This document shows positions 1 to 64,000 of a stretch of 64,000 nucleotides of DNA, one piece after another; the stretch's first letter is position 1, and each line of letters starts with the position of its first letter. The DNA is taken from contig CALVOV010000001.1 in NCBI GenBank assembly GCA_944350385.1, positions 1-64,000 on the forward strand, in the 5' to 3' direction. Made by a program: the position numbers and the translations under genes. The stretch comes from an uncultured Bacilli bacterium. GTDB taxonomy: Bacteria > Bacillota_I > Bacilli_A > RF39 > UBA660. The notes under the pieces are model-generated. The model ran no database searches. It was not told the origin of the DNA and saw only the letters and a list, made by a program, of their open reading frames with translations.

Positions 1-2
1 TT

Positions 3-869
3 AATTTAGAGGGATGCATGTTTGATTTAAAGACCATGCTAAGTTATTATGATGCTATTTTTATAGACTTTGAAAAAGAAAAATTATCTCGTAAAGCATA
101 TGAAGAGATTTCTAAAGATTTTGCAGTTAGAATTGAAAAAACAAATGAATTAGTGAAAAAGGTTTACGAACAAATTGATGATATCAAAAGTATGTATGAC
201 TTAGAAGATAGTGATATTAAGATTATTGATGATGTAAATAAAGTTTTAGTTGTTATTAATGATGATTACAATAAGATGTTAGCAAAAGTTAGTAGTGGTT
301 CTTCTCCTTATTCTCAAGTTAATGAAGAACTAGATAATTTAACTAAAAGATTATCAAATATGGAAGATGATTTTGATGTTGCTTTGAAGTCTCTTGGTAA
401 TATGTATGAAGATGAACAAAGAGCTCGCGAACAATTAGAGGAAATTAAAAATTTCTTGAAACGTTGCAAGTATAATATTAGATCTTTTAAATTGCCTATT
501 GTTACGGATAATTATTTCGTTCAATTAAGCGAAGCTAATGATGCAATTGATGAAGTAATTAAGGAGTTAGATAAGTCACCAATAGAAATTAAAGTTTTAA
601 ATACTCGTGTTGATACTGCCAGAGATTTAGTTTTAAAATTATACAATACTACTAATGAAATAATTCATAATGCTAAGTACGCTGAAATGGTTATGGTTTA
701 TGGAAATAGATTTCGTAGTAAAAATACAGAAATTGAAAATAGATTAGATATAGCCAAAGAAAAATTTTATAGAGGAGATTATAAAAATTCTTTGGATATA
801 TCTTTAAGTGCTATATCATTAATTGATAAAAATATAGATATTAAATTTTTTGGAAAAGATGATGATTAA
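3..869 (+). CDS. ezrA: Septation ring formation regulator EzrA, C-terminal part (5' end outside window)
   Basis: EzrA is a membrane-anchored, spectrin-like coiled-coil protein that regulates FtsZ ring assembly and links division to wall synthesis in Bacilli. The frame is open to the left edge and codes upstream of the first ATG (position 18), so this is about the last 285 residues of a protein usually near 560. The helical C-terminal signature is clear: a YEDEQRAREQLEEIK segment, then IRSFKLP, then a YGNRFRS motif and the closing repeat with LDIAKEKFYRGDYKNSLD. The stop codon lies inside a terminator hairpin, so the gene is not part of the operon that follows. Family assignment is firm; the missing N-terminal anchor cannot be judged. 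Confidence 0.93.
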   Translation, partial: NLEGCMFDLKTMLSYYDAIFIDFEKEKLSRKAYEEISKDFAVRIEKTNELVKKVYEQIDDIKSMYDLEDSDIKIIDDVNKVLVVINDDYNKMLAKVSSGSSPYSQVNEELDNLTKRLSNMEDDFDVALKSLGNMYEDEQRAREQLEEIKNFLKRCKYNIRSFKLPIVTDNYFVQLSEANDAIDEVIKELDKSPIEIKVLNTRVDTARDLVLKLYNTTNEIIHNAKYAEMVMVYGNRFRSKNTEIENRLDIAKEKFYRGDYKNSLDISLSAISLIDKNIDIKFFGKDDD

Positions 870-886
870 TCATCTTTTTCTTTTTT
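854..886 (+). terminator. Intrinsic terminator after ezrA
   Basis: A 9-bp stem (854-862 with 870-878) overlaps the ezrA stop codon and is followed by a T-rich tract. It separates ezrA from the ATPase and surface-protein operon. Confidence 0.8.
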
Positions 887-910
887 AATATAGAAAGATT
901 AAAAAAAATA

Positions 911-925
911 TGATAATATTATAAT
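911..925 (+). promoter_or_regulatory. Candidate -10 region of the ATPase/surface-protein operon
   Basis: Two overlapping -10-like elements lie here: an extended TGaTAATAT (911-919) and TATAAT (920-925). No convincing -35 is seen. The stretch is extremely AT-rich, so the exact promoter is not resolved, but some promoter must lie between the ezrA terminator and the start codon at 967. Confidence 0.3.
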
Positions 926-966
926 TGTATCATAATATATTAATTTACGAAGATAGGGTGAATCAT

Positions 967-3900
967 ATGAAGAAAAAATTGTTTTTCATTATTGTTTCTG
1001 TATTATTGATGATTTCTGTTACAGTCTATATGGCTGTGAACGTACAAAAAAGTTCAGCTAAATCTTTTCCTAAAGCAGGATATATCTTGAATGGTGTTAC
1101 TGCATCTGGAAATGAGTCAGAAGCTAATGATGAAAATTCTATTAAGTATTATTTTGAGACAAATACTTCTTATAAGAATACATTTGATAAGAATGTTGAG
1201 TTTAAAGATACTAATGGTGAATCAGTTAAGGTTCCAGAAGCTTCTTTTATTCATTATGAAGATGATTCTATCGGTTTGTTAAAAAAAGGTGTTATTTTAA
1301 ATTTAGATGATATAGAAAAAGATGTTCCTATTTATTATAATTTATTCGAAGGAACTATTCTTCAATTTAAAAGTGGTGACTATATAGTTGATAACTTGGG
1401 CAAAGAACTCAAGTTTAGAGAATTTGTGGTTAGAGTATCAGATAATAAATATTTATTAGTAAGCGATAATATTAAGTTAAACTTGGATGATAATACATCA
1501 ACTGATATTAAATCTAATTATGTTGAAATTAGTGTTGTTGAAGAAGGTATTGTCCGTATAGAAAATCAAGATACTGCATATCAAACTGTTGCTAGTGATG
1601 CTTCTATAGAAGTTGATGATTTAAGTCTTAATTTAGATAATGGTTATTTCTTCAAAGATGATGAACCTATTATTAATTTGAATTCTATGGTTATTGATAG
1701 TGATGACAATATTGATATAACTCCAATTCAAGAAATAAAAGATCAAATCGAAGCTGAAAAAGAACAAGAAGAAGCTGAAAATCAAGAAGAAAATACTGGA
1801 GGAGGTATTGGTGGCAGTGGTGGTACTACTGGTGAAGATAATGTAGGTAATGATAGTGTTGATGGAGGATTTATAGGTTCAGAATCAGAAGTTGTAGAAA
1901 ATGAATTATCTTTACCAACTTCACAATTAAGCGATGTGCAAGTTACAGCCAACTCGTTCCAAGCTACTATAACTATTAATGATCCAGATTCCCTTATTAC
2001 AGGTACTACTTATACTTCAATTTTAGAAAATAGTTCTAATAGGGTAGTATATGAAAAAGAGACAGAAGCTGGAATTTATACTATTGATATATTGGCTGAA
2101 TCTTTAAATCCAGAAACTAGTTATTCTTTGGTAACTAATATTCATTATGTAAAAAATGAAATTGAATATACTATGGATGTAGTTCAACAATTGTTTGTCA
2201 CTAGTGCTATAGGTATAAGTATAGATAAAGATTATTATTCTTCTTCAGAATTATCATTTAAAGTAAAGATTGATAACTATTCTAAAGTAAAAAGCGCAGA
2301 TGTAAAACTATTGAATTCTACCGGTGAAGTTTTGGATGTTCAATCAATAACTGATGCAGTTGCGAAAGTTGATGAAGGTTTTCAAGTTCTTTTTACTGGA
2401 TTGGTTCCTAATACTAAATATAGTGTTGTAGTTGATAATATTTTATATGAAGATACTGTTATTAGTTCTGAATATTCTTTAGAACTTTCTGCTAAAACCT
2501 TAAAACCAAAACCTACAATGGGTTCTTTATCTTTTACTATCGATAAAAAGAATAGTTTATTTACTATAAAGATGGATAATATGGTCGATCCAGCTAATGG
2601 TGTTGAAAAGTATATTTATGAAATATATGATGCTAGAACAGTAAATGATAATCCACAACCTATTACTGTAATTGAAAAAGGAAGTTTGTCTTCTGTTGAT
2701 ATTCCTGTAGATGGTGAAACAATTCAAAGAGCTGTTCCTTATACATATAAGGTTAAAGCTTTATTCTATGATAATGAAAAATATATTGAGTATACTACTG
2801 GTTATAGTAATAATATGCAAATGGATGGTGTAACTTCTCCTTCTATTTCTTGGACAACAGATGAAGAAAATGGTGGTATTACTTTTGAAAGAATTAATGG
2901 TTTTATTCAAATAACAGATCCTGCTGGTACAATTGATTTTGATAAACCCATGACTGTTGTGTATACCAATTCAATTGGAACTTCAATTAGCAGGACATAT
3001 ACAACAGGAAATGCTATTATTCCATTTAATGAAAATAATTTAAGAGCTAATGAAACATATACCATTTCGCTTTATGCTACTGTTAATTTAATGGATAATA
3101 ATCCAGCTATTGACTCGTATCATGTTGGTAGTGTTATTGTTAAAACGGAAGAAACCAAGAAGATAGATGTAATGTATAGTGTTAATACTAATTCTGTTAC
3201 CGATGCTTTTAGTGTTCAATGTAAGTTGTTGAATGTTACTGGTGCTGATAATACTCTAGAAGCATCTACGCTTAGTGAATTAACGTTCTTACTATATGAT
3301 GGTCCTTCTGATACTGGTACTATTGTTAAACGAATTAGAAAAGTTGATAGAGATGAAAGAGAATATTATAGTACCTTAAAAGAAGAATATTATGATAATG
3401 AATTCACCATCACACCTGCTTTCTTTAATTTAAATAATACAGATTTGCCTTCTGAATATTATACAATTGCTATTGTTGATGCTAAAGATTATACTGATTT
3501 TAAAAATGATATTCCAATATCTAATGGTACTGTAACAGTACAAGTAAATGGCTTTGTAGAAAATCCGGATCCAGAAGCTAAAGAGTGGGTTACTACAGAA
3601 TTAATTAGAAATAAAGATGCTGGAGCTTACGAAAAATATGATGAAAAGTTAGATCCAGAAACTATAGTAGGAATTAAAGTATCAGCCAATTATGATAATA
3701 GTAGAAGATATGGTGTTTTCTTAAATTATTATGTATGGGATTATACTTCAGGTGCTGCTAATGCGGTTGAGATTGAATCTCAAAGAAAAACTGTTAATTT
3801 TAACTCCGATGGAAGTATAGATTCTGTTTACTATTGGTTTGATTATGGAACAGAAGATGGTGTTGATGATACTGCCGATGGAAAATTACGTCGTGGACAT

Positions 3901-6306
3901 TCTTATGTATTTTCTTTTGTGGGAGGATTAGACTTAAATAAAGATGGTGAAGCAGAAACCAGGTATCCAGCTTCTGAGAGTATAATATTAAAATCAGAGG
4001 AAAATAAAATATACAAGCAAGAGCCTAATATTTTGATGTATCCTTCTACTAGTGATAGTTCATCATTTACAATAAAATATACATTAAAGGATTTAGATTC
4101 AGCCTTGAGTGATGGCGCATTCACAGCTGTTTTAAGTGATGCATCAGGAAAACAACTTGGTTCTAATTCACAGGATGTTGTTGAAACAAATACTTATGTA
4201 CCTTTAACTTTTAGTAATTTTGGTAATAATGAAGGATATTTATCCATTAATGCTAATATTGAGTCAATAAAAGGGGCTACTCCTATAAAAAATACCTACA
4301 TTAATCAGTATTATACTAAGAAGTATACTCTTCCTTCTATCAGTTATAATTTTGTAATTGCAGTTAATCGTATTTTGATTTCAATAGATAATTATGACTC
4401 TATATCTGAAGCTATATCTCATATTGCAGCATTAAAAGTTACATTTACTTGTGAAGGAAATACAATAGTAAAAGATTTTGTGAAATTGAATGGTGATAAT
4501 GCTGTGATTGATGTATATGATTTATCAGACTTTAAGGGAAAGATAGTTGCTATAAAAGTTGAAGCATATTATGATGATAATACAATTGGTTGGGATCCTA
4601 CTACTGAATATGTTGCCTTACAATCTGTTCAAGATGTGTATGGTGGTGGAATGTACTATACTTTAAATTCAAATAATTTTTTAGTAGAAAGTGATATTGC
4701 TAGAGGATCTATATATAGTTTGAATTCTGAAGGTCAAGATTTTGTTTTATCTGAAATGGGTACTACATATAAATATAGTTTTGATAAGACTCCTGGTACT
4801 GGAGGTATTCGTAGTAATGGTGAATATTTTAACTTAAAAAATCTACAATTAAAACAACTTAATAATTCCGGACCTGAGGATACTTTCATATTTTATCAGA
4901 TTACTCCTGGTATTAGTTTAGAGAATGATGAAGGTATTTTAGATATTTCTCCAGCTATTCAAAGTGTTTCTTTTAGAGCTAATGTTTTTGGATTTGGTGA
5001 AGATAACATTCGTGATTCATTAATTTATGTTCAGATGTCTTATACAGATGATGTTGGTTCTTATATCACTAATGTTGGAGAACCTATCGAATTTACACTA
5101 GATGAAATAAACTCTGGAGTTTGCGAAGTGGATAATTTACAACCTGGTACTAATTATGCTATGCAATTTTTTGCTTATGTTAGTGATGGTAAAGGTGGTT
5201 ATACATATACCCAGTTGTATGATTTAGATGATAATTCAGAAAATAGAATTTACTTTTTTAGAACTTTATTAAGTATTAATATTACAGATATTTCTTTCTC
5301 ATATCTTGCTAATAGTTATACTGATAAGAATTTAGTATTTAATTTTAGTCTAGATAGAATAATGGGTTATGATAAAATTGAATATAAATTATATAAACAA
5401 GTTTTGAATCAAGAAACAATGGAACATGAATTTGTTGATTCTGGTGTAACAATTGATCCTGATGTGGGATTTAGATATGATATGACTAAAACTATTCCAT
5501 GTCCTCCGGGAAGTCCACTTGATTTTGGTGCTGTTTATAAGTTAGAAATCGTTCCTTATGTTGAATCATCTTTAGATGGCAGTTGGATTGCTTTGGATGA
5601 AAAAATTGGCGAATATACATTTAATTTACTTACATTACGTTCTCCTTACGTTGGTGTTACTGCATCAGTTCATGATGGTGTCGATGTAGAAGGTTCAGCA
5701 CTTGATTTTAAGGTTACTTTTTATGATACAGACTCAATTGTTGTAGATGGAAAATATTCAATAGAGGTGTATGAATTGCTTTCTGGAAATATTGCTGGAG
5801 ATCCTGTTCCTACAGATTATGATGGTCAAATATTTGACATTTCTACTACAAGAAGGTCGTTCTATGTAGATGGATTAGTTGAAAATAAAAACTATTTATT
5901 TAGGGTTAATTATTATGCAGATCCTACTAATAAATCTGAGCCAGTTGAAGAAAGCTATAATTTTATCGCTAAAGCTTTAAATCCTGATAGTATAAGTATT
6001 GGTGATATTTCTGCTGTTGCTAATGCTATTAATAAAAATAAGATTGATTTGAATTTTACTAATTCATCTAAAATTACAGAAATTGATAGTCTTCGTTATT
6101 CTATTTTCAATTCATTTGATGAAACTTCATTTGATAAAGAAATTGACTTTAATATAATTAGTAAAAATGTTAATGGTACTATAGTTTATTCAATTACTTT
6201 ACCTGAAACATTAACTTCGCAAGGAACATATATTCTTCAACTTCAATTTATTTCAGAAAATATGGTTGTTGAGGAACAAACAATTGAATATAGTTATTTC
6301 TTGTAA
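967..6306 (+). CDS. Giant exported fibronectin-III-like repeat protein, first gene of the F-ATPase-linked operon
   Basis: This 1779-residue protein was not recognised by name. The ATG at 967 follows a GATAGGGTG ribosome site and opens directly on a lysine-rich start plus one hydrophobic helix (residues about 4-25), a signal peptide or signal anchor. An N-terminal beta-rich domain (about 30-255) is followed by a Glu/Gln-rich stretch (about 258-277), a Gly-rich linker (about 278-300), and about 11-12 beta-sandwich modules of roughly 120 residues. The modules show the FnIII hallmark (for example LNPETSYSL, LVPNTKYSV, LQPGTNYAM). There is no LPXTG motif and no C-terminal membrane helix, so it is either released or held by the N-terminal helix. 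It is co-directional with the next gene at 26 bp and with the ATPase genes behind it. I infer an extracellular fibre or adhesin tied to the ATPase. Confidence 0.85.
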   Translation: MKKKLFFIIVSVLLMISVTVYMAVNVQKSSAKSFPKAGYILNGVTASGNESEANDENSIKYYFETNTSYKNTFDKNVEFKDTNGESVKVPEASFIHYEDDSIGLLKKGVILNLDDIEKDVPIYYNLFEGTILQFKSGDYIVDNLGKELKFREFVVRVSDNKYLLVSDNIKLNLDDNTSTDIKSNYVEISVVEEGIVRIENQDTAYQTVASDASIEVDDLSLNLDNGYFFKDDEPIINLNSMVIDSDDNIDITPIQEIKDQIEAEKEQEEAENQEENTGGGIGGSGGTTGEDNVGNDSVDGGFIGSESEVVENELSLPTSQLSDVQVTANSFQATITINDPDSLITGTTYTSILENSSNRVVYEKETEAGIYTIDILAESLNPETSYSLVTNIHYVKNEIEYTMDVVQQLFVTSAIGISIDKDYYSSSELSFKVKIDNYSKVKSADVKLLNSTGEVLDVQSITDAVAKVDEGFQVLFTGLVPNTKYSVVVDNILYEDTVISSEYSLELSAKTLKPKPTMGSLSFTIDKKNSLFTIKMDNMVDPANGVEKYIYEIYDARTVNDNPQPITVIEKGSLSSVDIPVDGETIQRAVPYTYKVKALFYDNEKYIEYTTGYSNNMQMDGVTSPSISWTTDEENGGITFERINGFIQITDPAGTIDFDKPMTVVYTNSIGTSISRTYTTGNAIIPFNENNLRANETYTISLYATVNLMDNNPAIDSYHVGSVIVKTEETKKIDVMYSVNTNSVTDAFSVQCKLLNVTGADNTLEASTLSELTFLLYDGPSDTGTIVKRIRKVDRDEREYYSTLKEEYYDNEFTITPAFFNLNNTDLPSEYYTIAIVDAKDYTDFKNDIPISNGTVTVQVNGFVENPDPEAKEWVTTELIRNKDAGAYEKYDEKLDPETIVGIKVSANYDNSRRYGVFLNYYVWDYTSGAANAVEIESQRKTVNFNSDGSIDSVYYWFDYGTEDGVDDTADGKLRRGHSYVFSFVGGLDLNKDGEAETRYPASESIILKSEENKIYKQEPNILMYPSTSDSSSFTIKYTLKDLDSALSDGAFTAVLSDASGKQLGSNSQDVVETNTYVPLTFSNFGNNEGYLSINANIESIKGATPIKNTYINQYYTKKYTLPSISYNFVIAVNRILISIDNYDSISEAISHIAALKVTFTCEGNTIVKDFVKLNGDNAVIDVYDLSDFKGKIVAIKVEAYYDDNTIGWDPTTEYVALQSVQDVYGGGMYYTLNSNNFLVESDIARGSIYSLNSEGQDFVLSEMGTTYKYSFDKTPGTGGIRSNGEYFNLKNLQLKQLNNSGPEDTFIFYQITPGISLENDEGILDISPAIQSVSFRANVFGFGEDNIRDSLIYVQMSYTDDVGSYITNVGEPIEFTLDEINSGVCEVDNLQPGTNYAMQFFAYVSDGKGGYTYTQLYDLDDNSENRIYFFRTLLSINITDISFSYLANSYTDKNLVFNFSLDRIMGYDKIEYKLYKQVLNQETMEHEFVDSGVTIDPDVGFRYDMTKTIPCPPGSPLDFGAVYKLEIVPYVESSLDGSWIALDEKIGEYTFNLLTLRSPYVGVTASVHDGVDVEGSALDFKVTFYDTDSIVVDGKYSIEVYELLSGNIAGDPVPTDYDGQIFDISTTRRSFYVDGLVENKNYLFRVNYYADPTNKSEPVEESYNFIAKALNPDSISIGDISAVANAINKNKIDLNFTNSSKITEIDSLRYSIFNSFDETSFDKEIDFNIISKNVNGTIVYSITLPETLTSQGTYILQLQFISENMVVEEQTIEYSYFL

Positions 6307-6332
6307 TACAATATAAGATAGGAGAGGATTAT

Positions 6333-8062
<1,730 letters not shown>

Positions 8063-8063
8063 T

Positions 8064-8813
8064 ATGGAAACAATCATAGTTACTATATTATTGATTTTTG
8101 TAACTTTATTAATACTGGTTATGTTTTTCTTTATAAGAAAGACTGTTGCTAAAATAAATCAGCAAACAAAAGATTTCTTTGTTGATAAGTTGCAAACTTA
8201 TGATGATTTAATTAGTGAAAGAGAAAAAAAATTAAGTGGATTAAAAGAAGATATAGAGCAAAGAGAAAAAATATTAAAAGAAAGTATTAATATTTCTGAT
8301 GGAAAAAATCAAGTATTTCTTTATGACTTAAAAAATATTGATTATCAATATGATAAAATTTTTAAGAAAATGAAAGAGGTAGACCAAAGATTTAACATTG
8401 ATACTGTAAAATTAATTAAAAGATTTATTAAAGAACACTTTAAAGATGATACTGTTTTGGAGTATACTAAATATGATAGCATACGAAAAGAATTTAATCA
8501 GCAAGTTATATTTAAATTAATTTCTATGCGACCAGTTGAACAAGAAAAAGAAGTAAGAAGAATAATGAGGGATTTAATTTATATTGTAGATAATTACAAA
8601 AAGAAAAACAAAATATTCGATACAAAAAAATTCATTTCTTATTTTGATAAAATCATAGATAAAGTAGATCCTTACATATATGTGTATACTGGTTCTAAAG
8701 ATGAAAATTATGATTCTTTTCATCCGTTTATTAGAACCAAAGTTGATAATGAAATATATAGAGGTATTTCAATAGTTTACAGGGGAAAATTATATGATTA
8801 CAGCTTAAAATAG
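8064..8813 (+). CDS. F0 stator-like protein, putative b-delta fusion
   Basis: This 249-residue protein occupies the position of subunits b and delta in the classical c-b-delta-alpha order. It has one N-terminal membrane helix (about 4-25), then a charged helical segment (about 30-80) as in subunit b. A mostly helical middle follows, and the last strand region ends in GISIVYRGKLYDYSL, which resembles the C-terminal strand pair of the delta subunit (a Gly, then hydrophobic residues, then D-x-S). A b-delta fusion is known in mycobacteria, so the architecture has precedent, but the similarity here is only by eye. No strong ribosome site is seen; translation is probably coupled to the c gene. Alternative: a novel stalk protein. 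Confidence 0.6.
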   Translation: METIIVTILLIFVTLLILVMFFFIRKTVAKINQQTKDFFVDKLQTYDDLISEREKKLSGLKEDIEQREKILKESINISDGKNQVFLYDLKNIDYQYDKIFKKMKEVDQRFNIDTVKLIKRFIKEHFKDDTVLEYTKYDSIRKEFNQQVIFKLISMRPVEQEKEVRRIMRDLIYIVDNYKKKNKIFDTKKFISYFDKIIDKVDPYIYVYTGSKDENYDSFHPFIRTKVDNEIYRGISIVYRGKLYDYSLK

Positions 8814-8825
8814 GAGGTGTTTACT

Positions 8826-11489
8826 ATGGATCAAGATTATGTAGATAAGCAAATTGATGCTAAAATTATCGAGATTAATAATAATGATAATGTCTATGAA
8901 GTTGGTACCGTCGTAAATGTTAAAGACTTTATAATAGAGGCTACAGGAATAGGTAATGTTATGTTTTATGAAAAAATTAATATTGCCAACAAGGCTATTG
9001 GTTATGTAAATAATATTAATGAAAGCACTGTTACTATAGCTGTATTAAAAATTAATTCTCCTATTAATGTTGGTGACATGGTTTATTCTACCAATACTCT
9101 TTATCAAGGAGAATTTTCTCCTTCCTCATTTGGTAGAGTTATTGATTTATTTGGTGTTGATAAATTAACTGGAAAGAAGTTTAATGATTTAATTCAAATA
9201 CCTATTGAAAGAAAGACTATTCCTATTATGGATAGAGGTTCTGTAAATAGACCTTTATTAACTGGAATTACAGGTATTGATTTAATGTATCCTATTGGTA
9301 GAGGTCAAAGACAATTAATTATTGGTGATAAGAGAACAGGTAAGACTCAAATAGGACTTGATACTATTGTTAATCAAAGGGATCAAAATGTTTTGTGTTT
9401 TTATGTTGCTATTGGAAAAACAAAAAAAGAAGTAAAAAATATTTATGCTGAATTAATGAAAAAGGGTGCTTTAGATTATACTATTATTATTACAGCTTTT
9501 AACGATGAACTTCCTCCTGTTATTTCTTTGATTCCTTATTTTGCTTTGAGTATTGCTGAAAATTACATGATGGAAGGTTCTGATGTATTAGTTGTTATTG
9601 ATGACTTAAAGAGGCATGCAGAAGCTTATCGTGAAATTAGTTTGATTTCTGGTAAAACTCCTGGTCGTGATGCTTATCCTGCTGATATATTTTATACACA
9701 TTCAAGATTATTAGAAAAAGGTTGTCAACATAAAAATGGTGGTTCAATAACAATTCTTCCAATTGTTGAGACTAAAGGTGGAGATATCACCGATTACATT
9801 TCTACTAATATTATTTCTATTACAGATGGTCAGATAGTTTTATCTTCTAAAAGTTTCCAAAAAGGTGAGAAACCAGCTATAGATTATGGACTTTCAGTTT
9901 CTCGTTTAGGTGGAGCTGTCCAAGAAAAAAGCATGAAAGTTGTTGGTTCTGTTGTTAGACGTAAATTATTAAGTTATTTGGAAACAAGAAATATTTACGA
10001 ATTAGTTAATATGGATGAAATGAGTTTTGAGTTAAAAAACCAATTCATGGAAGGTAAAATTATACTCGACAATATGATGCAGTATAAGTTTTCTCCTCGT
10101 ACTCCTGCTGAAATGCTTGATTTATTTGCAGGCCTTGTAGAAACTGATGAAGATGAAAATAGTAGTGATTCTTCTACGGATGAAGTTGCTATGGCCAATA
10201 ATGAAGTGTTTGAAACTCCAGCTCAGACTATTCCTGAAGATGGCTCTATATTTGATAATGATCAGACTGTTGTTATGGAAGAATCAGTTCCAGAACCTGT
10301 TTCTGAAGAAATTCCAAAAGAATCTCCAGTTCTTATTGAGCAACCTGTTGTTGAAAATGTTACTGACTTAACACAGCAAGATGTTTCTAATTTAGTTAAT
10401 GTTATGCCAGAAGAGATTCCTGCTACTCAAGTAGAGGAAAATATTCCTACTGATCCAATTGATAATTTAACGTCACAAGAAGTTCATGATGCAGTTGAAG
10501 TTCCTGATGAGTCAGCTTCAAGTAGTGAGGTTTTAGAAGTTCCATCTGCTACTGATTTAGTTGACAATCTAACAGCTCAAGAAGTTCACGATGCAGTTGA
10601 AGTTCCTGAAGATTCACTTTCAGAAGAACAAAATCCTGTTAGTGAGGTACCAGAAGTTTCTGAGACAACTGACTCAGTTGATGATGTGACTGCTCAAGAG
10701 GTTTATGATACTGTAAATGTTTCTCCTAATGAACTACCACCTAATAGTATGCCTGAGGAGATACCAAGTTCTCCTACAGAAGATATTTCATATATACCTG
10801 CTGAAGAGGTTATGGCTACTGTCGATGTACAACCTACTAAAGAAACTAAAGAAACTAAAGAAACAACAGTTGATGATGTAACTATGGGTACAACATTTAT
10901 TGATCCAGAACAAGTTCGTGCTACTGTTGAAGAAAAAGTTGTTGAAAATGATTTTGAACCTGCTATTCTTTCTGATATGGGAGTTGAGCCTGCAAATGAT
11001 ATGGAAGAAAAAAATTCAAAAGAAAATGAAGAAATTTCATCAGAATATCCAGTTCATGAAAATGTTGATATTCAGCAAAATGTTTCAATAGATAATCCAC
11101 AGACAGTAGAAGATGAATCTATAGTTAAACAATCTCTGCTTCCTGAAGAGGTGTTTATTGAGTATCCTACTCAGGAAAATACTATGGATATTCCAAAAAT
11201 TGTGCAGAGTGAAACAGCAGATAAATCTCTTGATATTCAGCAAAATGTTTCAATAGATAATCCACAAACAGTAGAAGATGAATCTATAGTTGCACAATCT
11301 CCGCATCCTGAAGAAGTGTCTATTGAGTATCCAATCGAAGATAATAATATAGTTAAAAAAGAAGATGAGTGTTCGTTTGCTTTTGATCCTGCCCTTATTT
11401 CAATAAGCACATCAGTCATTACTGAAGATAGTTCTGAAATAAATCATTCTGACGATAATGAAGGTGCAGAAGAGGAAGAAGTGATTTGA
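8826..11489 (+). CDS. atpA: F1-type ATPase alpha subunit with long acidic repeat tail
   Basis: The first ~438 residues are a recognisable F1 alpha subunit: the N-terminal beta barrel opening at YEVGTVV, PIGRGQRQLIIGDKRTGKT (P-loop about 168-175), YVAIGKT without a catalytic Glu, and GLSVSRLGG carrying the arginine finger (R about 359). This is a non-catalytic but arginine-donating alpha. It ends in the normal helical domain near FAGL. The remaining ~450 residues are acidic, Pro/Ser/Thr-rich and repetitive: about five copies of a QEVHDAVEV-type unit spaced 33-39 residues apart, and two nearly identical 55-residue units near the end. Canonical alpha subunits stop near 500 residues. The start at 8826 follows AGGAGGTG; an in-frame GTG at 8817 lies inside that site. 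The tail is presumably cytoplasmic, disordered and binding something. Confidence 0.92.
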   Translation: MDQDYVDKQIDAKIIEINNNDNVYEVGTVVNVKDFIIEATGIGNVMFYEKINIANKAIGYVNNINESTVTIAVLKINSPINVGDMVYSTNTLYQGEFSPSSFGRVIDLFGVDKLTGKKFNDLIQIPIERKTIPIMDRGSVNRPLLTGITGIDLMYPIGRGQRQLIIGDKRTGKTQIGLDTIVNQRDQNVLCFYVAIGKTKKEVKNIYAELMKKGALDYTIIITAFNDELPPVISLIPYFALSIAENYMMEGSDVLVVIDDLKRHAEAYREISLISGKTPGRDAYPADIFYTHSRLLEKGCQHKNGGSITILPIVETKGGDITDYISTNIISITDGQIVLSSKSFQKGEKPAIDYGLSVSRLGGAVQEKSMKVVGSVVRRKLLSYLETRNIYELVNMDEMSFELKNQFMEGKIILDNMMQYKFSPRTPAEMLDLFAGLVETDEDENSSDSSTDEVAMANNEVFETPAQTIPEDGSIFDNDQTVVMEESVPEPVSEEIPKESPVLIEQPVVENVTDLTQQDVSNLVNVMPEEIPATQVEENIPTDPIDNLTSQEVHDAVEVPDESASSSEVLEVPSATDLVDNLTAQEVHDAVEVPEDSLSEEQNPVSEVPEVSETTDSVDDVTAQEVYDTVNVSPNELPPNSMPEEIPSSPTEDISYIPAEEVMATVDVQPTKETKETKETTVDDVTMGTTFIDPEQVRATVEEKVVENDFEPAILSDMGVEPANDMEEKNSKENEEISSEYPVHENVDIQQNVSIDNPQTVEDESIVKQSLLPEEVFIEYPTQENTMDIPKIVQSETADKSLDIQQNVSIDNPQTVEDESIVAQSPHPEEVSIEYPIEDNNIVKKEDECSFAFDPALISISTSVITEDSSEINHSDDNEGAEEEEVI
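10364..10960 (+). repeat. Degenerate ~34-39-residue repeats in the alpha-subunit tail
   Basis: Units resembling (D/N)-L-T-x-Q-E-V-H-D-A-V-E-V-P recur at about 10365, 10464, 10566 and 10683, with more diverged copies (PAEEVMATVDV, DPEQVRATVEE) downstream. Acidic Pro/Ser/Glu spacers separate the copies. The regular short motif inside disordered spacers looks like an array of docking sites. Confidence 0.75.
11067..11346 (+). repeat. Two near-identical 165-bp tandem units in the alpha-subunit tail
   Basis: The unit beginning DIQQNVSIDNPQTVEDESIV starts at 11067 and again at 11232, a 55-residue period. The first ~60 bases of the two copies differ at one position, so the duplication looks recent and copy number may vary between strains. 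Confidence 0.85.
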
Positions 11490-11490
11490 T

Positions 11491-12264
11491 ATGGGTGTAC
11501 GTAATGTCGTAAAAGTCATGAATTTCCATTCTCTTCTTCGTGTTGATTCGGCAAGAAAAAAAGCTGCGATGTATTTTGATACTGAAAAAGAGTTATATAG
11601 ATTCATGCATAAAATCTTATATAATAAAAATATAATCTTAGATAAAAAATCCATAAGGCCTAATGAAAGTGCTCCGGTTTTAAATGTATATATAGGTAAT
11701 GATTTAGGCTTTTGTGGAGACTTTAACTTCTCTATTAATAAGCAGGTAAGATTAGATAAAAATGATTATAAAATTATAATAGGTAGAAAAATTCACTCTT
11801 ATGATGATGATGGTAAGGTAATTTTGTTTTTGACAAAAGAGGAGTTTTTTTCTAGTTTTAAGAAAGTTGAAGATGTTATTTATGATGCGATAATAGGTCG
11901 AAAGTATCGTGAAATAAATGTTGTATATAACCATTATCATAACGTTAATAATTTGGAATTTACTAAGAAAAAACTTTTTCCTATTGAATATAATCCAGAA
12001 AATTATAATGATACTTATGATGAGGATTTTGCGATGGAAACAGAGATTACTAGTATGTTGAATAACTTAACAGCTCTTTATATTTGTTATGAATTAAAGA
12101 TTTCTGAAATGAATAGTTATGCTGCTGAAAATGTTGTTCGTCAACAATTAACTAATCAATCTTTGAAGAAAATTGACGAAATAGAGGAAGAGAAAGCTAA
12201 AGTTGCTAGAAAAGAGAAAAAACAAAAAGATTTCCAAAAGATTATAGAGAATTATAGAAAATAA
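11491..12264 (+). CDS. atpG: F1-type ATPase gamma-like subunit (central stalk)
   Basis: This 257-residue protein sits between alpha and beta, the classical place of gamma. The N-terminal helix (VVKVMNFHSLLRVDSARKKA) matches the family's first coiled-coil strand. The central segment VYIGNDLGFCGDFN corresponds to the conserved SDRGLCGGLN motif of the Rossmann-like domain. The C-terminal part (ISEMNSYAAENVVRQQLT) matches the second long helix, with an extra Lys/Glu-rich end. It is somewhat shorter than the usual ~285 residues. The start ATG is one base after the alpha stop. Assignment is firm for position and motifs, less so for full rotor function. Confidence 0.82.
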   Translation: MGVRNVVKVMNFHSLLRVDSARKKAAMYFDTEKELYRFMHKILYNKNIILDKKSIRPNESAPVLNVYIGNDLGFCGDFNFSINKQVRLDKNDYKIIIGRKIHSYDDDGKVILFLTKEEFFSSFKKVEDVIYDAIIGRKYREINVVYNHYHNVNNLEFTKKKLFPIEYNPENYNDTYDEDFAMETEITSMLNNLTALYICYELKISEMNSYAAENVVRQQLTNQSLKKIDEIEEEKAKVARKEKKQKDFQKIIENYRK

Positions 12265-12282
12265 CTAGAAAGGGGTAGTTAG

Positions 12283-13882
<1,600 letters not shown>

Positions 13883-13884
13883 AT

Positions 13885-14433
13885 ATGAAAATAAATAGTT
13901 TAATGATTATACTTATAAGATTTTTAATAATGTTTATCATCTTCGTACTTCTATTACAATTGATTTTTTATCTTATTGTAGATAAGAATAAATCTAATGA
14001 AATAAAGGGATTAAGAATAAATTTTTTTGGATTACTTTTGGAAATTGATAATTGGATGACACTTGCTTTGTCAGTATCTTTGATAAGATATATATTTATC
14101 ATTTGGACTTTGTTTGATTCTGCTTCGATAAGTATTATTCATGTTACTATATTATTTACTCTTTCTGTTTTGTATGGTGTCTTTACTAAGAGCATTAAAA
14201 ATATAATATTTGAGTTTTTAAGTAGCATTGCTTTATACTATTCTTTAATCTCTAGTAGATTATTAACTGGCTATTTAGCTGAAGTTCGTTATGAGTGGTA
14301 TGTATTTTTAGGTGATATTTTATTAAAAATATTTATTATTTTATATTCGACATTATTCTTATTAAGAAATATTACTGATGCTGTTTTGAAACATAAATTT
14401 ATTAGGAGTGATAAAAATGGAAATCATCGATAA
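13885..14433 (+). CDS. Polytopic membrane protein, possible minimal F0 subunit a
   Basis: This 182-residue protein has about five hydrophobic helices (about 6-31, 56-77, 82-100, 105-124, 138-160) and no named family that I recognise. A segment running FEFLSSIALYY...SRLLTGYLAEV (R125, E133) loosely resembles the essential-arginine helix of subunit a (RL...N..AGE), and a final hydrophobic helix follows, as in subunit a. Subunit a is otherwise absent from an operon that has a c ring, so this is the best candidate, displaced from its usual first position. The similarity is weak and by eye. It starts 2 bases after the epsilon-like stop and overlaps the next gene by 17 bases. Confidence 0.5.
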   Translation: MKINSLMIILIRFLIMFIIFVLLLQLIFYLIVDKNKSNEIKGLRINFFGLLLEIDNWMTLALSVSLIRYIFIIWTLFDSASISIIHVTILFTLSVLYGVFTKSIKNIIFEFLSSIALYYSLISSRLLTGYLAEVRYEWYVFLGDILLKIFIILYSTLFLLRNITDAVLKHKFIRSDKNGNHR

Positions 14434-15139
14434 ATTACTTAATAATAAGTATCTAAAATGGTTAATTTTAATAGCTTTCATATTTATTGTTACTATGTTT
14501 ATAGTGGTTAGAAAAGAAGAAGATAAATTTATAGTTAAAAACCATGATTTATATCAGTATTTCAATGGATTTAGAGTAGATTATACTGGTAGAATAACTT
14601 TGAACCAGAAAGAAGATAAAATTACTACCATTTCTTTTGATGGTGATGATTCTGAACTAGATACTACTCCTTTATATTATAGTGATGATGATAGAGTAAT
14701 TTTTCCTAAGAATATGTCTGTTATTTATCCTTTAGAAGGTGTTCAATATAAAATAAATTATTATTCAGAAGCTTATGTTGATTTTGAAGAAGTAATTGTC
14801 AAGGATAAGAAAAAGGAAAAAAGATTATTTAATAGTATAATCTATGATGGAGCAGATTTATATTTTTTAACAGAGTATAGTACAATAAATTTTGGTGATA
14901 AATCTATTAAATTAAGTCCTTTATCATATCTAATTGTTGATACCTATAATAGTTTAGTTTCAGTTTTTGATTATGAAAGTGAGAAATTTACTATTTATGA
15001 TAATGTTTTAGATAATGTTATTATTTCAAATGGAAAATATAAGGTTAATGCTAGTTTAGATTTAATGTATTATGATAAAACTTCTAAATTGTTTTTAAAA
15101 GATATTTCTAAATTAAAAAATTTACCTATTAAAGATTGA
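14417..15139 (+). CDS. Single-pass exported protein, third surface component of the ATPase operon
   Basis: This 240-residue protein starts at 14417 after AGGAG (an in-frame GTG at 14408 lies in the site). One membrane helix (about 12-30) is followed by a beta-rich external domain. Segments such as GVQYKINYYSEAYVDFEEV and SPLSYLIVDTYNSLVSV recall the membrane-proximal domains of the two exported proteins at the operon's 5' end. There is no Gly-rich linker and no FnIII module. It overlaps the preceding membrane-protein gene by 17 bases and its stop is inside the operon terminator, so it is the last gene. No function is known; I infer a small paralogous anchor subunit. Confidence 0.78.
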   Translation: MEIIDKLLNNKYLKWLILIAFIFIVTMFIVVRKEEDKFIVKNHDLYQYFNGFRVDYTGRITLNQKEDKITTISFDGDDSELDTTPLYYSDDDRVIFPKNMSVIYPLEGVQYKINYYSEAYVDFEEVIVKDKKKEKRLFNSIIYDGADLYFLTEYSTINFGDKSIKLSPLSYLIVDTYNSLVSVFDYESEKFTIYDNVLDNVIISNGKYKVNASLDLMYYDKTSKLFLKDISKLKNLPIKD

Positions 15140-15157
15140 TTATTCAATCTTTTTTCT
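15131..15157 (+). terminator. Intrinsic terminator ending the ATPase/surface operon
   Basis: A perfect 9-bp stem (15131-15139 with 15144-15152, loop TTAT) runs into a T tract and includes the stop of the last operon gene. Confidence 0.85.
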
Positions 15158-15176
15158 TTATAAATAAAGTTATTTG

Positions 15177-15185
15177 TGTTAAAAT
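15177..15185 (+). promoter_or_regulatory. Extended -10 promoter of thiI
   Basis: TGtTAAAAT lies 21 bases before the start codon. No clear -35 is seen, typical of extended -10 promoters. Confidence 0.5.
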
Positions 15186-15206
15186 ATGCTTGTTTGGAGG
15201 GATTAT

Positions 15207-16391
15207 ATGGACAAAGTTATATTAATTAAATATGGTGAATTAAGTACTAAGAAGGGAAATAGAAATTTTTTTATAAATACTTTATCTAGTAATATAGCAG
15301 CTAAATTGTCTAAATATGATGTTTCTATAAAGAAAGATAGGGCACATATGTATATTGAATTTAAAGATAGTGAATTGGATAATATTAGAAGAGATATTGA
15401 GAAGGTTTTTGGTATTCATAAATATAATATTGCAAGTATAGTAGAAAATGATATTGAGAAAATTAAAGATGTGGTATTAAAGGTTATCAATGATAATAAT
15501 CCTAAAACTTTTAAAATTGAAACTAAAAGAAGTAATAAGAACTTTCCTATACATAGTGGAGATGTTAATAATGTCATTGGTGGATATGTTTTAAAAAACA
15601 TTTCTTCAATAAAAGTAGATGTTCATAATCCCGAGATGCTAATTAAAGTTGAAATTAGAGAAAAAAATGCTTATGTATATTATAAAGAATATAAAGGAGC
15701 AGGGGGCTATCCAGTTGGTACTCAACCGATTGGTATGTTAATGTTAAGTGGTGGAATTGATTCTCCTGTTGCAGGATATATGGCTTTAAAGCGTGGTGTT
15801 AAGTTAGAGTGTGTTTATTTTGAAGCTATTCCACATACTAGTATTGAGGCTAGAAATAAGGTTATTGAACTTACTAAAAAATTAGCTGAATATACTAATT
15901 ATATTAATTTGCATATTGTAAATTTTACAAAAATTCAAGAAGCTATTTATAAAAATTGCCGTGAAGATTATTGTATTACTATAATGCGTAGAATGATGTA
16001 TCGTATAATGGAAAATATGTGTAAAGCACATAAAGGATTTGCAATTATAAATGGTGAATCTATTGGGCAAGTGGCAAGCCAAACTTTGGTAAGTATGAAT
16101 GTTATAAATAGTGTTACTAATATGCCTGTTATTAGACCAGTAGCTTGTTTAGATAAATTAGAAATAATTGACATTGCTAGAAATATTGGTACTTTTGAAA
16201 TAAGTATTCTTCCATATGAAGATTGTTGTACTGTCTTTGTTCCTAAACACCCAGTTATTAATCCTAAAAATGAGACAGCAATTATTGAGGAAAATAAGTT
16301 TGATTATAAAAGTTTAATAGATGAAGCATTGAATGATATTCAAACTATTAAAGTTAGGGCAGAAGAAAAAGAATTTTCTGATTTATTGTAA
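15207..16391 (+). CDS. thiI: tRNA 4-thiouridine synthase ThiI
   Basis: ThiI adenylates U8 of tRNA and transfers sulfur to give 4-thiouridine; it also takes part in thiazole synthesis in some bacteria. The 394-residue product has the N-terminal ferredoxin-like and THUMP region (about 1-165) and the PP-loop LSGGIDSPVAGY in the AANH-type ATPase domain. There is no C-terminal rhodanese domain, as is normal in Bacilli, where a dedicated cysteine desulfurase supplies sulfur. No such nifZ/iscS partner is adjacent. The start at 15207 follows TTGGAGGGAT; the earlier in-frame ATG at 15186 lies upstream of that site. It is transcribed alone, from an extended -10 just upstream. Confidence 0.93.
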   Translation: MDKVILIKYGELSTKKGNRNFFINTLSSNIAAKLSKYDVSIKKDRAHMYIEFKDSELDNIRRDIEKVFGIHKYNIASIVENDIEKIKDVVLKVINDNNPKTFKIETKRSNKNFPIHSGDVNNVIGGYVLKNISSIKVDVHNPEMLIKVEIREKNAYVYYKEYKGAGGYPVGTQPIGMLMLSGGIDSPVAGYMALKRGVKLECVYFEAIPHTSIEARNKVIELTKKLAEYTNYINLHIVNFTKIQEAIYKNCREDYCITIMRRMMYRIMENMCKAHKGFAIINGESIGQVASQTLVSMNVINSVTNMPVIRPVACLDKLEIIDIARNIGTFEISILPYEDCCTVFVPKHPVINPKNETAIIEENKFDYKSLIDEALNDIQTIKVRAEEKEFSDLL

Positions 16392-16398
16392 TTTTTAT

Positions 16399-16427
16399 GT
16401 ATTAATTATTAATAATTTCACATTCTA
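16399..16427 (+). promoter_or_regulatory. Candidate sigma-G promoter of the SASP gene
   Basis: GTATT (16399-16403), 17 bases, then CATTCTA (16421-16427) fits the sigma-G pattern of a CATnnTA -10. The predicted start of transcription would fall at the ribosome site, which weakens the call. Confidence 0.35.
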
Positions 16428-16445
16428 AAAGTAGGAGGTGAAATT

Positions 16446-16667
16446 ATGGCAAGAGGTAGAAAATCAAATGCTACAAAAGCAAAGATGAAAGCTGCTTCAA
16501 CAGCGAAAGTTACAGTTCCTGGTTCAAAAAGTGCTGTTGATAATATGAAATATGAGATTGCTAATGAATTTGGTGTTAACTTAGGTGCTTCTGCAACAGC
16601 TCAAGATAATGGACGCGTTGGAGGAGAAATGACTAAGAGATTAGTTCAAATGGCAAAAAAGAAATAA
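16446..16667 (+). CDS. Alpha/beta-type small acid-soluble spore protein
   Basis: This protein would saturate and protect DNA in the dormant spore. The 73-residue product is unmistakable in its C-terminal half: the germination-protease recognition site KYEIANE, and the NGRVGGEMTKRLVQMA motif that binds DNA in the minor groove. The N-terminal third is Lys/Ala-rich and basic, more so than in Bacillus SspA/SspB. A strong GTAGGAGGTG site precedes the ATG. The gene is monocistronic: a terminator follows immediately. It is a clear marker that this lineage makes, or recently made, endospores. Confidence 0.95.
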   Translation: MARGRKSNATKAKMKAASTAKVTVPGSKSAVDNMKYEIANEFGVNLGASATAQDNGRVGGEMTKRLVQMAKKK

Positions 16668-16679
16668 TAATAATTTAAT

Positions 16680-16705
16680 GGATAGAGTTTTCTATCCTTT
16701 TTTTG
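16680..16705 (+). terminator. Intrinsic terminator after the SASP gene
   Basis: Perfect 7-bp stem GGATAGA/TCTATCC (16680-16697) followed by a run of T. Confidence 0.85.
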
Positions 16706-16711
16706 TGTTTA

Positions 16712-16739
16712 TTGACTTTTTCAGTTATTTTTGTTATTT
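16712..16739 (+). promoter_or_regulatory. Promoter of the first acetate kinase gene
   Basis: TTGACT (16712-16717), a 16-base spacer and TGtTATTTT (hexamer 16734-16739) form a plausible sigma-A promoter. A TATAAT at 16740 is too far from the -35 to pair with it. Confidence 0.45.
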
Positions 16740-16764
16740 TATAATCACTGAAGAGAGGGATTTT

Positions 16765-17970
16765 ATGAAGTTATTAAGTATTAATGCAGGTAGTAGTTCT
16801 TTAAAGTTTAGGCTATATGAAATGCCTGAGGAAAAGTTAATTGTCAAAGGTACTTTTGAACGTATAGGTTTAGATGATTCTTTTTATACAACTCGTATGA
16901 ATGGTGAAAAAAAAGAAATTAGTGTTGTTATAAGAGATCATAAAGAAGCAGTTGAAATATTATCTAACTTATTAGTAGATATGAACGCAGTTAGTTCATT
17001 AGATGAAATCGAGGCTATTGGACACAGAGTAGTTCATGGCGGAAATAAGTATTCAAAGAGCGTAAAAATTACGGATAAAGTTATTCATGAAATAGAAAGA
17101 ATATCTGATTTGGCTCCATTACATAATCCAGCTGCTTTGAAAGGTATATATGCTTTTAAGGAAAAAATTCCAAATGCTAAAATGGTTGCTTGCTTTGACA
17201 CTGCATTTCATCAAACTATGGATGAAGCTACTTATTTATATGCTATTCCCTATGAATGGTATGTTAAATATGATGTTCGAAAATATGGATTTCATGGTTT
17301 AAGTCATAAATTTATTACTGAACAAATGTCTAAAATTTTGAATAAAAAACCTAATTTAATAATTTGCCATATAGGAAATGGAGGAAGTGTTACTGCTGTT
17401 GAAAATGGTAAGTGCATTGATACTTCTATGGGGTTTACACCAAATGCTGGAATCATGATGGGTACTCGTTCTGGTGATATTGATTATTCGATAATTAGTT
17501 ATATAATGAAGAAAGAAGAAAGAAATTTAGAGTGGGTAGAGAATCAGTTAAATAAGTTCAGTGGATTAGAAGGTATTGCTGGAATGAGTGATTTACGTGA
17601 TATTGATAGAGCTTTCGAAGCTAAAGAAGGTAAAGTTATTTTAGCAATTGATATGTATTCTAATAGAATTGTTGATTATATTTCTAGATTTTATGTAAAA
17701 TTAAAAGGTAATGTTGATGCAATAGTATTTACTGCTGGTGGAGGAGAAAATGATTCTATTATTCGTTCTGAAGTTGTTAAAAAGTTATCAGCTTTAAATA
17801 TTTATTTGGATAAAGAAAAAAATAATGCAACCATTGTTCGTAAAGGTGTGGAAGGAATTATATCTACTGCTGATTCAAAGATTCCTGTATATGTTTTAGC
17901 AACAGATGAAGAACTTATGATAGCAAGAGATACTTATACTATATTTAATGAAGAATTATCAATGCGATAA
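16765..17970 (+). CDS. ackA: Acetate kinase (first of two tandem paralogues, diverged)
   Basis: Acetate kinase interconverts acetyl phosphate plus ADP with acetate plus ATP. The 401-residue product has the ASKHA-fold signature motifs: LSINAGSSSLKF at the N-terminus, GHRVVHGG, DTAFHQTM, HIGNGGSV, and the C-terminal TDEELMIARD with the metal-site Glu. Some usually fixed positions differ: FHGLSH instead of FHGTSH, GDIDYSII instead of GDIDPSII, and FTAGGGEN instead of FTAGVGEN. The start follows GAGAGGGAT; upstream in-frame codons lie in the promoter. A terminator ends the gene, so it is transcribed apart from the neighbouring paralogue. It is probably active, but substrate use may have shifted (for example to propionate or butyrate). 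Confidence 0.9.
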   Translation: MKLLSINAGSSSLKFRLYEMPEEKLIVKGTFERIGLDDSFYTTRMNGEKKEISVVIRDHKEAVEILSNLLVDMNAVSSLDEIEAIGHRVVHGGNKYSKSVKITDKVIHEIERISDLAPLHNPAALKGIYAFKEKIPNAKMVACFDTAFHQTMDEATYLYAIPYEWYVKYDVRKYGFHGLSHKFITEQMSKILNKKPNLIICHIGNGGSVTAVENGKCIDTSMGFTPNAGIMMGTRSGDIDYSIISYIMKKEERNLEWVENQLNKFSGLEGIAGMSDLRDIDRAFEAKEGKVILAIDMYSNRIVDYISRFYVKLKGNVDAIVFTAGGGENDSIIRSEVVKKLSALNIYLDKEKNNATIVRKGVEGIISTADSKIPVYVLATDEELMIARDTYTIFNEELSMR

Positions 17971-17980
17971 TTCTTTTTCT
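17951..17980 (+). terminator. Intrinsic terminator between the two acetate kinase genes
   Basis: Perfect 10-bp stem (17951-17960 with 17966-17975) containing the stop codon, followed by a T-rich tract. Confidence 0.8.
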
Positions 17981-18008
17981 TTGAATATCAAATTAGTTGT
18001 TGTATAAT
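17981..18008 (+). promoter_or_regulatory. Sigma-A promoter of the second acetate kinase operon
   Basis: TTGAAT (17981-17986), 16-base spacer, TATAAT (18003-18008). Confidence 0.65.
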
Positions 18009-18038
18009 ATTAATAGATTTGAAAGAAGGAGACATTTT

Positions 18039-19223
18039 ATGAAAATATTATCTATTAACTGTGGAAGCAGTTCTTTAAAGTTTAGTTTATTCGATATGAA
18101 GGATGAATCAGTAATCGCTTCTGGAGTTTTTGAAAGAATCGGTATTGAAGGAGGAGCATATAAGATTAAATATAATGGTGAAAAAATCACTCAAGAAATT
18201 GAAATGCCAAGTCATACTGATGCTGTTAGTGTATTGCTTGAAAAATTAATTGATTTAGAAATTATCAAATCATTAGATGAGATTGATGGCGTTGGACATC
18301 GTATAGTTCAAGGTAAAGACGAATTTCTTGAATCAACATATATTACTGAAGAAGTAGTTCAAAAGATTGAAGATTTTAAAGATTTTGCACCACTACATAA
18401 TCCAGCACATGTTCTTGGAATAAGAGCTTTTATGAAAGTATTACCAAATGTACCTATGGTTGCTGTATTTGATACTTCTTTTCATCAAACTATGGATAAG
18501 GAAGCATATTTGTATCCTGTGCCTTATAAATGGTATAAAGAATATGGTGTTCGTAAATATGGATTTCATGGAACATCACATAGATATATTGCTAATGCAG
18601 TTAAAGAAATTTTAGGCGGAGATCAATTTAAATTAATAAGTTGTCATATAGGAAATGGTGGAAGTATTACAGCTATTAAAGATGGTAAATGTGTTGATAC
18701 TTCTATGGGATTTACTCCGTTAGCAGGAATTATGATGGGTTCTCGTTCTGGTGATATTGATCCTTCAATTATTCCTTATGTTATGGAAAAAGAAGGAAAG
18801 AATGTTGGAGAAGTTATTGATGATTTAAATAAAAGTAGTGGTCTTTTAGGATTAAGTGAATTTTCTTCTGATATGCGTGATATCATTTCAAAATGTGATG
18901 AAGGAGATGAAAAGGCTTTAATTGCTAGAAATAAATATGCTAGAAGAGTGGTTGATTATATAGCTCAATATTATGTTTTACTAGGTGGAGCTGATGTTAT
19001 TGCCTTTACTGCTGGTGTTGGAGAAAATAGTATTCCTATGAGAAGATTAATTTGTGAAAAACTTGCTTGTTTAGGAGTTAAAATTGATTTAGATAAAAAT
19101 AATGTTATGGGTGAAAGAGTTAAAATCAGTACTGATGATTCAAAAATTGAAGTTTGGGTCATTCCTACTGATGAAGAGGTAATGATTGCTAGAGATACTT
19201 TAAATATAATAAAGAATAGATAG
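18039..19223 (+). CDS. ackA: Acetate kinase (second tandem paralogue)
   Basis: This 394-residue paralogue carries LSINCGSSSLKF, DTSFHQTM, YGFHGTSHRY, HIGNGGSI, GSRSGDIDPSII, FTAGVGENS and TDEEVMIARD, so the positions altered in the first copy are canonical here. Here, though, the segment that normally reads GHRVVHGG is GHRIVQGK, replacing the His and second Gly. The two genes therefore deviate at complementary places. The start at 18039 follows AAGGAGA. It heads a compact operon with nrnA (10-base gap) and engB (11-base gap) under its own promoter. No phosphotransacetylase gene is in this window. Confidence 0.92.
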   Translation: MKILSINCGSSSLKFSLFDMKDESVIASGVFERIGIEGGAYKIKYNGEKITQEIEMPSHTDAVSVLLEKLIDLEIIKSLDEIDGVGHRIVQGKDEFLESTYITEEVVQKIEDFKDFAPLHNPAHVLGIRAFMKVLPNVPMVAVFDTSFHQTMDKEAYLYPVPYKWYKEYGVRKYGFHGTSHRYIANAVKEILGGDQFKLISCHIGNGGSITAIKDGKCVDTSMGFTPLAGIMMGSRSGDIDPSIIPYVMEKEGKNVGEVIDDLNKSSGLLGLSEFSSDMRDIISKCDEGDEKALIARNKYARRVVDYIAQYYVLLGGADVIAFTAGVGENSIPMRRLICEKLACLGVKIDLDKNNVMGERVKISTDDSKIEVWVIPTDEEVMIARDTLNIIKNR

Positions 19224-19233
19224 GAAATGTAGG

Positions 19234-20178
19234 ATGTTTGAAGAAATATATAGGAAAATAGTTGAATATGATGTTATAGTTATTGCCAGACATATAGGTG
19301 TTGATCCGGATGCTTTATGTAGTCAATTAGCTCTTAGAGACTCTATTCGTTTAACTTTTCCAGAAAAAAAGGTACTTTCAATTGGAACTGGCAGTGTTAA
19401 ATTTACACAAATGGGAAAATTGGATAAGATTGAAAATGTAAATAATGCTCTTTTAATAGTAGTTGATACTCCTGATAAAAAGAGAGTAGATTCCGTTTCT
19501 TTTTCGCAATTTTCTTATAGTATCAAGATTGATCATCATCCTTTTATAGAAAAATTTTGTGATTTAGAATTCATAAAAGATACAGCCTCTTCAACTTGTG
19601 AAATTTTAATTGATTTTATTTTAAATTCAAAGTTGAAATGTGATGCTAATATAGCACAGACTTTATATATGGGAATGGTAAGTGATTCTAATCGTTTCTT
19701 ATTTGATAGTTGTACTTCAGAGTCTTTTGGTTTAGTTTCTCGTTTATTAAATGAATATTCTTTTAGTTTAAGTGATGCATATCAAAAACTTTATTTAAGA
19801 CCTATTAATGAGGTAAGACTAGAAGGATATATTGCTTTAAATATGAATGTTACTGAAAATGGATTAGGTTATATTAAAATAACTAATGAAGTAATAAATG
19901 AATTTTCAGTAGATAGTGCTTCTGCTGGTAATATGATAAATAATTTTAATTTCATTAAAGAAGTATTAGTATGGGTTACTATGACTGAAGATTTAAAAAA
20001 TGATCAAATACGTATATCTATAAGATCACGTGGTCCGGAAATTAATAAATTAGCAGAAGCGTATGGTGGTGGTGGTCATAAAATGGCTGCTGGAGTTAGA
20101 GTTAAAAATTTTGATGATGCAATGAAATTTATAAATGACTTAGATAAACTTATCAAAGAGTATAATGAAATAGTTTAA
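19234..20178 (+). CDS. nrnA: DHH/DHHA1 phosphoesterase, NrnA-type nanoRNase / pAp phosphatase
   Basis: NrnA degrades short RNA oligonucleotides and dephosphorylates 3'-phosphoadenosine 5'-phosphate. The 314-residue product has the DHH domain motifs: DPDALCSQ near the N-terminus, VVDTPD, the DHH triad in IKIDHHPF, and MVSDSNRFLF. The C-terminal DHHA1 domain ends with GGGHKMAAGV, which binds the nucleic-acid substrate. The length is normal. It lies between ackA and engB with small gaps and is presumably co-transcribed. Confidence 0.9.
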   Translation: MFEEIYRKIVEYDVIVIARHIGVDPDALCSQLALRDSIRLTFPEKKVLSIGTGSVKFTQMGKLDKIENVNNALLIVVDTPDKKRVDSVSFSQFSYSIKIDHHPFIEKFCDLEFIKDTASSTCEILIDFILNSKLKCDANIAQTLYMGMVSDSNRFLFDSCTSESFGLVSRLLNEYSFSLSDAYQKLYLRPINEVRLEGYIALNMNVTENGLGYIKITNEVINEFSVDSASAGNMINNFNFIKEVLVWVTMTEDLKNDQIRISIRSRGPEINKLAEAYGGGGHKMAAGVRVKNFDDAMKFINDLDKLIKEYNEIV

Positions 20179-20189
20179 GGAGGAGTAAT

Positions 20190-20771
20190 ATGGTTATAAA
20201 AGAAGCAAATTTGGAAATTATAGCCACAAGAAGAAGTCAATATCCAGAGAATGGAAGAGCAGAATTTTTACTTGTTGGTCGTAGTAATGTTGGTAAAAGT
20301 AGTTTTATTAATGCAATTCTTTCTAGAAAAAATCTTGCTCACACATCTTCTAAGCCAGGTAAAACTCAAACATTAAACTTTTATGGTGTAAATGATCAGT
20401 TTTATTTAATTGATGTACCAGGATATGGCTATGCTGCTGTTGATAAAAAGACACAATCTAAGTTTGGAATGATGATAGAAGAATATCTTGAAAAAAGGCA
20501 GGAATTAAAAAGAGTTTTTATGTTAATAGATTTTAGGATTAAACCAACTGAAGATGATTTATTAATGTATAATTTTCTAAAATATTACAACCTTCCAGTA
20601 ACTATAATCGCTACTAAAGCTGATAAAGTGCCAGGAAGTAAAAAAGAAAAAAATCTTAAAATTATTTTAGAAACTTTAGATTTAGTAGTTGGTGATGACT
20701 TAGTAGTTTTTTCAAGTACGACGAAATTAGGAGTAAAAGAGGTTTTAAAGAAAATAGAAGACTTAATTTGA
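20190..20771 (+). CDS. engB: Ribosome-biogenesis GTPase EngB/YsxC
   Basis: This essential GTPase assists assembly of the large ribosomal subunit. The 193-residue product has G1 GRSNVGKSSF, G3 DVPGYGYA (the family form of DxxG), and G4 TKADKVPGSKK. Size and architecture are typical. The start follows AAGGAGGAG. It is the third gene after ackA and nrnA; its TGA stop overlaps the -35 of the next gene's promoter. Confidence 0.95.
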   Translation: MVIKEANLEIIATRRSQYPENGRAEFLLVGRSNVGKSSFINAILSRKNLAHTSSKPGKTQTLNFYGVNDQFYLIDVPGYGYAAVDKKTQSKFGMMIEEYLEKRQELKRVFMLIDFRIKPTEDDLLMYNFLKYYNLPVTIIATKADKVPGSKKEKNLKIILETLDLVVGDDLVVFSSTTKLGVKEVLKKIEDLI

Positions 20772-20796
20772 TAAGTCATTTCATTTATGCTATAAT
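20768..20796 (+). promoter_or_regulatory. Sigma-A promoter with extended -10 for the gene at 20817
   Basis: TTGATA (20768-20773), 17-base spacer ending in TGc, TATAAT (20791-20796). It overlaps the engB stop. Confidence 0.75.
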
Positions 20797-20816
20797 ATGA
20801 ACAGGTGGATAAATAT

Positions 20817-21509
20817 ATGAAGTCGAAAAAGAAGATTGGTTTAATAGTATTCAGTACACTTCTTTTTGCTATTGCAATAACTGGTTATTTGACTTTTGGC
20901 AATGCCTATGAGAATTATTTATTGACAAGAGAAGTTAATAAATTAACTGAGTTAGATTTAACTAAAGATAGATATGATACTGAATATGTAACTACTGGTC
21001 AATTTAAAATAGTAGAAAAAGCTATTAAAGATTATTTACAAGAATATGCGACTAATGTTCAAAATATAAATAGTTTAATAAGTGATGATAAGTTTACTAG
21101 TTTGTTATCTTATCAAAATCTTTCTACAGATAGTAGTTTTGCTAATTCTATTTTATTTGTTAATGATACTATGAATGAATTTAATTTAGAAATGGATAAA
21201 TTAGTTAAACTTGCTAGTCAAGATAATATAAGAAATAATATTGCTAAGTTTAAATTAGATGATTATTATGTAGATATGTATTATAAATTAATGTTTGACG
21301 ATAATATGCAAAGAATATTTAATATATCTACAAATAATTTAGAAAGTTATCGTGAAAATATTAATAATAAGTTTAAAGCATGCAATGAAATATTTTTCTT
21401 TTTAAATGTTAATACTGACAAGTATGCTTTTGAAGATGGAGAGTTGCATTTTTATAGTGACTCTATGATGAACCAATATAATTCTTATATAAAAAAAATA
21501 AAAGCTTAA
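20817..21509 (+). CDS. Single-pass exported protein of unknown function
   Basis: Not recognised. The 230-residue product has a Lys-rich N-terminus, one membrane helix (about 7-29) and a largely helical, charged external part with no cysteine pair or obvious catalytic motif. The start at 20817 lies 9 bases after AGGTGG; an in-frame GTG at 20805 lies in that site. It has its own promoter and shares a bidirectional terminator with the convergent spoIVA gene. It could be a short wall- or membrane-associated factor; nothing in the neighbourhood settles its role. Confidence 0.7.
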   Translation: MKSKKKIGLIVFSTLLFAIAITGYLTFGNAYENYLLTREVNKLTELDLTKDRYDTEYVTTGQFKIVEKAIKDYLQEYATNVQNINSLISDDKFTSLLSYQNLSTDSSFANSILFVNDTMNEFNLEMDKLVKLASQDNIRNNIAKFKLDDYYVDMYYKLMFDDNMQRIFNISTNNLESYRENINNKFKACNEIFFFLNVNTDKYAFEDGELHFYSDSMMNQYNSYIKKIKA

Positions 21510-21535
21510 AGATTTAACTCTTTAGGCTTTTTATA
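21501..21535. terminator. Bidirectional terminator between convergent genes
   Basis: 12-bp stem with one G-T mismatch (21501-21512 with 21519-21530), T tract on the right and A tract on the left, serving the gene at 20817 and spoIVA. Confidence 0.8.
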
Positions 21536-23006
21536 TTACAATAGCAATCATGTTACTAGAACCTTTGTTTACAACTTTTGATAGTGTTGTTTGTAATTTA
21601 AATCTAATATTATCCGGCATAAGATTAATTTTAGATTGTATTCCTTCCTGAACTATTTGGTCTAGACTTCTTCCAAATATTTCACTTTTCCAAATTTCTT
21701 TTGGTGATTCTCCTTGATCTTTTAATAGATAGTCAATTAATTCTTTACTTTGAACTTCACTACCAATAATAGGTTCAAATGTTGATTCTACATCAACTCT
21801 TATCATATGAATAGACGGAGCTACAGCTTTTAGTTTTACACCATATCTTGGCCCTTGCTTAATTATTTCAGGTTTATCTAATTTCATATCTTCTATTGAT
21901 GGAGTAGCAACTCCATATCCTGTTTGTTTGACCATTTTTAAAGCATATTTTATTTGATCATATTCTTTTTTTGCTGTATTAAAATCTTGGAATAAAGCAA
22001 GTAAATCAGCTTTATTTTTCACATCTATTTTTATAATTTCTGTTAATGTTTTATTATATAAATTTGGTGGTGCTGTTAAATTTACAGTGACTATGCCTGT
22101 TGCAGGATCTACATCAGATAAATAAGCTTTTTCTATATCTGGATTTTCTAAAAAATGTTTAGTGATATGTTCTATATCTTTCAATTTTTCAATTTCAATA
22201 ACACTTTCTTTTATTGAATTAATGTAACTTTTTTTAATTTCATGGTCAGGATTTAATATAGCAATCCATTCTGGCATATTAACTTTTACTTCGATTACTG
22301 GAAATTCGTATAATGCTTCTCTTAGTATTGTGTACATGTCCTTTTCATTCATTTGATCTACATTCATTGGTAATACGGGAACTTTATGTTCACTTGATAG
22401 ACTTTCTGCAATTCTCTGTGTTTCTGGTAGGGTAGGATGAGTAGAATTTAATATGATAATAAATGGTTTACCTATATTTTTTAGTTCTTCAATAACTCTT
22501 TTTTCACTTTCTAGATAATCATTTCTTTCAAATTCACCAATAGAACCATCTGTTGTTACTACTATGCCGATAGTAGAATGATCTTTAATTACTTTTTCAG
22601 TACCAACTTCAGCTGCCTCTACAAATGGTATTTCTTCTGCATACCATGGAGTTTTAACCATTCTTGGACCATTTTCATCAGTTGCTCCTTGTGCTTTATC
22701 AATCATATATCCAACACAATCTATTAGTCTTATTTTGCATTTGAAATCATCTATTTTTATTTCAGCTGCATTATTAGGGACAAATTTAGGTTCAGTAGTC
22801 ATTATTGTTTTACCAGCTGCACTTTGTGGTATTTCATCTAGAGCTCTTTTTCTTTCATATTCATCTTCAATATTAGGAACTATTAAAGTTTCCACAACTC
22901 TTTTTATAAATGTTGATTTACCAGTACGTACTGCACCTACTACACCTAAATAAATATCTCCGCCACTTCTAGTTGCTATATTTTTTATTATTTCATGTTT
23001 ATCCAT
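21531..23006 (-). CDS. spoIVA: Stage IV sporulation protein A (spore coat morphogenetic ATPase)
   Basis: SpoIVA polymerises on the outer forespore membrane using ATP and forms the base on which the coat is built. The 491-residue product matches the family length. It opens with ATRSGGDIYLGVVGAVRTGKST, whose P-loop GAVRTGKS is the family's Walker A, and continues through the GTPase-like domain (RLIDCVGY) to the C-terminal part that targets the protein to the forespore. The start is taken at the second ATG (23006), 7 bases after AAGGAG; the in-frame ATG at 23012 is too close to that site. It lies near der and hup, as in Bacillus. Confidence 0.96.
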   Translation of the reverse strand: MDKHEIIKNIATRSGGDIYLGVVGAVRTGKSTFIKRVVETLIVPNIEDEYERKRALDEIPQSAAGKTIMTTEPKFVPNNAAEIKIDDFKCKIRLIDCVGYMIDKAQGATDENGPRMVKTPWYAEEIPFVEAAEVGTEKVIKDHSTIGIVVTTDGSIGEFERNDYLESEKRVIEELKNIGKPFIIILNSTHPTLPETQRIAESLSSEHKVPVLPMNVDQMNEKDMYTILREALYEFPVIEVKVNMPEWIAILNPDHEIKKSYINSIKESVIEIEKLKDIEHITKHFLENPDIEKAYLSDVDPATGIVTVNLTAPPNLYNKTLTEIIKIDVKNKADLLALFQDFNTAKKEYDQIKYALKMVKQTGYGVATPSIEDMKLDKPEIIKQGPRYGVKLKAVAPSIHMIRVDVESTFEPIIGSEVQSKELIDYLLKDQGESPKEIWKSEIFGRSLDQIVQEGIQSKINLMPDNIRFKLQTTLSKVVNKGSSNMIAIVI

Positions 23007-23094
23007 TATCATTCTCCTTGCTAATAATTATTATGTTTATATTTTTGGTTTTAGAACTAATGAATTATCTAATATTTTTTTCATATAATTTATC

Positions 23095-23478
23095 ATGAGT
23101 TATGATGAAATAAAAAATCGTTTAAATGATATAAAAATAGAAAACTATATTTGGATAATTTATTTAATAATTATTTTTCTTAGTTGGTATTCTAATAGTG
23201 TAGAAAAAAACTATTTTTTAACTGGTAGTTTAGATAGTAGAGAAAAATATCAAAAGTCACTAATTTTAATTTTTTCAATTTTAGTAATAATTTATTTATA
23301 TTTTTTGGAAAAGTCTTATATAGATATTAAAAATTTGAATTTTTTTGATAATAAAAAGAAAGTTAGTCTTTCTTATTTATCTTTTATATCTTCTTTATTG
23401 ATTACTATTAGTGGACTTATTTATTTATATATTGCTTATCAAGATGAAAATATTGATGTAGAGTTAGCTTTTAATTAA
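23095..23478 (+). CDS. Small three-helix membrane protein of unknown function
   Basis: Not recognised. The 127-residue product is very Leu/Ile/Tyr-rich with three hydrophobic helices (about 18-35, 54-74, 92-115). It has no clear ribosome site; the sequence CATATAAT lies about 10 bases upstream of the ATG and could be a -10 of the sigma-A or sigma-E type. It is divergent from spoIVA and its stop overlaps that of spoVIF by 4 bases. Being enclosed by sporulation genes hints at sporulation-stage expression, but this is inference only. Confidence 0.6.
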   Translation: MSYDEIKNRLNDIKIENYIWIIYLIIIFLSWYSNSVEKNYFLTGSLDSREKYQKSLILIFSILVIIYLYFLEKSYIDIKNLNFFDNKKKVSLSYLSFISSLLITISGLIYLYIAYQDENIDVELAFN

Positions 23479-23714
23479 AACATTTTGTCTATATTATTAG
23501 GTACTTTATCTTTTATGATTGCGTTAACTATTTTATCTTCTTTTTCTTTTGAAACTTCTTTTCCAGTTAGATCAGCGATATTTTTAATTACTTCTCTAAT
23601 AGTTTTTTCATCTTTCATATTAGAATTTTGCAACTTTTTAGCAAGTGTTAGAATTGTCTCTTTATTAACATTTGTTTTTTTTTCTACTTTTTTAAAAAAA
23701 TTATCTCCAAACAT
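23475..23714 (-). CDS. spoVIF: Stage VI sporulation protein F
   Basis: SpoVIF is a small protein needed for proper coat assembly and late sporulation control in Bacillus. The 79-residue product starts MFGDNFFKKVEKKTNV and contains KETILTLAKKL, a DEKTIREVIKNIA helix, and a GKEVSKEKEDKIV segment, in the same order as the family. A strong AGGAGG site sits 7 bases before the ATG, but it lies inside an inverted repeat with the look of a terminator. It follows the der-linked 97-residue gene on the same strand. Confidence 0.85.
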   Translation of the reverse strand: MFGDNFFKKVEKKTNVNKETILTLAKKLQNSNMKDEKTIREVIKNIADLTGKEVSKEKEDKIVNAIIKDKVPNNIDKMF

Positions 23715-23755
23715 AAAAAATCCTCCTATTAGAATATATGTAAGAGGACTTTTTT
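23715..23755. terminator. Hairpin with T/A flanks overlapping the spoVIF ribosome site
   Basis: TCCTC (23721-23725) pairs with GAGGA (23744-23748), extended by A and T runs on the outside. It could end transcription from the gene at 23761 and also mask the spoVIF ribosome site. Confidence 0.45.
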
Positions 23756-23760
23756 GTTTA

Positions 23761-24054
23761 CTATTTTTGTCTTTTCTTTGCTAGAAGATTTACTTGCTTA
23801 GTAAATTCATCTAGGCTAATTATTCCATTCTTTAATCTTTCATTTAATATAGCAAGACTTTTATTGTATATGTCATCAGTATTATTTATATCAGAATATT
23901 TTTGTTCCTTGATATCTTTAACAAAAATATTATTATCACTTTTTTTATTTTCTTGATATTGTTTGAATTTATTATTGAAATTATTACTTACATTAAGAAA
24001 GTTGGAATTTTCTTTTTTAAATCTATTGCCATTGTCATTATTTCCAATTATCAT
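23761..24054 (-). CDS. Small Asn/Lys-rich protein with SHOCT-like C-terminus
   Basis: No firm family. The 97-residue product has an Asn/Lys-rich, probably disordered N-terminal part (about 1-60). A short C-terminal helix-turn-helix unit follows (AILNERLKNGIISLDEFTKQ), resembling the SHOCT domain pattern of Leu...Gly-x-Ile-(S/T)-x-x-E-Phe. Its start overlaps the der stop in an ATGA arrangement, so it is translationally coupled to der. It may be a protein-binding accessory of der or of the following sporulation gene; neither is shown. Confidence 0.6.
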   Translation of the reverse strand: MIIGNNDNGNRFKKENSNFLNVSNNFNNKFKQYQENKKSDNNIFVKDIKEQKYSDINNTDDIYNKSLAILNERLKNGIISLDEFTKQVNLLAKKRQK

Positions 24055-25361
24055 TCTTCATCACCATTCCTATTTTTAAATTGTAATATTATAGGTGTGC
24101 CTTCAAAGTCAAAGTTTTCTCTTATTTTATTTTCTAAGTATCTTTCATATGAGAAGTGTACTAATCCTTTGTTATTAACTCTTAATGTAAATTTCGGAGG
24201 CTTAGTTCCGGTTTGTGATGAGAAATAAACTTTTAATTTTTTTCCTTTATAGGAAGGTGGTGGAGTTAATTGAAAAGCATCCAATATAACTTCATTTAAT
24301 AAGCTTGTTTTTACTTCACGCTTAATATTTTCAGCAACTTTGATAACTTCTGGCATCAAAGTATGAATTCTTTTTTTAGTTAAAGCTGACAAGAAAACAA
24401 TAGGAGCATAAGTAGCAAATTGGAATTCTGTACGCATTAATTTTTCAAATTCTTGAATAGTAGTATCGGTTATTGTATCCCATTTATTTACAACAAATAT
24501 TAAGCCTTTTCCTTTTTCAATAGCATATCCAGCAATATGTTTATCATGTTCTTTAATTCCTTCTTCAGCATTAATAACTACTAGACAAATATCACTTCTA
24601 TCAATAGCTTGTAGAGAACGAAATAAACTATATTTTTCGATTGCCTCAAATACTTTTCCTTTTTTTCGCATTCCAGCAGTATCAATTAAAATATATTCTT
24701 CATTATTATATTTTAATACTGAGTCAATTGAATCTCTTGTTGTACCAGCTACATTTGACACTACAACTCTTTCTTCATTTAATAAAGCATTCATTAAGCT
24801 ACTTTTACCAACGTTTGGTCTGCCTATTAAACAAAATTTAATTCTATCATCTTTTTTTTCTTCTTTTTCCTTAAAATCCTTAGTTATTGCTTCCATTAAT
24901 TCAATATATCCAGTATTATGAATGGAGCTAATTGGAATATAAGTATCAAATCCTAATTCATAAAAGTCATATAAATTTTCTTCAGCAATTTTTACATCAA
25001 TTTTATTGATTGCAACTATTACTTTTTTATTACTTTTTCTTAAAATATCTCTTACTATTAAATCATTATGAGTGATGCCTTCTTTACCATCTACTACAAA
25101 AACAACTACATCGGCATCTTTAATTGCAATCTCTGCTTGAATTTTAATTTCAGTATTAAATGTCATTTCTGTTGCATCAATACCACCAGTATCTACTAAA
25201 TAAAATTTTTTATTATTATATTTTGCTTCTTGATAGATTCTGTCTCTAGTTACTCCTGGTATATCTTCTATTATAGATATTTTTTTTCCACATATTTTAT
25301 TAAATAGTGTACTTTTGCCAACATTAGGACGTCCAACTAAAGCAACAGTAGGTATAGCCAT
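24051..25361 (-). CDS. der: Ribosome-associated double GTPase Der (EngA)
   Basis: Der has two tandem GTPase domains and a KH-like C-terminal domain and is essential for 50S subunit maturation. The 436-residue product shows G1 GRPNVGKSTLF (about 9-19) and GRPNVGKSSLM (about 180-190), G3 DTGG and DTAG, and G4 NKID and NKWD, all in order, with a normal KH-like end. GGAGGGGAT precedes the ATG. An extended -10 lies just upstream, and the promoter region is shared with the divergent gene at 25479. Confidence 0.97.
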   Translation of the reverse strand: MAIPTVALVGRPNVGKSTLFNKICGKKISIIEDIPGVTRDRIYQEAKYNNKKFYLVDTGGIDATEMTFNTEIKIQAEIAIKDADVVVFVVDGKEGITHNDLIVRDILRKSNKKVIVAINKIDVKIAEENLYDFYELGFDTYIPISSIHNTGYIELMEAITKDFKEKEEKKDDRIKFCLIGRPNVGKSSLMNALLNEERVVVSNVAGTTRDSIDSVLKYNNEEYILIDTAGMRKKGKVFEAIEKYSLFRSLQAIDRSDICLVVINAEEGIKEHDKHIAGYAIEKGKGLIFVVNKWDTITDTTIQEFEKLMRTEFQFATYAPIVFLSALTKKRIHTLMPEVIKVAENIKREVKTSLLNEVILDAFQLTPPPSYKGKKLKVYFSSQTGTKPPKFTLRVNNKGLVHFSYERYLENKIRENFDFEGTPIILQFKNRNGDEE

Positions 25362-25384
25362 AGTATCCCCTCCAATTCATGTGT

Positions 25385-25393
25385 ATTATATCA
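25385..25393 (-). promoter_or_regulatory. Extended -10 promoter of der
   Basis: On the minus strand TGaTATAAT occurs at 25393-25385, 24 bases before the der start. Confidence 0.6.
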
Positions 25394-25448
25394 TATACGT
25401 AAAAAAAATGAAAGATTTTTTATTTAAATGAAATTGTAAGTTTATTTG

Positions 25449-25457
25449 TGCTATACT
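25449..25457 (+). promoter_or_regulatory. Extended -10 promoter of the gene at 25479
   Basis: TGcTATACT; the hexamer ends 21 bases before the start codon and no -35 is evident. Confidence 0.55.
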
Positions 25458-25478
25458 TAATAGTAGGAGAGTGATAAT

Positions 25479-26126
25479 ATGGAAAAGAAAAAAAACAAAG
25501 TATTATGGTATGATAACTCTAATATTATTACTAGTGCTATTATTGGTTTAATTATTTTTATAATAATTTTAAGTCAATCTTTTGCTGTTAATAATGAATT
25601 AAGTACTATTCTTATTTTTAGAGATATTATTAATCATAATATTAACTATATATTAGTTTTAATTTATTTTATATTTTTAAAGTTTAGTTTTGGGAAAAAA
25701 TATTTTAATTATTTAAATGTATTCTTATCATTGTTATATTTAATATTTACTATTACTTCATTTCTATCAGTTTTTCAATCTATTTCAATAATTAATATTT
25801 TATCTTTAGCTATTAAAGTTATTTTATTTATTTATCTTATTCATACTATGTTTATTGATACTAGATATTATAAGGAATGTAAATTAAATAAGTCACCTTT
25901 TAATGAATTTAGTAATGAAGATTATTTTTGTGCTTTATCTGTTTTAGCAGTTGTTTTATTCTTATTTAATCTTTTTATAATTAAAAGTTATGATGGTGCT
26001 ATTATATCTTTATTAGATACTGTTTATGTAATTTTATTAGCTAGATATATTTATTTATATAAGGATTATTTAGATTTAAAAACATTTGTCAAATTAAAAG
26101 AAAATGAGAAGAAGGAGGAAGAGTAA
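25479..26126 (+). CDS. Polytopic membrane protein of unknown function
   Basis: Not recognised. The 215-residue protein has about five or six hydrophobic helices and short charged ends (N-terminal Lys-rich, C-terminal Lys/Glu-rich). No transporter or enzyme motif is visible. TAGGAGAGTG precedes the ATG, and the stop is one base before the next small membrane-protein gene, with which it forms a two-gene operon between der and hup. Partners in a membrane complex is a reasonable guess. Confidence 0.7.
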   Translation: MEKKKNKVLWYDNSNIITSAIIGLIIFIIILSQSFAVNNELSTILIFRDIINHNINYILVLIYFIFLKFSFGKKYFNYLNVFLSLLYLIFTITSFLSVFQSISIINILSLAIKVILFIYLIHTMFIDTRYYKECKLNKSPFNEFSNEDYFCALSVLAVVLFLFNLFIIKSYDGAIISLLDTVYVILLARYIYLYKDYLDLKTFVKLKENEKKEEE

Positions 26127-26127
26127 A

Positions 26128-26466
26128 ATGGATATGTTTGAAGAAATAGATAAAGTAAAGAAAGATTTACCTAAGGTGAAGAGTTTATCTAGAGAAGTCT
26201 ATAAGATGAGTTTTAATGTTTATCAAAAGATTGCTATTGTAATATTTTTAATTTGTTTATTTCTCGGAGTATATTTTGGTAATTTATTTCCATCTTGTGG
26301 ATCTACATCAGAGATATATTCTAATGTTTGCTTAACTACTGAATTTAATTTTTCTTTAATGTTATTTATTTGGTTTACTAGTTTTATAATTTGTTTATTT
26401 ATCTTTGCAATTGGTCATGTAATTTATTTACTTGATTCTATTAATAATCAATTAGTTAAAAAGTAA
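26128..26466 (+). CDS. Small membrane protein with two helices, unknown function
   Basis: Not recognised. The 112-residue product has a charged, possibly helical N-terminus (about 1-32) and two membrane helices (about 33-51 and 76-100) joined by a loop with two Cys residues that could form a disulfide outside. The start at 26128 is 8 bases after AAGGAGGA; the in-frame ATG at 26104 lies upstream of that site and inside the previous gene. Directly follows and is probably co-expressed with the polytopic membrane protein. Confidence 0.65.
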   Translation: MDMFEEIDKVKKDLPKVKSLSREVYKMSFNVYQKIAIVIFLICLFLGVYFGNLFPSCGSTSEIYSNVCLTTEFNFSLMLFIWFTSFIICLFIFAIGHVIYLLDSINNQLVKK

Positions 26467-26484
26467 TAAATTTTGTTTATATTC

Positions 26485-26513
26485 TTGCTTTTTATAATGA
26501 AGCATGGTAAATT
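26485..26513 (+). promoter_or_regulatory. Candidate promoter of hup
   Basis: TTGCTT (26485-26490), 17-base spacer, TAAATT (26508-26513). A TATAAT at 26492 is an alternative -10 with no good -35. Confidence 0.4.
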
Positions 26514-26565
26514 TAATATGTAAGCATAACATAGTGCTTAATAAACATAGGGAGGTAAATACAAT

Positions 26566-26838
26566 ATGAAGAAAGTTGAATTAGTAGAAGCAGTTGCTAC
26601 AGCTACTGGATTAACAAAAACAGATTCTGCAAAGGCTATTGATGCTACATTAGAAGCTATCACAGGTGCTTTAGCAAAAGGAGATAAAGTTCCTCTAGTT
26701 GGTTTTGGTACATTCGCTGTTTCTAAGAGAGCAGCTCGTGAAGGTCGTAACCCTAGAACTGGTGAAACTGTTAAAATTGCTGCTAGAAAAGCAGTTACTT
26801 TCAAAGCTGGTAGCGCTTTAAAAGATTCTGTAAACTAA
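26566..26838 (+). CDS. hup: DNA-binding protein HU
   Basis: HU is the nucleoid protein that bends and wraps DNA as a dimer. The 90-residue product matches the family end to end: MKKVELVEAVA at the start, the VPLVGFGTFAV segment, the beta-arm with GRNPRTGE (its Pro intercalates into DNA), and AARKAVTFKAGSALK at the end. AGGGAGGT precedes the ATG. The gene is monocistronic with a strong terminator. Its codon use is richer in G and C than neighbouring genes, as is common for highly expressed genes. Confidence 0.97.
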   Translation: MKKVELVEAVATATGLTKTDSAKAIDATLEAITGALAKGDKVPLVGFGTFAVSKRAAREGRNPRTGETVKIAARKAVTFKAGSALKDSVN

Positions 26839-26853
26839 TTATAGATGTAAAGT

Positions 26854-26886
26854 AGAGAACCTTATTGATAGGTTCTCTTTATTTTT
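26854..26886 (+). terminator. Intrinsic terminator after hup
   Basis: Perfect 9-bp stem AGAGAACCT/AGGTTCTCT (26854-26878) followed by a T-rich tract. Confidence 0.88.
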
Positions 26887-26887
26887 G

Positions 26888-26896
26888 TGATATAAT
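26888..26896 (+). promoter_or_regulatory. Extended -10 promoter of cca
   Basis: TGaTATAAT, 26 bases before the start codon, directly after the hup terminator. Confidence 0.6.
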
Positions 26897-26922
26897 ATTT
26901 ATAGTAATATAGGTGGTGAAAT

Positions 26923-28020
26923 ATGATCGACTTAGATATGGCTTTAAAGGTAGTAGAAGAGATTAATGAACATGGTTTTAAAGCTTATTTAGTAGGTGGA
27001 GTTGTACGTAATTATTTGTTAGATTTGCCTTCTAGTGATGTTGATATTACAACTAATGCTACACCAAAAGAGTTAATGGAGATATTTGAGGATTCTATTT
27101 CTACAGAAGATTATGGTTCTGTTACTGTTAACCGAAAAGGTGTTAAATATGAGATTACGACATTTAGACGAGAGTTTAATTATGTTGATCACAGAAGACC
27201 TAGTGAAATAAAATACATAGATGATCTTTATCAAGATTTATTAAGACGTGATTTTACAGTTAATGCTATATGTATGAATAAAGATAAGGAAATAATTGAT
27301 TATTTATGTGGACAAGACGATATAAAATTGAGATTAATTCGTTCTTTAGGAGATCCTAATGTTAAATTCAATGAAGATGCTTTAAGAATACTTAGAGCTG
27401 TTCGTTTTGCGACTACTTTAAATTTTGAGATAGAAGATAAAACAAAAGAAGCTATCCGTAAGAATAAGATATATTTGAGAGAATTATCTTATGAAAGAAA
27501 AAAAGAAGAATTAGATAAAATATTTTTTAGTCCTAATGCATATGCTGGTGTTCAATTATTATTGGAATTAGGTTTAGATAAAGATTTAGAGTTAGATAAA
27601 TTAGATCAAATTACTCCAACTAATAATTCTTTAGGTATTTGGAGTGTTTTAGATGTTGTTGATAAATATCCTTTTTCTAATAATGAGAAGGAACTAATGG
27701 AGTCAATTAATTGTGCTTTAGAGCGCAATAATTTAGATCCAATGTCTTTATATAAATATGGTTTGTATGCTAATAGTGTAGCTGGTAGTATAAAAAATAT
27801 AGATATTAAGGATATTACTGAATCTTATAATAATTTAATTATTCATAGTAGGAAGGAACTGGATATTACAAGTGATGATATCATGAATCTTTTAAATCGT
27901 GAACCTGGTAGTTACATGACAGATATTTATGAAGATGTTGAATATGAAGTATTATATAGAAAGTTATCTAATGATAAGTATTCTATTGAAAATTATATAA
28001 AAAATAAATATGTTAATTAG
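26923..28020 (+). CDS. cca: tRNA CCA-adding nucleotidyltransferase
   Basis: This enzyme adds or repairs the CCA end of tRNAs. The 365-residue product is a class II nucleotidyltransferase: the head motif LVGGVVRNYLL (about 22-32) and SSDVDIT with the metal-binding Asp pair, then the RRDFTVNAIC motif, the LRAVRFATTL motif of the neck, and a helical tail. It is a little shorter than the ~400 residues common in Bacilli. Family members may add only CC or only A; that cannot be settled from sequence by eye. AGGTGGTG precedes the ATG. Confidence 0.93.
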   Translation: MIDLDMALKVVEEINEHGFKAYLVGGVVRNYLLDLPSSDVDITTNATPKELMEIFEDSISTEDYGSVTVNRKGVKYEITTFRREFNYVDHRRPSEIKYIDDLYQDLLRRDFTVNAICMNKDKEIIDYLCGQDDIKLRLIRSLGDPNVKFNEDALRILRAVRFATTLNFEIEDKTKEAIRKNKIYLRELSYERKKEELDKIFFSPNAYAGVQLLLELGLDKDLELDKLDQITPTNNSLGIWSVLDVVDKYPFSNNEKELMESINCALERNNLDPMSLYKYGLYANSVAGSIKNIDIKDITESYNNLIIHSRKELDITSDDIMNLLNREPGSYMTDIYEDVEYEVLYRKLSNDKYSIENYIKNKYVN

Positions 28021-28044
28021 ATAGTTCATCTATCTTTTTATTTT
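28019..28044 (+). terminator. Weak intrinsic terminator after cca
   Basis: 6-bp stem AGATAG/CTATCT (28019-28035) followed by a short T tract. Confidence 0.55.
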
Positions 28045-28050
28045 GATTTG

Positions 28051-28059
28051 TGTTAGAAT
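28051..28059 (+). promoter_or_regulatory. Extended -10 promoter of dnaD
   Basis: TGtTAGAAT; the hexamer ends 23 bases before the dnaD start. Confidence 0.5.
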
Positions 28060-28082
28060 ATGGAAAACTGGAGATGATAAAT

Positions 28083-28757
28083 ATGAAAAATTCTAAATTT
28101 TTGGAGTTCTTTAAGGATGGTAATATTGTTATACCATTGTATTTTATGAAAAGATTTTCTGAGTTTAAGATAACAGCCGATGAATTTTTATTTTTGATGT
28201 ATTTATATAACTTAGGAGATAAAAGTGTTTTTAACCCTCAAAAATATTCAGAAGATTTAAATATTACTTTATTGGAGATTATGAGTTATATTACTGTTTT
28301 AAGCGATAGAGGTTTAATAAGAGTTGAGGTTGTCAAAGATGACAAAGGTGTAATGGAAGAAAAGATTTTATTAGATAGCTTTTATAGTAAGTTGTCTTTA
28401 ATATCTATGGATGAAGCTGTTCAAGAAGAGAAAAGTAATAATGAAAATTCAGATATTTTTGATGTTCTTCAAAAAGAATTTGGCAGAACTTTAAGTCCTA
28501 TGGAATATGAAATCAGTAAAGCTTGGCTTGATAATGGAGTTAGTGAAGATTTAATTAAAGAAGCTATTAAAGAGGCTACTTACAATGGTGTTTCTAATTT
28601 AAGATATATTGATAAAATATTATATGAATGGGGAAAGAATAATATAAAGACTCCTGGAGATGTTGAAAAAAATAGACGTTTAAGAAAAGAAGAAAAAGAG
28701 AAAATAGATAAAGATGTTGACATGGAAATAGTTGATTGGAATTGGTTTGATGAATAA
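28083..28757 (+). CDS. dnaD: Replication initiation / primosome protein DnaD
   Basis: DnaD helps remodel DnaA-bound origins and load helicase in Bacilli. The 224-residue product has an N-terminal winged-helix domain (about 10-115, IPLYFMKRF onward) and a C-terminal DnaD/DnaB2 domain (about 130-205) with FGRTLSPMEYE and the helix-rich LRYIDKILYEWGKNNI segment. The start at 28083 follows TGGAGATG; the in-frame ATG at 28050 would precede that site. Its end overlaps nth by 8 bases, the same dnaD-nth pair as in Bacillus. Confidence 0.93.
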   Translation: MKNSKFLEFFKDGNIVIPLYFMKRFSEFKITADEFLFLMYLYNLGDKSVFNPQKYSEDLNITLLEIMSYITVLSDRGLIRVEVVKDDKGVMEEKILLDSFYSKLSLISMDEAVQEEKSNNENSDIFDVLQKEFGRTLSPMEYEISKAWLDNGVSEDLIKEAIKEATYNGVSNLRYIDKILYEWGKNNIKTPGDVEKNRRLRKEEKEKIDKDVDMEIVDWNWFDE

Positions 28758-29376
28758 AGTAGAGTTAATAGAAAACTATATGGATGAATTATTTCCTGAT
28801 CCTAAATGCGAACTTATTTACAATAAAGATTATGAGTTATTAATTGCTATCATGCTTAGTGCTCAATCTACTGATAAACGTGTTAATATGGTTACTCCTA
28901 TTATTTTTAATAAGTATAAAACATTAAAAGAATTAAGCGAAGCAAATATAAATGATTTGGAAGAGATTATTCATTCAGTGGGTTCATACCATAAAAAAGC
29001 ATTATATACTAAAGAAATTGCTATAAGGTTAGTGAAAGATTTTAATGGTGTTGTCCCTATTGATAGGGAAGTTTTGGAATCCTTTCCTGGAGTTGGTAGG
29101 AAGACAGTAAATGTTTTCTTTAGTGAATTTTATCATTTCCCAGAAATAGCTGTTGATACTCATGTTGAGAGGGTTTCAAAACGGTTAAAGTTAGCCTATA
29201 GTAATGATAATGTAGTAAAAGTGGAAAATAAGTTAAAGAATAAGTTTAAAAAAGAATCTTGGTCTAAGATTCATCTTCAATTTGTTTTATTTGGGCGATA
29301 TTATTGTAAAGCAATCAAGCCTGAATGTTTTTCTTGTAAGTTAAAAGATATTTGTAGAGAAAAAAAGCATTTCTAA
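28750..29376 (+). CDS. nth: Endonuclease III (DNA glycosylase/AP lyase)
   Basis: Endonuclease III removes oxidised pyrimidines and cleaves abasic sites. The 208-residue product has the helix-hairpin-helix LESFPGVGRKTVNVF with the catalytic Lys, then AVDTHVERVS with the catalytic Asp, and four cysteines spaced C-x6-C-x2-C-x5-C at the C-terminus for the [4Fe-4S] cluster. The start at 28750 overlaps the dnaD stop by 8 bases; no strong ribosome site is seen, so translation is probably coupled. It converges with ponA. Confidence 0.95.
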   Translation: MNKVELIENYMDELFPDPKCELIYNKDYELLIAIMLSAQSTDKRVNMVTPIIFNKYKTLKELSEANINDLEEIIHSVGSYHKKALYTKEIAIRLVKDFNGVVPIDREVLESFPGVGRKTVNVFFSEFYHFPEIAVDTHVERVSKRLKLAYSNDNVVKVENKLKNKFKKESWSKIHLQFVLFGRYYCKAIKPECFSCKLKDICREKKHF

Positions 29377-29389
29377 TGAAATGCTTTTT
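29362..29389. terminator. Bidirectional terminator between nth and ponA
   Basis: Perfect 11-bp stem (29362-29372 with 29379-29389) with A-rich left and T-rich right flanks; the nth stop lies in the loop. Confidence 0.85.
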
Positions 29390-29393
29390 ATTA

Positions 29394-32102
29394 TTATGGT
29401 GTTATTGTTGTATCTTCAGAATCTGTTATTTCCTGATCAGGTTCGACGTCTGTCTCATCATCTTGTTCTGGCTCTTCAATTGGTTCTTCGACAGTTATTT
29501 CTGCCGCTTCGCTTTTTATACCACTATATCCTTTATAATTTGCTATAATCTTATATGTACCATATTCAGTTCCTACATATGTTGTTTTGTCCGTCCATGT
29601 TAATAATTTATTATTTAAATATATACTATAACCAAAAGTTCCTAAATCTGAATTAGCAAATTCACCAGGATCAACAGCATTCCATGTTAGTGTAATTTTG
29701 TTTGTTTCTTCATCTACTGTTGCTTTTAAGCCTGTTGGTTTTCCTAAAGTAGCATTACCTGTTGCTGTTTCAGTTGGTTCAGTACCTTTTTTGAAATATT
29801 CATATACTGCTTGTGTTCCTGGACCTGCAAGTTTTGGTGGGTTACTTCCTTGAGCAATTCCTACTTTTACAACGCTTGAAGGTTGAACAAAAGCAGAACG
29901 ATTTGATTCCATTGCTCCAGCACTTACTAAAGCGTTGAACAATCTATCTTTTTGAATCGTTGCTGGTACATTGTGTAAAATGTATCCCTGACGAATTAAA
30001 TCTTTTGTTATCTGATCATATCCATACCACATACCAATTACTGTTTTTGTTGAGTATCCTATTACCCATGAATCTCTAATAGCATCTCCTGGCATTTCAT
30101 AATCTTCCATAGTTTTTTCATCAAAGTTTGTAGTACCTGTTTTGCATGCTACATTTTTAGGAGTACCTCCTGTCAATGCAACATCTTGTAGAACACTAGA
30201 AATCATAAATGCAGTAGAGTCTGACATAACTTTTGTCCTATTTTGTTCATGTTCTATAGTTTCACCAGTTGATTTAAAAGTTATTTTAGCAACACTATAT
30301 GGTTCGTTATAATATCCACCATTAGAGAAAGCAGCATATGCAGCACTCATTTCTAATGGAGAAACTCCTGTGAATGCACCTATAGCATGTGCTTCATGAA
30401 GTTTATTTGGTTTATGCATATCTGTTTTATCTTTTGGATTGACACAGATATCTTTTTCTTTGTTATATGTATATCCTGAATTACAAACTTCTGGAGTTAT
30501 ACCTAAGTTTGTTACAAATTCTTTGATTTTATCATTGTTTACTTGTTGGAAAGCTTTTAATGCTGGAATATTTCTAGAAGTAGATAATGCACGTCTTAAT
30601 GTTATTGTTCCAAAATATCCACCATCCCAGTTTTTAATAGAATGTCCATCAGAATAAGAATATGGAGTATCATCAAATAATTGATATGTTGACCAATTAT
30701 TATATTCCATTCCTGGTCCATAATCAAATAGAGGTTTAGCTGTTGATCCAGGTTGTCTTTCTATTTGAGTGGCATAGTTATATGTGTTTATTCCAGTTCT
30801 ATTTCTACCACTACCTATAGCAAGAATTGCACCTGTTTCAGAATCTAATACGGAAACTCCCGTTTGAACTTTATCATCAATCCATGAATATGCTTCACCA
30901 GAAAGAACTTTATTAACAGCATCTTGTTTTGAACGATCTAGAGTTGTATATACATCCAATGAAGTTGTGTAGGCATTAACATTAAATTTCTTTTGAATTT
31001 CTGCAACTACTGTATCTGTAAATCCTTGGTATTCATTTACTTGAGCTTCATTTTCTACTACAAGGGAACTAACTGGTATTGAATTAGCTATTTTTTCTTC
31101 TTCCTCATTTATATAGCCATGTCTTTCCATAAGATATAGAACAGTTTTTCTTCTACTTTCAGCATTTTCTGGGTTAGTATCTGGTCTATAGTAGTTAGGT
31201 GATTTAAACATTCCTGCTATAATTGATGCTTCTGCTAAAGTTAATTCACTAGTATGTTTTCCAAAGTAGTATTCACTAGCTTCTTCAACACCATAGATAT
31301 TTCCACCTAAGAAGTGGTTATTAACATAAAACTCGATTATTTCTTCTTTTGTATAGTCTTTTTCTAGCTTAAATACTGCTAGATAGATATCTTGAAATTT
31401 TCTAATAATTCCATTAATTCCTTCATCAAGACTAGCATCTGTAAAGACGTTTTTAACGACTTGCATTGATAGAGTAGAAGCTCCACCAGCATCTTTATTT
31501 CCTAATATTTGTCCAATTGAAGCTTTAATAAATCTTGGAGCGTCAAATCCATTATGTTGCATATATCTTGAATCTTCTGTTGCAATTATGGCATCTATTA
31601 AAACTTCAGGTAATTCTTCATATAAAACATTTTCACGCATCTCAGAACCTAATTTAGCAAATTCTATCCCATCTTTATCATATAGGGTAGTTATTTCTTT
31701 TTTATTTAATTCGCTTTCTTTCTCTTTATATATTGGATCAGAGATAGCTTTTATATAAAGTAGGAAAGCTCCTAGTATTCCCATTACAATAATAGCACCA
31801 GCTAAGATTATAATTAAGATTACTGTAATAATTTTTTTCTTACTTTTACCTTTTAGTTTTTGTAATATTAGGATTATTCCAAATAAAATTACTAATAAAG
31901 CTCCAACGGCTAAACCTACGATATTTCCACCTTTAGCAAAAGCCACTAGTGTAATTGCTACAAAAACTAGGATGATAGCCAATAAAATAATGTTTTTATA
32001 TTTTAAATTTTGTTTTTGAACTCTTTCTTTTATGTTTCTTTTGTCTTTTAATGAAGATCTAGAAGAAGTTTTTACCCTTTTTCTTTTTATTTCTTTTTTC
32101 AT
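29394..32102 (-). CDS. ponA: Class A penicillin-binding protein (PBP1), unusual triple-helix N-terminus
   Basis: A bifunctional peptidoglycan polymerase of 902 residues. The glycosyltransferase domain shows IIATEDSRYMQHNG (catalytic Glu) and ASTLSMQVVKN. The transpeptidase domain has the acyl-Ser motif in GSTAKPLFDY, SRN, and CKTGTT. A C-terminal FnIII-like domain (PTGLKATVDEE...ITLTWN) and a Glu/Asp-rich tail follow. The N-terminus is odd: after a basic leader there are three hydrophobic helices (about 37-56, 60-81, 91-117), whereas PBP1 proteins usually have one. The two outer ones could be fused regulators. Its start overlaps the recU stop by 4 bases, the recU-ponA operon known from Bacillus. 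Confidence 0.95.
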   Translation of the reverse strand: MKKEIKRKRVKTSSRSSLKDKRNIKERVQKQNLKYKNIILLAIILVFVAITLVAFAKGGNIVGLAVGALLVILFGIILILQKLKGKSKKKIITVILIIILAGAIIVMGILGAFLLYIKAISDPIYKEKESELNKKEITTLYDKDGIEFAKLGSEMRENVLYEELPEVLIDAIIATEDSRYMQHNGFDAPRFIKASIGQILGNKDAGGASTLSMQVVKNVFTDASLDEGINGIIRKFQDIYLAVFKLEKDYTKEEIIEFYVNNHFLGGNIYGVEEASEYYFGKHTSELTLAEASIIAGMFKSPNYYRPDTNPENAESRRKTVLYLMERHGYINEEEEKIANSIPVSSLVVENEAQVNEYQGFTDTVVAEIQKKFNVNAYTTSLDVYTTLDRSKQDAVNKVLSGEAYSWIDDKVQTGVSVLDSETGAILAIGSGRNRTGINTYNYATQIERQPGSTAKPLFDYGPGMEYNNWSTYQLFDDTPYSYSDGHSIKNWDGGYFGTITLRRALSTSRNIPALKAFQQVNNDKIKEFVTNLGITPEVCNSGYTYNKEKDICVNPKDKTDMHKPNKLHEAHAIGAFTGVSPLEMSAAYAAFSNGGYYNEPYSVAKITFKSTGETIEHEQNRTKVMSDSTAFMISSVLQDVALTGGTPKNVACKTGTTNFDEKTMEDYEMPGDAIRDSWVIGYSTKTVIGMWYGYDQITKDLIRQGYILHNVPATIQKDRLFNALVSAGAMESNRSAFVQPSSVVKVGIAQGSNPPKLAGPGTQAVYEYFKKGTEPTETATGNATLGKPTGLKATVDEETNKITLTWNAVDPGEFANSDLGTFGYSIYLNNKLLTWTDKTTYVGTEYGTYKIIANYKGYSGIKSEAAEITVEEPIEEPEQDDETDVEPDQEITDSEDTTITP

Positions 32103-32680
32103 TTTTTACCTCCAATTAATTTATCAACTATTTTCAAATAGTCAATTCTAGGGTTATAGCCATCCTTAATTAAATATGCATTTTCTTTAAAATATTCTAT
32201 CGGAATTGATTTTCTATCAGCGTTTTCTAAAAATAAATTTAGTTTTTCTGTTGTTAATAAATATGTTTTATTTAATGTTGTGAATCTTATTATTAGAAAA
32301 GATATTCCTTTATGTCTAGCAATATTTTGCAAATGTTTAATTTGATGTGGATGAATATTACTTAATGTAAAAGATGTTGAGCTTTTGGATTCTTTAGCTT
32401 CAAAATCTATGTAATAACCCTTGTATAATCCATTGTAATCGGTAGTTGATGGGATAGTAAAAAAAGCTTCCTTAATAACAGCTTTATCTCTTGATGGGTA
32501 ATCAACTTTAGTTATTTTTATAGGGGTTGGTTTTTTATAAATATAAGCTTTATCTATTTCACGATAGTATTCATTTGATTTATTTAATTCATCTTCTAAA
32601 TTCATACCTCTATTTTTATAACTAATAGGAGTGGAAGCTATATTTAAGTTTTTCTTCTTTATACCATTAGGATAATTCAT
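32099..32680 (-). CDS. recU: Holliday junction resolvase RecU
   Basis: RecU cleaves Holliday junctions and modulates RecA. The 193-residue product begins with the family's MNYPNGIKK and has the stalk-forming region, then the nuclease core: DYNGLYKGYYIDFEAKES with the catalytic Asp and E-x-K, and the SNIHPHQIKHL segment. The length matches the family. AGGTGATGAG precedes the ATG and the stop overlaps the ponA start (ATGA). Confidence 0.95.
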   Translation of the reverse strand: MNYPNGIKKKNLNIASTPISYKNRGMNLEDELNKSNEYYREIDKAYIYKKPTPIKITKVDYPSRDKAVIKEAFFTIPSTTDYNGLYKGYYIDFEAKESKSSTSFTLSNIHPHQIKHLQNIARHKGISFLIIRFTTLNKTYLLTTEKLNLFLENADRKSIPIEYFKENAYLIKDGYNPRIDYLKIVDKLIGGKK

Positions 32681-32697
32681 CTCATCACCTATGACTT

Positions 32698-32703
32698 ATT
32701 ATA
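32698..32703 (-). promoter_or_regulatory. Candidate -10 of the recU-ponA operon
   Basis: TATAAT on the minus strand, 17 bases before the recU start, with no clear -35. Confidence 0.4.
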
Positions 32704-32812
32704 CTATATATATTAGTTTTTTTCTATATAAATGTTATAAGTATTTTTAATCTTTTTCTGTCGAATTGATTGCATAGTTTTCTATATATAATAAAATTAT
32801 TTTGGTGATATT

Positions 32813-32935
32813 ATGAATAATTTAGAAATTTTGAGAGTTTTAAATATGATGTCAAATAAAACAAATAACGCTTGCTTTAAGTTAGATATATATTATATAA
32901 TGAATGGGTTAACAATTGACAAAAATAATCAATAA
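32813..32935 (+). CDS. Possible small protein gene (40 codons) between recU and gpsB
   Basis: An open frame of 40 codons, beginning MNNLEILRVLNMM and ending in a TAA, starts 6 bases after a TTGGTGAT ribosome site of the type used by gpsB, recX and others here. TTGATT at 32766 and AT-rich -10 candidates lie upstream. The peptide has no clear domain. It overlaps the -35 of the gpsB promoter. It may be a real small protein or chance; comparison with close relatives is needed to decide. Confidence 0.4.
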   Translation: MNNLEILRVLNMMSNKTNNACFKLDIYYIMNGLTIDKNNQ

Positions 32936-32944
32936 TGTAATAAT
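32916..32944 (+). promoter_or_regulatory. Sigma-A promoter of gpsB
   Basis: TTGACA (32916-32921), 17-base spacer ending in TGt, AATAAT (32939-32944). Confidence 0.65.
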
Positions 32945-32974
32945 ATTTATATAAATAAGGGATTGGTGATTTTA

Positions 32975-33343
32975 ATGTATCAGAATAAGATTACTCTTAT
33001 GCCACAGGATATTCTTGAAAAAGAATTTAAAATTGATACTAGAGGGTATCGATTAAAAGAGGTGGACCAATTTTTAGATATTATTATTGGTGATTATGAA
33101 CAATTCTTTAATATAATTAATGGCTTGGAAAAAGAAAAAGCGGATTTATTAAATGAAAATATGTCTTTAAAACAAGAATTAAGAAATTGTAAATTAAGTA
33201 TGGAAGCAATGCGTTCTAGTGCTGATCTTCCAGAAATGAATAATGTTGATATTATTCGTAGAGTTTCTCAACTTGAAAAGATGGTATATGATATGAAAAA
33301 TAATAATTCAGATACTGAAGAAAAAGACAAAGAAAGTGAATAA
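32975..33343 (+). CDS. gpsB: Cell-division coordinator GpsB (DivIVA-like)
   Basis: GpsB is a small DivIVA-family coiled-coil adaptor that brings PBP1 to division and elongation sites. The 122-residue product has the conserved N-terminal lipid- and PBP-binding domain (MPQDILEKEFKIDTRGYRLK, then EVDQFLD) and a coiled coil, then a charged tail. The start at 32975 follows TTGGTGAT. It sits divergently from recU-ponA, its known functional partner, and just upstream of rnpB, as in Bacillus. Confidence 0.93.
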   Translation: MYQNKITLMPQDILEKEFKIDTRGYRLKEVDQFLDIIIGDYEQFFNIINGLEKEKADLLNENMSLKQELRNCKLSMEAMRSSADLPEMNNVDIIRRVSQLEKMVYDMKNNNSDTEEKDKESE

Positions 33344-33345
33344 AA

Positions 33346-33696
33346 ATAATATATATAGACAAACGCTGGAATTTTTAAGATTCTTGAGGAAAGTCCATGC
33401 TAGCACAGACCTGGGATGGCTGTAGTGTTCGTGCCTAGGGAATAAATAACCTAGGGTAACAAGTGTTAACGGCGGTTTTAAACCTAAGTGGTAACATATG
33501 GTTTATTCGTAATGTGCCACAGTGACGATTCTTTTGGAAACGAAAGAGTGAAACGCGGTAAACCCCACGAGCTAGAAACCCAAATTTGGTAGGGGAACCT
33601 TGACGAAAGAATTAAATGGAGTTAAGGACTAGGAAACTAGTAGATAAATGTTTGTCGCTTCGTAAGAAGAACAGAACATGGCTTATTTATATATTG
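33346..33696 (+). ncRNA. rnpB: RNase P RNA, type B
   Basis: This is the catalytic RNA that matures tRNA 5' ends. Conserved blocks occur in order: GAGGAAAGTCCATGCTAGCA (near 33386), GTAGTGTTCGTGCCTAGG (near 33423), GTGCCACAGTGACGA (near 33514), GAAACGCGGTAAACCCCACG (near 33551), GAAACCCAAATTTGGTAGGG (near 33576), and the closing ACAGAACATGGCTTA (near 33671). The pattern matches the Bacillus-type (B) RNA. The ends are set by the AT-only helix P1 formed by the flanks; the exact termini are uncertain by a few bases. Confidence 0.93.
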
Positions 33697-33721
33697 TTTT
33701 TTACTAGTGAGAGGTGATATT

Positions 33722-34225
33722 TTGAAAGAATTAGGAGCGTATTTAAAACGTACGAGAATTTCTAATGGTGTAAATATTACAGAAGCTGCAGAAGATTTGG
33801 ACATTTCTGTACCTGAACTAGAAAATATAGAGTCTGGTAATGTTAAGGCATTTAAAGATGTATATGATTTGAAGGATTATATAAAAATATATGCTAAATA
33901 TTTAGGATTGGATTCTGAAAAAGTAATTGATGAATTCAATGGCTTTTTATTTGATCATACTTCTAAAATATCTTTGGATGATATTAAATCAGCACAAAAA
34001 AAAGATAAAGAAGAAGTTAAAGTTAACAAAATAAAGTCTCCTTATACTAAGGAGTATAAAGAAAAGTCTTATGTGTTGCCAGTATTAATAACAGGAATAG
34101 TAATTGCTATAATTTTATTTTTAATAATTTATTATATTATAAGTAGTTCAAATACTATTCCAACTAGAGTAAATGAATTATCACCTGTTGGTGGAGAGGA
34201 GTTATATTATGAATTTACCTACTAA
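33722..34225 (+). CDS. RodZ-like helix-turn-helix membrane protein
   Basis: A 167-residue protein with an N-terminal Xre-type helix-turn-helix (about 1-75, TRISNGVNITEAAEDLDIS onward), a charged linker and a single membrane helix (about 120-143) near the C-terminus. RodZ proteins link the MreB cytoskeleton to the wall machinery; this one lacks a large external domain, and its extracellular tail is only ~20 residues. The start is a TTG at 33722, 6 bases after GAGAGGTGAT; an upstream GTG at 33707 is less likely. It overlaps pgsA by 17 bases, the same pairing as ymfM(rodZ)-pgsA in Bacillus. Confidence 0.8.
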   Translation: MKELGAYLKRTRISNGVNITEAAEDLDISVPELENIESGNVKAFKDVYDLKDYIKIYAKYLGLDSEKVIDEFNGFLFDHTSKISLDDIKSAQKKDKEEVKVNKIKSPYTKEYKEKSYVLPVLITGIVIAIILFLIIYYIISSSNTIPTRVNELSPVGGEELYYEFTY

Positions 34226-34811
34226 GTTAACTGTTTTACGTTTAATTTTATCTTGTTTTATTATTTTTATTTTATGTTTTCCATTCTATATGGTAGGTGT
34301 TCAATTTCCTAATATTTATATTAGTGGAACTGGATTTACTATTGAATTGCAATACATAATTGCAGGAGTTATATTTATTATTGCTAGTTTAACTGATTGG
34401 TTAGATGGATATTTAGCTAGAAAAAATAATCAAATCACTGATACTGGAAAAATGTTAGATGCTATTGCTGATAAGGTTTTAGTAAATTCAGTATTAATAA
34501 TTTTAGCTGCTCAAGGATTTATGAATGTTATTATTCCAGTTGTTGTTGTATTAAGAGATATTGTTGTTAATGCAATTAAAATGGAGGCAGCTGGTAAAGG
34601 TAAAGTAGTTGCTGCTATTAAATCTGGCAAGTTTAAAACAGCTACATTAATGATTGGTACTACACTTACATTCTTTTATAATTTGCCTTTTTCATTGATT
34701 AATATTGATGTTGCTAATTTTCTATTATATATAGCAGTCATTTTATCAATTATATCTGCTTTCCAATACTATAACTTGAATAAAAATATAATTTTTTCAA
34801 AAGAAGACTAA
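34209..34811 (+). CDS. pgsA: CDP-diacylglycerol-glycerol-3-phosphate 3-phosphatidyltransferase
   Basis: PgsA makes phosphatidylglycerol phosphate. The 200-residue membrane protein carries the CDP-alcohol phosphotransferase motif D-G-x2-A-R-x8-G-x3-D-x3-D, seen as DGYLARKNNQITDTGKMLD followed by AIAD. About six helices fit the family. The start at 34209 follows GGAGAGGAG and lies within the rodZ-like gene's last codons. It precedes recA, as in Bacillus. Confidence 0.93.
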   Translation: MNLPTKLTVLRLILSCFIIFILCFPFYMVGVQFPNIYISGTGFTIELQYIIAGVIFIIASLTDWLDGYLARKNNQITDTGKMLDAIADKVLVNSVLIILAAQGFMNVIIPVVVVLRDIVVNAIKMEAAGKGKVVAAIKSGKFKTATLMIGTTLTFFYNLPFSLINIDVANFLLYIAVILSIISAFQYYNLNKNIIFSKED

Positions 34812-34815
34812 ATTA

Positions 34816-34850
34816 AAAAAAGCATTTTTGATATATGCTTTTTTATTTTT
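34816..34850 (+). terminator. Intrinsic terminator after pgsA
   Basis: Stem AAAAAGCAT/ATGCTTTTT around a T-rich loop, followed by T runs. Confidence 0.8.
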
Positions 34851-34876
34851 TTCCAAAAAAATGATATAAATTATAT

Positions 34877-34890
34877 AAAACACTTGTTCG
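34877..34890 (+). promoter_or_regulatory. Candidate LexA (DinR) box upstream of recA
   Basis: AAAACACTTGTTCG resembles the Gram-positive SOS box CGAACnnnnGTTCG: the right half is perfect, the left half differs at two bases. It lies 10 bases before the recA -35. Confidence 0.45.
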
Positions 34891-34900
34891 AAAAAAACTA

Positions 34901-34929
34901 TTGCATTTTATAAGATACTATTATAAAAT
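34901..34929 (+). promoter_or_regulatory. Sigma-A promoter of recA
   Basis: TTGCAT (34901-34906), 17-base spacer, TAAAAT (34924-34929). Confidence 0.7.
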
Positions 34930-34961
34930 GAATGTGTAAGTTATTGAACTGGGAGGGTTTT

Positions 34962-36011
34962 ATGAAGACTGTTGAAAAAGATGTTTCTAAGGATAAAGCT
35001 TTAGAACAAGTATTAAATGATATCGAAAAACAATTTGGAAAAGGTTCTATAATGAAACTTGGAGATAATAAGCATTTAAAAGTGGATGTTTGTTCGAGTG
35101 GTTGCTTATCTTTAGATATAGCTTTAGGTGTTGGAGGATATCCTAGAGGTCGTATTATTGAGATATATGGTCCTGAATCAAGTGGTAAAACTACTTTTGC
35201 ATTGCAAGCTATTGCGGAACATCAAAAATTAGGGGGTAGAGCTGCTTTTATTGATGCTGAACATGCTCTAGATCCTGAATATGCTGAGAGATTAGGTGTT
35301 AATATAGATGAGTTATTGTTAAGTCAGCCAGATACAGGTGAGCAAGCTTTAGAAATCTGTGATGCTCTAGTTAAAAGTCAAGCAATTAGTATTGTTGTTA
35401 TAGATTCTGTTGCTGCTCTTGTTCCTCAAGCGGAAATTGATGGTGAGATGGGAGATTCACATGTTGGATTGCAAGCACGTCTTATGTCACAAGCTTTAAG
35501 AAAATTATCAGGTACTATAAGTAAAACAAATACAACATGTATTTTTATAAATCAATTACGTGAAAAAGTTGGAGTTATGTTTGGTAATCCTGAGACTACT
35601 CCAGGGGGTAGAGCTTTAAAATTTTATGCATCAATCCGTTTAGAAATTCGTCGCTGTGAACAATTAAAGATGGGTGATGGTGTTGTTGGTAATAGAACTA
35701 ATATAAAAGTAGTTAAAAATAAAGTTGCTCCTCCATTTAAAACAGCAACTGTTGATATTATGTATGGTGAAGGTGTATCTCGTGAAGGAGAAATCATTGA
35801 TCTAGCAACTGAAGCTGGAATAATTGAAAAGTCTGGAGCATGGTATGCTTATCAAGGTGAAAAGTTAGGCCAGGGCAAGGAAAACGTTAAATTACTTTTA
35901 AAGGATAATACCGAATTAAAAGAAGAGTTAGAAAAGAAAGTTCGAGAATATTACGGAATTTCTTTGGATAATGATAAAAATACAAAAAAGAAAGCTGATA
36001 AAGAAAAGTAA
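34962..36011 (+). CDS. recA: Recombinase RecA
   Basis: RecA catalyses strand exchange and triggers LexA self-cleavage. The 349-residue product has GPESSGKT (Walker A), the [11 protein letters not shown] segment, [29 protein letters not shown] and [20 protein letters not shown] (DNA-binding loop L2), all in order. It has a Lys-rich C-terminus instead of the usual acidic tail. The start at 34962 follows GGGAGGG. It is monocistronic, with a promoter and possible SOS box just upstream and a terminator at the stop. Confidence 0.98.
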
Positions 36012-36027
36012 AACTTTTCTTTTTTTA
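36001..36027 (+). terminator. Intrinsic terminator after recA
   Basis: 8-bp stem AAGAAAAG/CTTTTCTT (36001-36021) followed by T's; it overlaps the recA stop. Confidence 0.8.
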
Positions 36028-36029
36028 TT

Positions 36030-36038
36030 TGTTATAAT
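36030..36038 (+). promoter_or_regulatory. Extended -10 promoter of murE
   Basis: TGtTATAAT directly after the recA terminator. Confidence 0.55.
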
Positions 36039-36084
36039 ATTAACCAGATATTTAAATTAGAATAAAATAATTTAGGTGATAAGT

Positions 36085-37482
36085 ATGAAAAAGATTAAAG
36101 AAATCATTAATTGTGATTATGATATATATATTTCAGGTATTACTAATGATTCTAGGCAAGTAAAAAAAGATTATTTATTTGTCGCTACTAAAGGATTTAA
36201 TGTAGATCATTTTAATTATATAAATGATGCGATAAAAAATGGTTGTAGTGTGGTTATAGCTGATCGTGACATAGATATTTCAGTGCCTTTAATTAAAGTT
36301 AAAGACATAAATAATCTTTATTATAAATTATGTGAAAGATTTTATAATATTAATTTAAATGATTTCTCATTTATAGGAATTACTGGTACAGATGGCAAAA
36401 CAACAACGGCGACTATTGTTAAACAATTACTTAATAATATAAACAAAACAGCTTACATTGGTACTAATGGTGTTGAAATTGGTGATAAAAGTTTAGATAT
36501 TAATAATACCACGCCTTGTATTTCTGAATTATATAATGTTTTAGAGAAGTCTAGAGAAGAAAAATGTAGTGATATTGTAATGGAAGTTTCTAGTGAAGCT
36601 TTATTACATGATAGAATTAAAAATATAAAGTATGATATTGTTGCTTTTACTAATATTACTGAGGATCATTTGAATGTGCATAAAACTTTGAAAAATTATG
36701 TTAATTGTAAGAAAAAGCTTTTAAACAATTTAAAAGATTGTGGTGTTGCTATTGTAAATGGCGATGATAAGTATTGTAAAAAAATAGAAGCAAATACAAC
36801 TGTAAAATTTGGTTTTGATAGTAATAATGACTGTGTTATTAATAATGTAGAACTTTTGGAAAATATGACAAAATTTACCATTAAATATTTAGGTAATAGT
36901 TATGATATAAAATCTCCTTTTTTAGGTTTATATAATGTTTATAATTTAACAATGGCTTTTTTAATATGTATCCATTTTGGTTTAAGTGCAGAATATTTAG
37001 TTGATACAATACCTAATTTAAAAGTTGTAAAGGGAAGAAGAGAAAAGTTGGATTTTGGTCAAAATTTTGAAATAATTTTAGATTATGCTCATACTTTGAA
37101 TGGAATTATTAATATAATTGAAAGCATTGATAAAAACAGAAAAATAATAGTTGTTACAGGTTGTGCCGGAGGAAGAGAAAAATCAAAAAGAAAAAAAATA
37201 GGAAAATATATTTTGGAGCATGTTAATCAAGCTATTTTTACTATGGATGATCCTAGATATGAAGATGTTAATGATATAATTGATGATATGGTAGGAAATT
37301 CTAATATCCAATATTTGAGGATCATTGATAGGAAAGAAGCAATTTATAAATCGTTTGAGTTAGCTGATTGTGATACTACGGTTTTAATTTTAGGAAAAGG
37401 TCGAGATAATTACATGGCTATTGAAGATAAAAAGGTTAGTTATTGTGATTATGATGTTATTTCAAAATACTTTGACAAGTAA
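36085..37482 (+). CDS. murE: UDP-MurNAc-tripeptide synthetase (MurE)
   Basis: MurE adds the third amino acid to the peptidoglycan stem. The 465-residue product has the Mur-ligase ATP loop GITGTDGKTTTA, the MEVSSEAL motif, NITEDHLNVH and the C-terminal domain with VTGCAGGREKSKR. The specificity loop reads DDPRYED: the Pro-Arg of the meso-diaminopimelate form (DNPR) is kept while the Asn is Asp. I therefore lean to diaminopimelate over lysine, with caution. The start at 36085 follows TTTAGGTGAT. Its placement between recA and rny is not the usual Bacillus order. Confidence 0.9.
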   Translation: MKKIKEIINCDYDIYISGITNDSRQVKKDYLFVATKGFNVDHFNYINDAIKNGCSVVIADRDIDISVPLIKVKDINNLYYKLCERFYNINLNDFSFIGITGTDGKTTTATIVKQLLNNINKTAYIGTNGVEIGDKSLDINNTTPCISELYNVLEKSREEKCSDIVMEVSSEALLHDRIKNIKYDIVAFTNITEDHLNVHKTLKNYVNCKKKLLNNLKDCGVAIVNGDDKYCKKIEANTTVKFGFDSNNDCVINNVELLENMTKFTIKYLGNSYDIKSPFLGLYNVYNLTMAFLICIHFGLSAEYLVDTIPNLKVVKGRREKLDFGQNFEIILDYAHTLNGIINIIESIDKNRKIIVVTGCAGGREKSKRKKIGKYILEHVNQAIFTMDDPRYEDVNDIIDDMVGNSNIQYLRIIDRKEAIYKSFELADCDTTVLILGKGRDNYMAIEDKKVSYCDYDVISKYFDK

Positions 37483-37494
37483 AATTCTCTTATC

Positions 37495-37523
37495 TTGACA
37501 TAGTTTTAAATTCACTCTACAAT
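37495..37523 (+). promoter_or_regulatory. Strong sigma-A promoter of rny
   Basis: Consensus TTGACA (37495-37500), 17-base spacer, TACAAT (37518-37523). Confidence 0.82.
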
Positions 37524-37566
37524 AGAATTATGTTAGAATTATTTACTAACTGAATGGAGGTATTGT

Positions 37567-39120
37567 ATGAAAATAGAAATAATATACCCCATTTTACTTA
37601 TATTAGGTGCAGTTGTTGGTTTTGCATTATCTTATGTTTTTAATAATATTAGATTAGCATCTGCTTCAAAAGAAGCTGAAAAAATGATTAATCAAGCAAA
37701 AAAAGATATAGAAAAAGCTAAGAGGGATGCCGCTATTGAACAGAAGGAAGAAGCACATAAATTAAAGATGGATTTAGAAAAAGAAATTCGTGAAAAAAAG
37801 TCAGAATTAAAAGAGTCTGAAAATAGATTATTGCAGAGAGAAGCGAATATTGATAAACGTGATGAGATGTATCAAAAACGTGAAAGTACTTTAGATGAAC
37901 GTGAAGAAAAATTGTCAGAGCGTCTTGAAGAAATCCAAAACGAAAAAAGTAAAGTGGAGGATATTAAGAAAGAACAATTAGAGTTATTAGAAAAAATTTC
38001 AGAAATAAGTAAAGAAAAAGCTCATGATCTTATAATGTCAAAAGTTCATGATGGCATGACTAAGGAAATTTCAGAATATATTAGAGAACGTGAAAATGAA
38101 GCAAAGTTGCAGGCTGATAAAATAGCTCGTGAACTTATTGTAAGTTCTATGCAAAAATATGCTGCTGACATAGCTAATGATCAGACAGTAACTGTTGTAA
38201 GTTTACCTAATGAAGAAATGAAAGGTAGAATAATTGGAAGAGAAGGTAGAAATATAAGAACTATTGAAGCTATTACTGGCGTTGATTTGATTATCGATGA
38301 TACTCCAGAAGCTGTAGTTTTATCTAGTTTTGATCCATTGCGTAGAGAAATTGCACGAGTTACTCTTGAAAGTTTAATAAAAGATGGAAGAATTCATCCT
38401 ACTAGAATTGAGGAACTTTACGATAAAGTTTGTAAAGATATGAAACAAAAAATTATCGAGTTTGGTCAAGAGGCAACTTTTGAATTAGGATTAACTAAGT
38501 TTGATCCTGAATTATTAGAAATTATTGGTAAACTTCATTTTAGAACAAGTTTTGGACAAAATGCATTACAACATTCAATTGAAGTTTCACATTTATCAGG
38601 ATTGTTAGCTGCTGAATTAGGTGAAGATGTTGTATTAGCAAAACGAGCTGGCTTACTACATGATATTGGGAAAGCAATAGATCATGAAATTGAAGGAAGT
38701 CATGTTGAGATCGGTGTAGATATTGCTAAAAAATATAAGGAAGATCCTGTTGTAATTAATTCAATTGCATCACATCATGGTGATGCTCCTGCAACTAGTG
38801 TTATTTCCAACATTGTTTCTATTGCTGATGCATTATCTGCATCAAGGCCTGGAGCAAGAAATGATTCATTAGAAAACTATATTAAGCGTTTATCACAATT
38901 AGAGGAAGCTGCTAATGAAATAAAGGGCGTTGAGAAAACTTTTGCTGTTCAGGCTGGAAGAGAATTACGTGTTATTGTAAAACCTGAAGAAATAAGTGAT
39001 CTTGAGGCGCATAATGTTGCTAGAGAAATCAAGGAAAAAATTGAATCTACTATGAAATATCCAGGTACAATTAAAATTACAGTTGTTCGTGAAACGCGAG
39101 CTCAAGAAGAAGCTAAATAG
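37567..39120 (+). CDS. rny: Ribonuclease Y
   Basis: RNase Y is the membrane-anchored endoribonuclease that starts mRNA decay in Bacilli. The 517-residue product has one N-terminal membrane helix (about 5-25), a long charged coiled coil (about 30-200), a KH domain ([15 protein letters not shown]), and an HD domain with [12 protein letters not shown] and the later SHHGD. Length and order are canonical. GGAGG precedes the ATG. A strong promoter and terminator make it monocistronic. RNase J, its partner in mRNA decay, is encoded 2.5 kb downstream on the other strand. Confidence 0.97.
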
Positions 39121-39133
39121 CTTCTTTTTTTAT
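39108..39133 (+). terminator. Intrinsic terminator after rny
   Basis: 8-bp stem AGAAGCTA/TAGCTTCT overlapping the stop codon, then seven or more T's. Confidence 0.82.
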
Positions 39134-39141
39134 TTATATTG

Positions 39142-39170
39142 TTGTGGTAATATAGTAATTAGATTAGAAT
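39142..39170 (+). promoter_or_regulatory. Promoter of the hybrid histidine kinase gene
   Basis: TTGTGG (39142-39147), 17-base spacer, TAGAAT (39165-39170). Confidence 0.55.
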
Positions 39171-39187
39171 AATAGGGGTGTTGATAT

Positions 39188-39484
39188 ATGACTACAGTTA
39201 GTTATGTTTTCGAAATCACATTAAATACTTGTTGTTTATTATTTATTGTTTTTTTAGCTATCATTTATTCAACTAAGAAAATTAAAAATAACTTAGAAAA
39301 TAAATTGTATAAAATACTTTTATCAACTAGTATAATTGATATTGTTTTTGAATTATTGTATATTTTTTCTACTCGCTTTATTTATAATGAATTTCTTATA
39401 AGTTTAGCTAAAAAGTCTTTTTTTTGCTTTATTGATGGGTATTATTATTTTATTAATCTATTATGTATTTATTGTATTACATGA
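39188..39484 (+). CDS. Hybrid histidine kinase, N-terminal sensor fragment ending after a frameshift
   Basis: The start at 39188 follows AGGGGTG and has a promoter. The frame encodes two clear membrane helices, then passes a run of eight T's (39418-39425). Beyond this run it gives a Cys/Tyr-rich stretch unlike the preceding sequence and stops at 39484. The other frame continues smoothly after the run as FFALLMGIIILLIYYVF, the next membrane helix of the kinase at 39432. Removing one T restores a single 800-residue protein with about seven membrane helices. The break is therefore either a phase-variable or decayed site, a slippage site, or a sequencing/assembly error. Confidence 0.7.
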   Translation: MTTVSYVFEITLNTCCLLFIVFLAIIYSTKKIKNNLENKLYKILLSTSIIDIVFELLYIFSTRFIYNEFLISLAKKSFFCFIDGYYYFINLLCIYCIT

Positions 39485-41594
39485 AAATAATAAAAGTGTG
39501 ATGGATTTTTTTGAAAAAAATATTAAATTATGCAATACATTAGTATTTAGTTTAATTATAGTCATTGGAGTAATTGAAATTTTTTTACCTGTAAAACTTT
39601 CTTATAATGCTATGGGTTATGTACAATATATGTATGGTACAGCAACTTGGTTTACTTATATATCTAGTACAATAATTTATTTATGTCTTTTCCCATTTAT
39701 TATTAAGAATTTAGGAGCGATTAATAAAAATAAACTTTTTCCATATTTTATAGTTTTATTTTTCTTCTTTATTACTTTAGCTGTTTCAATCATTTTACCA
39801 GATATTTGTGTTGCTTGTGTTGCACTCGCTTTATCTTGTTATGTTATGTATCATACAATTGAAAATCCAGATTTAAGATTGATTGAAGAATTAGAAAAGG
39901 CTAAAGATGCAGCAATGAAAGCTAATCAGGCTAAGACAGATTTTTTATCTAATATGTCTCATGAATTAAGAACTCCATTAAATGTTATTCTTGGTTTTTC
40001 ACAAAGCCTTTTAGAACAAGATTTGAGTAAAAGTACTAGAGAAGATATTGAGGATATTTATAGTGCTTCTGAAACGCTTTTAGAGTTAGTTAATGAAATT
40101 TTAGATATTTCTAAAATTGAATCTGAAAAGTTAGAAATAATAGAGGATGAGTATTCAACTAAAAAGGTATTTAAATATTTAATTGCAATGACTAAAGGTA
40201 GACTTGGTAATAAACCATTAAAGTTCATTTATGAAATGGATAATAAACTTCCAGAATTTCTATGTGGAGATAGTGTTCTTATTAAACAAATTGCGGTTAA
40301 TTTTTTAACTAATGCTGTTAAGTATACTCAAGAAGGTTATATTAAACTTAATATGAGTTATGAACCTCTTGATGAAGATAATTGTTATTTGATAATAACT
40401 GTTAGTGATTCTGGAATAGGTATTAAGGAAGAAGATTTAAATAGATTATATTCTAAATTTGAACGCTTTGATCAAAGAAAGAATGCTAATGTTGAAGGAA
40501 CAGGCTTAGGTTTAGCACTTACTAAAAAATTAGCTGATTTAATGAAGGCAGAGATCAATGCTGAAAGTAAATATGGTGTTGGATCAACATTTACATTTAA
40601 AATAAAACAAAAAATAATTTATAAAGAAGTTATTGATAATCAAGAAGATTCTATAGAATATGTTGGAAATTTTATTGGAAATAATGAAAAAATACTTATC
40701 GTAGATGATAATAGTGTTAATTTAAAAGTTGCTATTAGAATGTTAAAGCCTTATAAGTTAGTTATAGATATTGCATCAAATGGTGCGGAATGTTTGGAAA
40801 AAATCGCTAAGGGAAATAAATATGATTTAGTATTTTTAAACGATCAGATGCCTGGAATGAATGGAGTAGAGACAATGCAACATTTAAAAGAAATCGCTGG
40901 ATATTCTACTCCTACTATTGCTTTAACTGCTAATGCAATTTCTGGATTAAGGGAAAAATATATTTCTCAAGGGTTTAATGACTATTTATCTAAACCAATA
41001 GATAAAGTATTATTGGAAGGTATATTGATTAAGTTTTTGGGTAATAATACTAATATGATAAATAATAATGAAAAAGAGAGTAATGTTATGATAAATTTAG
41101 GTAATGATGAAAAAATAGATTCTAATCAAATTGTTGGTAGTTCTAACAATGAGGTAGAATTATTAGATGATACAGAAGACAAACTATCTTTAAAAAATCC
41201 AGATTCTGAGGAAGATAATATATCAATAGGAAATGAAAAAGGTAATGTTGAATACTTGAAGTCTCAAGGAGTAGACATAGATAAAGCTCTAGAACTTTTA
41301 GGAGATATGGAAATGTATAATGATACGGTAAATGATTTTATATCCGAAATAGATAATAAAATAAATGATATAAAAAAATTTCATGATACTTCAGATATGC
41401 CTAACTATGCTATACAAGTTCATTCTCTAAAAAGTGATTCTAAGTATCTTGGATTAATGCACTTGGCGGAATTAGCTTATAATCATGAAATGGCAAGCAA
41501 AGGTAATGATGTAAATTATGTTAATGAACATTATGATGAATTAATGAAAGAAGCAAATAAAATGATAAGTGTTATGAAAAAATACAATGGTTAA
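39432..41594 (+). CDS. Hybrid sensor histidine kinase (HisKA-HATPase-REC-Hpt), main part
   Basis: A two-component sensor kinase with built-in phosphorelay. After about five membrane helices (the rest of a 7-helix sensor) come HisKA (FLSNMSHELRTPLN), HATPase (N-box VNFLTNAVKYT, SDSGIGI, GTGLGLAL), a receiver domain (LIVDDN near the start, TALTAN and LSKP later), and a C-terminal Hpt-like region with HSLKSDSKYLGL. In the receiver the usual phospho-Asp position reads Asn and the next residue is Asp (LNDQMPGMNG), so phosphotransfer may be altered. The nominal start at 39432 is inside a helix: the true N-terminus is in the frame at 39188. No response regulator gene is adjacent. Confidence 0.85.
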   Translation: MMGIIILLIYYVFIVLHENNKSVMDFFEKNIKLCNTLVFSLIIVIGVIEIFLPVKLSYNAMGYVQYMYGTATWFTYISSTIIYLCLFPFIIKNLGAINKNKLFPYFIVLFFFFITLAVSIILPDICVACVALALSCYVMYHTIENPDLRLIEELEKAKDAAMKANQAKTDFLSNMSHELRTPLNVILGFSQSLLEQDLSKSTREDIEDIYSASETLLELVNEILDISKIESEKLEIIEDEYSTKKVFKYLIAMTKGRLGNKPLKFIYEMDNKLPEFLCGDSVLIKQIAVNFLTNAVKYTQEGYIKLNMSYEPLDEDNCYLIITVSDSGIGIKEEDLNRLYSKFERFDQRKNANVEGTGLGLALTKKLADLMKAEINAESKYGVGSTFTFKIKQKIIYKEVIDNQEDSIEYVGNFIGNNEKILIVDDNSVNLKVAIRMLKPYKLVIDIASNGAECLEKIAKGNKYDLVFLNDQMPGMNGVETMQHLKEIAGYSTPTIALTANAISGLREKYISQGFNDYLSKPIDKVLLEGILIKFLGNNTNMINNNEKESNVMINLGNDEKIDSNQIVGSSNNEVELLDDTEDKLSLKNPDSEEDNISIGNEKGNVEYLKSQGVDIDKALELLGDMEMYNDTVNDFISEIDNKINDIKKFHDTSDMPNYAIQVHSLKSDSKYLGLMHLAELAYNHEMASKGNDVNYVNEHYDELMKEANKMISVMKKYNG

Positions 41595-41634
41595 AAAAAA
41601 CAATCAAATTAAATTTGATTGTCTTTTTTTTCTC
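41593..41634. terminator. Bidirectional terminator between the kinase gene and rnj
   Basis: Perfect 9-bp stem CAATCAAAT/ATTTGATTG (41601-41621) with eight A's on the left and eight T's on the right. Confidence 0.85.
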
Positions 41635-43297
41635 TTTTAATATCTAATATTACTGGTAAAATTATTGGTTTTCTACCCGTTAAATTATAAATGAATGGGT
41701 ATAATGCTTCAGTTACTTCACTTTTTAATATTGCAAAAGTAGCTTTTTGATCTTGTAGAGTAGTTTTAATAATATTTTCAGCTTTGTTTTCTATTTTGTG
41801 AATTAGTTCTTCATTTTCATTTACTAGAATAAAACCTCTTGTTGTAATATTTGGTTTTATTAATAATTCTCTTTTTTTCATATCTACATTAATAATTACT
41901 ACAAGTATTCCATCATTTGACATTATTTTTCTATCTTTAATTATGGCACTACCAATTTCTCCAATTCTATTTCCATCTACATATATATCATTTCCTGGAA
42001 TAGGAGTACCTATTGTTAAAGTATGATTTTTTAATATTAAAACATCACCATTTTTTATCACAAAAGTATTTTCTTTAGGTATTCCACAATTTATGCCAAT
42101 ATTTGCTTGCTTTTTTAACATACGATAGTCACCATGGAATGGAACTAAATATTTTGGTTTAATTAATCTTATCATTAATTTAATTTCTTCTTCATTAGCG
42201 TGTCCTGAAGTATGTAAATTATCTAAGACATTATTAGTATAAACTCTTACCCCTTTTAAATATAGTTTATTAATTGTTTTAGAAATACTTAAAGCATTTC
42301 CAGGTATAGCGGAAGATGAGAATATTACTACATCATCTGGTCTTAGTTTAATTTGCTTGTGAGTTCCGTTAGCTATTCTTGACAAAGCTGCTAATGGTTC
42401 ACCTTGAGAACCAGTACATAATATTGCAACTTCACTTGGTTTAAGATTATTTGCTTCTTCAGGTGAAACTAGTAATTCTTTGTGAGAAATATAACCTCCA
42501 TTTATAGAAATGTTTATGTTATTTTCCATACTTCTACCGAATACGCATATTTTTCTATTATGTTTGTAACATGTTTCAAATATGTGTTTTACTCTATAGA
42601 TATTAGATGCAAAAGTAGCAATTATAATACGATTAGTTTTGCATTTATCAAACATTTCTCCTAAAGTTTCATCAACAGCAGATTCTGAAGCTGAGAAACC
42701 TTCATTTAGAGCATTAGTTGAATCTCCTAAAAGAATATCTACACCTCTTTCACCAATACATGCCATTTTGTATAAATCAGCCATTGGACCAATTGGTGTT
42801 AAATCAAACTTATAGTCACCAGTAGTAACAATAGTACCATCTGGTGTTGTTATAGCAATTCCATGTGAATCAGGAATTGAGTGAGTTGTTCTGAAAAACT
42901 CTATTTCAATTTTGTTAAATTTTAGTTTAGTATCTTCGGTATATACATATAAATTGTTATATCTGATATTTTTATCTTGTAATTTGACTGCTATTAATTC
43001 TTTAGCATGGTTCGGAGCATATATTGCAGGTATATTTATACTTTGTAGTAAAAATGGTATTGCACCTATATGGTCTTCATGTCCATGAGTTATTAATAAA
43101 GCTTTAATTTTATTTTCATTTTCTTTCAAATAAGTAAAATCAGGTAGTACATAATCTACACCCATTAAATCATTTTCTGGAAAACTTACACCGGCATCAA
43201 TAATAACAATCGCGTCATTATGTACTATACAGTACATATTTTTTCCGACTTCTCCTAAACCACCTAAAACAACTATTTTTGTTTCATTGGTTTGCAT
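41609..43297 (-). CDS. rnj: Ribonuclease J
   Basis: RNase J is a metallo-beta-lactamase-fold enzyme with 5'-3' exo- and endonuclease activity on mRNA. The 562-residue product starts with VVLGGLGEVGKNMY, carries the metal-binding HGHEDHIG, VTTGDYKFD, the beta-CASP domain (IATFASNIYRVKH, TGSQGEP, TSGHANEEE), and PFHGDYRML, then the C-terminal domain. The length matches the family. AAGGAG lies 8 bases before the ATG. It converges on the kinase gene. Confidence 0.96.
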   Translation of the reverse strand: MQTNETKIVVLGGLGEVGKNMYCIVHNDAIVIIDAGVSFPENDLMGVDYVLPDFTYLKENENKIKALLITHGHEDHIGAIPFLLQSINIPAIYAPNHAKELIAVKLQDKNIRYNNLYVYTEDTKLKFNKIEIEFFRTTHSIPDSHGIAITTPDGTIVTTGDYKFDLTPIGPMADLYKMACIGERGVDILLGDSTNALNEGFSASESAVDETLGEMFDKCKTNRIIIATFASNIYRVKHIFETCYKHNRKICVFGRSMENNINISINGGYISHKELLVSPEEANNLKPSEVAILCTGSQGEPLAALSRIANGTHKQIKLRPDDVVIFSSSAIPGNALSISKTINKLYLKGVRVYTNNVLDNLHTSGHANEEEIKLMIRLIKPKYLVPFHGDYRMLKKQANIGINCGIPKENTFVIKNGDVLILKNHTLTIGTPIPGNDIYVDGNRIGEIGSAIIKDRKIMSNDGILVVIINVDMKKRELLIKPNITTRGFILVNENEELIHKIENKAENIIKTTLQDQKATFAILKSEVTEALYPFIYNLTGRKPIILPVILDIKREKKDNQI

Positions 43298-43350
43298 AAA
43301 AACTCCTTTCTTTTTTTTTAATTTTTATTTAATAAAGAACTAACAGATAG

Positions 43351-43379
43351 ATTATACACCATTTTTTTTATTTTGTCTA
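43351..43379 (-). promoter_or_regulatory. Sigma-A promoter of rnj
   Basis: On the minus strand TAGACA (43379-43374), 17-base spacer, TATAAT (43356-43351). The implied leader is about 47 nt, long for this window, and T-poor/A-rich. Confidence 0.65.
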
Positions 43380-43426
43380 TCTAATTATATTTTGTAAAAG
43401 TTTATTTTTATTTTTAGGTAATTTGT

Positions 43427-43435
43427 TGATATAAT
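43427..43435 (+). promoter_or_regulatory. Extended -10 promoter of ftsY
   Basis: TGaTATAAT, only 16 bases before the start codon; the transcript would begin at about the ribosome site. Confidence 0.6.
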
Positions 43436-43451
43436 TGAGTTGGGTGATATT

Positions 43452-44492
43452 ATGGGATTATTTAATAAAATAAAAAATATGTTTAAAAAAGAAGATGTAA
43501 AAGAGGTTAAAGAAACTTCTTTGGAAGAAAAAAATATTAAGAAAGAAGAAAATAATAAAGAAGATAGTAGTGTAGATATTTATGAAAAAGGTCTTTCTAA
43601 AAGTAGAAAGGGATTTGTTTCTAAATTAGCTAATTTAACTTCTAAATATAAAAATATAAATGAAGATTATTTTGAAGAATTAGAAGAAATATTAATAATG
43701 GCTGATATTGGTGTTAATACAGTTATGGATTTTATGGATAGAATTAGAGATAGGGTTCGTAAAGAAGGATTAAGTAATCCTGAAGAATTAAAAGAAGTCA
43801 TTGTTGATGAGTTATTTATTATTTATGTTAACGATGAAGTTCTATCAAGTAAAATAAATTATCGTGATGATGGTCCAACTGTTATTTTATTTGTAGGAGT
43901 TAATGGTGTTGGTAAGACAACAACGATTGCTAAGTTAGCTAGTAAAATGAAGGTAGAAGGTAAAAAGGTATTATTAGTTGGCGCTGATACTTTTAGAGCT
44001 GGTGCGGTTGCTCAATTAAAAGAGTGGAGTGAAAAAGTTGGTGTTGGGTTTTATGGGACCCATGAAGGTGAAGATCCAGCCAGTGTGGTTTATGATGGAA
44101 TTACTAAAGCAAAAAATGAAGGTTATGACGTAGTATTAATAGATACTGCTGGTAGACTTCAAAATAAGGTAAATTTAATGAAAGAATTAGAAAAAATGAA
44201 TCGTGTAATTGGTTCGTTAGTAGATGGAGGTGCTAGTGAAACATTACTAGTTATAGATGCTACTACTGGCCAAAATGGAATTAGTCAGGCTAAGGCTTTT
44301 AAAGAAATTACTAATATTACGGGAATTGTACTAACAAAATTAGATGGTACTGCTAAAGGCGGTATTGTTTTAGCAATAAAAGAAAGTGTTGGAATTCCTG
44401 TTAAATATATAGGACTTGGCGAGGGAAAAGAAGATCTTCAAGTATTTGATATTGAAAAATATATTTATGGATTATTCAAAGATATGATGTAA
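43452..44492 (+). CDS. ftsY: Signal recognition particle receptor FtsY
   Basis: FtsY docks SRP-bound ribosomes at the membrane. The 346-residue product has a short Lys/Glu-rich N-terminal A region (about 1-45), then the NG domain: GVNGVGKTTTIAKLA, DTFRAGAVAQL, DTAGRLQN, TKLDGTAKGG and GLGEGKEDL. The start at 43452 follows TTGGGTGAT. It is co-transcribed with ylxM (12-base gap). Its partner ffh lies 3.3 kb downstream. Confidence 0.96.
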   Translation: MGLFNKIKNMFKKEDVKEVKETSLEEKNIKKEENNKEDSSVDIYEKGLSKSRKGFVSKLANLTSKYKNINEDYFEELEEILIMADIGVNTVMDFMDRIRDRVRKEGLSNPEELKEVIVDELFIIYVNDEVLSSKINYRDDGPTVILFVGVNGVGKTTTIAKLASKMKVEGKKVLLVGADTFRAGAVAQLKEWSEKVGVGFYGTHEGEDPASVVYDGITKAKNEGYDVVLIDTAGRLQNKVNLMKELEKMNRVIGSLVDGGASETLLVIDATTGQNGISQAKAFKEITNITGIVLTKLDGTAKGGIVLAIKESVGIPVKYIGLGEGKEDLQVFDIEKYIYGLFKDMM

Positions 44493-44504
44493 TGGAGGTT
44501 AACA

Positions 44505-44798
44505 ATGGAAGATGTTATTTATTATAATGAACTTTATGATTTATATTCTTCTTTATTAACTAATAAACAAAGAGAATATTTTGAAGATTATTACTTTAGA
44601 AATCTAAGTTTTTCTGAAATGGCCCAAAATTATGAAGTAAGCAGAAATGCTATTTTTAAACAGTTAAAAATCACTAAAGAAAAATTAGAAGAATTTGAGA
44701 AAAACTTAAAATTATTAGATAAAAAAAATAGATTATTAAAAATTGCTTCATTAGTAAAAGATGATAAATTGAAAAAAGAAATTGAAAATTTAATTTGA
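44505..44798 (+). CDS. ylxM: YlxM/p13-like SRP-associated helix-turn-helix protein
   Basis: A 97-residue protein of the YlxM family (UPF0122), which has been reported to bind the SRP particle and modulate Ffh/FtsY GTPase activity. It begins with a Tyr/Asn/Leu-rich helix, then TNKQREYFEDYYFRNLSFSEMA and a sigma4-like helix-turn-helix (YEVSRNAIFKQLK). It usually precedes ffh; here it follows ftsY. TGGAGG precedes the ATG and a UUCG-loop terminator follows. Confidence 0.88.
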   Translation: MEDVIYYNELYDLYSSLLTNKQREYFEDYYFRNLSFSEMAQNYEVSRNAIFKQLKITKEKLEEFEKNLKLLDKKNRLLKIASLVKDDKLKKEIENLI

Positions 44799-44801
44799 TT
44801 G

Positions 44802-44823
44802 AAGTGCTTCGGCACTTTTTATA
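44802..44823 (+). terminator. Intrinsic terminator with UUCG tetraloop after ylxM
   Basis: AAGTGC-TTCG-GCACTT (44802-44817) followed by T's. Confidence 0.88.
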
Positions 44824-44852
44824 TTGTTTTTTTTATTTATAAAAGTTATAAT
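44824..44852 (+). promoter_or_regulatory. Sigma-A promoter of the HerA-like gene
   Basis: TTGTTT (44824-44829), 17-base spacer, TATAAT (44847-44852). Confidence 0.65.
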
Positions 44853-44886
44853 TTTGTTATAGGATAAATAGGATTGGGTGATATTA

Positions 44887-47079
44887 ATGTTTGATAGAAT
44901 TGTTTATATTGGAGATCATTATGCTAATGTTAGATTAAAAGATGTTAATAATTTGACTATTAATTTAATGAATATGCATTTAATTTTTGAGGATAAAGAT
45001 AAAAAAGTATTAGCAGAAGTAGATAATTTAGATAAAGACTTAGTTAAAGCACGTTTTTTAGGAGAAATTTCTAATGGTAGATTGATTGGTGGAACATTAC
45101 GTAAACCATCTTTGGATGCACAAGTTAGATTGATAAAATCAGAAGAAATACCAATGATTACCGGGAAAAACGAAAAAGGTTATATGCCACTTGGATTTAG
45201 TCCTTTTTATAACGATATTCCAGCTTATTTAGATGTTAATAATTTCTTCGGAGGACATTTTGCTATATTTGGTAATTCTGGTTCTGGAAAGTCTTGTGGA
45301 GTATCTAGATTATTTCAAAATATGTTTCAAGATAAAAGATTATTTCCATATAAGGCCAATATTTTATTGTTTGATTCCTCTGGTGAATATTATAATGCTT
45401 TTAAAGATTTAGATAAAATAGATCCTAATTATCATTATCGTTTTTTTAGTACTAATGAAACTGATGGTATAGGTGAAAAATTAAGATTACCTATTTATTT
45501 GCTTAATAAAGATGATTTAGCTTTACTTTTACAATGTACTAATCATGCACAACTACCTTTGATTGAAAGAATGTTAAAGTTAGCTTTAATTTTTTCACAA
45601 GATGGTATGGATGCTGATACATACAAGAATCATTTGATTGCTAAGGCAATTATGACTATTTTGTATACTAATGAAACATCACCTAATAAGAGAAATGAAA
45701 TATTTTCAATTTTAGCAAGTTGTTCTACACCACAATTTAATTTAGAAGCTCCCGTTCAAGGAATAGGTTATACTAGAAAATTTAGGGACTGTTTTTTAAT
45801 TAATAATGATGGTCAATTTAGTGAAAGCGTTTTATTAACGGAATATGTTTCTTCATTTATAAAATCAGAGCTTGATGATTTTGAACCTCAAGAAGGTGTT
45901 TATTATGATTTAGATACATTAGAAAAAGCTTTGAATTTTGCTTTGATTAGTGAAGGATGGCTTAGAAATTCTAATACTTATGGAGATGCTATTACTATTA
46001 AGGTACGCCTTCATTCACTAATTGTTGGAAAATATGCTAAATTCTTTGATTATCCAGATTATGTTCCATTAGAATCATATTTATCATCATTATTGATAAA
46101 TAATGGTATAAAATTTCAAATTATTAATATAAATTTAGATGATGTTGATGATGATTTTGCTAAAATTATAACTAAAGTTTACTCAAGACTTGTATTTGAG
46201 TTTGCTAAGGGATTAAAACAAAGAGGAAGTATTCCTTTCCATATTGTAGTTGAGGAAGCACATCGTTATATTCAAAACGATACTGATAGATTTTTAATTG
46301 GTTATAATATATTTGAAAGAATTGCCAAAGAAGGTCGTAAATATGGTGTTCTTCTAGGATTAATTTCCCAAAGACCTAGTGAAATGTCAGATACTTGTAT
46401 TTCTCAATGTATGAATTTTTTGATTTTTAAGATGAATCATCCTGTAGATGTGGAATATATTAGGAAAATGGTTCCTAACATTAGTGATGAGATTGTGGAA
46501 AAACAAAAATCTTTGCAATCTGGTACTTGTTTAGGTTTTGGTACTGCTTTTAAGATACCATTAATAATAAAAATGCAAATGCCTGATCCTGCACCTTGGA
46601 GTGGAAATGTTGATGTTGTTAAAATATGGAATGGCAATTCTAATCAAGAAAGTTATCAACAGCAATCTTCAAATCCTCAAGTTAATGCAAAAATAGAGAA
46701 TAAAACTCCTGCAAATAATTTTACTAATCCTAATGAAATACCAGAAATGGTTATTAGTAATCAACCTACAGAAAATTCAACTTCTATGGAGCAAATTATC
46801 TCAAATGTTACAAGTCAATCTATGGCTTTGCCAGAATTGAATTTAGAAGATGATGATGAAGGATTTGAAGAAGATGATTATGAAGATACTCCAGTAATGG
46901 ATACGGCTATATTTAATAGAGCTTCAAATAATCAATCTGTTAATAATGTGCAATCTGTAAATCAAACTACAGCAAACAATTATAATGTTCCAGTCATGTC
47001 CAATGGACCACAAGCAGTCAATAATAATGTGAATGATGCAAATAAAACAAATAAGCCTTTAATTACGTTAATAGATTAA
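44887..47079 (+). CDS. HerA-like hexameric DNA-translocase ATPase with disordered Asn/Gln-rich tail
   Basis: The 730-residue product has an N-terminal beta-barrel (HAS-barrel-like, about 1-100), then the HerA/FtsK-fold ATPase with GNSGSGKSCG (Walker A, about 129-138), VVEEAHRYI (Walker B, about 451-459) and the ISQRPSEMSDT segment. A ~150-residue Asn/Gln/Pro-rich, acidic and probably disordered C-terminal tail follows. HerA proteins translocate double-stranded DNA and usually pair with the nuclease NurA, or with Sir2 or other partners in anti-phage systems; none is adjacent here. The start at 44887 follows GGGTGAT. Followed by a zinc-ribbon membrane protein gene on the same strand, 20 bases away. 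Confidence 0.87.
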   Translation: MFDRIVYIGDHYANVRLKDVNNLTINLMNMHLIFEDKDKKVLAEVDNLDKDLVKARFLGEISNGRLIGGTLRKPSLDAQVRLIKSEEIPMITGKNEKGYMPLGFSPFYNDIPAYLDVNNFFGGHFAIFGNSGSGKSCGVSRLFQNMFQDKRLFPYKANILLFDSSGEYYNAFKDLDKIDPNYHYRFFSTNETDGIGEKLRLPIYLLNKDDLALLLQCTNHAQLPLIERMLKLALIFSQDGMDADTYKNHLIAKAIMTILYTNETSPNKRNEIFSILASCSTPQFNLEAPVQGIGYTRKFRDCFLINNDGQFSESVLLTEYVSSFIKSELDDFEPQEGVYYDLDTLEKALNFALISEGWLRNSNTYGDAITIKVRLHSLIVGKYAKFFDYPDYVPLESYLSSLLINNGIKFQIININLDDVDDDFAKIITKVYSRLVFEFAKGLKQRGSIPFHIVVEEAHRYIQNDTDRFLIGYNIFERIAKEGRKYGVLLGLISQRPSEMSDTCISQCMNFLIFKMNHPVDVEYIRKMVPNISDEIVEKQKSLQSGTCLGFGTAFKIPLIIKMQMPDPAPWSGNVDVVKIWNGNSNQESYQQQSSNPQVNAKIENKTPANNFTNPNEIPEMVISNQPTENSTSMEQIISNVTSQSMALPELNLEDDDEGFEEDDYEDTPVMDTAIFNRASNNQSVNNVQSVNQTTANNYNVPVMSNGPQAVNNNVNDANKTNKPLITLID

Positions 47080-47099
47080 TAGCAAGGGAGTGAAAATAT

Positions 47100-47717
47100 A
47101 TGTATTGTAGTAAATGTGGAAGTCAAGTATTAGCTACCGATAAATATTGTTCATTTTGTGGTGCGTTAATATCTAATACTGATTATACTGATTATTCGAA
47201 TAATTTTCAAAATAGTAATTATTATACTGATAATTCTGATACTACTTTAGAAAATATCTTTATTGGGGAAAATTATGAAGCAATACGTAAAAAAATTTTT
47301 TCCTTTCCTGCTATGTTCTTTGGTCTTTTATATTTCCTTTATCGTAAATTTTATTCTGGATTTTTCCTTTTCCTTGTAGTTAATGTTTTAGTATTGGGGT
47401 TAATTCCAGAATTAGCATTTATTATTCCTTTTGTTTTTGGCTTTTTATTTAATAAATTATATTTAAAATTTGTAGAATATAAGGTTAATAAAATTAAAAG
47501 TCAATTTATTGGTACAAATGAGGAATTAAGAGCAAGATTAATAAAAAAAGGTGGAACTAGTTGGTTAGGACCTATTATTTATATTATATTTTCAGTTTTA
47601 CTTTCATTTATTATAATGGTTATATTTTTTCTAATTATATTTAATATAAATGTATCAGGTGAAAATCCAATAGAAAATGATTTTACATTTGAGCCACAAA
47701 TAGTATTTAAAATTTAA
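47100..47717 (+). CDS. Zinc-ribbon membrane protein (DUF2628-like)
   Basis: A 205-residue protein with a short N-terminal zinc ribbon (C3, C6, C17, C20), a Thr/Tyr/Asn-rich linker, and about four hydrophobic helices in the rest. The helix block beginning FSFPAMFFGLLYFLYRKFY resembles the DUF2628 family of small membrane proteins found with zinc ribbons in Bacilli. The function is unknown. AGCAAGGGAGTG precedes the ATG. It directly follows the HerA-like gene and is probably co-transcribed; a terminator ends the unit. Confidence 0.75.
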   Translation: MYCSKCGSQVLATDKYCSFCGALISNTDYTDYSNNFQNSNYYTDNSDTTLENIFIGENYEAIRKKIFSFPAMFFGLLYFLYRKFYSGFFLFLVVNVLVLGLIPELAFIIPFVFGFLFNKLYLKFVEYKVNKIKSQFIGTNEELRARLIKKGGTSWLGPIIYIIFSVLLSFIIMVIFFLIIFNINVSGENPIENDFTFEPQIVFKI

Positions 47718-47742
47718 AAGCTTCCTTTAAAGCTTTTTTCTT
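47716..47742 (+). terminator. Intrinsic terminator after the zinc-ribbon gene
   Basis: 8-bp stem AAAAGCTT/AAGCTTTT followed by T's; overlaps the stop codon. Confidence 0.8.
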
Positions 47743-47759
47743 TTCATTTTTTTTTAATA

Positions 47760-47768
47760 TGTTATAAT
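47760..47768 (+). promoter_or_regulatory. Extended -10 promoter of ffh
   Basis: TGtTATAAT, 18 bases before the start codon. Confidence 0.6.
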
Positions 47769-47786
47769 AATAAGCAGGTGATAATT

Positions 47787-49094
47787 ATGTTTGAAAGTTT
47801 AGGGGACAGATTACAAAATGCAATTCATAAGATAAAGGGTTATGGAAAAATTACTGAAGAAAACATTTCTGAAATGATGAAAGAAATAAGATTGGCTTTA
47901 TTGGAAGCTGATGTTAACTATAAAGTAGTAAAAGAATTTACAAATACTGTTAAAGAAAAAGCTTTAGGCAGTGAAGTTGCTTCTAGTATTAATCCTGGAG
48001 ATCTGTTTGTTAAAATTGTTAAGGATGAATTAACAGAACTATTAGGTGGAGAGAATGCTCCATTAAATTTGAATGGTAATCCGGCTACTTTGATGTTGGT
48101 TGGTTTACAAGGATCAGGTAAAACGACAACTATTGCTAAAATAGCTAATTATTTAAGAAAAAAACATAATAAAAAACCATTATTAGTAGCATGTGATGTT
48201 TATAGACCTGCAGCTATTGATCAATTGAAACAATTAGGTAAACAATTAAATATTGAAGTTTATGAAGAAGGAAAGAAAAATCCCGTTGAGATTGTTGATA
48301 ATGCTATTAAATATGCAAAAGAGAATAGATATGATTATGTTTTAATAGATACAGCTGGTCGTTTACATATTGATGAAGAATTAATGAATGAGTTAGATAA
48401 TATTAGAAATTCTATTCATCCTGATGAAATATTATTAGTTATTGATTCTATGATGGGACAAGATGCTATTAATGTTATTACTGGATTTAATGATAAGTTA
48501 CCTTTAACTGGTGTTGTTTTGACTAAGCTAGATGGAGATACTAGAGGTGGAGTTGCTTTATCTGTTAGACATTTAACTAATGTTCCAATTAAGTTTATGG
48601 GTACTAGTGAAAAACTTGATGGATTGGAGATGTTTGATCCCGAGAGAATGGCCGGTAGAATTTTAGGAATGGGTGATATTGTTTCACTTGTTGAAAAAGC
48701 TACTGAATCTATTGATGAGAAAGCAGCTGAAAAAACAGCAAAAAGAATGCAAGAAGGTAAATTTGATTTAGAAGATTTTTTGGATACAATGAAACAAATG
48801 AAAAAATTAGGACCACTTGAAAATCTTTTAAAGTTAATTCCTGGTGCTAAGAAAATGGGATTAAATAATATAAAAGTTGATCCTAAGCAAATGGCTCGTA
48901 TTGAAGCAATTGTTTTATCAATGACTCCAAAAGAAAGAAGAAATCCGGAAATTATTAAGGCTAGTAGAAAAACAAGAATAGCTGCTGGTTCTGGTACTTC
49001 AGTTCAAGAGGTAAATAAGTTGTTGCAACAATTTGATCAAATGAAAAAGATGATGAAACAATTTAGTAATGGAAATTTAAAGTTACCTTTTTAG
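47787..49094 (+). CDS. ffh: Signal recognition particle protein Ffh
   Basis: Ffh binds signal sequences and 4.5S/6S RNA. The 435-residue product has the NG domain (GLQGSGKTTT, DVYRPAAIDQL, DTAGRLHID, TKLDGDTRGG, GTSEKLDGLEMFDPERMAGRI) and the Met-rich M domain (MKQMKKLGPLENLLKLIPG, then SMTPKERRNPEII and the RIAAGSG motif). Slightly shorter than typical, with a truncated C-terminal tail. The start at 47787 follows CAGGTGAT. Confidence 0.96.
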   Translation: MFESLGDRLQNAIHKIKGYGKITEENISEMMKEIRLALLEADVNYKVVKEFTNTVKEKALGSEVASSINPGDLFVKIVKDELTELLGGENAPLNLNGNPATLMLVGLQGSGKTTTIAKIANYLRKKHNKKPLLVACDVYRPAAIDQLKQLGKQLNIEVYEEGKKNPVEIVDNAIKYAKENRYDYVLIDTAGRLHIDEELMNELDNIRNSIHPDEILLVIDSMMGQDAINVITGFNDKLPLTGVVLTKLDGDTRGGVALSVRHLTNVPIKFMGTSEKLDGLEMFDPERMAGRILGMGDIVSLVEKATESIDEKAAEKTAKRMQEGKFDLEDFLDTMKQMKKLGPLENLLKLIPGAKKMGLNNIKVDPKQMARIEAIVLSMTPKERRNPEIIKASRKTRIAAGSGTSVQEVNKLLQQFDQMKKMMKQFSNGNLKLPF

Positions 49095-49144
49095 GTTTCT
49101 TTTTTTTGCTTTAGGCTAATATTATATTTATGTTTATATTTAAT

Positions 49145-49153
49145 CATAAGATA
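49145..49153 (+). promoter_or_regulatory. Candidate sporulation (sigma-K/E) -10 of the CotD-like gene
   Basis: CATAagaTA matches the sigma-K -10 CATAnnnTA. No AC at the expected -35 place; ATATT at 49124 could be a sigma-E -35. Confidence 0.35.
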
Positions 49154-49170
49154 AATTAGGAGGTATTTGT

Positions 49171-49488
49171 ATGTATAATAATGATGTGGTGAACAATTTA
49201 TACGTTGATGGTAATAATAATAATATAGATAGTAAAATGAGTAATGAAATGAATATGACTATGTTAGGTCAGCAGTCTCCACAGATGATGGCTAATCCTA
49301 TTACTGAGGGAGTACAAGAAAAATGTGTTCATCGTACAATAGTACATGATGTTCCACATGTTTGCCCAATTCATACTCGTGTGATTAATCATCATGTTTA
49401 TAGACATTTTTATCAACCTAGATATACATGTAGTGAAGAAAATACTGTAAGTAATGTTCAATGTGGTTCTTGTTGTAATTATCGATAG
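49171..49488 (+). CDS. CotD-like spore coat protein
   Basis: A 105-residue protein rich in His, Cys, Asn and Tyr. The core (HVCPIHTRVINHHVYRHFY) resembles the CotD family of inner-coat proteins, where a similar HPSHT-T-x-V-NHH-x-(Y/F)-K-H core is found. The N-terminal ~45 residues are Asn/Met-rich with no fold evident. Five Cys residues may cross-link in the coat. AGGAGGT precedes the ATG, and it is monocistronic with a terminator. A possible sigma-K or sigma-E -10 lies just upstream. Confidence 0.78.
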   Translation: MYNNDVVNNLYVDGNNNNIDSKMSNEMNMTMLGQQSPQMMANPITEGVQEKCVHRTIVHDVPHVCPIHTRVINHHVYRHFYQPRYTCSEENTVSNVQCGSCCNYR

Positions 49489-49493
49489 TTATG

Positions 49494-49516
49494 AGGGTGT
49501 TTAACATCCTTTTTTA
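49494..49516 (+). terminator. Intrinsic terminator after the CotD-like gene
   Basis: 7-bp stem AGGGTGT/ACATCCT with one G-T pair (49494-49510) followed by T's. Confidence 0.7.
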
Positions 49517-49547
49517 TGTAAATTTTTTGTCTAATTATTTACTTTTA

Positions 49548-49576
49548 TTGATAATTTAGTTTAAGTAGTTTATTCT
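49548..49576 (+). promoter_or_regulatory. Sigma-A promoter of rpoZ
   Basis: TTGATA (49548-49553), 17-base spacer, TATTCT (49571-49576). Confidence 0.6.
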
Positions 49577-49597
49577 AATAATAAGGAGTGTGATATT

Positions 49598-49804
49598 ATG
49601 ATATATCCTTCTATTGATAAACTTCTTAATATAGTTGATTCAAAATATGAATTGGTACACATAGCTGCTAGAAGAAGCAAGCAAATGTCAAAAGATGGAT
49701 TATTTCAACTACCTGAGAATGAATACAAAAGCAAAAAAAATATCGGAAGAGCTCTTGAGGAAGTTGCAGCTGGCCTTATTGAGATTAAGAAAAAGGAGCA
49801 ATAG
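49598..49804 (+). CDS. rpoZ: RNA polymerase omega subunit
   Basis: Omega stabilises the beta' subunit in RNA polymerase. The 68-residue product shows MIYPSIDKLLNIVDSKYELV, AARRSKQM and the GRALEEVAAGLI helix, in line with the family. AAGGAGTG precedes the ATG. The gmk gene, which usually lies upstream, is not here. The stop codon lies in a terminator hairpin. Confidence 0.93.
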   Translation: MIYPSIDKLLNIVDSKYELVHIAARRSKQMSKDGLFQLPENEYKSKKNIGRALEEVAAGLIEIKKKEQ

Positions 49805-49820
49805 TTCCTTTTTTTTATAT
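49791..49820 (+). terminator. Intrinsic terminator after rpoZ
   Basis: 7-bp stem AAAAGGA/TCCTTTT (49791-49812) followed by T's. Confidence 0.78.
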
Positions 49821-49828
49821 ATTTTTTT

Positions 49829-49837
49829 TGATATACT
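49829..49837 (+). promoter_or_regulatory. Extended -10 promoter of recX
   Basis: TGaTATACT, 16 bases before the start codon. Confidence 0.5.
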
Positions 49838-49853
49838 TTTTTTGGGTGATGGT

Positions 49854-50603
49854 ATGAAAATACTTAAGTATAAAAAAATATCTAATGGCCGTTACAAAGT
49901 CATTTTAGACAATAGTGAATTGGTTTTGTATGAAGATGTTATTTTAAAATATAATTTATTAATAAATAAAGAAATTGATGATAATGAATTAATAAATATT
50001 AATAATGATAATCAATTTTTCGAAGTTTATTATTGTGCTTTGCAAAGTCTAAAATCAAGATTTAAAAGTGAGTATGATGTATATAATTTATTATTAAAAA
50101 AGTCTTATCCTAATGATTTAGTTGATTTGGCTATTGAAAAATTAATCGTCCAGGGTTATTTAGATGATTCAAGTTTTGCTAAAGCATATATTAATAATCA
50201 AATAGTCACAACTAATAAGGGACCGAATAAAATAAGAAAAGAATTGCTAGTTCATCATGTTGATCCTAATATTATTAATGAACAAATTGCATTATTTTCA
50301 GAAGAAGAACAATTAGAAAAAATTACTAAGTTAGCTAATCGCCTTAATAATAATAATAGAAGTAAAGGTGGAAGCGTTTTAAAAAATAAAATATTTAATT
50401 ATTTAGTTAATTATGGTTATGATATTTCTTTAATACAAGATGTTTTAAATAGTCTTGATTTTTCTATCGATAATGATATTGCTAAGAAGGAATATGATAA
50501 AATATACAGAAAGTTATCTCGTAAATATTCTGGAGATGAGTTAATGAGAAAAGTTCATGAAAAGATGTATATGAAAGGATTGCATTATGAAGAAGTTGAG
50601 TAA
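49854..50603 (+). CDS. recX: RecA regulator RecX
   Basis: RecX binds RecA filaments and limits strand exchange. The 249-residue product has the tandem three-helix repeats of the family, including KSEYDVYNLLLKKSYP, LIVQGYLDDSSFAKAYI (the conserved GYLDD.FA segment), and KGPNKIRKELL. The size fits Gram-positive RecX (about 260). The start at 49854 follows TTGGGTGATGG; a longer upstream frame exists but overlaps rpoZ and has no site. Its end overlaps the next gene by 17 bases. Confidence 0.9.
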   Translation: MKILKYKKISNGRYKVILDNSELVLYEDVILKYNLLINKEIDDNELININNDNQFFEVYYCALQSLKSRFKSEYDVYNLLLKKSYPNDLVDLAIEKLIVQGYLDDSSFAKAYINNQIVTTNKGPNKIRKELLVHHVDPNIINEQIALFSEEEQLEKITKLANRLNNNNRSKGGSVLKNKIFNYLVNYGYDISLIQDVLNSLDFSIDNDIAKKEYDKIYRKLSRKYSGDELMRKVHEKMYMKGLHYEEVE

Positions 50604-51999
50604 TAAAAAAATATATATTCCTTTATTTTTACTTTTTTTTAGTTTTTCGTGTTTTTTATGTACTTTTTTAGTTAAAGAAAGTGATTATTTTTGGCATATT
50701 ACTGCTGGGAAATATATGTTTTTGAATGGTCCGCTAAAAGAGGATGTTTTCTCTTGGGTTTTGAATGGAACCTACTGGATGAGTCATGAATGGTTGTTTG
50801 AATTATTTATTTATTTTTTAAAAGTGATATTTGGCAATTTTAGTATGCTCATTTATATATTTTCATCTTTATTTATGTTTTATATAATTATATATTTATA
50901 TAATAAAGAAAAGATTAATAAAAATTTATTTTTTACTACTTGTTGGATAGCTTGTTCCTTGATTTTTATTCTTGTAATGCAAGCACGACCACATTTTATA
51001 AGTTATTTATTTTTGTCTTTAACATTATATTTTATTTTAGATTTAGTTCGTAATGAAGATTCTAAAAAAATTTATTTTCTTCCTTTATTAACAATTTTAT
51101 GGGCTAATTTCCATGGTGGATCTAGTAATTTAGGATACTTGTTTTGCTTTTTTACTTTTTTTATAGGATTATTTCAATTTAAATTTGAAAAAATTGAGGC
51201 TAAAAGATTAAGTAAAAGTCAATTAAAAAAGTTATTTATTATTGGTTTTATTTCAATTATTTGTACTATGATAAATATTCATGGTATTAAAATGACTTTT
51301 TATCCATATTTAAATATGTTAGACAAAACTATGTTAGAGAATATTACAGAGTGGGCTCCTACTGATATAAATAATTTGACTCATTTACCTTTTTATGTTT
51401 TAAGTCTTATTATTTTAGGAATATTGTTATTTAGTAAGAAAAAAATACAATTATTAGATATAACTTTTATTGGATTAGGAATTTATTTAGGCTTAAAAAG
51501 CTTACGATTTTGGCCATATTTATATATAATTTCATCATTTTTTGTATTTAATTATATTAGTAAATTTAAATTTGATAATATGAAATTTATTATGATTTTT
51601 TTATCATCTTTTCTCTTGATTTCTAGTGTTTTTAACTTTGATAAAGTATATTCTGAAATAAACAAAGAAAATTTACATGTTGATAAAAAAATCATTGATA
51701 CAATTAAAGAGGTAAAACCTAAAAGATTATTCAATTATTATGGTTATGGTGGAGAATTAATATATCATAATATTTTAGTTTTTATAGATGGTAGAGCAGA
51801 TTTGTATTCTGAAAATGGTGTATTTACTGATTATTTACATATTAAAAATATGCAATATGATTATAAAGAATTGATGAATAAATATGATTTTGATTATTTT
51901 CTTGTAACAAAGGGTAGTACTTTAGAAAAATATCTTAGAACATTAAAGTATCAAAAAATAATAGAGTCTAATGGAATATTATTATATAAGAAGGTATAA
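50587..51999 (+). CDS. Polytopic membrane protein, probable GT-C-fold glycosyltransferase
   Basis: A 470-residue membrane protein with about ten hydrophobic helices. The first external loop has ESDYFWHITAGKYMFLNGPL followed by KEDVFSW, a pattern of acidic-x-x-W-H...G...D-x-F-S seen near the start of many uncharacterised GT-C-type membrane glycosyltransferases, where the acidic residue is catalytic. A C-terminal part (from about 380) is a small external domain. Substrate unknown; it could glycosylate surface proteins or polymer. Its start overlaps recX by 17 bases, so it is co-expressed. Ends in a terminator facing prsA. Confidence 0.7.
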   Translation: MKKLSNKKIYIPLFLLFFSFSCFLCTFLVKESDYFWHITAGKYMFLNGPLKEDVFSWVLNGTYWMSHEWLFELFIYFLKVIFGNFSMLIYIFSSLFMFYIIIYLYNKEKINKNLFFTTCWIACSLIFILVMQARPHFISYLFLSLTLYFILDLVRNEDSKKIYFLPLLTILWANFHGGSSNLGYLFCFFTFFIGLFQFKFEKIEAKRLSKSQLKKLFIIGFISIICTMINIHGIKMTFYPYLNMLDKTMLENITEWAPTDINNLTHLPFYVLSLIILGILLFSKKKIQLLDITFIGLGIYLGLKSLRFWPYLYIISSFFVFNYISKFKFDNMKFIMIFLSSFLLISSVFNFDKVYSEINKENLHVDKKIIDTIKEVKPKRLFNYYGYGGELIYHNILVFIDGRADLYSENGVFTDYLHIKNMQYDYKELMNKYDFDYFLVTKGSTLEKYLRTLKYQKIIESNGILLYKKV

Positions 52000-52028
52000 A
52001 AAAAGCTCATTTAAATGAGCTTTTTTTT
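51999..52028. terminator. Bidirectional terminator between the GT-C-like gene and prsA
   Basis: Perfect palindrome AAAAGCTCATTT/AAATGAGCTTTT (52001-52024) with A and T flanks. Confidence 0.87.
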
Positions 52029-53022
52029 ATTCAGTAGTTGCTGAAGCTTTTTCAATAATTCTATCCATTAAATCGTTATATGCTTTCTTTAAATTACTAT
52101 CATTCCATGTAATACCATTTTCTTCTCTGATAGCAATTAATGTTTCATAATAAAGAGTAGTATCTTCTTGTAGTTTTTTTTCTCTTATTTTTTCTACAAC
52201 TTCATCTTTTACATCTTCTAGTTCTGGTTTTTTAGATTGTTTAGTTTTTAAAATAATATGATAACCATAAGAAGTTTTAACTGGCTCTTTAGTATATTCA
52301 TTAACTTTTAAATCAGCACAAGCTTTAGAAAATTCTTCAACCATATCATCATATGCGAAACTTCCTAAATCTCCGCCTTTATTAGCAGTTGCTTTATCAT
52401 CAGAATATTCCTTAGCTAAGTCATCGAAATTTTCTCCATCATTTAATTTTTTAATTACCTCTTTGGCTTCTTCTAAGGCTTTATCTTCAGCTTCTTTTTT
52501 CTCTTCTTCAGATGCATCCTCATCAGTATCAGCTTTAATTAAAATATGTTTGGCTGTCATGTCACCATAGATATTATCTTCATAATATTTATTAATTTCG
52601 TCATCCTTAATATTTTTTTCTATGTAATCATTAACAGCTTGTTCTCTTTTATATTCTAATCTTAAAAGTTCTTCTAGTTCATCTTCATCATTAGCACCAA
52701 AATATTGTTGAATAAATTGAGTGAATGAGTCCTCATCTGGATAGTATTCTTTTATTTGATCAATTTGTCCCTGAACATTTTCGTCTTCATCTTTATCTGA
52801 TTTATATTTTTCATCAAATAATTTATGATCTATCATATCTACTAATATAGAAATATTATTTTCACTGATTTCTTTATAGTAGTCATTAATAGATATTTCT
52901 CCATCTTCGAATCCTACTACAGCTTTAGAACTTAAATTTACTTCTTTTCCACATCCTGTTGTTAATAGTGATGCAATTAAAAAAAATGAACTTACTCCTA
53001 ATATTATCTTCTTGTTTTTCAT
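52027..53022 (-). CDS. prsA: PrsA-type foldase lipoprotein (peptidyl-prolyl isomerase)
   Basis: PrsA folds secreted proteins at the outer face of the membrane. The 331-residue product has a lipoprotein signal (hydrophobic helix then LLTTGCG, with Thr at -3 being somewhat atypical), an N-terminal SurA-like part, and a parvulin domain (about 153-265: MTAKHILIKA, the Glu/Ala-rich insert, GENFDDLAKEYSDD, GGDLGSF, then SYGYHIILK). AGGAGGT precedes the ATG. It may assist the large exported proteins of the window, but this is a guess. Confidence 0.93.
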   Translation of the reverse strand: MKNKKIILGVSSFFLIASLLTTGCGKEVNLSSKAVVGFEDGEISINDYYKEISENNISILVDMIDHKLFDEKYKSDKDEDENVQGQIDQIKEYYPDEDSFTQFIQQYFGANDEDELEELLRLEYKREQAVNDYIEKNIKDDEINKYYEDNIYGDMTAKHILIKADTDEDASEEEKKEAEDKALEEAKEVIKKLNDGENFDDLAKEYSDDKATANKGGDLGSFAYDDMVEEFSKACADLKVNEYTKEPVKTSYGYHIILKTKQSKKPELEDVKDEVVEKIREKKLQEDTTLYYETLIAIREENGITWNDSNLKKAYNDLMDRIIEKASATTE

Positions 53023-53086
53023 ACTAACCTCCTGTAAATTATAATAGCAAAAAAATAATTTTAGTGCAATAAATTATAGATATAAT

Positions 53087-53114
53087 CACAAATTCTTAAA
53101 ATTTCCATAAAATA
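53087..53114 (+). promoter_or_regulatory. Sigma-K promoter for two tiny sporulation genes
   Basis: CACA (AC at 53088-53089), then 16 bases, then CATAAAATA (53106-53114), matches the sigma-K pattern AC-N16-CATAnnnTA. It is placed 31 bases before the first start codon. Confidence 0.65.
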
Positions 53115-53144
53115 AAATGAATACTAAAAAAAGGAGGAGTTAAT

Positions 53145-53246
53145 ATGTGTAATAATACAACTTCAAATTCATCAACTAATTCAGCTGCTGCTATTGTGTT
53201 AGTATTATTTATTCTTTTAATAATTATCTTAGGTGCATATATTTAA
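53145..53246 (+). CDS. Tiny YjcZ-like sporulation membrane protein (33 aa)
   Basis: The product has a polar start (MCNNTTSNSSTNSAAA) and one hydrophobic helix ending in a Gly-Ala-Tyr-Ile. This layout (polar Ser/Asn/Gly start plus an IVLVLFILLIIILGA-type helix) is that of the YjcZ family of sporulation proteins in Bacilli. AAAGGAGGAG precedes the ATG. A sigma-K promoter lies upstream. Too short for ordinary gene finders. The family assignment rests on composition and layout. Confidence 0.75.
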   Translation: MCNNTTSNSSTNSAAAIVLVLFILLIIILGAYI

Positions 53247-53260
53247 GGAGGTGAGTAGTT

Positions 53261-53395
53261 GTGAATAATTGTACAGAAACAAATAATACTTGCTCTCACA
53301 GAAAAGGAAATAATGGTTTTGTAATTATTATAATTCTATATATATTATTAGCAATTATATTGGGTGGAGCATTTAATAATAATAACTTCTATTAA
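53261..53395 (+). CDS. Second tiny YjcZ-like sporulation membrane protein (44 aa, GTG start)
   Basis: Begins at a GTG, 6 bases after AAGGAGGTGAG, a near-perfect ribosome site that overlaps the stop of the first tiny gene. The product has a polar start (MNNCTETNNTCSHRKGNNG), one helix (FVIIIILYILLAIILGGAF) and a short Asn-rich end. It has the same layout as its neighbour, suggesting a tandem duplication. Two cysteines in the polar part could form cross-links. Followed by a bidirectional terminator. Confidence 0.75.
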   Translation: MNNCTETNNTCSHRKGNNGFVIIIILYILLAIILGGAFNNNNFY

Positions 53396-53396
53396 A

Positions 53397-53434
53397 AAAT
53401 AAAATACAAAGATTTTTCTTTGTATTTTATTTTG
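53397..53434. terminator. Bidirectional terminator between the tiny genes and the HIT gene
   Basis: Perfect 12-bp stem (53401-53412 with 53417-53428, loop TTTT) with A and T flanks. Confidence 0.87.
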
Positions 53435-53822
53435 TTATTTTATTGAATACTTCTTCAAGATCCATTATTTTAGATTTATCATAATTGAAATCAGCATTAT
53501 CATCTTTATATCTTGGAATTAAGTGAATGTGATAATGTTTTATTTCTTGACCTAAATCATTATTTTGTGCTAATGTTAATCCTTCACAGTTTAGTTTTTC
53601 TTTTAGTAGAGGATATATCTTAGTTCTAATTATTTGAATCATGTGAATAATTACTTCATCTGATGTATCCATTAAATTTTCCATATGTTTCTTTGGTAAA
53701 ACTAATAGATGACCATTGGTATTGGGGTTGATATTCATAATAATTTTTATTTGCTCATCCTCATAAATAGTTTTTGATGGTAATTCATTATTAATAATTT
53801 TACAAAATATACAATTTTCCAT
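53427..53822 (-). CDS. HIT-family nucleotide hydrolase/transferase
   Basis: A 131-residue histidine-triad protein. It starts with CIFCKIINNELPSK (the family's two zinc-binding Cys residues), has the GHLLVLPKKH segment, and ends with HYHIHLIPRY carrying the catalytic H-x-H-x-H. It likely hydrolyses adenosine phosphoramidates or dinucleoside polyphosphates. TTAGGAGGT precedes the ATG. It is the second gene after the 251-residue membrane-anchored protein on the same strand (10-base gap). Confidence 0.92.
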   Translation of the reverse strand: MENCIFCKIINNELPSKTIYEDEQIKIIMNINPNTNGHLLVLPKKHMENLMDTSDEVIIHMIQIIRTKIYPLLKEKLNCEGLTLAQNNDLGQEIKHYHIHLIPRYKDDNADFNYDKSKIMDLEEVFNKITK

Positions 53823-53832
53823 ATTTGACCTC

Positions 53833-54588
53833 CTAATTCAAATACTCATAAGTTATATTATAAGTATTTAGCAAATTGCTTTTTTTCTTATTTAGTATAT
53901 CATTAATTATATTGTTTAGATTATTATCATTGATAATTTTACTATCAAGATTATTAATTTTGATTGCTATAGTTTCATCTTCGGGGTTATCTATAATAAA
54001 TGTATAGTTTTTTGGTGTTATTTGTTTATTAGTTAAATTGTTATTAAATCCTTTTAACGTACTACATATATTTTTAGTATCAAACTTTTCTACAGAAATA
54101 TCTGCTTCTAAGTTGTATATTTTTATTTGCTCTGGTGTCTTGCTATTGATTATTTTATTTCTTATTGTTTCGGTATATTTATCTAATGTTTTAGGAATAG
54201 TAACTTTAAAAGTAGTTCCGGTTTTCTTTTTTATATTTTCGATAATTTTTTCTTCTTGAAATGATATTATCGATTGTCCTTCTATATAGTCTTTTTTATA
54301 TGTATCAGTAAATTCCTTGTTTTTATAATATACATAGAAATAGTAATTTTCATTATTTTTATCAAGTACTTTTGCTTCATATCGCATGTTTTTATATTCT
54401 ACATTATTTAGTTTTAAATTAGTTGCTAAATCATGATAGTTGTTATTTAGATATGTTGATATTTTTTCAGTTACTTTTGGTATTTTTAATGGAGATATTT
54501 TTTCATTAACTATTATTACTCCAAATACTACGAAAACTATAAGAAAAAGAAGAGACATTTGAATCATTAGTTTTTTTTGCTCTTTCAT
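53833..54588 (-). CDS. Single-pass membrane protein of unknown function
   Basis: Not recognised. The 251-residue product has an N-terminal membrane helix (about 9-28) and an external Lys/Asn/Ile-rich part with no Cys pair or recognisable motif; alternating hydrophobic residues suggest beta structure. GTGGTGG precedes the ATG. It lies upstream of the HIT gene, with which it is probably co-transcribed, and diverges from the acidic coiled-coil gene at 54727. Confidence 0.65.
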   Translation of the reverse strand: MKEQKKLMIQMSLLFLIVFVVFGVIIVNEKISPLKIPKVTEKISTYLNNNYHDLATNLKLNNVEYKNMRYEAKVLDKNNENYYFYVYYKNKEFTDTYKKDYIEGQSIISFQEEKIIENIKKKTGTTFKVTIPKTLDKYTETIRNKIINSKTPEQIKIYNLEADISVEKFDTKNICSTLKGFNNNLTNKQITPKNYTFIIDNPEDETIAIKINNLDSKIINDNNLNNIINDILNKKKSNLLNTYNITYEYLN

Positions 54589-54726
54589 GTTACCACCACT
54601 TTTATTTTATACTAATTATTTTTTTTATGCAATTTTTACTAGCTATTTTAAAAAGATTGTTGTGTTGACTTTTTTTTTGTGTTAATATTAAAGAAGATAA
54701 AAGAATAAAATAGGTGGTGTGTTTAT

Positions 54727-56859
54727 ATGTCTATGCAGATACAGAGAGGTTTAGTGAAATATAAGGATAGAAGTGACATTATTTGCAATTATGGTGTTAC
54801 AGATGATGGAAAACAATATTATTTTTTAGACGAAACAAAATTATCTAATGGAAATAGAATTGTTACTACAACATTATTGGAAGCTGTTGATCCTTTAGCG
54901 GTAGCAACTCATGTTGGTGTTATTGATGAAAATGGTAATGTTGTTATACCTTGTGAAAATAAAAATATAAAATTAATTTCAAGTGATATACTTTTAGTAG
55001 AAACTGCACACCCTGTTAGTAATAGCGTTTTAGAGGCTATTAAATTAAGAAACGATCCTAACTCTGCTGCTAAATTAGTCACAACTTCAGCAACTATTAA
55101 GGATAATATGAACAACGCTATGGGTAACGATGGAAGATATGTTTTTAATGATCAATTTTCAGAAGCTACTATTTACGACATCAATGGAAATAATCTAATT
55201 AATAATGAGCTTTATAGTTTTGTTGGTGTAGATGATGAAAAAATTTATTTCAGTAAAAATACATTAGATTCAAAAGTTATTGAATATTCTCTATATTCAA
55301 TGAATGATGACAATAAGAAAGAAGAACAACCAAAATTAAATATCGAAACTACTTCTGTTACTAAGGATTCTATTGAAAAGGCAATTAACGAGCAGCTTAG
55401 TAATTTATCGCAAACGATTGAAAATGATGCTTCATCATCTGATGAAAGTTCTTCTAATTCAGTAAGTGAAAACGTTGCTAATTATGCTTCTGATAGTATT
55501 GAAAACTCAGAGGTAATTCCGCCATTAGTTGAAAATTCAGAAGAAAATGTTACAACATCTGATCAGACATATGTGGAAGAATCAAATGTAGATAATAATG
55601 AGATAGTTAATAATTTTGAAACTGGTGTTACTATTAATCAAGGGGGTCTTCAAAATTTTGAAGAAGTAACTAATAAAGAAGATAATAATGTTTCTGATAC
55701 AGATAATGATTCAGATGTTTTTAATCAAGAAAATAATTCTACTAATAACGATAATGAAACAGCAGATTTTCTTGATAAAAAAAATCTTCAAAATTTGGGT
55801 GAAGAAATTAACGAAGAATCTAATAATAGTACAAATGATGAAACTATAGATATCTTTAATCAAGCTAATGTTCATAATTTGAATGAAAATGTTACGGAAG
55901 TAAATATTCCTTCTGAAGAAAACAAAGAAACATATATGGAAGAATCTACAAAAGAGGTAGATGCACTTACTAATGAAGATAAGTCATTGTCAGAAGAAGT
56001 TGCAGTTTCTAATGAAGCGACAAATACAGAAGGATTACAGGAAAAAATAACAGAAGATAATGATATGGAAGAAACTGAAGAAGAAGTTACTGATTCTAAG
56101 GAGGAAGCAAATGTGGAAGAATCGCAAGAAGACGTAACAGAAGGTAGTGATTTAGAAGAAACAGGAAAAGAAATTCCGGATACTAATGAAGAAAATAAAG
56201 AAAAATCTCAGGAAGAAATAGTAAATGATATTAATACTGAGGTACCACTAAAAACGGATTCTAATGAAGAGTCAAGTTTAGATGATTCTCAAGAAGAAGT
56301 AACAGAAAATAACAATGATGAAACATTATCCGAAACTGCTAAAACTAATGAAGAATCAAATGTAGAAGAAAAAAATACTGATGCAGTTTACTCAGAAGAA
56401 ACTATTGATTCTGAAAATACAGAAAATGAACCTGTTTATGTTGAAGATTCATATAATTATGATTATGATGATGGAGCATATAATAATTTGCTAGAGAGTT
56501 ATGACTATAATAATAATCGTAATTTACCTGCAAAAAATATATTTGATAGTGTAACAGTTACTATTTCTAACTTAGTTGAATTAAATCGCAATTTACAAGC
56601 TATGAATGATGATTATGAAATTAAATTATCTAAATGTGATAGTTCTAGAAAAAAATTATTGGAATTATCTAAATCTCAAGCTAGGGAGATTTCTAGTCTA
56701 CATGCGCGTATTGCACGATTAGAAAGTGAAAAAGCAAATCTTGAGAGTCAAGTTAAGGCTTTAACTCCTTCAGCAGATGGTGATTTTGCCAGAGTTCTAG
56801 CAGATGCACAAAATATTTTGGATAATACAAGGATGAGAATTAAAGGTAGCAGTAAATAA
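54727..56859 (+). CDS. Large acidic protein with N-terminal beta domain and C-terminal coiled coil
   Basis: Not recognised. The 710-residue product has three zones. Residues 1-200 look like a compact beta-rich domain (GVIDENGNVVIPCENK; later, FSEATIYDINGNN). The middle (about 205-590) is very acidic, Ser/Asn/Thr-rich and repetitive, with recurring NLQNLGEEIN-like and EESQEDVTE-like units. The end (about 600-710) is a coiled coil (LVELNRNLQAMNDDYEIKL, then SSLHARIARLESEK) and a final helix. No signal peptide or membrane helix is seen, so it is likely cytoplasmic. The acidic repeat zone recalls the tail of the F1 alpha subunit in the first operon. It could be a structural scaffold. Confidence 0.65.
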   Translation: MSMQIQRGLVKYKDRSDIICNYGVTDDGKQYYFLDETKLSNGNRIVTTTLLEAVDPLAVATHVGVIDENGNVVIPCENKNIKLISSDILLVETAHPVSNSVLEAIKLRNDPNSAAKLVTTSATIKDNMNNAMGNDGRYVFNDQFSEATIYDINGNNLINNELYSFVGVDDEKIYFSKNTLDSKVIEYSLYSMNDDNKKEEQPKLNIETTSVTKDSIEKAINEQLSNLSQTIENDASSSDESSSNSVSENVANYASDSIENSEVIPPLVENSEENVTTSDQTYVEESNVDNNEIVNNFETGVTINQGGLQNFEEVTNKEDNNVSDTDNDSDVFNQENNSTNNDNETADFLDKKNLQNLGEEINEESNNSTNDETIDIFNQANVHNLNENVTEVNIPSEENKETYMEESTKEVDALTNEDKSLSEEVAVSNEATNTEGLQEKITEDNDMEETEEEVTDSKEEANVEESQEDVTEGSDLEETGKEIPDTNEENKEKSQEEIVNDINTEVPLKTDSNEESSLDDSQEEVTENNNDETLSETAKTNEESNVEEKNTDAVYSEETIDSENTENEPVYVEDSYNYDYDDGAYNNLLESYDYNNNRNLPAKNIFDSVTVTISNLVELNRNLQAMNDDYEIKLSKCDSSRKKLLELSKSQAREISSLHARIARLESEKANLESQVKALTPSADGDFARVLADAQNILDNTRMRIKGSSK

Positions 56860-56872
56860 TACTTAAAAAGTT

Positions 56873-56906
56873 AAAACATAAGTCAAAAGCTTATGTTTTT
56901 ATTTTT
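56873..56906 (+). terminator. Intrinsic terminator before the SUF operon
   Basis: Perfect 10-bp stem AAAACATAAG/CTTATGTTTT (56873-56899) followed by T's. Confidence 0.82.
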
Positions 56907-56933
56907 GCAATTCACTTATATTTATGATAGAAT
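56905..56933 (+). promoter_or_regulatory. Sigma-A promoter of the SUF operon
   Basis: TTGCAA (56905-56910), 17-base spacer ending in TGa, TAGAAT (56928-56933). Confidence 0.75.
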
Positions 56934-56940
56934 ATAAGTG
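56913..56940 (+). promoter_or_regulatory. Perfect 10-bp inverted repeat over the SUF promoter (putative operator)
   Basis: CACTTATATT (56913-56922), 8-base gap, AATATAAGTG (56931-56940). It covers the spacer, the -10 and the expected transcription start, the classic place for a repressor dimer. Confidence 0.6.
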
Positions 56941-56957
56941 CTTTTAGGAGTGATATA

Positions 56958-57722
56958 ATGCTAAAAATAGATAATTTGACTGTAAAGGTTAAAAATACAG
57001 ATAAAAATATATTAGAAAAATTTAATCTTGAAATAGGAAATGGTGAAATTCATGCCATAATGGGTCCGAATGGTTCTGGAAAGAGTACTTTATCTAAAAC
57101 TATTATGGGCCATTATAATTATGATGTGGTAGATGGTTCTATTATTTTTAATGGTGTTGATATAAATAAACTTCAGGTTTATGAACGAGCTAGATTAGGA
57201 ATATTTTTATGTATGCAGGACCCAACTGTTATTGATGGAGTTTCAAATTCTGAATTTTTAAGAACAGCAAGAGGAGAAATTTCTGGTGAAAAAGTCAATT
57301 TATATTCATTTATAAAGGATATGGATAAATATATTGATGATGTTAAATTAGATAGTAGCATGTTACATAGATCTTTAAATAAAGGATTTAGTGGTGGAGA
57401 AAAGAAAAAAAATGAAATTTTACAGCTTAAATTTTTAAAACCCAAGTTAATTATTTTAGATGAATTAGATTCTGGTTTAGATGTTGATAGTTTGAAAGTT
57501 GTTTGTAAAAATATCAATGAATATCTTAAAGAAAATCCTGAAACTTCGGTTTTAATTATTACTCACTATCCTAGAATTTTAGAATATATCAAACCTCAAT
57601 ATGTTCACATATTAAAAGATGGTAATATAAAACAAACTGGTGATATCAATTTAGCTTTGGAAATTGAAAAAAATGGATATGATATCATAGGCAATAGAAA
57701 TGAGCTTGATGTTAATGAGTAA
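56958..57722 (+). CDS. sufC: Fe-S assembly ATPase SufC
   Basis: SufC is the ABC-type ATPase of the SufBCD scaffold. The 254-residue product has Walker A GPNGSGKSTL, the Q-loop region CMQDPTV, the signature FSGGEKKKNEI, and Walker B LIILDELDSGLDVD, then the THYPRI switch His. All hallmarks of the family are present. AGGAGTG precedes the ATG. First gene of the operon under a strong promoter with an inverted repeat; it overlaps the next gene by 8 bases. Confidence 0.97.
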   Translation: MLKIDNLTVKVKNTDKNILEKFNLEIGNGEIHAIMGPNGSGKSTLSKTIMGHYNYDVVDGSIIFNGVDINKLQVYERARLGIFLCMQDPTVIDGVSNSEFLRTARGEISGEKVNLYSFIKDMDKYIDDVKLDSSMLHRSLNKGFSGGEKKKNEILQLKFLKPKLIILDELDSGLDVDSLKVVCKNINEYLKENPETSVLIITHYPRILEYIKPQYVHILKDGNIKQTGDINLALEIEKNGYDIIGNRNELDVNE

Positions 57723-58293
57723 AGTAATATATGTAAATGATAATAACCAGAATCAAAAATATAAATATAATATAGAAGAAGATACTATTATTTATCATTA
57801 TTCTATTAATTCAAGTTGTGAAGTAGATATTGATTTGGTTAAAGAAGGGGTAACTCTACATTATTATTATAATAATATAAATTATGATGATAATAGGTTC
57901 ACTATTATAGTTAATCATTTAGTTTCTAATACACATAGTGAGGTATATAATCATGGTGTTAATGTATTTAAAAATAAATTAACTTACGATGTTTTTGGAA
58001 TAGTACCAAAGAGTTCAAGTAAGTGTATTTGTAATCAAGATAATCAAATTATCAATATGGTTAATGGTAAGAGTACTATATGCCCTAATTTGGTTATAGA
58101 TAATTTTGATGTTGATAGTAACCATTCAGCATATATTGGTAAATTTAAAGACGAATATTTATTTTATTTGATGAGTAGAGGTATTTCATTAGATAACAGT
58201 TATAAATTATTATTAAATAGCTTTTTAGTTAATAGTGATTCAATTGAGTATGATAAAATTAATAGTTTTTTAAGTGAGATTGAAAAAATATAG
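57715..58293 (+). CDS. sufD: Short SufD-like scaffold protein
   Basis: A 192-residue protein in the place of sufD, about half the normal ~400 residues. It keeps the C-terminal part of the beta-helix and the end motif of SufB/SufD: HSAYIGKFKDEYLFYLMSRGIS then LLLNSFLV. The conserved His (H137 here) of the SufD interface is kept, whereas the neighbouring Cys of the E. coli protein is Ser. The N-terminal half of the usual beta-helix is missing or reduced. The start is uncertain: an ATG at 57715 (8-base overlap with sufC) is favoured; one at 57700 would add 5 residues. SufC, SufB and SufS around it make the role fairly sure. Confidence 0.75.
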   Translation: MSKVIYVNDNNQNQKYKYNIEEDTIIYHYSINSSCEVDIDLVKEGVTLHYYYNNINYDDNRFTIIVNHLVSNTHSEVYNHGVNVFKNKLTYDVFGIVPKSSSKCICNQDNQIINMVNGKSTICPNLVIDNFDVDSNHSAYIGKFKDEYLFYLMSRGISLDNSYKLLLNSFLVNSDSIEYDKINSFLSEIEKI

Positions 58294-58307
58294 ATAGAGG
58301 TGTGATT

Positions 58308-59501
58308 ATGAATAGAGAAGATTTTCCTATGTTACATCAAGATATTGTTTATTTTGATAATGGTGCTACTACTTTAAAACCTAAGTGCGTAGTTGATAGT
58401 ATTATTAGATATATGAATGAACATACTTCTAATATACATAGAGGAGATTATGATGCAGCTATTATCACTAATAGACTTTATGATGATACTCGTAATGTGG
58501 TTGCTGATTTTGTTAATTGTAGTCCGAAAGAAGTTGTTTTTACTTCAGGAACTACTATGTCTATTAATCAAGTAGTTTTTGGGTTTATGAAGTATCACTT
58601 ACATGCAGGAGATGAAGTACTGCTTACAAAAAGTGAACATGCTTCTAATGTTTTACCTTGGTTAAGATTAAGTGAAGAAATTGGGATAGTAATTAAATAC
58701 ATGGATTTAGATGATAATCATGAGTTAGTTATTGATAATGTTTTAAAAAGTATAAATGATAATACTAAGGTTATTTCTATAGCGCATGTTACCAATGTAA
58801 TTGGTGATGTCAGAGATGTTAAGTCTATAGGAAAAATATGTCATGATAAAAATATTTATTTTTGTGTTGATGGTGCTCAAAGTGTTCCACATTTAAAAGA
58901 AAATTTTAAGGATAATAATATTGATTTTTTGAGTTTTTCTGGTCATAAAATGTGTGGACCTACTGGAGTTGGTGTTCTAGTTGGAAAGTATGAATTACTT
59001 AAAGAAATGAAACCATTATGTTATGGTGGTGGAATGAATAATTATTTTGAAAGTGATTCATCTTATGAATTAAAAGATGTACCAATACGTTTTGAAGCAG
59101 GCACTCCACCAATTGCTGAAGTAATTGGTCTTAGAGAAGCTATTTTATATTTAAAATCAATAGGAATTGATAAGATACATCAGCATGAAATGAATTTAAA
59201 AAAATATTTAATTTCTAAATTAGAAAAAATTAAAAATATAGAAATATATAACAAAAGTTCTAATAGTGGAATTTTAGCTTTTAATATAAAAGGTGTTTTT
59301 GCTCAAGATGCCTCAGTTTATTTAAATCATTATAAGATATTTGTTAGAGCTGGTAATCATTGTGCTAAGATGTTGAAAGATGAAATAGGTATTAAAAATA
59401 CTGTACGTATAAGCATGTATTTTTATAACAATTATGAAGATGTTGATAAATTAGTTGATGCTTTAGAAAAAAGTGAGAACATATTTAAAATAGTATTGTA
59501 G
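58308..59501 (+). CDS. sufS: Cysteine desulfurase SufS
   Basis: SufS is the PLP enzyme that takes sulfur from cysteine. The 397-residue product starts with REDFPMLHQDIVYFDNGATT, has the PLP-Lys in SFSGHKMCGPTG, and the active-site Cys in RAGNHCAKML. The family form is RAGHHCA, so the second His is Asn here. Length is typical. The start at 58308 follows AGAGGTG. It lies just before sufU, its usual sulfur acceptor partner in Gram-positives. Confidence 0.95.
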   Translation: MNREDFPMLHQDIVYFDNGATTLKPKCVVDSIIRYMNEHTSNIHRGDYDAAIITNRLYDDTRNVVADFVNCSPKEVVFTSGTTMSINQVVFGFMKYHLHAGDEVLLTKSEHASNVLPWLRLSEEIGIVIKYMDLDDNHELVIDNVLKSINDNTKVISIAHVTNVIGDVRDVKSIGKICHDKNIYFCVDGAQSVPHLKENFKDNNIDFLSFSGHKMCGPTGVGVLVGKYELLKEMKPLCYGGGMNNYFESDSSYELKDVPIRFEAGTPPIAEVIGLREAILYLKSIGIDKIHQHEMNLKKYLISKLEKIKNIEIYNKSSNSGILAFNIKGVFAQDASVYLNHYKIFVRAGNHCAKMLKDEIGIKNTVRISMYFYNNYEDVDKLVDALEKSENIFKIVL

Positions 59502-59509
59502 GTGATTTC

Positions 59510-59938
59510 ATGGATAATAATTTAAGAAGGGAAATTATTCTAGATAATTATCAAGATCCGATGAATAGAGGATTAATTGATGATAATAATTATTTAAAAG
59601 TTAATACAAGTAGTGATAGTTGCATTGATAATTTAGATTTTATGATGAAAGTAGAAGATGGAATTATAAAAGATATTCGTTTTGATGGTGAGGCGTGTGC
59701 AATTAGTACTTCTGCTACTTCAATAATGATTAGAAGTTTGATTGGTAAAAAGTTAGAAGATGCTAAAAATATTTTGACTAATTATCAAAATATGATTAAT
59801 GAAGAAAAATATGATAGTAAATTATTAGGTGAATTAAATGTATATGATGAAATTTGTAAACAACCTAATAGAAAAAATTGTGCTTTACTACCAAGTAATG
59901 CGATAGAGAAAATGTTGGTGAAATTAGAAAATGAATAA
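59510..59938 (+). CDS. sufU: Zn-dependent sulfurtransferase SufU
   Basis: SufU accepts sulfur from SufS through zinc-ligand exchange. The 142-residue product keeps the expected zinc-ligand set: Cys and Asp in SDSCID (C-x-D), Cys in GEACAIS and Cys in NRKNCALL. The glycine usually found in the CGD motif is replaced by Ile (C-I-D). The N-terminus (LRREIILDNYQDPMNRG) is as in the family. AGGTGAT precedes the ATG. It overlaps the next gene by 8 bases. Confidence 0.93.
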   Translation: MDNNLRREIILDNYQDPMNRGLIDDNNYLKVNTSSDSCIDNLDFMMKVEDGIIKDIRFDGEACAISTSATSIMIRSLIGKKLEDAKNILTNYQNMINEEKYDSKLLGELNVYDEICKQPNRKNCALLPSNAIEKMLVKLENE

Positions 59939-60443
59939 TGTTGAAAAATTTAATAAAGATAATTTATATATTGCAGGTCTGAGATATTTTAATAAAGAAA
60001 ATAATGGTATCGAATTAGGAGAGAATTTATCATATGGAATAATTGTTAAGGATGAAGTTAGTGATACTTATTATAATGTTTTTAATTTATGTGAAGAGTA
60101 TCCTATTTTTAGAAGAAGTTGTTATTCTAATTATACTGAAGATGATGAACCTTATGGAAGTAAGATTATTTATCATGATGGTTTATTAAAAGATGGACCT
60201 TGTTGGTTAATTCAAGAAAAGTTATTTTCTGATAATTTACCTGGAGTGGTAACTTTGAATGAATTAGAAAAAATTGTTTTGTATTCTGATAAATACTTCA
60301 AAGATCGTAAAGAAATTTCTAGAAAATACTTAAGAAAAGATCCAATAAGATTATTAAAGGTATTTTGTAAGGATTTACAATCAGAGGAGTATATGGATAA
60401 TTATTTTAATGGGCGAGAAATTCAAAAATTTAAAAGAATATAG
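59931..60443 (+). CDS. Unknown protein encoded inside the SUF operon
   Basis: Not recognised. The 170-residue product begins MNNVEKFNKDNLYIAG, has a beta-rich N-terminal half with NVFNLCEEYPIFRRSCYS and an acidic DDEPYGSK turn, then a charged helical C-terminal half. Cysteines occur at three or four positions but in no metal-binding spacing I know. No signal peptide or membrane helix. It overlaps sufU by 8 bases and lies 14 bases before sufB, so it is fully within the SUF operon. An unusual extra component; it may be a lineage-specific Fe-S assembly or targeting factor. Confidence 0.7.
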   Translation: MNNVEKFNKDNLYIAGLRYFNKENNGIELGENLSYGIIVKDEVSDTYYNVFNLCEEYPIFRRSCYSNYTEDDEPYGSKIIYHDGLLKDGPCWLIQEKLFSDNLPGVVTLNELEKIVLYSDKYFKDRKEISRKYLRKDPIRLLKVFCKDLQSEEYMDNYFNGREIQKFKRI

Positions 60444-60457
60444 AATAGGTGATGTTT

Positions 60458-61771
60458 ATGGAAATTGTAGGAATAGATAAAGATAAGATACTACAAATAT
60501 CCAATAAGAAAAAGGAAGATGATTGGGTAAGAGATTATCGATTAGATAGTTATTCTAAATTTTCTAAAATGTTAATGCCAAAATTTGGACCTAAAATTGA
60601 TCTTGATTTTAATAAAATTATTTATTATAAATCTGATGATCGAGATGAAATGATCCAAAGTGATTGGAAAAATGTTTTAAAGCCAGTTGTTGATGAGTTA
60701 GATGGATTAGGAGTTTTAGAAAGTGAAAAATATTTAGGTGGTATGGGTGTTCAATATGAAAGTGAAGTAATTTATCATAAAATGATAGATGAAATAGAAA
60801 GCAAGCATGTTATATTTACTTCTATTGAGCATGCTATGAAGGAATATCCTGATTTAGTACAAAAATATTTTGGAAAAATAGTAAAAAATGACGAAAATAA
60901 GTTTGCTGCTTTAAATGGGGCAGTATTTAGTGGAGGTAGTTTTATATATATACCTCCATATACTAAATTAGATAGACCTTTACAAAGTTATTTTAGAATA
61001 AATAGTAAAAATATGGGACAATTTGAAAGAACATTAATTATTGTAGATGAAGGTAGTGATTTGCATTATATCGAAGGTTGTACTGCTCCTACATATAGTG
61101 AATCTTCATTACATGCTGCTGTTGTAGAAATTTATGTAGGACGCAATGCTAAGTGTAGATATTCAACTATTCAAAATTGGGCACCTAATGTTTATAATCT
61201 TGTTACTAAAAGAGCTTTGGTAGATGAAAATGGAACTATGGAGTGGATTGATGGTAATATAGGAAGTTATGTAACTATGAAATATCCTTGTTGTATTTTA
61301 AAGGGAGATTATTCTAAAGGAACCTGTATCACTATTAGTGCTGCTAGTAAAAATCAAATCCAAGATACTGGTGCTAGAATGATTCATGTTGGTAAAAATA
61401 CAACAAGTAATATTGTTTCAAAAAGTATTGCAAGTAATGGTGGAAATGCGACATATAGAGGAACAGTTCGTATTGAAGAAAGTGCAGAAAACTCCGTGTC
61501 AAATATACAATGTGATACTTTGATTTTAGATGAATTATCAAAGAGCGATACGATTCCTAAAAATTCTTGCTTCAACTTAAGTAGTACATTAGAACATGAA
61601 GCTACTGTATCTAAAATTAGTGATGATAATTTATTTTATATGATGAGTAGGGGTATTTCTAAAGAAAGAGCTACAGAATTAATTGTTTTAGGTTTCTTAG
61701 AAAAGTTTAGAGAAGAGTTACCTATGGAGTATGCTGTTGAACTAAATCAATTGATAAAAAGAATTTTATAA
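60458..61771 (+). CDS. sufB: Fe-S scaffold protein SufB
   Basis: SufB is the main scaffold on which the [4Fe-4S] cluster is built with SufC and SufD. The 437-residue product has GGMGVQYESEVIYH, VFSGGSFIYIPPY, ERTLIIVDEGSDLHYIEGCT, the CRYSTIQNWAPNVYNL segment, SDTIPKNSCFNL and HEATVSKISDDNLFYMMSRG in the family order. It is slightly shorter than the ~465 of Bacillus. The start at 60458 follows AGGTGATG. Last gene of the operon, followed by a strong terminator. Its motifs are complete, unlike the shortened SufD. Confidence 0.96.
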   Translation: MEIVGIDKDKILQISNKKKEDDWVRDYRLDSYSKFSKMLMPKFGPKIDLDFNKIIYYKSDDRDEMIQSDWKNVLKPVVDELDGLGVLESEKYLGGMGVQYESEVIYHKMIDEIESKHVIFTSIEHAMKEYPDLVQKYFGKIVKNDENKFAALNGAVFSGGSFIYIPPYTKLDRPLQSYFRINSKNMGQFERTLIIVDEGSDLHYIEGCTAPTYSESSLHAAVVEIYVGRNAKCRYSTIQNWAPNVYNLVTKRALVDENGTMEWIDGNIGSYVTMKYPCCILKGDYSKGTCITISAASKNQIQDTGARMIHVGKNTTSNIVSKSIASNGGNATYRGTVRIEESAENSVSNIQCDTLILDELSKSDTIPKNSCFNLSSTLEHEATVSKISDDNLFYMMSRGISKERATELIVLGFLEKFREELPMEYAVELNQLIKRIL

Positions 61772-61816
61772 AACTATTGAATTTATTAAAGTGGAGATGC
61801 TTATATTTAGAAAAAG

Positions 61817-61848
61817 CAAGTTCATTATTGAATTTGTTTTTTTTTTTG
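61817..61848 (+). terminator. Intrinsic terminator of the SUF operon
   Basis: 8-bp stem CAAGTTCA/TGAATTTG with one G-T pair (61817-61836) and a run of about twelve T's. Confidence 0.82.
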
Positions 61849-61933
61849 TGTATTTTTTCATGAAATAAAAAAATTGTTCATTTTACAATTAAAATTAAAG
61901 TGTTTATTATACATCTTCGAAAGGAGGTGCTAG

Positions 61934-62284
61934 ATGCTAAATCAAATAGTCTTAGTAGGAAGATTAACTAAAGAAATATCTATTAATAAGTCTGAAAAAG
62001 GAGTAAAAGTTGCCACTATCTCTTTAGCTATCCCACGTAGTTTTAAAAATATGGAAGGTACATATGATACAGACTTTATTGATTGTGTTGCTTTTGAAAG
62101 TATTGCTACTAATACTGCAGAATATTGCAAAAAAGGGGATATCATAGGAGTGAAAGGAAGGTTACAATCAAGAAATATAGAAAGTGAAGGAAAACATAGT
62201 GTTGCAATTGAGATAATTGCTGAAAAAGTAACTTTCTTAAGTAGTAATTCTAATAAGAAAAATAATAATGGAACAGACTTATAG
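61934..62284 (+). CDS. ssb: Single-stranded DNA-binding protein (short form)
   Basis: A 116-residue OB-fold SSB. It starts [14 protein letters not shown], has [23 protein letters not shown] and GVKGRLQSR, all typical of bacterial SSB. The C-terminus stops after a short Ser/Asn/Lys-rich stretch and lacks the acidic tip (DDDIPF) by which SSB recruits other proteins. It may be a second, SsbB-like or plasmid-like SSB; the main SSB is not in the window. AAAGGAGGTG precedes the ATG. A terminator follows. Confidence 0.9.
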
Positions 62285-62294
62285 TCTGTTTTTA
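62272..62294 (+). terminator. Intrinsic terminator after ssb
   Basis: 8-bp stem AACAGACT/AGTCTGTT (62272-62290) followed by T's; contains the stop region. Confidence 0.83.
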
Positions 62295-62337
62295 TTTTGA
62301 TTATTATGTTATTATTTTTATTGTAAGGGAGAGTAAG

Positions 62338-63399
62338 ATGAATAGGAAAAAAAAAAAAAAAAAAAAAAAAAAAATAATGGTAGGTAGAGTTCAAATTGGA
62401 GGACAAAAAAAGGTTGTTATTCAATCAATGACTAATACTAAGACTGTCGATGTTGATAGTACTATTAATCAAATACTAAAGTTAGAAGACGCTGGATGCG
62501 AGATAGTTCGCGTAGCTTGTCCAACTATTGCTGATGCTAAAGCTATTAAAGATATAAAGAAAAAAATTCATATTCCGATAGTAGCGGATATTCACTTTGA
62601 TTATAAAATTGCTTTAGAGGCAATAAATAGTGGTGTTGATAAGATAAGAATCAATCCTGGAAATATTGGAAGTGAAGATAAAGTTAAAGCTGTTGTTGAA
62701 GCTTGTAAGAGTAAGAATATTCCAATTAGAATTGGAGTTAATGCTGGTTCACTTGAGAAAGATTTATTAGAAAAGTATGGTAAACCAACTGCTGAAGCTA
62801 TGATTGAAAGTGCAAAAAGACATATTGATATTTTGGAAAAATTAGATTTTTATGATATTTGTTTATCATTAAAGGCTTCAGATTTAGATTTATGTATTTC
62901 AGCTTATGAGTTAGCAAGTCGTTATTTTCCATATCCGCTTCACATAGGAATAACTGAGGCTGGAACAGCTTTTAGTGGAACTATTAAATCGAGTATTGGC
63001 TTAGGAGTATTACTTAGAGAGGGAATCGGTGATACATTAAGAGTTTCTTTATCTGAAAATCCAGTGGAAGAGGTTAAAGTTGCTAAGGAAATACTAAAGT
63101 GTTGTAATTTGCTTAAATTACCAAGATTGGTTGCTTGTCCAACTTGTGGTAGAACACAAATAGATTTAATACCAATTGCAAAGGAAGTTGAACAATTTTT
63201 ACAGACAATTAATAAGGATATAACTGTTGCAGTAATGGGGTGTGCTGTAAATGGACCAGGTGAAGCAAGAGAAGCTGATATTGGTATTGCTGGTGGTGTA
63301 GGAGAAGGTCTTTTGTTTAAAAAGGGACAGATAATAAAAAAAGTTCCTCAGGATAAAATTGTAGAAACTTTAAAAGAAGAAATTATAAATAATTTTTAG
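62338..63399 (+). CDS. ispG: 4-hydroxy-3-methylbut-2-enyl diphosphate synthase IspG, with poly-A tract near the start
   Basis: IspG is the [4Fe-4S] enzyme of the MEP isoprenoid pathway. The 353-residue product has [39 protein letters not shown], and the Fe-S ligands in [14 protein letters not shown] and [11 protein letters not shown]. After MNR comes a run of 28 A's (62347-62374) that encodes nine Lys residues. The start at 62338 follows AAGGGAGAG. An in-frame ATG right after the run (62377) could give the enzyme without the Lys run but has no ribosome site. The tract is prone to length change, so expression may be phase-variable or the run may be a sequencing artefact. Confidence 0.93.
62347..62374 (+). 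repeat. A28 homopolymer tract inside the ispG start region
   Basis: Twenty-eight consecutive A's directly after ATG-AAT-AGG. One base more or less would shift the frame. Confidence 0.95.
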
Positions 63400-63426
63400 C
63401 AATTCATTCTAATATGTTTCTTTTTA

Positions 63427-63435
63427 TGGTATGAT
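63427..63435 (+). promoter_or_regulatory. Extended -10 promoter of the GNAT gene
   Basis: TGgTATGAT, 23 bases before the start codon. Confidence 0.5.
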
Positions 63436-63458
63436 TTTTATAAGGATTAGGTGATTTT

Positions 63459-63866
63459 ATGAATGTTGTTGTCAGAAAATATGAAGATAATGATTCTAGC
63501 CAAGTTGATAAAATTATTTTAGATAATTTTGGTGGAGAGTTAGTTCGAGATAAAATTGCTGACTATATCGATCAATATGTAGCAGTGGAAAATGGTAAAG
63601 TTATTGGATATTTTGTTACAACAAAGATTCTAAACGTTATTCGTGGTTACTATTATTATTTAATTGATTATGTTTGTGTTGATAAAGATAATCAAGGAAA
63701 AGGTATAGGTAAGGTTATGATGAATTTTATAATTGAAAGAGCTAAAACAGAAGGTATTAGGTATATTCAATTAACTAGTTCTGATAAGCGTATTTTTGCT
63801 AGAAAACTATACACTTCGGTGGGATTTGTAAAATATGATACAAATATATTTAGGTTGGTGATTTAA
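63459..63866 (+). CDS. GNAT-family N-acetyltransferase
   Basis: A 135-residue acetyltransferase of the GNAT fold. The acetyl-CoA binding motif A reads VCVDKDNQGKGIGKVMM (Q-x-x-G-x-G/A), followed by the IERAKTEGIRYIQLTSS strand and the FARKLYTSVGFVKYD motif. The substrate cannot be told. GGATTAGGTGAT precedes the ATG. The stop is directly followed by the start of the next gene, suggesting co-transcription with the phosphorylase gene. Confidence 0.88.
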   Translation: MNVVVRKYEDNDSSQVDKIILDNFGGELVRDKIADYIDQYVAVENGKVIGYFVTTKILNVIRGYYYYLIDYVCVDKDNQGKGIGKVMMNFIIERAKTEGIRYIQLTSSDKRIFARKLYTSVGFVKYDTNIFRLVI

Positions 63867-64000
63867 ATGATAATAGATATTATTAATAAAAAGAGATTGG
63901 GTAAAGAATTAAGTTATAGTGAAATTGATAAGTTTTTTAATGCCTATTTAGATGGTGAGATAAAGGATTATCAAATGAGTGCTTTACTTATGGCAATTTG
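63867..64000 (+). CDS. Pyrimidine-nucleoside (thymidine) phosphorylase, N-terminus only
   Basis: The gene runs off the right edge. The 44 visible codons give MIIDIINKKRLGKELSYSEI followed by DKFFNAYLDGEIKDYQMSALLMAI, which matches the start of the pyrimidine-nucleoside phosphorylase/thymidine phosphorylase family (xxDIIxKKRxGxxLxxxEIxxFIxGYxxGxIPDYQMSALLMAI). It would split nucleosides into base and sugar 1-phosphate in pyrimidine salvage. It follows the GNAT stop directly. A TAGGTTGGTGAT ribosome site lies within the end of the GNAT gene. Confidence 0.88.
   Translation, partial: MIIDIINKKRLGKELSYSEIDKFFNAYLDGEIKDYQMSALLMAI

Follow-up and report, generated by a model that had tools for sequence, protein, structure and literature searches.

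An F1-like ATPase operon of uncultured Bacilli with no recognisable ion path and with a long disordered tail on its alpha subunit

Judged by its genes, an operon of an uncultured Bacilli bacterium (RF39; UBA660) encodes an ATPase that has retained the catalytic motifs, a c-like ring and the gamma subunit of ATP synthase and that has neither the ion-binding acid of the c ring nor a recognisable subunit a. It represents a third non-canonical F1 lineage, apart from Types 2 and 3 of the mycoplasmas, and is most likely a membrane motor that runs on ATP without pumping ions. The operon was analysed in the first 64,000 nucleotides of contig CALVOV010000001.1 (assembly GCA_944350385.1; hereafter the window), where the alpha subunit ends in a tail that is a fast-evolving, disordered, lineage-specific add-on (Table 1). 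No description of this variant was found in open-access papers.

Table 1. Features of the operon and of the alpha tail, in the order in which they are encoded in the window.
Feature	Position	Strand	Remarks
Giant exported protein, fn3-type domains, 1793 aa	925..6306	+	
Single-TM surface protein, 490 aa	6333..7805	+	
c-like ring subunit	7817..8062	+	Ring helix 1 and RNP loop conserved
b-delta-like stalk protein	8064..8813	+	TM and long helix, six-helix bundle, C-terminal strands
alpha-like core, residues 1-438	8826..10139	+	Walker A GDKRTGKT and arginine-finger motif SVSRLGG kept
Acidic disordered tail, 449 residues and stop	10140..11489	+	Residues 439-887
Six motif copies, [LIV][TSPD]x[QE][EDQ]Vxx[ATL]V	10368..10933	+	Spacing 33-39 residues
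Two 135-nt repeat copies	11056..11355 (11056-11190, 11221-11355)	+	85% identical
AGAGGAAGAAGTGAT...TATG, codes tail end EEEVI	11465..11493	+	Resembles ribosome-binding site of gamma
gamma-like subunit, 257 aa	11491..12264	+	
beta-like catalytic subunit	12286..13656	+	Catalytic motif present
Short epsilon-like protein, 85 aa	13625..13882	+	Assigned by operon position; no Pfam match
Five-TM protein, weakly a-subunit-like fold	13885..14433	+	No conserved mid-membrane Arg
Single-TM protein with extracytoplasmic domain, 243 aa	14408..15139	+	Domain common to two upstream surface proteins

The alpha core and the tail are read from one open frame (8817/8826-11489) with no stop between them, giving a product of 890 amino acids counted from GTG or 887 counted from ATG, and gamma starts one base past the stop codon of the tail. 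The alpha models of Pfam and NCBIfam reach residue ~444, which agrees with the end of the alpha fold that the first-pass annotation had placed near residue 438; its further statement that canonical alpha subunits end there as well has to be given up, as complete canonical alphas of the same family have 502-511 amino acids and the PDB matches ~500-510. The C-terminal ~65 residues of canonical alpha are missing in every relative with the aberrant operon, tailed or untailed, and because the untailed relatives end at about residue 434-453, this loss is family-wide. The tail stands in place of the lost alpha C-terminus, at the membrane-facing end. The alpha misses the NCBIfam cut-offs for canonical alpha subunits (390.1 versus 484.45 for TIGR00962 and 422.9 versus 554 for PRK13343). 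A second alpha gene in the same genome was considered and rejected; besides alpha itself, beta alone was matched. Alpha, beta, gamma and epsilon are encoded together (epsilon by position only), and in a set of 35 genomes that includes three canonical operons and some partial genes, Walker A is present in 32 alphas and 33 betas, SVSR[VL]G in all 35 alphas and GER[ST]REG in 31 betas.

The operon had at first been taken for an ordinary F1; the missing ion path shows otherwise. Whole-genome searches detected subunit a (PF00119) in none of 30 genomes with the aberrant operon and in all five family genomes with a canonical operon, one in each. Every genome (35/35) has one c gene. The c-like subunits (31 genomes) were aligned with six canonical c sequences taken from loci within the family; at the ion-binding column of helix 2 the canonical sequences have Glu, and all 31 c-like subunits lack an acid (Ser in 11, Thr in 10, Ala in 9 and Met in 1); helix 1, which packs the ring, and the RNP loop are strongly conserved. 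In the c-like subunit of the window, the residue just before the canonical acid position is an Asp, which none of the 30 aligned relatives has there. Loss of transport would be expected, as ion-translocating enzymes are described as having this acid without exception (PMC6063947).

Structure models suggest, with support that is weaker than for the ion path, that the complex still has a b-delta-like stalk and a degenerate a-like protein. The AF2 model of the stalk protein (pLDDT 82.0) has a long N-terminal helix, six helices and then strands, and essentially all of its leading Foldseek matches are OSCP/delta chains, at weak scores (best E 0.014, prob 0.92); the Pfam OSCP family gives weak matches to the stalk protein in two of 30 members. 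The model of the five-TM protein (pLDDT 83.7) has several subunit a chains among its leading Foldseek matches, also weak (best E 0.38), and no conserved mid-membrane Arg was found in it among the relatives aligned. By sequence, neither the stalk protein nor the a-like protein has a relevant match in the PDB.

The three surface proteins encoded beside the motor genes have one extracytoplasmic domain in common (97, 89 and 80% in profile comparison). In the G140 group neither the giant protein nor the 490-aa protein was recognised near the operon, and some relatives encode further giant proteins downstream, with laminin-G-like and GLUG matches (L070:851-11350, 3500 aa; L076:799-9465, minus strand, 2889 aa). 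Epsilon has ~136 amino acids in the canonical operons of the family versus 85 here, so the C-terminal inhibitory helices of the epsilon-like protein are probably absent. Beyond the operon, at 16678-19223 of the window, inspection of translations found two adjoining acetate-kinase-like genes. Alpha matches are patchily distributed, occurring in 13 of 193 sampled genomes of the family and 36 of 385 of the order, counts that include canonical operons and three marginal matches; with the stalk-protein model, the operon was not found outside its family among 395 genomes of the class. The genomes compared are drafts, that of the window itself being in 50 contigs with 5.95% contamination.

The in-frame acidic tail of ~450 residues that the first-pass annotation described is borne out: it contains 27% D+E, has a net charge of about -106, and is predicted to be disordered by charge and hydropathy (-0.20, versus +0.21 for the core). 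Where about five QEVHDAVEV-like units had been counted at spacings of 33-39 residues, there are six at those spacings, starting at residues 515, 548, 582, 621, 657 and 692, a number reached in none of 5000 shuffles of the tail. The two near-identical units of 55 residues correspond to the 135-nt copies, which are offset by 165 nt and have one mismatch within a stretch of 62 bases. The codon-position composition of the tail is that of coding DNA, and no tail-like sequence was found elsewhere in the same genome. The tail end EEEVI is common to four congeners with near-identical DNA (AGAGGAAGAAGTGAT). A role for EEEVI as a peptide motif is not needed to account for this, because the position of this DNA suits a ribosome-binding site of gamma.

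Alpha was read in 33 genomes with the aberrant operon, and eight of them have long tails (the window genome, G433, G434, G432, G095, G137, G058 and G007; loci L027 and L028 are equated with G434 and G432, respectively, from matching coordinates and lengths). The other 25 alphas end near residue 440, except that those of G018 and G123 have modest tails and that of G223 is read with a longer N-terminus. The long tails span about 216 to 978 residues, with minimum values for G095, G137 and G058 because their contigs end inside the tail. Three congeners have intact in-frame tails of 391-652 residues and G007 has one of 978 residues; wherever the junction is assembled, long tails end just before gamma. 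The gene order is alpha-beta-epsilon-(five-TM)-gamma in some relatives; where the order is visible, every long tail is found with alpha-gamma-beta. A tree of alpha cores puts the tailed genomes into two groups, {window genus, G095, G137} and {G058, G007}. This tree needs two changes, yet one clade, and with it a single origin of the tail, is not rejected (p-AU 0.23); long tails were apparently gained repeatedly on the same end of the subunit. G007 (L067) is labelled as the same genus as G339 (L089) and G380 (L088), yet differs from them in operon order, in its tail and in its place in the alpha tree, a hint that the operon may have been transferred horizontally. Long alphas of other families (L121, L122, L124, L125) have no C-terminal tails; additions there are N-terminal (L121:9532-11559; L122:9175-11202; 689 aa in L125), delta-like by sequence inspection in at least L121 and L125, in operons that otherwise look canonical.

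Internal repeats lie far above shuffles in every tail, and their type differs by lineage. The QEV-type motif occurs in six copies in the window, four in G433 and six in L027 (shuffle p at or below 0.0005 for G433 and L027, whose tails share just 30-39% identity with that of the window), and was found neither in the congener L028 nor in the tails of other lineages, so that it is rejected as a universal feature. The tail ends of L070 (G058) and L067 (G007) have small motif sets of their own (two DIDEII-LL and about three EMLD). Variation in repeat number across relatives, which the first-pass annotation had proposed looking for, does occur: the DIQQNVSIDNPQTVEDESIV unit is present twice in the window and once in G433. 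The same annotation regarded relatives with the operon and no tail as evidence against its proposal of a multivalent docking platform, and 25 such genomes exist. What survives of that proposal is an in-frame tail with many copies of a short motif that recurs in two congeners; its weakness is the absence of the motif from L028 and from other lineages, which, together with the 25 tailless genomes, implies that the core machine can do without the tail and that a conserved docking partner for the exact motif is unlikely.

A reading to which we give about an even chance is that the tail is a genuine, fast-evolving, disordered extension of a non-canonical rotary ATPase, an ion-free motor that works on surface proteins, with the tails as tethers. 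Hydrolysis of ATP would make gamma and the c ring rotate relative to the stalk; ion pumping would not take place, and the work would be passed to surface proteins as torque or as conformational work. Because the ion-pumping parts are missing or disabled and surface proteins are encoded beside it, the motor probably drives something at the cell surface rather than making ATP. The C-termini of alpha subunits lie on the membrane-facing side in solved F1 structures, so the three tails would be expected to exit there. They may serve as flexible, multivalent tethers whose short repeated motifs, which change from one lineage to the next, either gather motors into clusters or attach them to a partner in the cytoplasm.

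A serious rival, on balance an unlikely one, is that the tail is mainly an acidic entropic brush or a near-neutral low-complexity sequence, grown by slippage and repeat duplication, in which composition is kept and no specific partner is involved. Such a role is possible because the motifs are not conserved outside the genus, and it is consistent with the identity of the tails between congeners (29-39%, versus 88-89% for the cores), with the differences in repeat type and in length between lineages, and with the mostly non-synonymous differences between the copies of recent duplications (13 of 16 changed codons in the 135-nt pair). It accounts less well for a specific motif held at four to six copies in three congeners whose tails have otherwise strongly diverged, and for long tails having been gained, as it seems, more than once at the same end of alpha. 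One might suspect, from a contaminated draft genome and from three relatives whose contigs end inside the tail, that the tail arose through an assembly error or a frameshift and is not translated together with alpha; this has a negligible chance of being correct, given the intact in-frame tails in three independent congeners and in G007, those of the congeners ending just before gamma, and the coding-like codon-position composition.

Quite improbable is a role in regulation, in which the tail would block or slow ATP hydrolysis like the much shorter C-terminal extension of alpha in mycobacteria. That extension is a short regulatory element; the tail here is far longer, repeat-bearing and acidic, its composition is different, its sequence is not conserved, and 25 relatives have no tail. 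A short epsilon-like protein without room for the usual inhibitory helices is found in tailed and untailed relatives alike, which also speaks against the tail as a substitute brake, even though an ion-uncoupled motor would need another one. The location near gamma would fit such a role: the mycobacterial extension is at the same end of the subunit, and the alpha C-terminus of mycobacteria is reported in connection with blocked ATP hydrolysis and with gamma (PMC8698299). Somewhat less credible still is that ions are in fact pumped, by a divergent complex whose a and c subunits went unrecognised in the tests. The c-like ring and the five-TM protein with its weak fold match to subunit a would fit such a pump, but in 30 of 31 genomes the c site and its surroundings are free of acids (the exception being the Asp of the window), the a-like protein has no conserved mid-membrane Arg, and the same search that should have been evaded did detect subunit a in all five canonical operons of the family.

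The Type 2 and Type 3 machines of mycoplasmas are the closest points of comparison for the proposed ion-free motor. The Type 3 F1-like X0 ATPase (MSC_0619 family; MMCAP2_0575-0581) likewise has alpha-, beta-, gamma- and epsilon-like subunits, no recognised ion path, and exported membrane proteins in its operon (PMC12994834, PMC3369863); it is needed for MIB-MIP function, and a proposed model passes the energy of ATP across the membrane (PMC12994834). The operon here differs in retaining a c-like ring subunit, a b-delta-like stalk and an a-like five-TM protein, in its separate alpha clade, and in having no 12-TM membrane protein, as hydropathy maps of the operon give only 5-TM, 2-TM (c) and 1-TM proteins. 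Its alpha misses the cut-off of the MSC_0619 family (302.9 versus 520; positive controls from other genomes score 552.9-700.4) and that of the gliding family MMOB1660 (382.5 versus 600). The G1-ATPase of Mycoplasma mobile (Type 2; MMOB1610-1670) forms the gliding motor, an F1-like motor coupled to surface proteins, and has a subunit extension in the N-terminal region of beta that is involved in joining motors (PMC11864180, PMC12994834), whereas the extension here is on the C-terminus of alpha and is disordered. In the alpha tree, the aberrant operons form their own clade (100/99) apart from the canonical alphas, and mycoplasma-type alphas form another (100/100); when the tree is left unrooted these clades adjoin (87/78) with long branches, which does not by itself establish a closer kinship. 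Canonical bacterial F1Fo ATP synthase has the catalytic motifs, the c-like ring and probably the delta-like stalk in common with the complex described here, which differs in having no detectable subunit a, no c carboxylate, an alpha that is ~65 residues shorter and a short epsilon-like protein. The acidic, proline-rich (APR) regions of P65, HMW1 and HMW3, proteins of the attachment organelle of Mycoplasma pneumoniae, are acidic, Pro-containing and disordered and belong to a motility machine (PMC11940719); their likeness to the tail is one of composition only.

A bolder proposal, which we hold tentatively and consider somewhat doubtful, is that this is a previously undescribed third F1-like lineage in which the c ring is a transmembrane shaft without an ion site that delivers torque to large surface proteins, with multivalent alpha tails arraying or anchoring the motors in some lineages. 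Recognisable Fo parts are absent from the known F1-like X0 machines of mycoplasmas, which leaves the route of ATP energy across the membrane to be explained there. The lineage described here resembles a halfway stage from ion pump to mechanical motor, having lost the ion-binding acid and kept a c-like ring together with a putative delta-like stalk and a putative a-like protein. The tail raises a second question, since long disordered extensions were apparently gained more than once by one subunit of the motor. With such an intermediate, an ATP-driven rotary shaft through the membrane becomes a directly testable idea.
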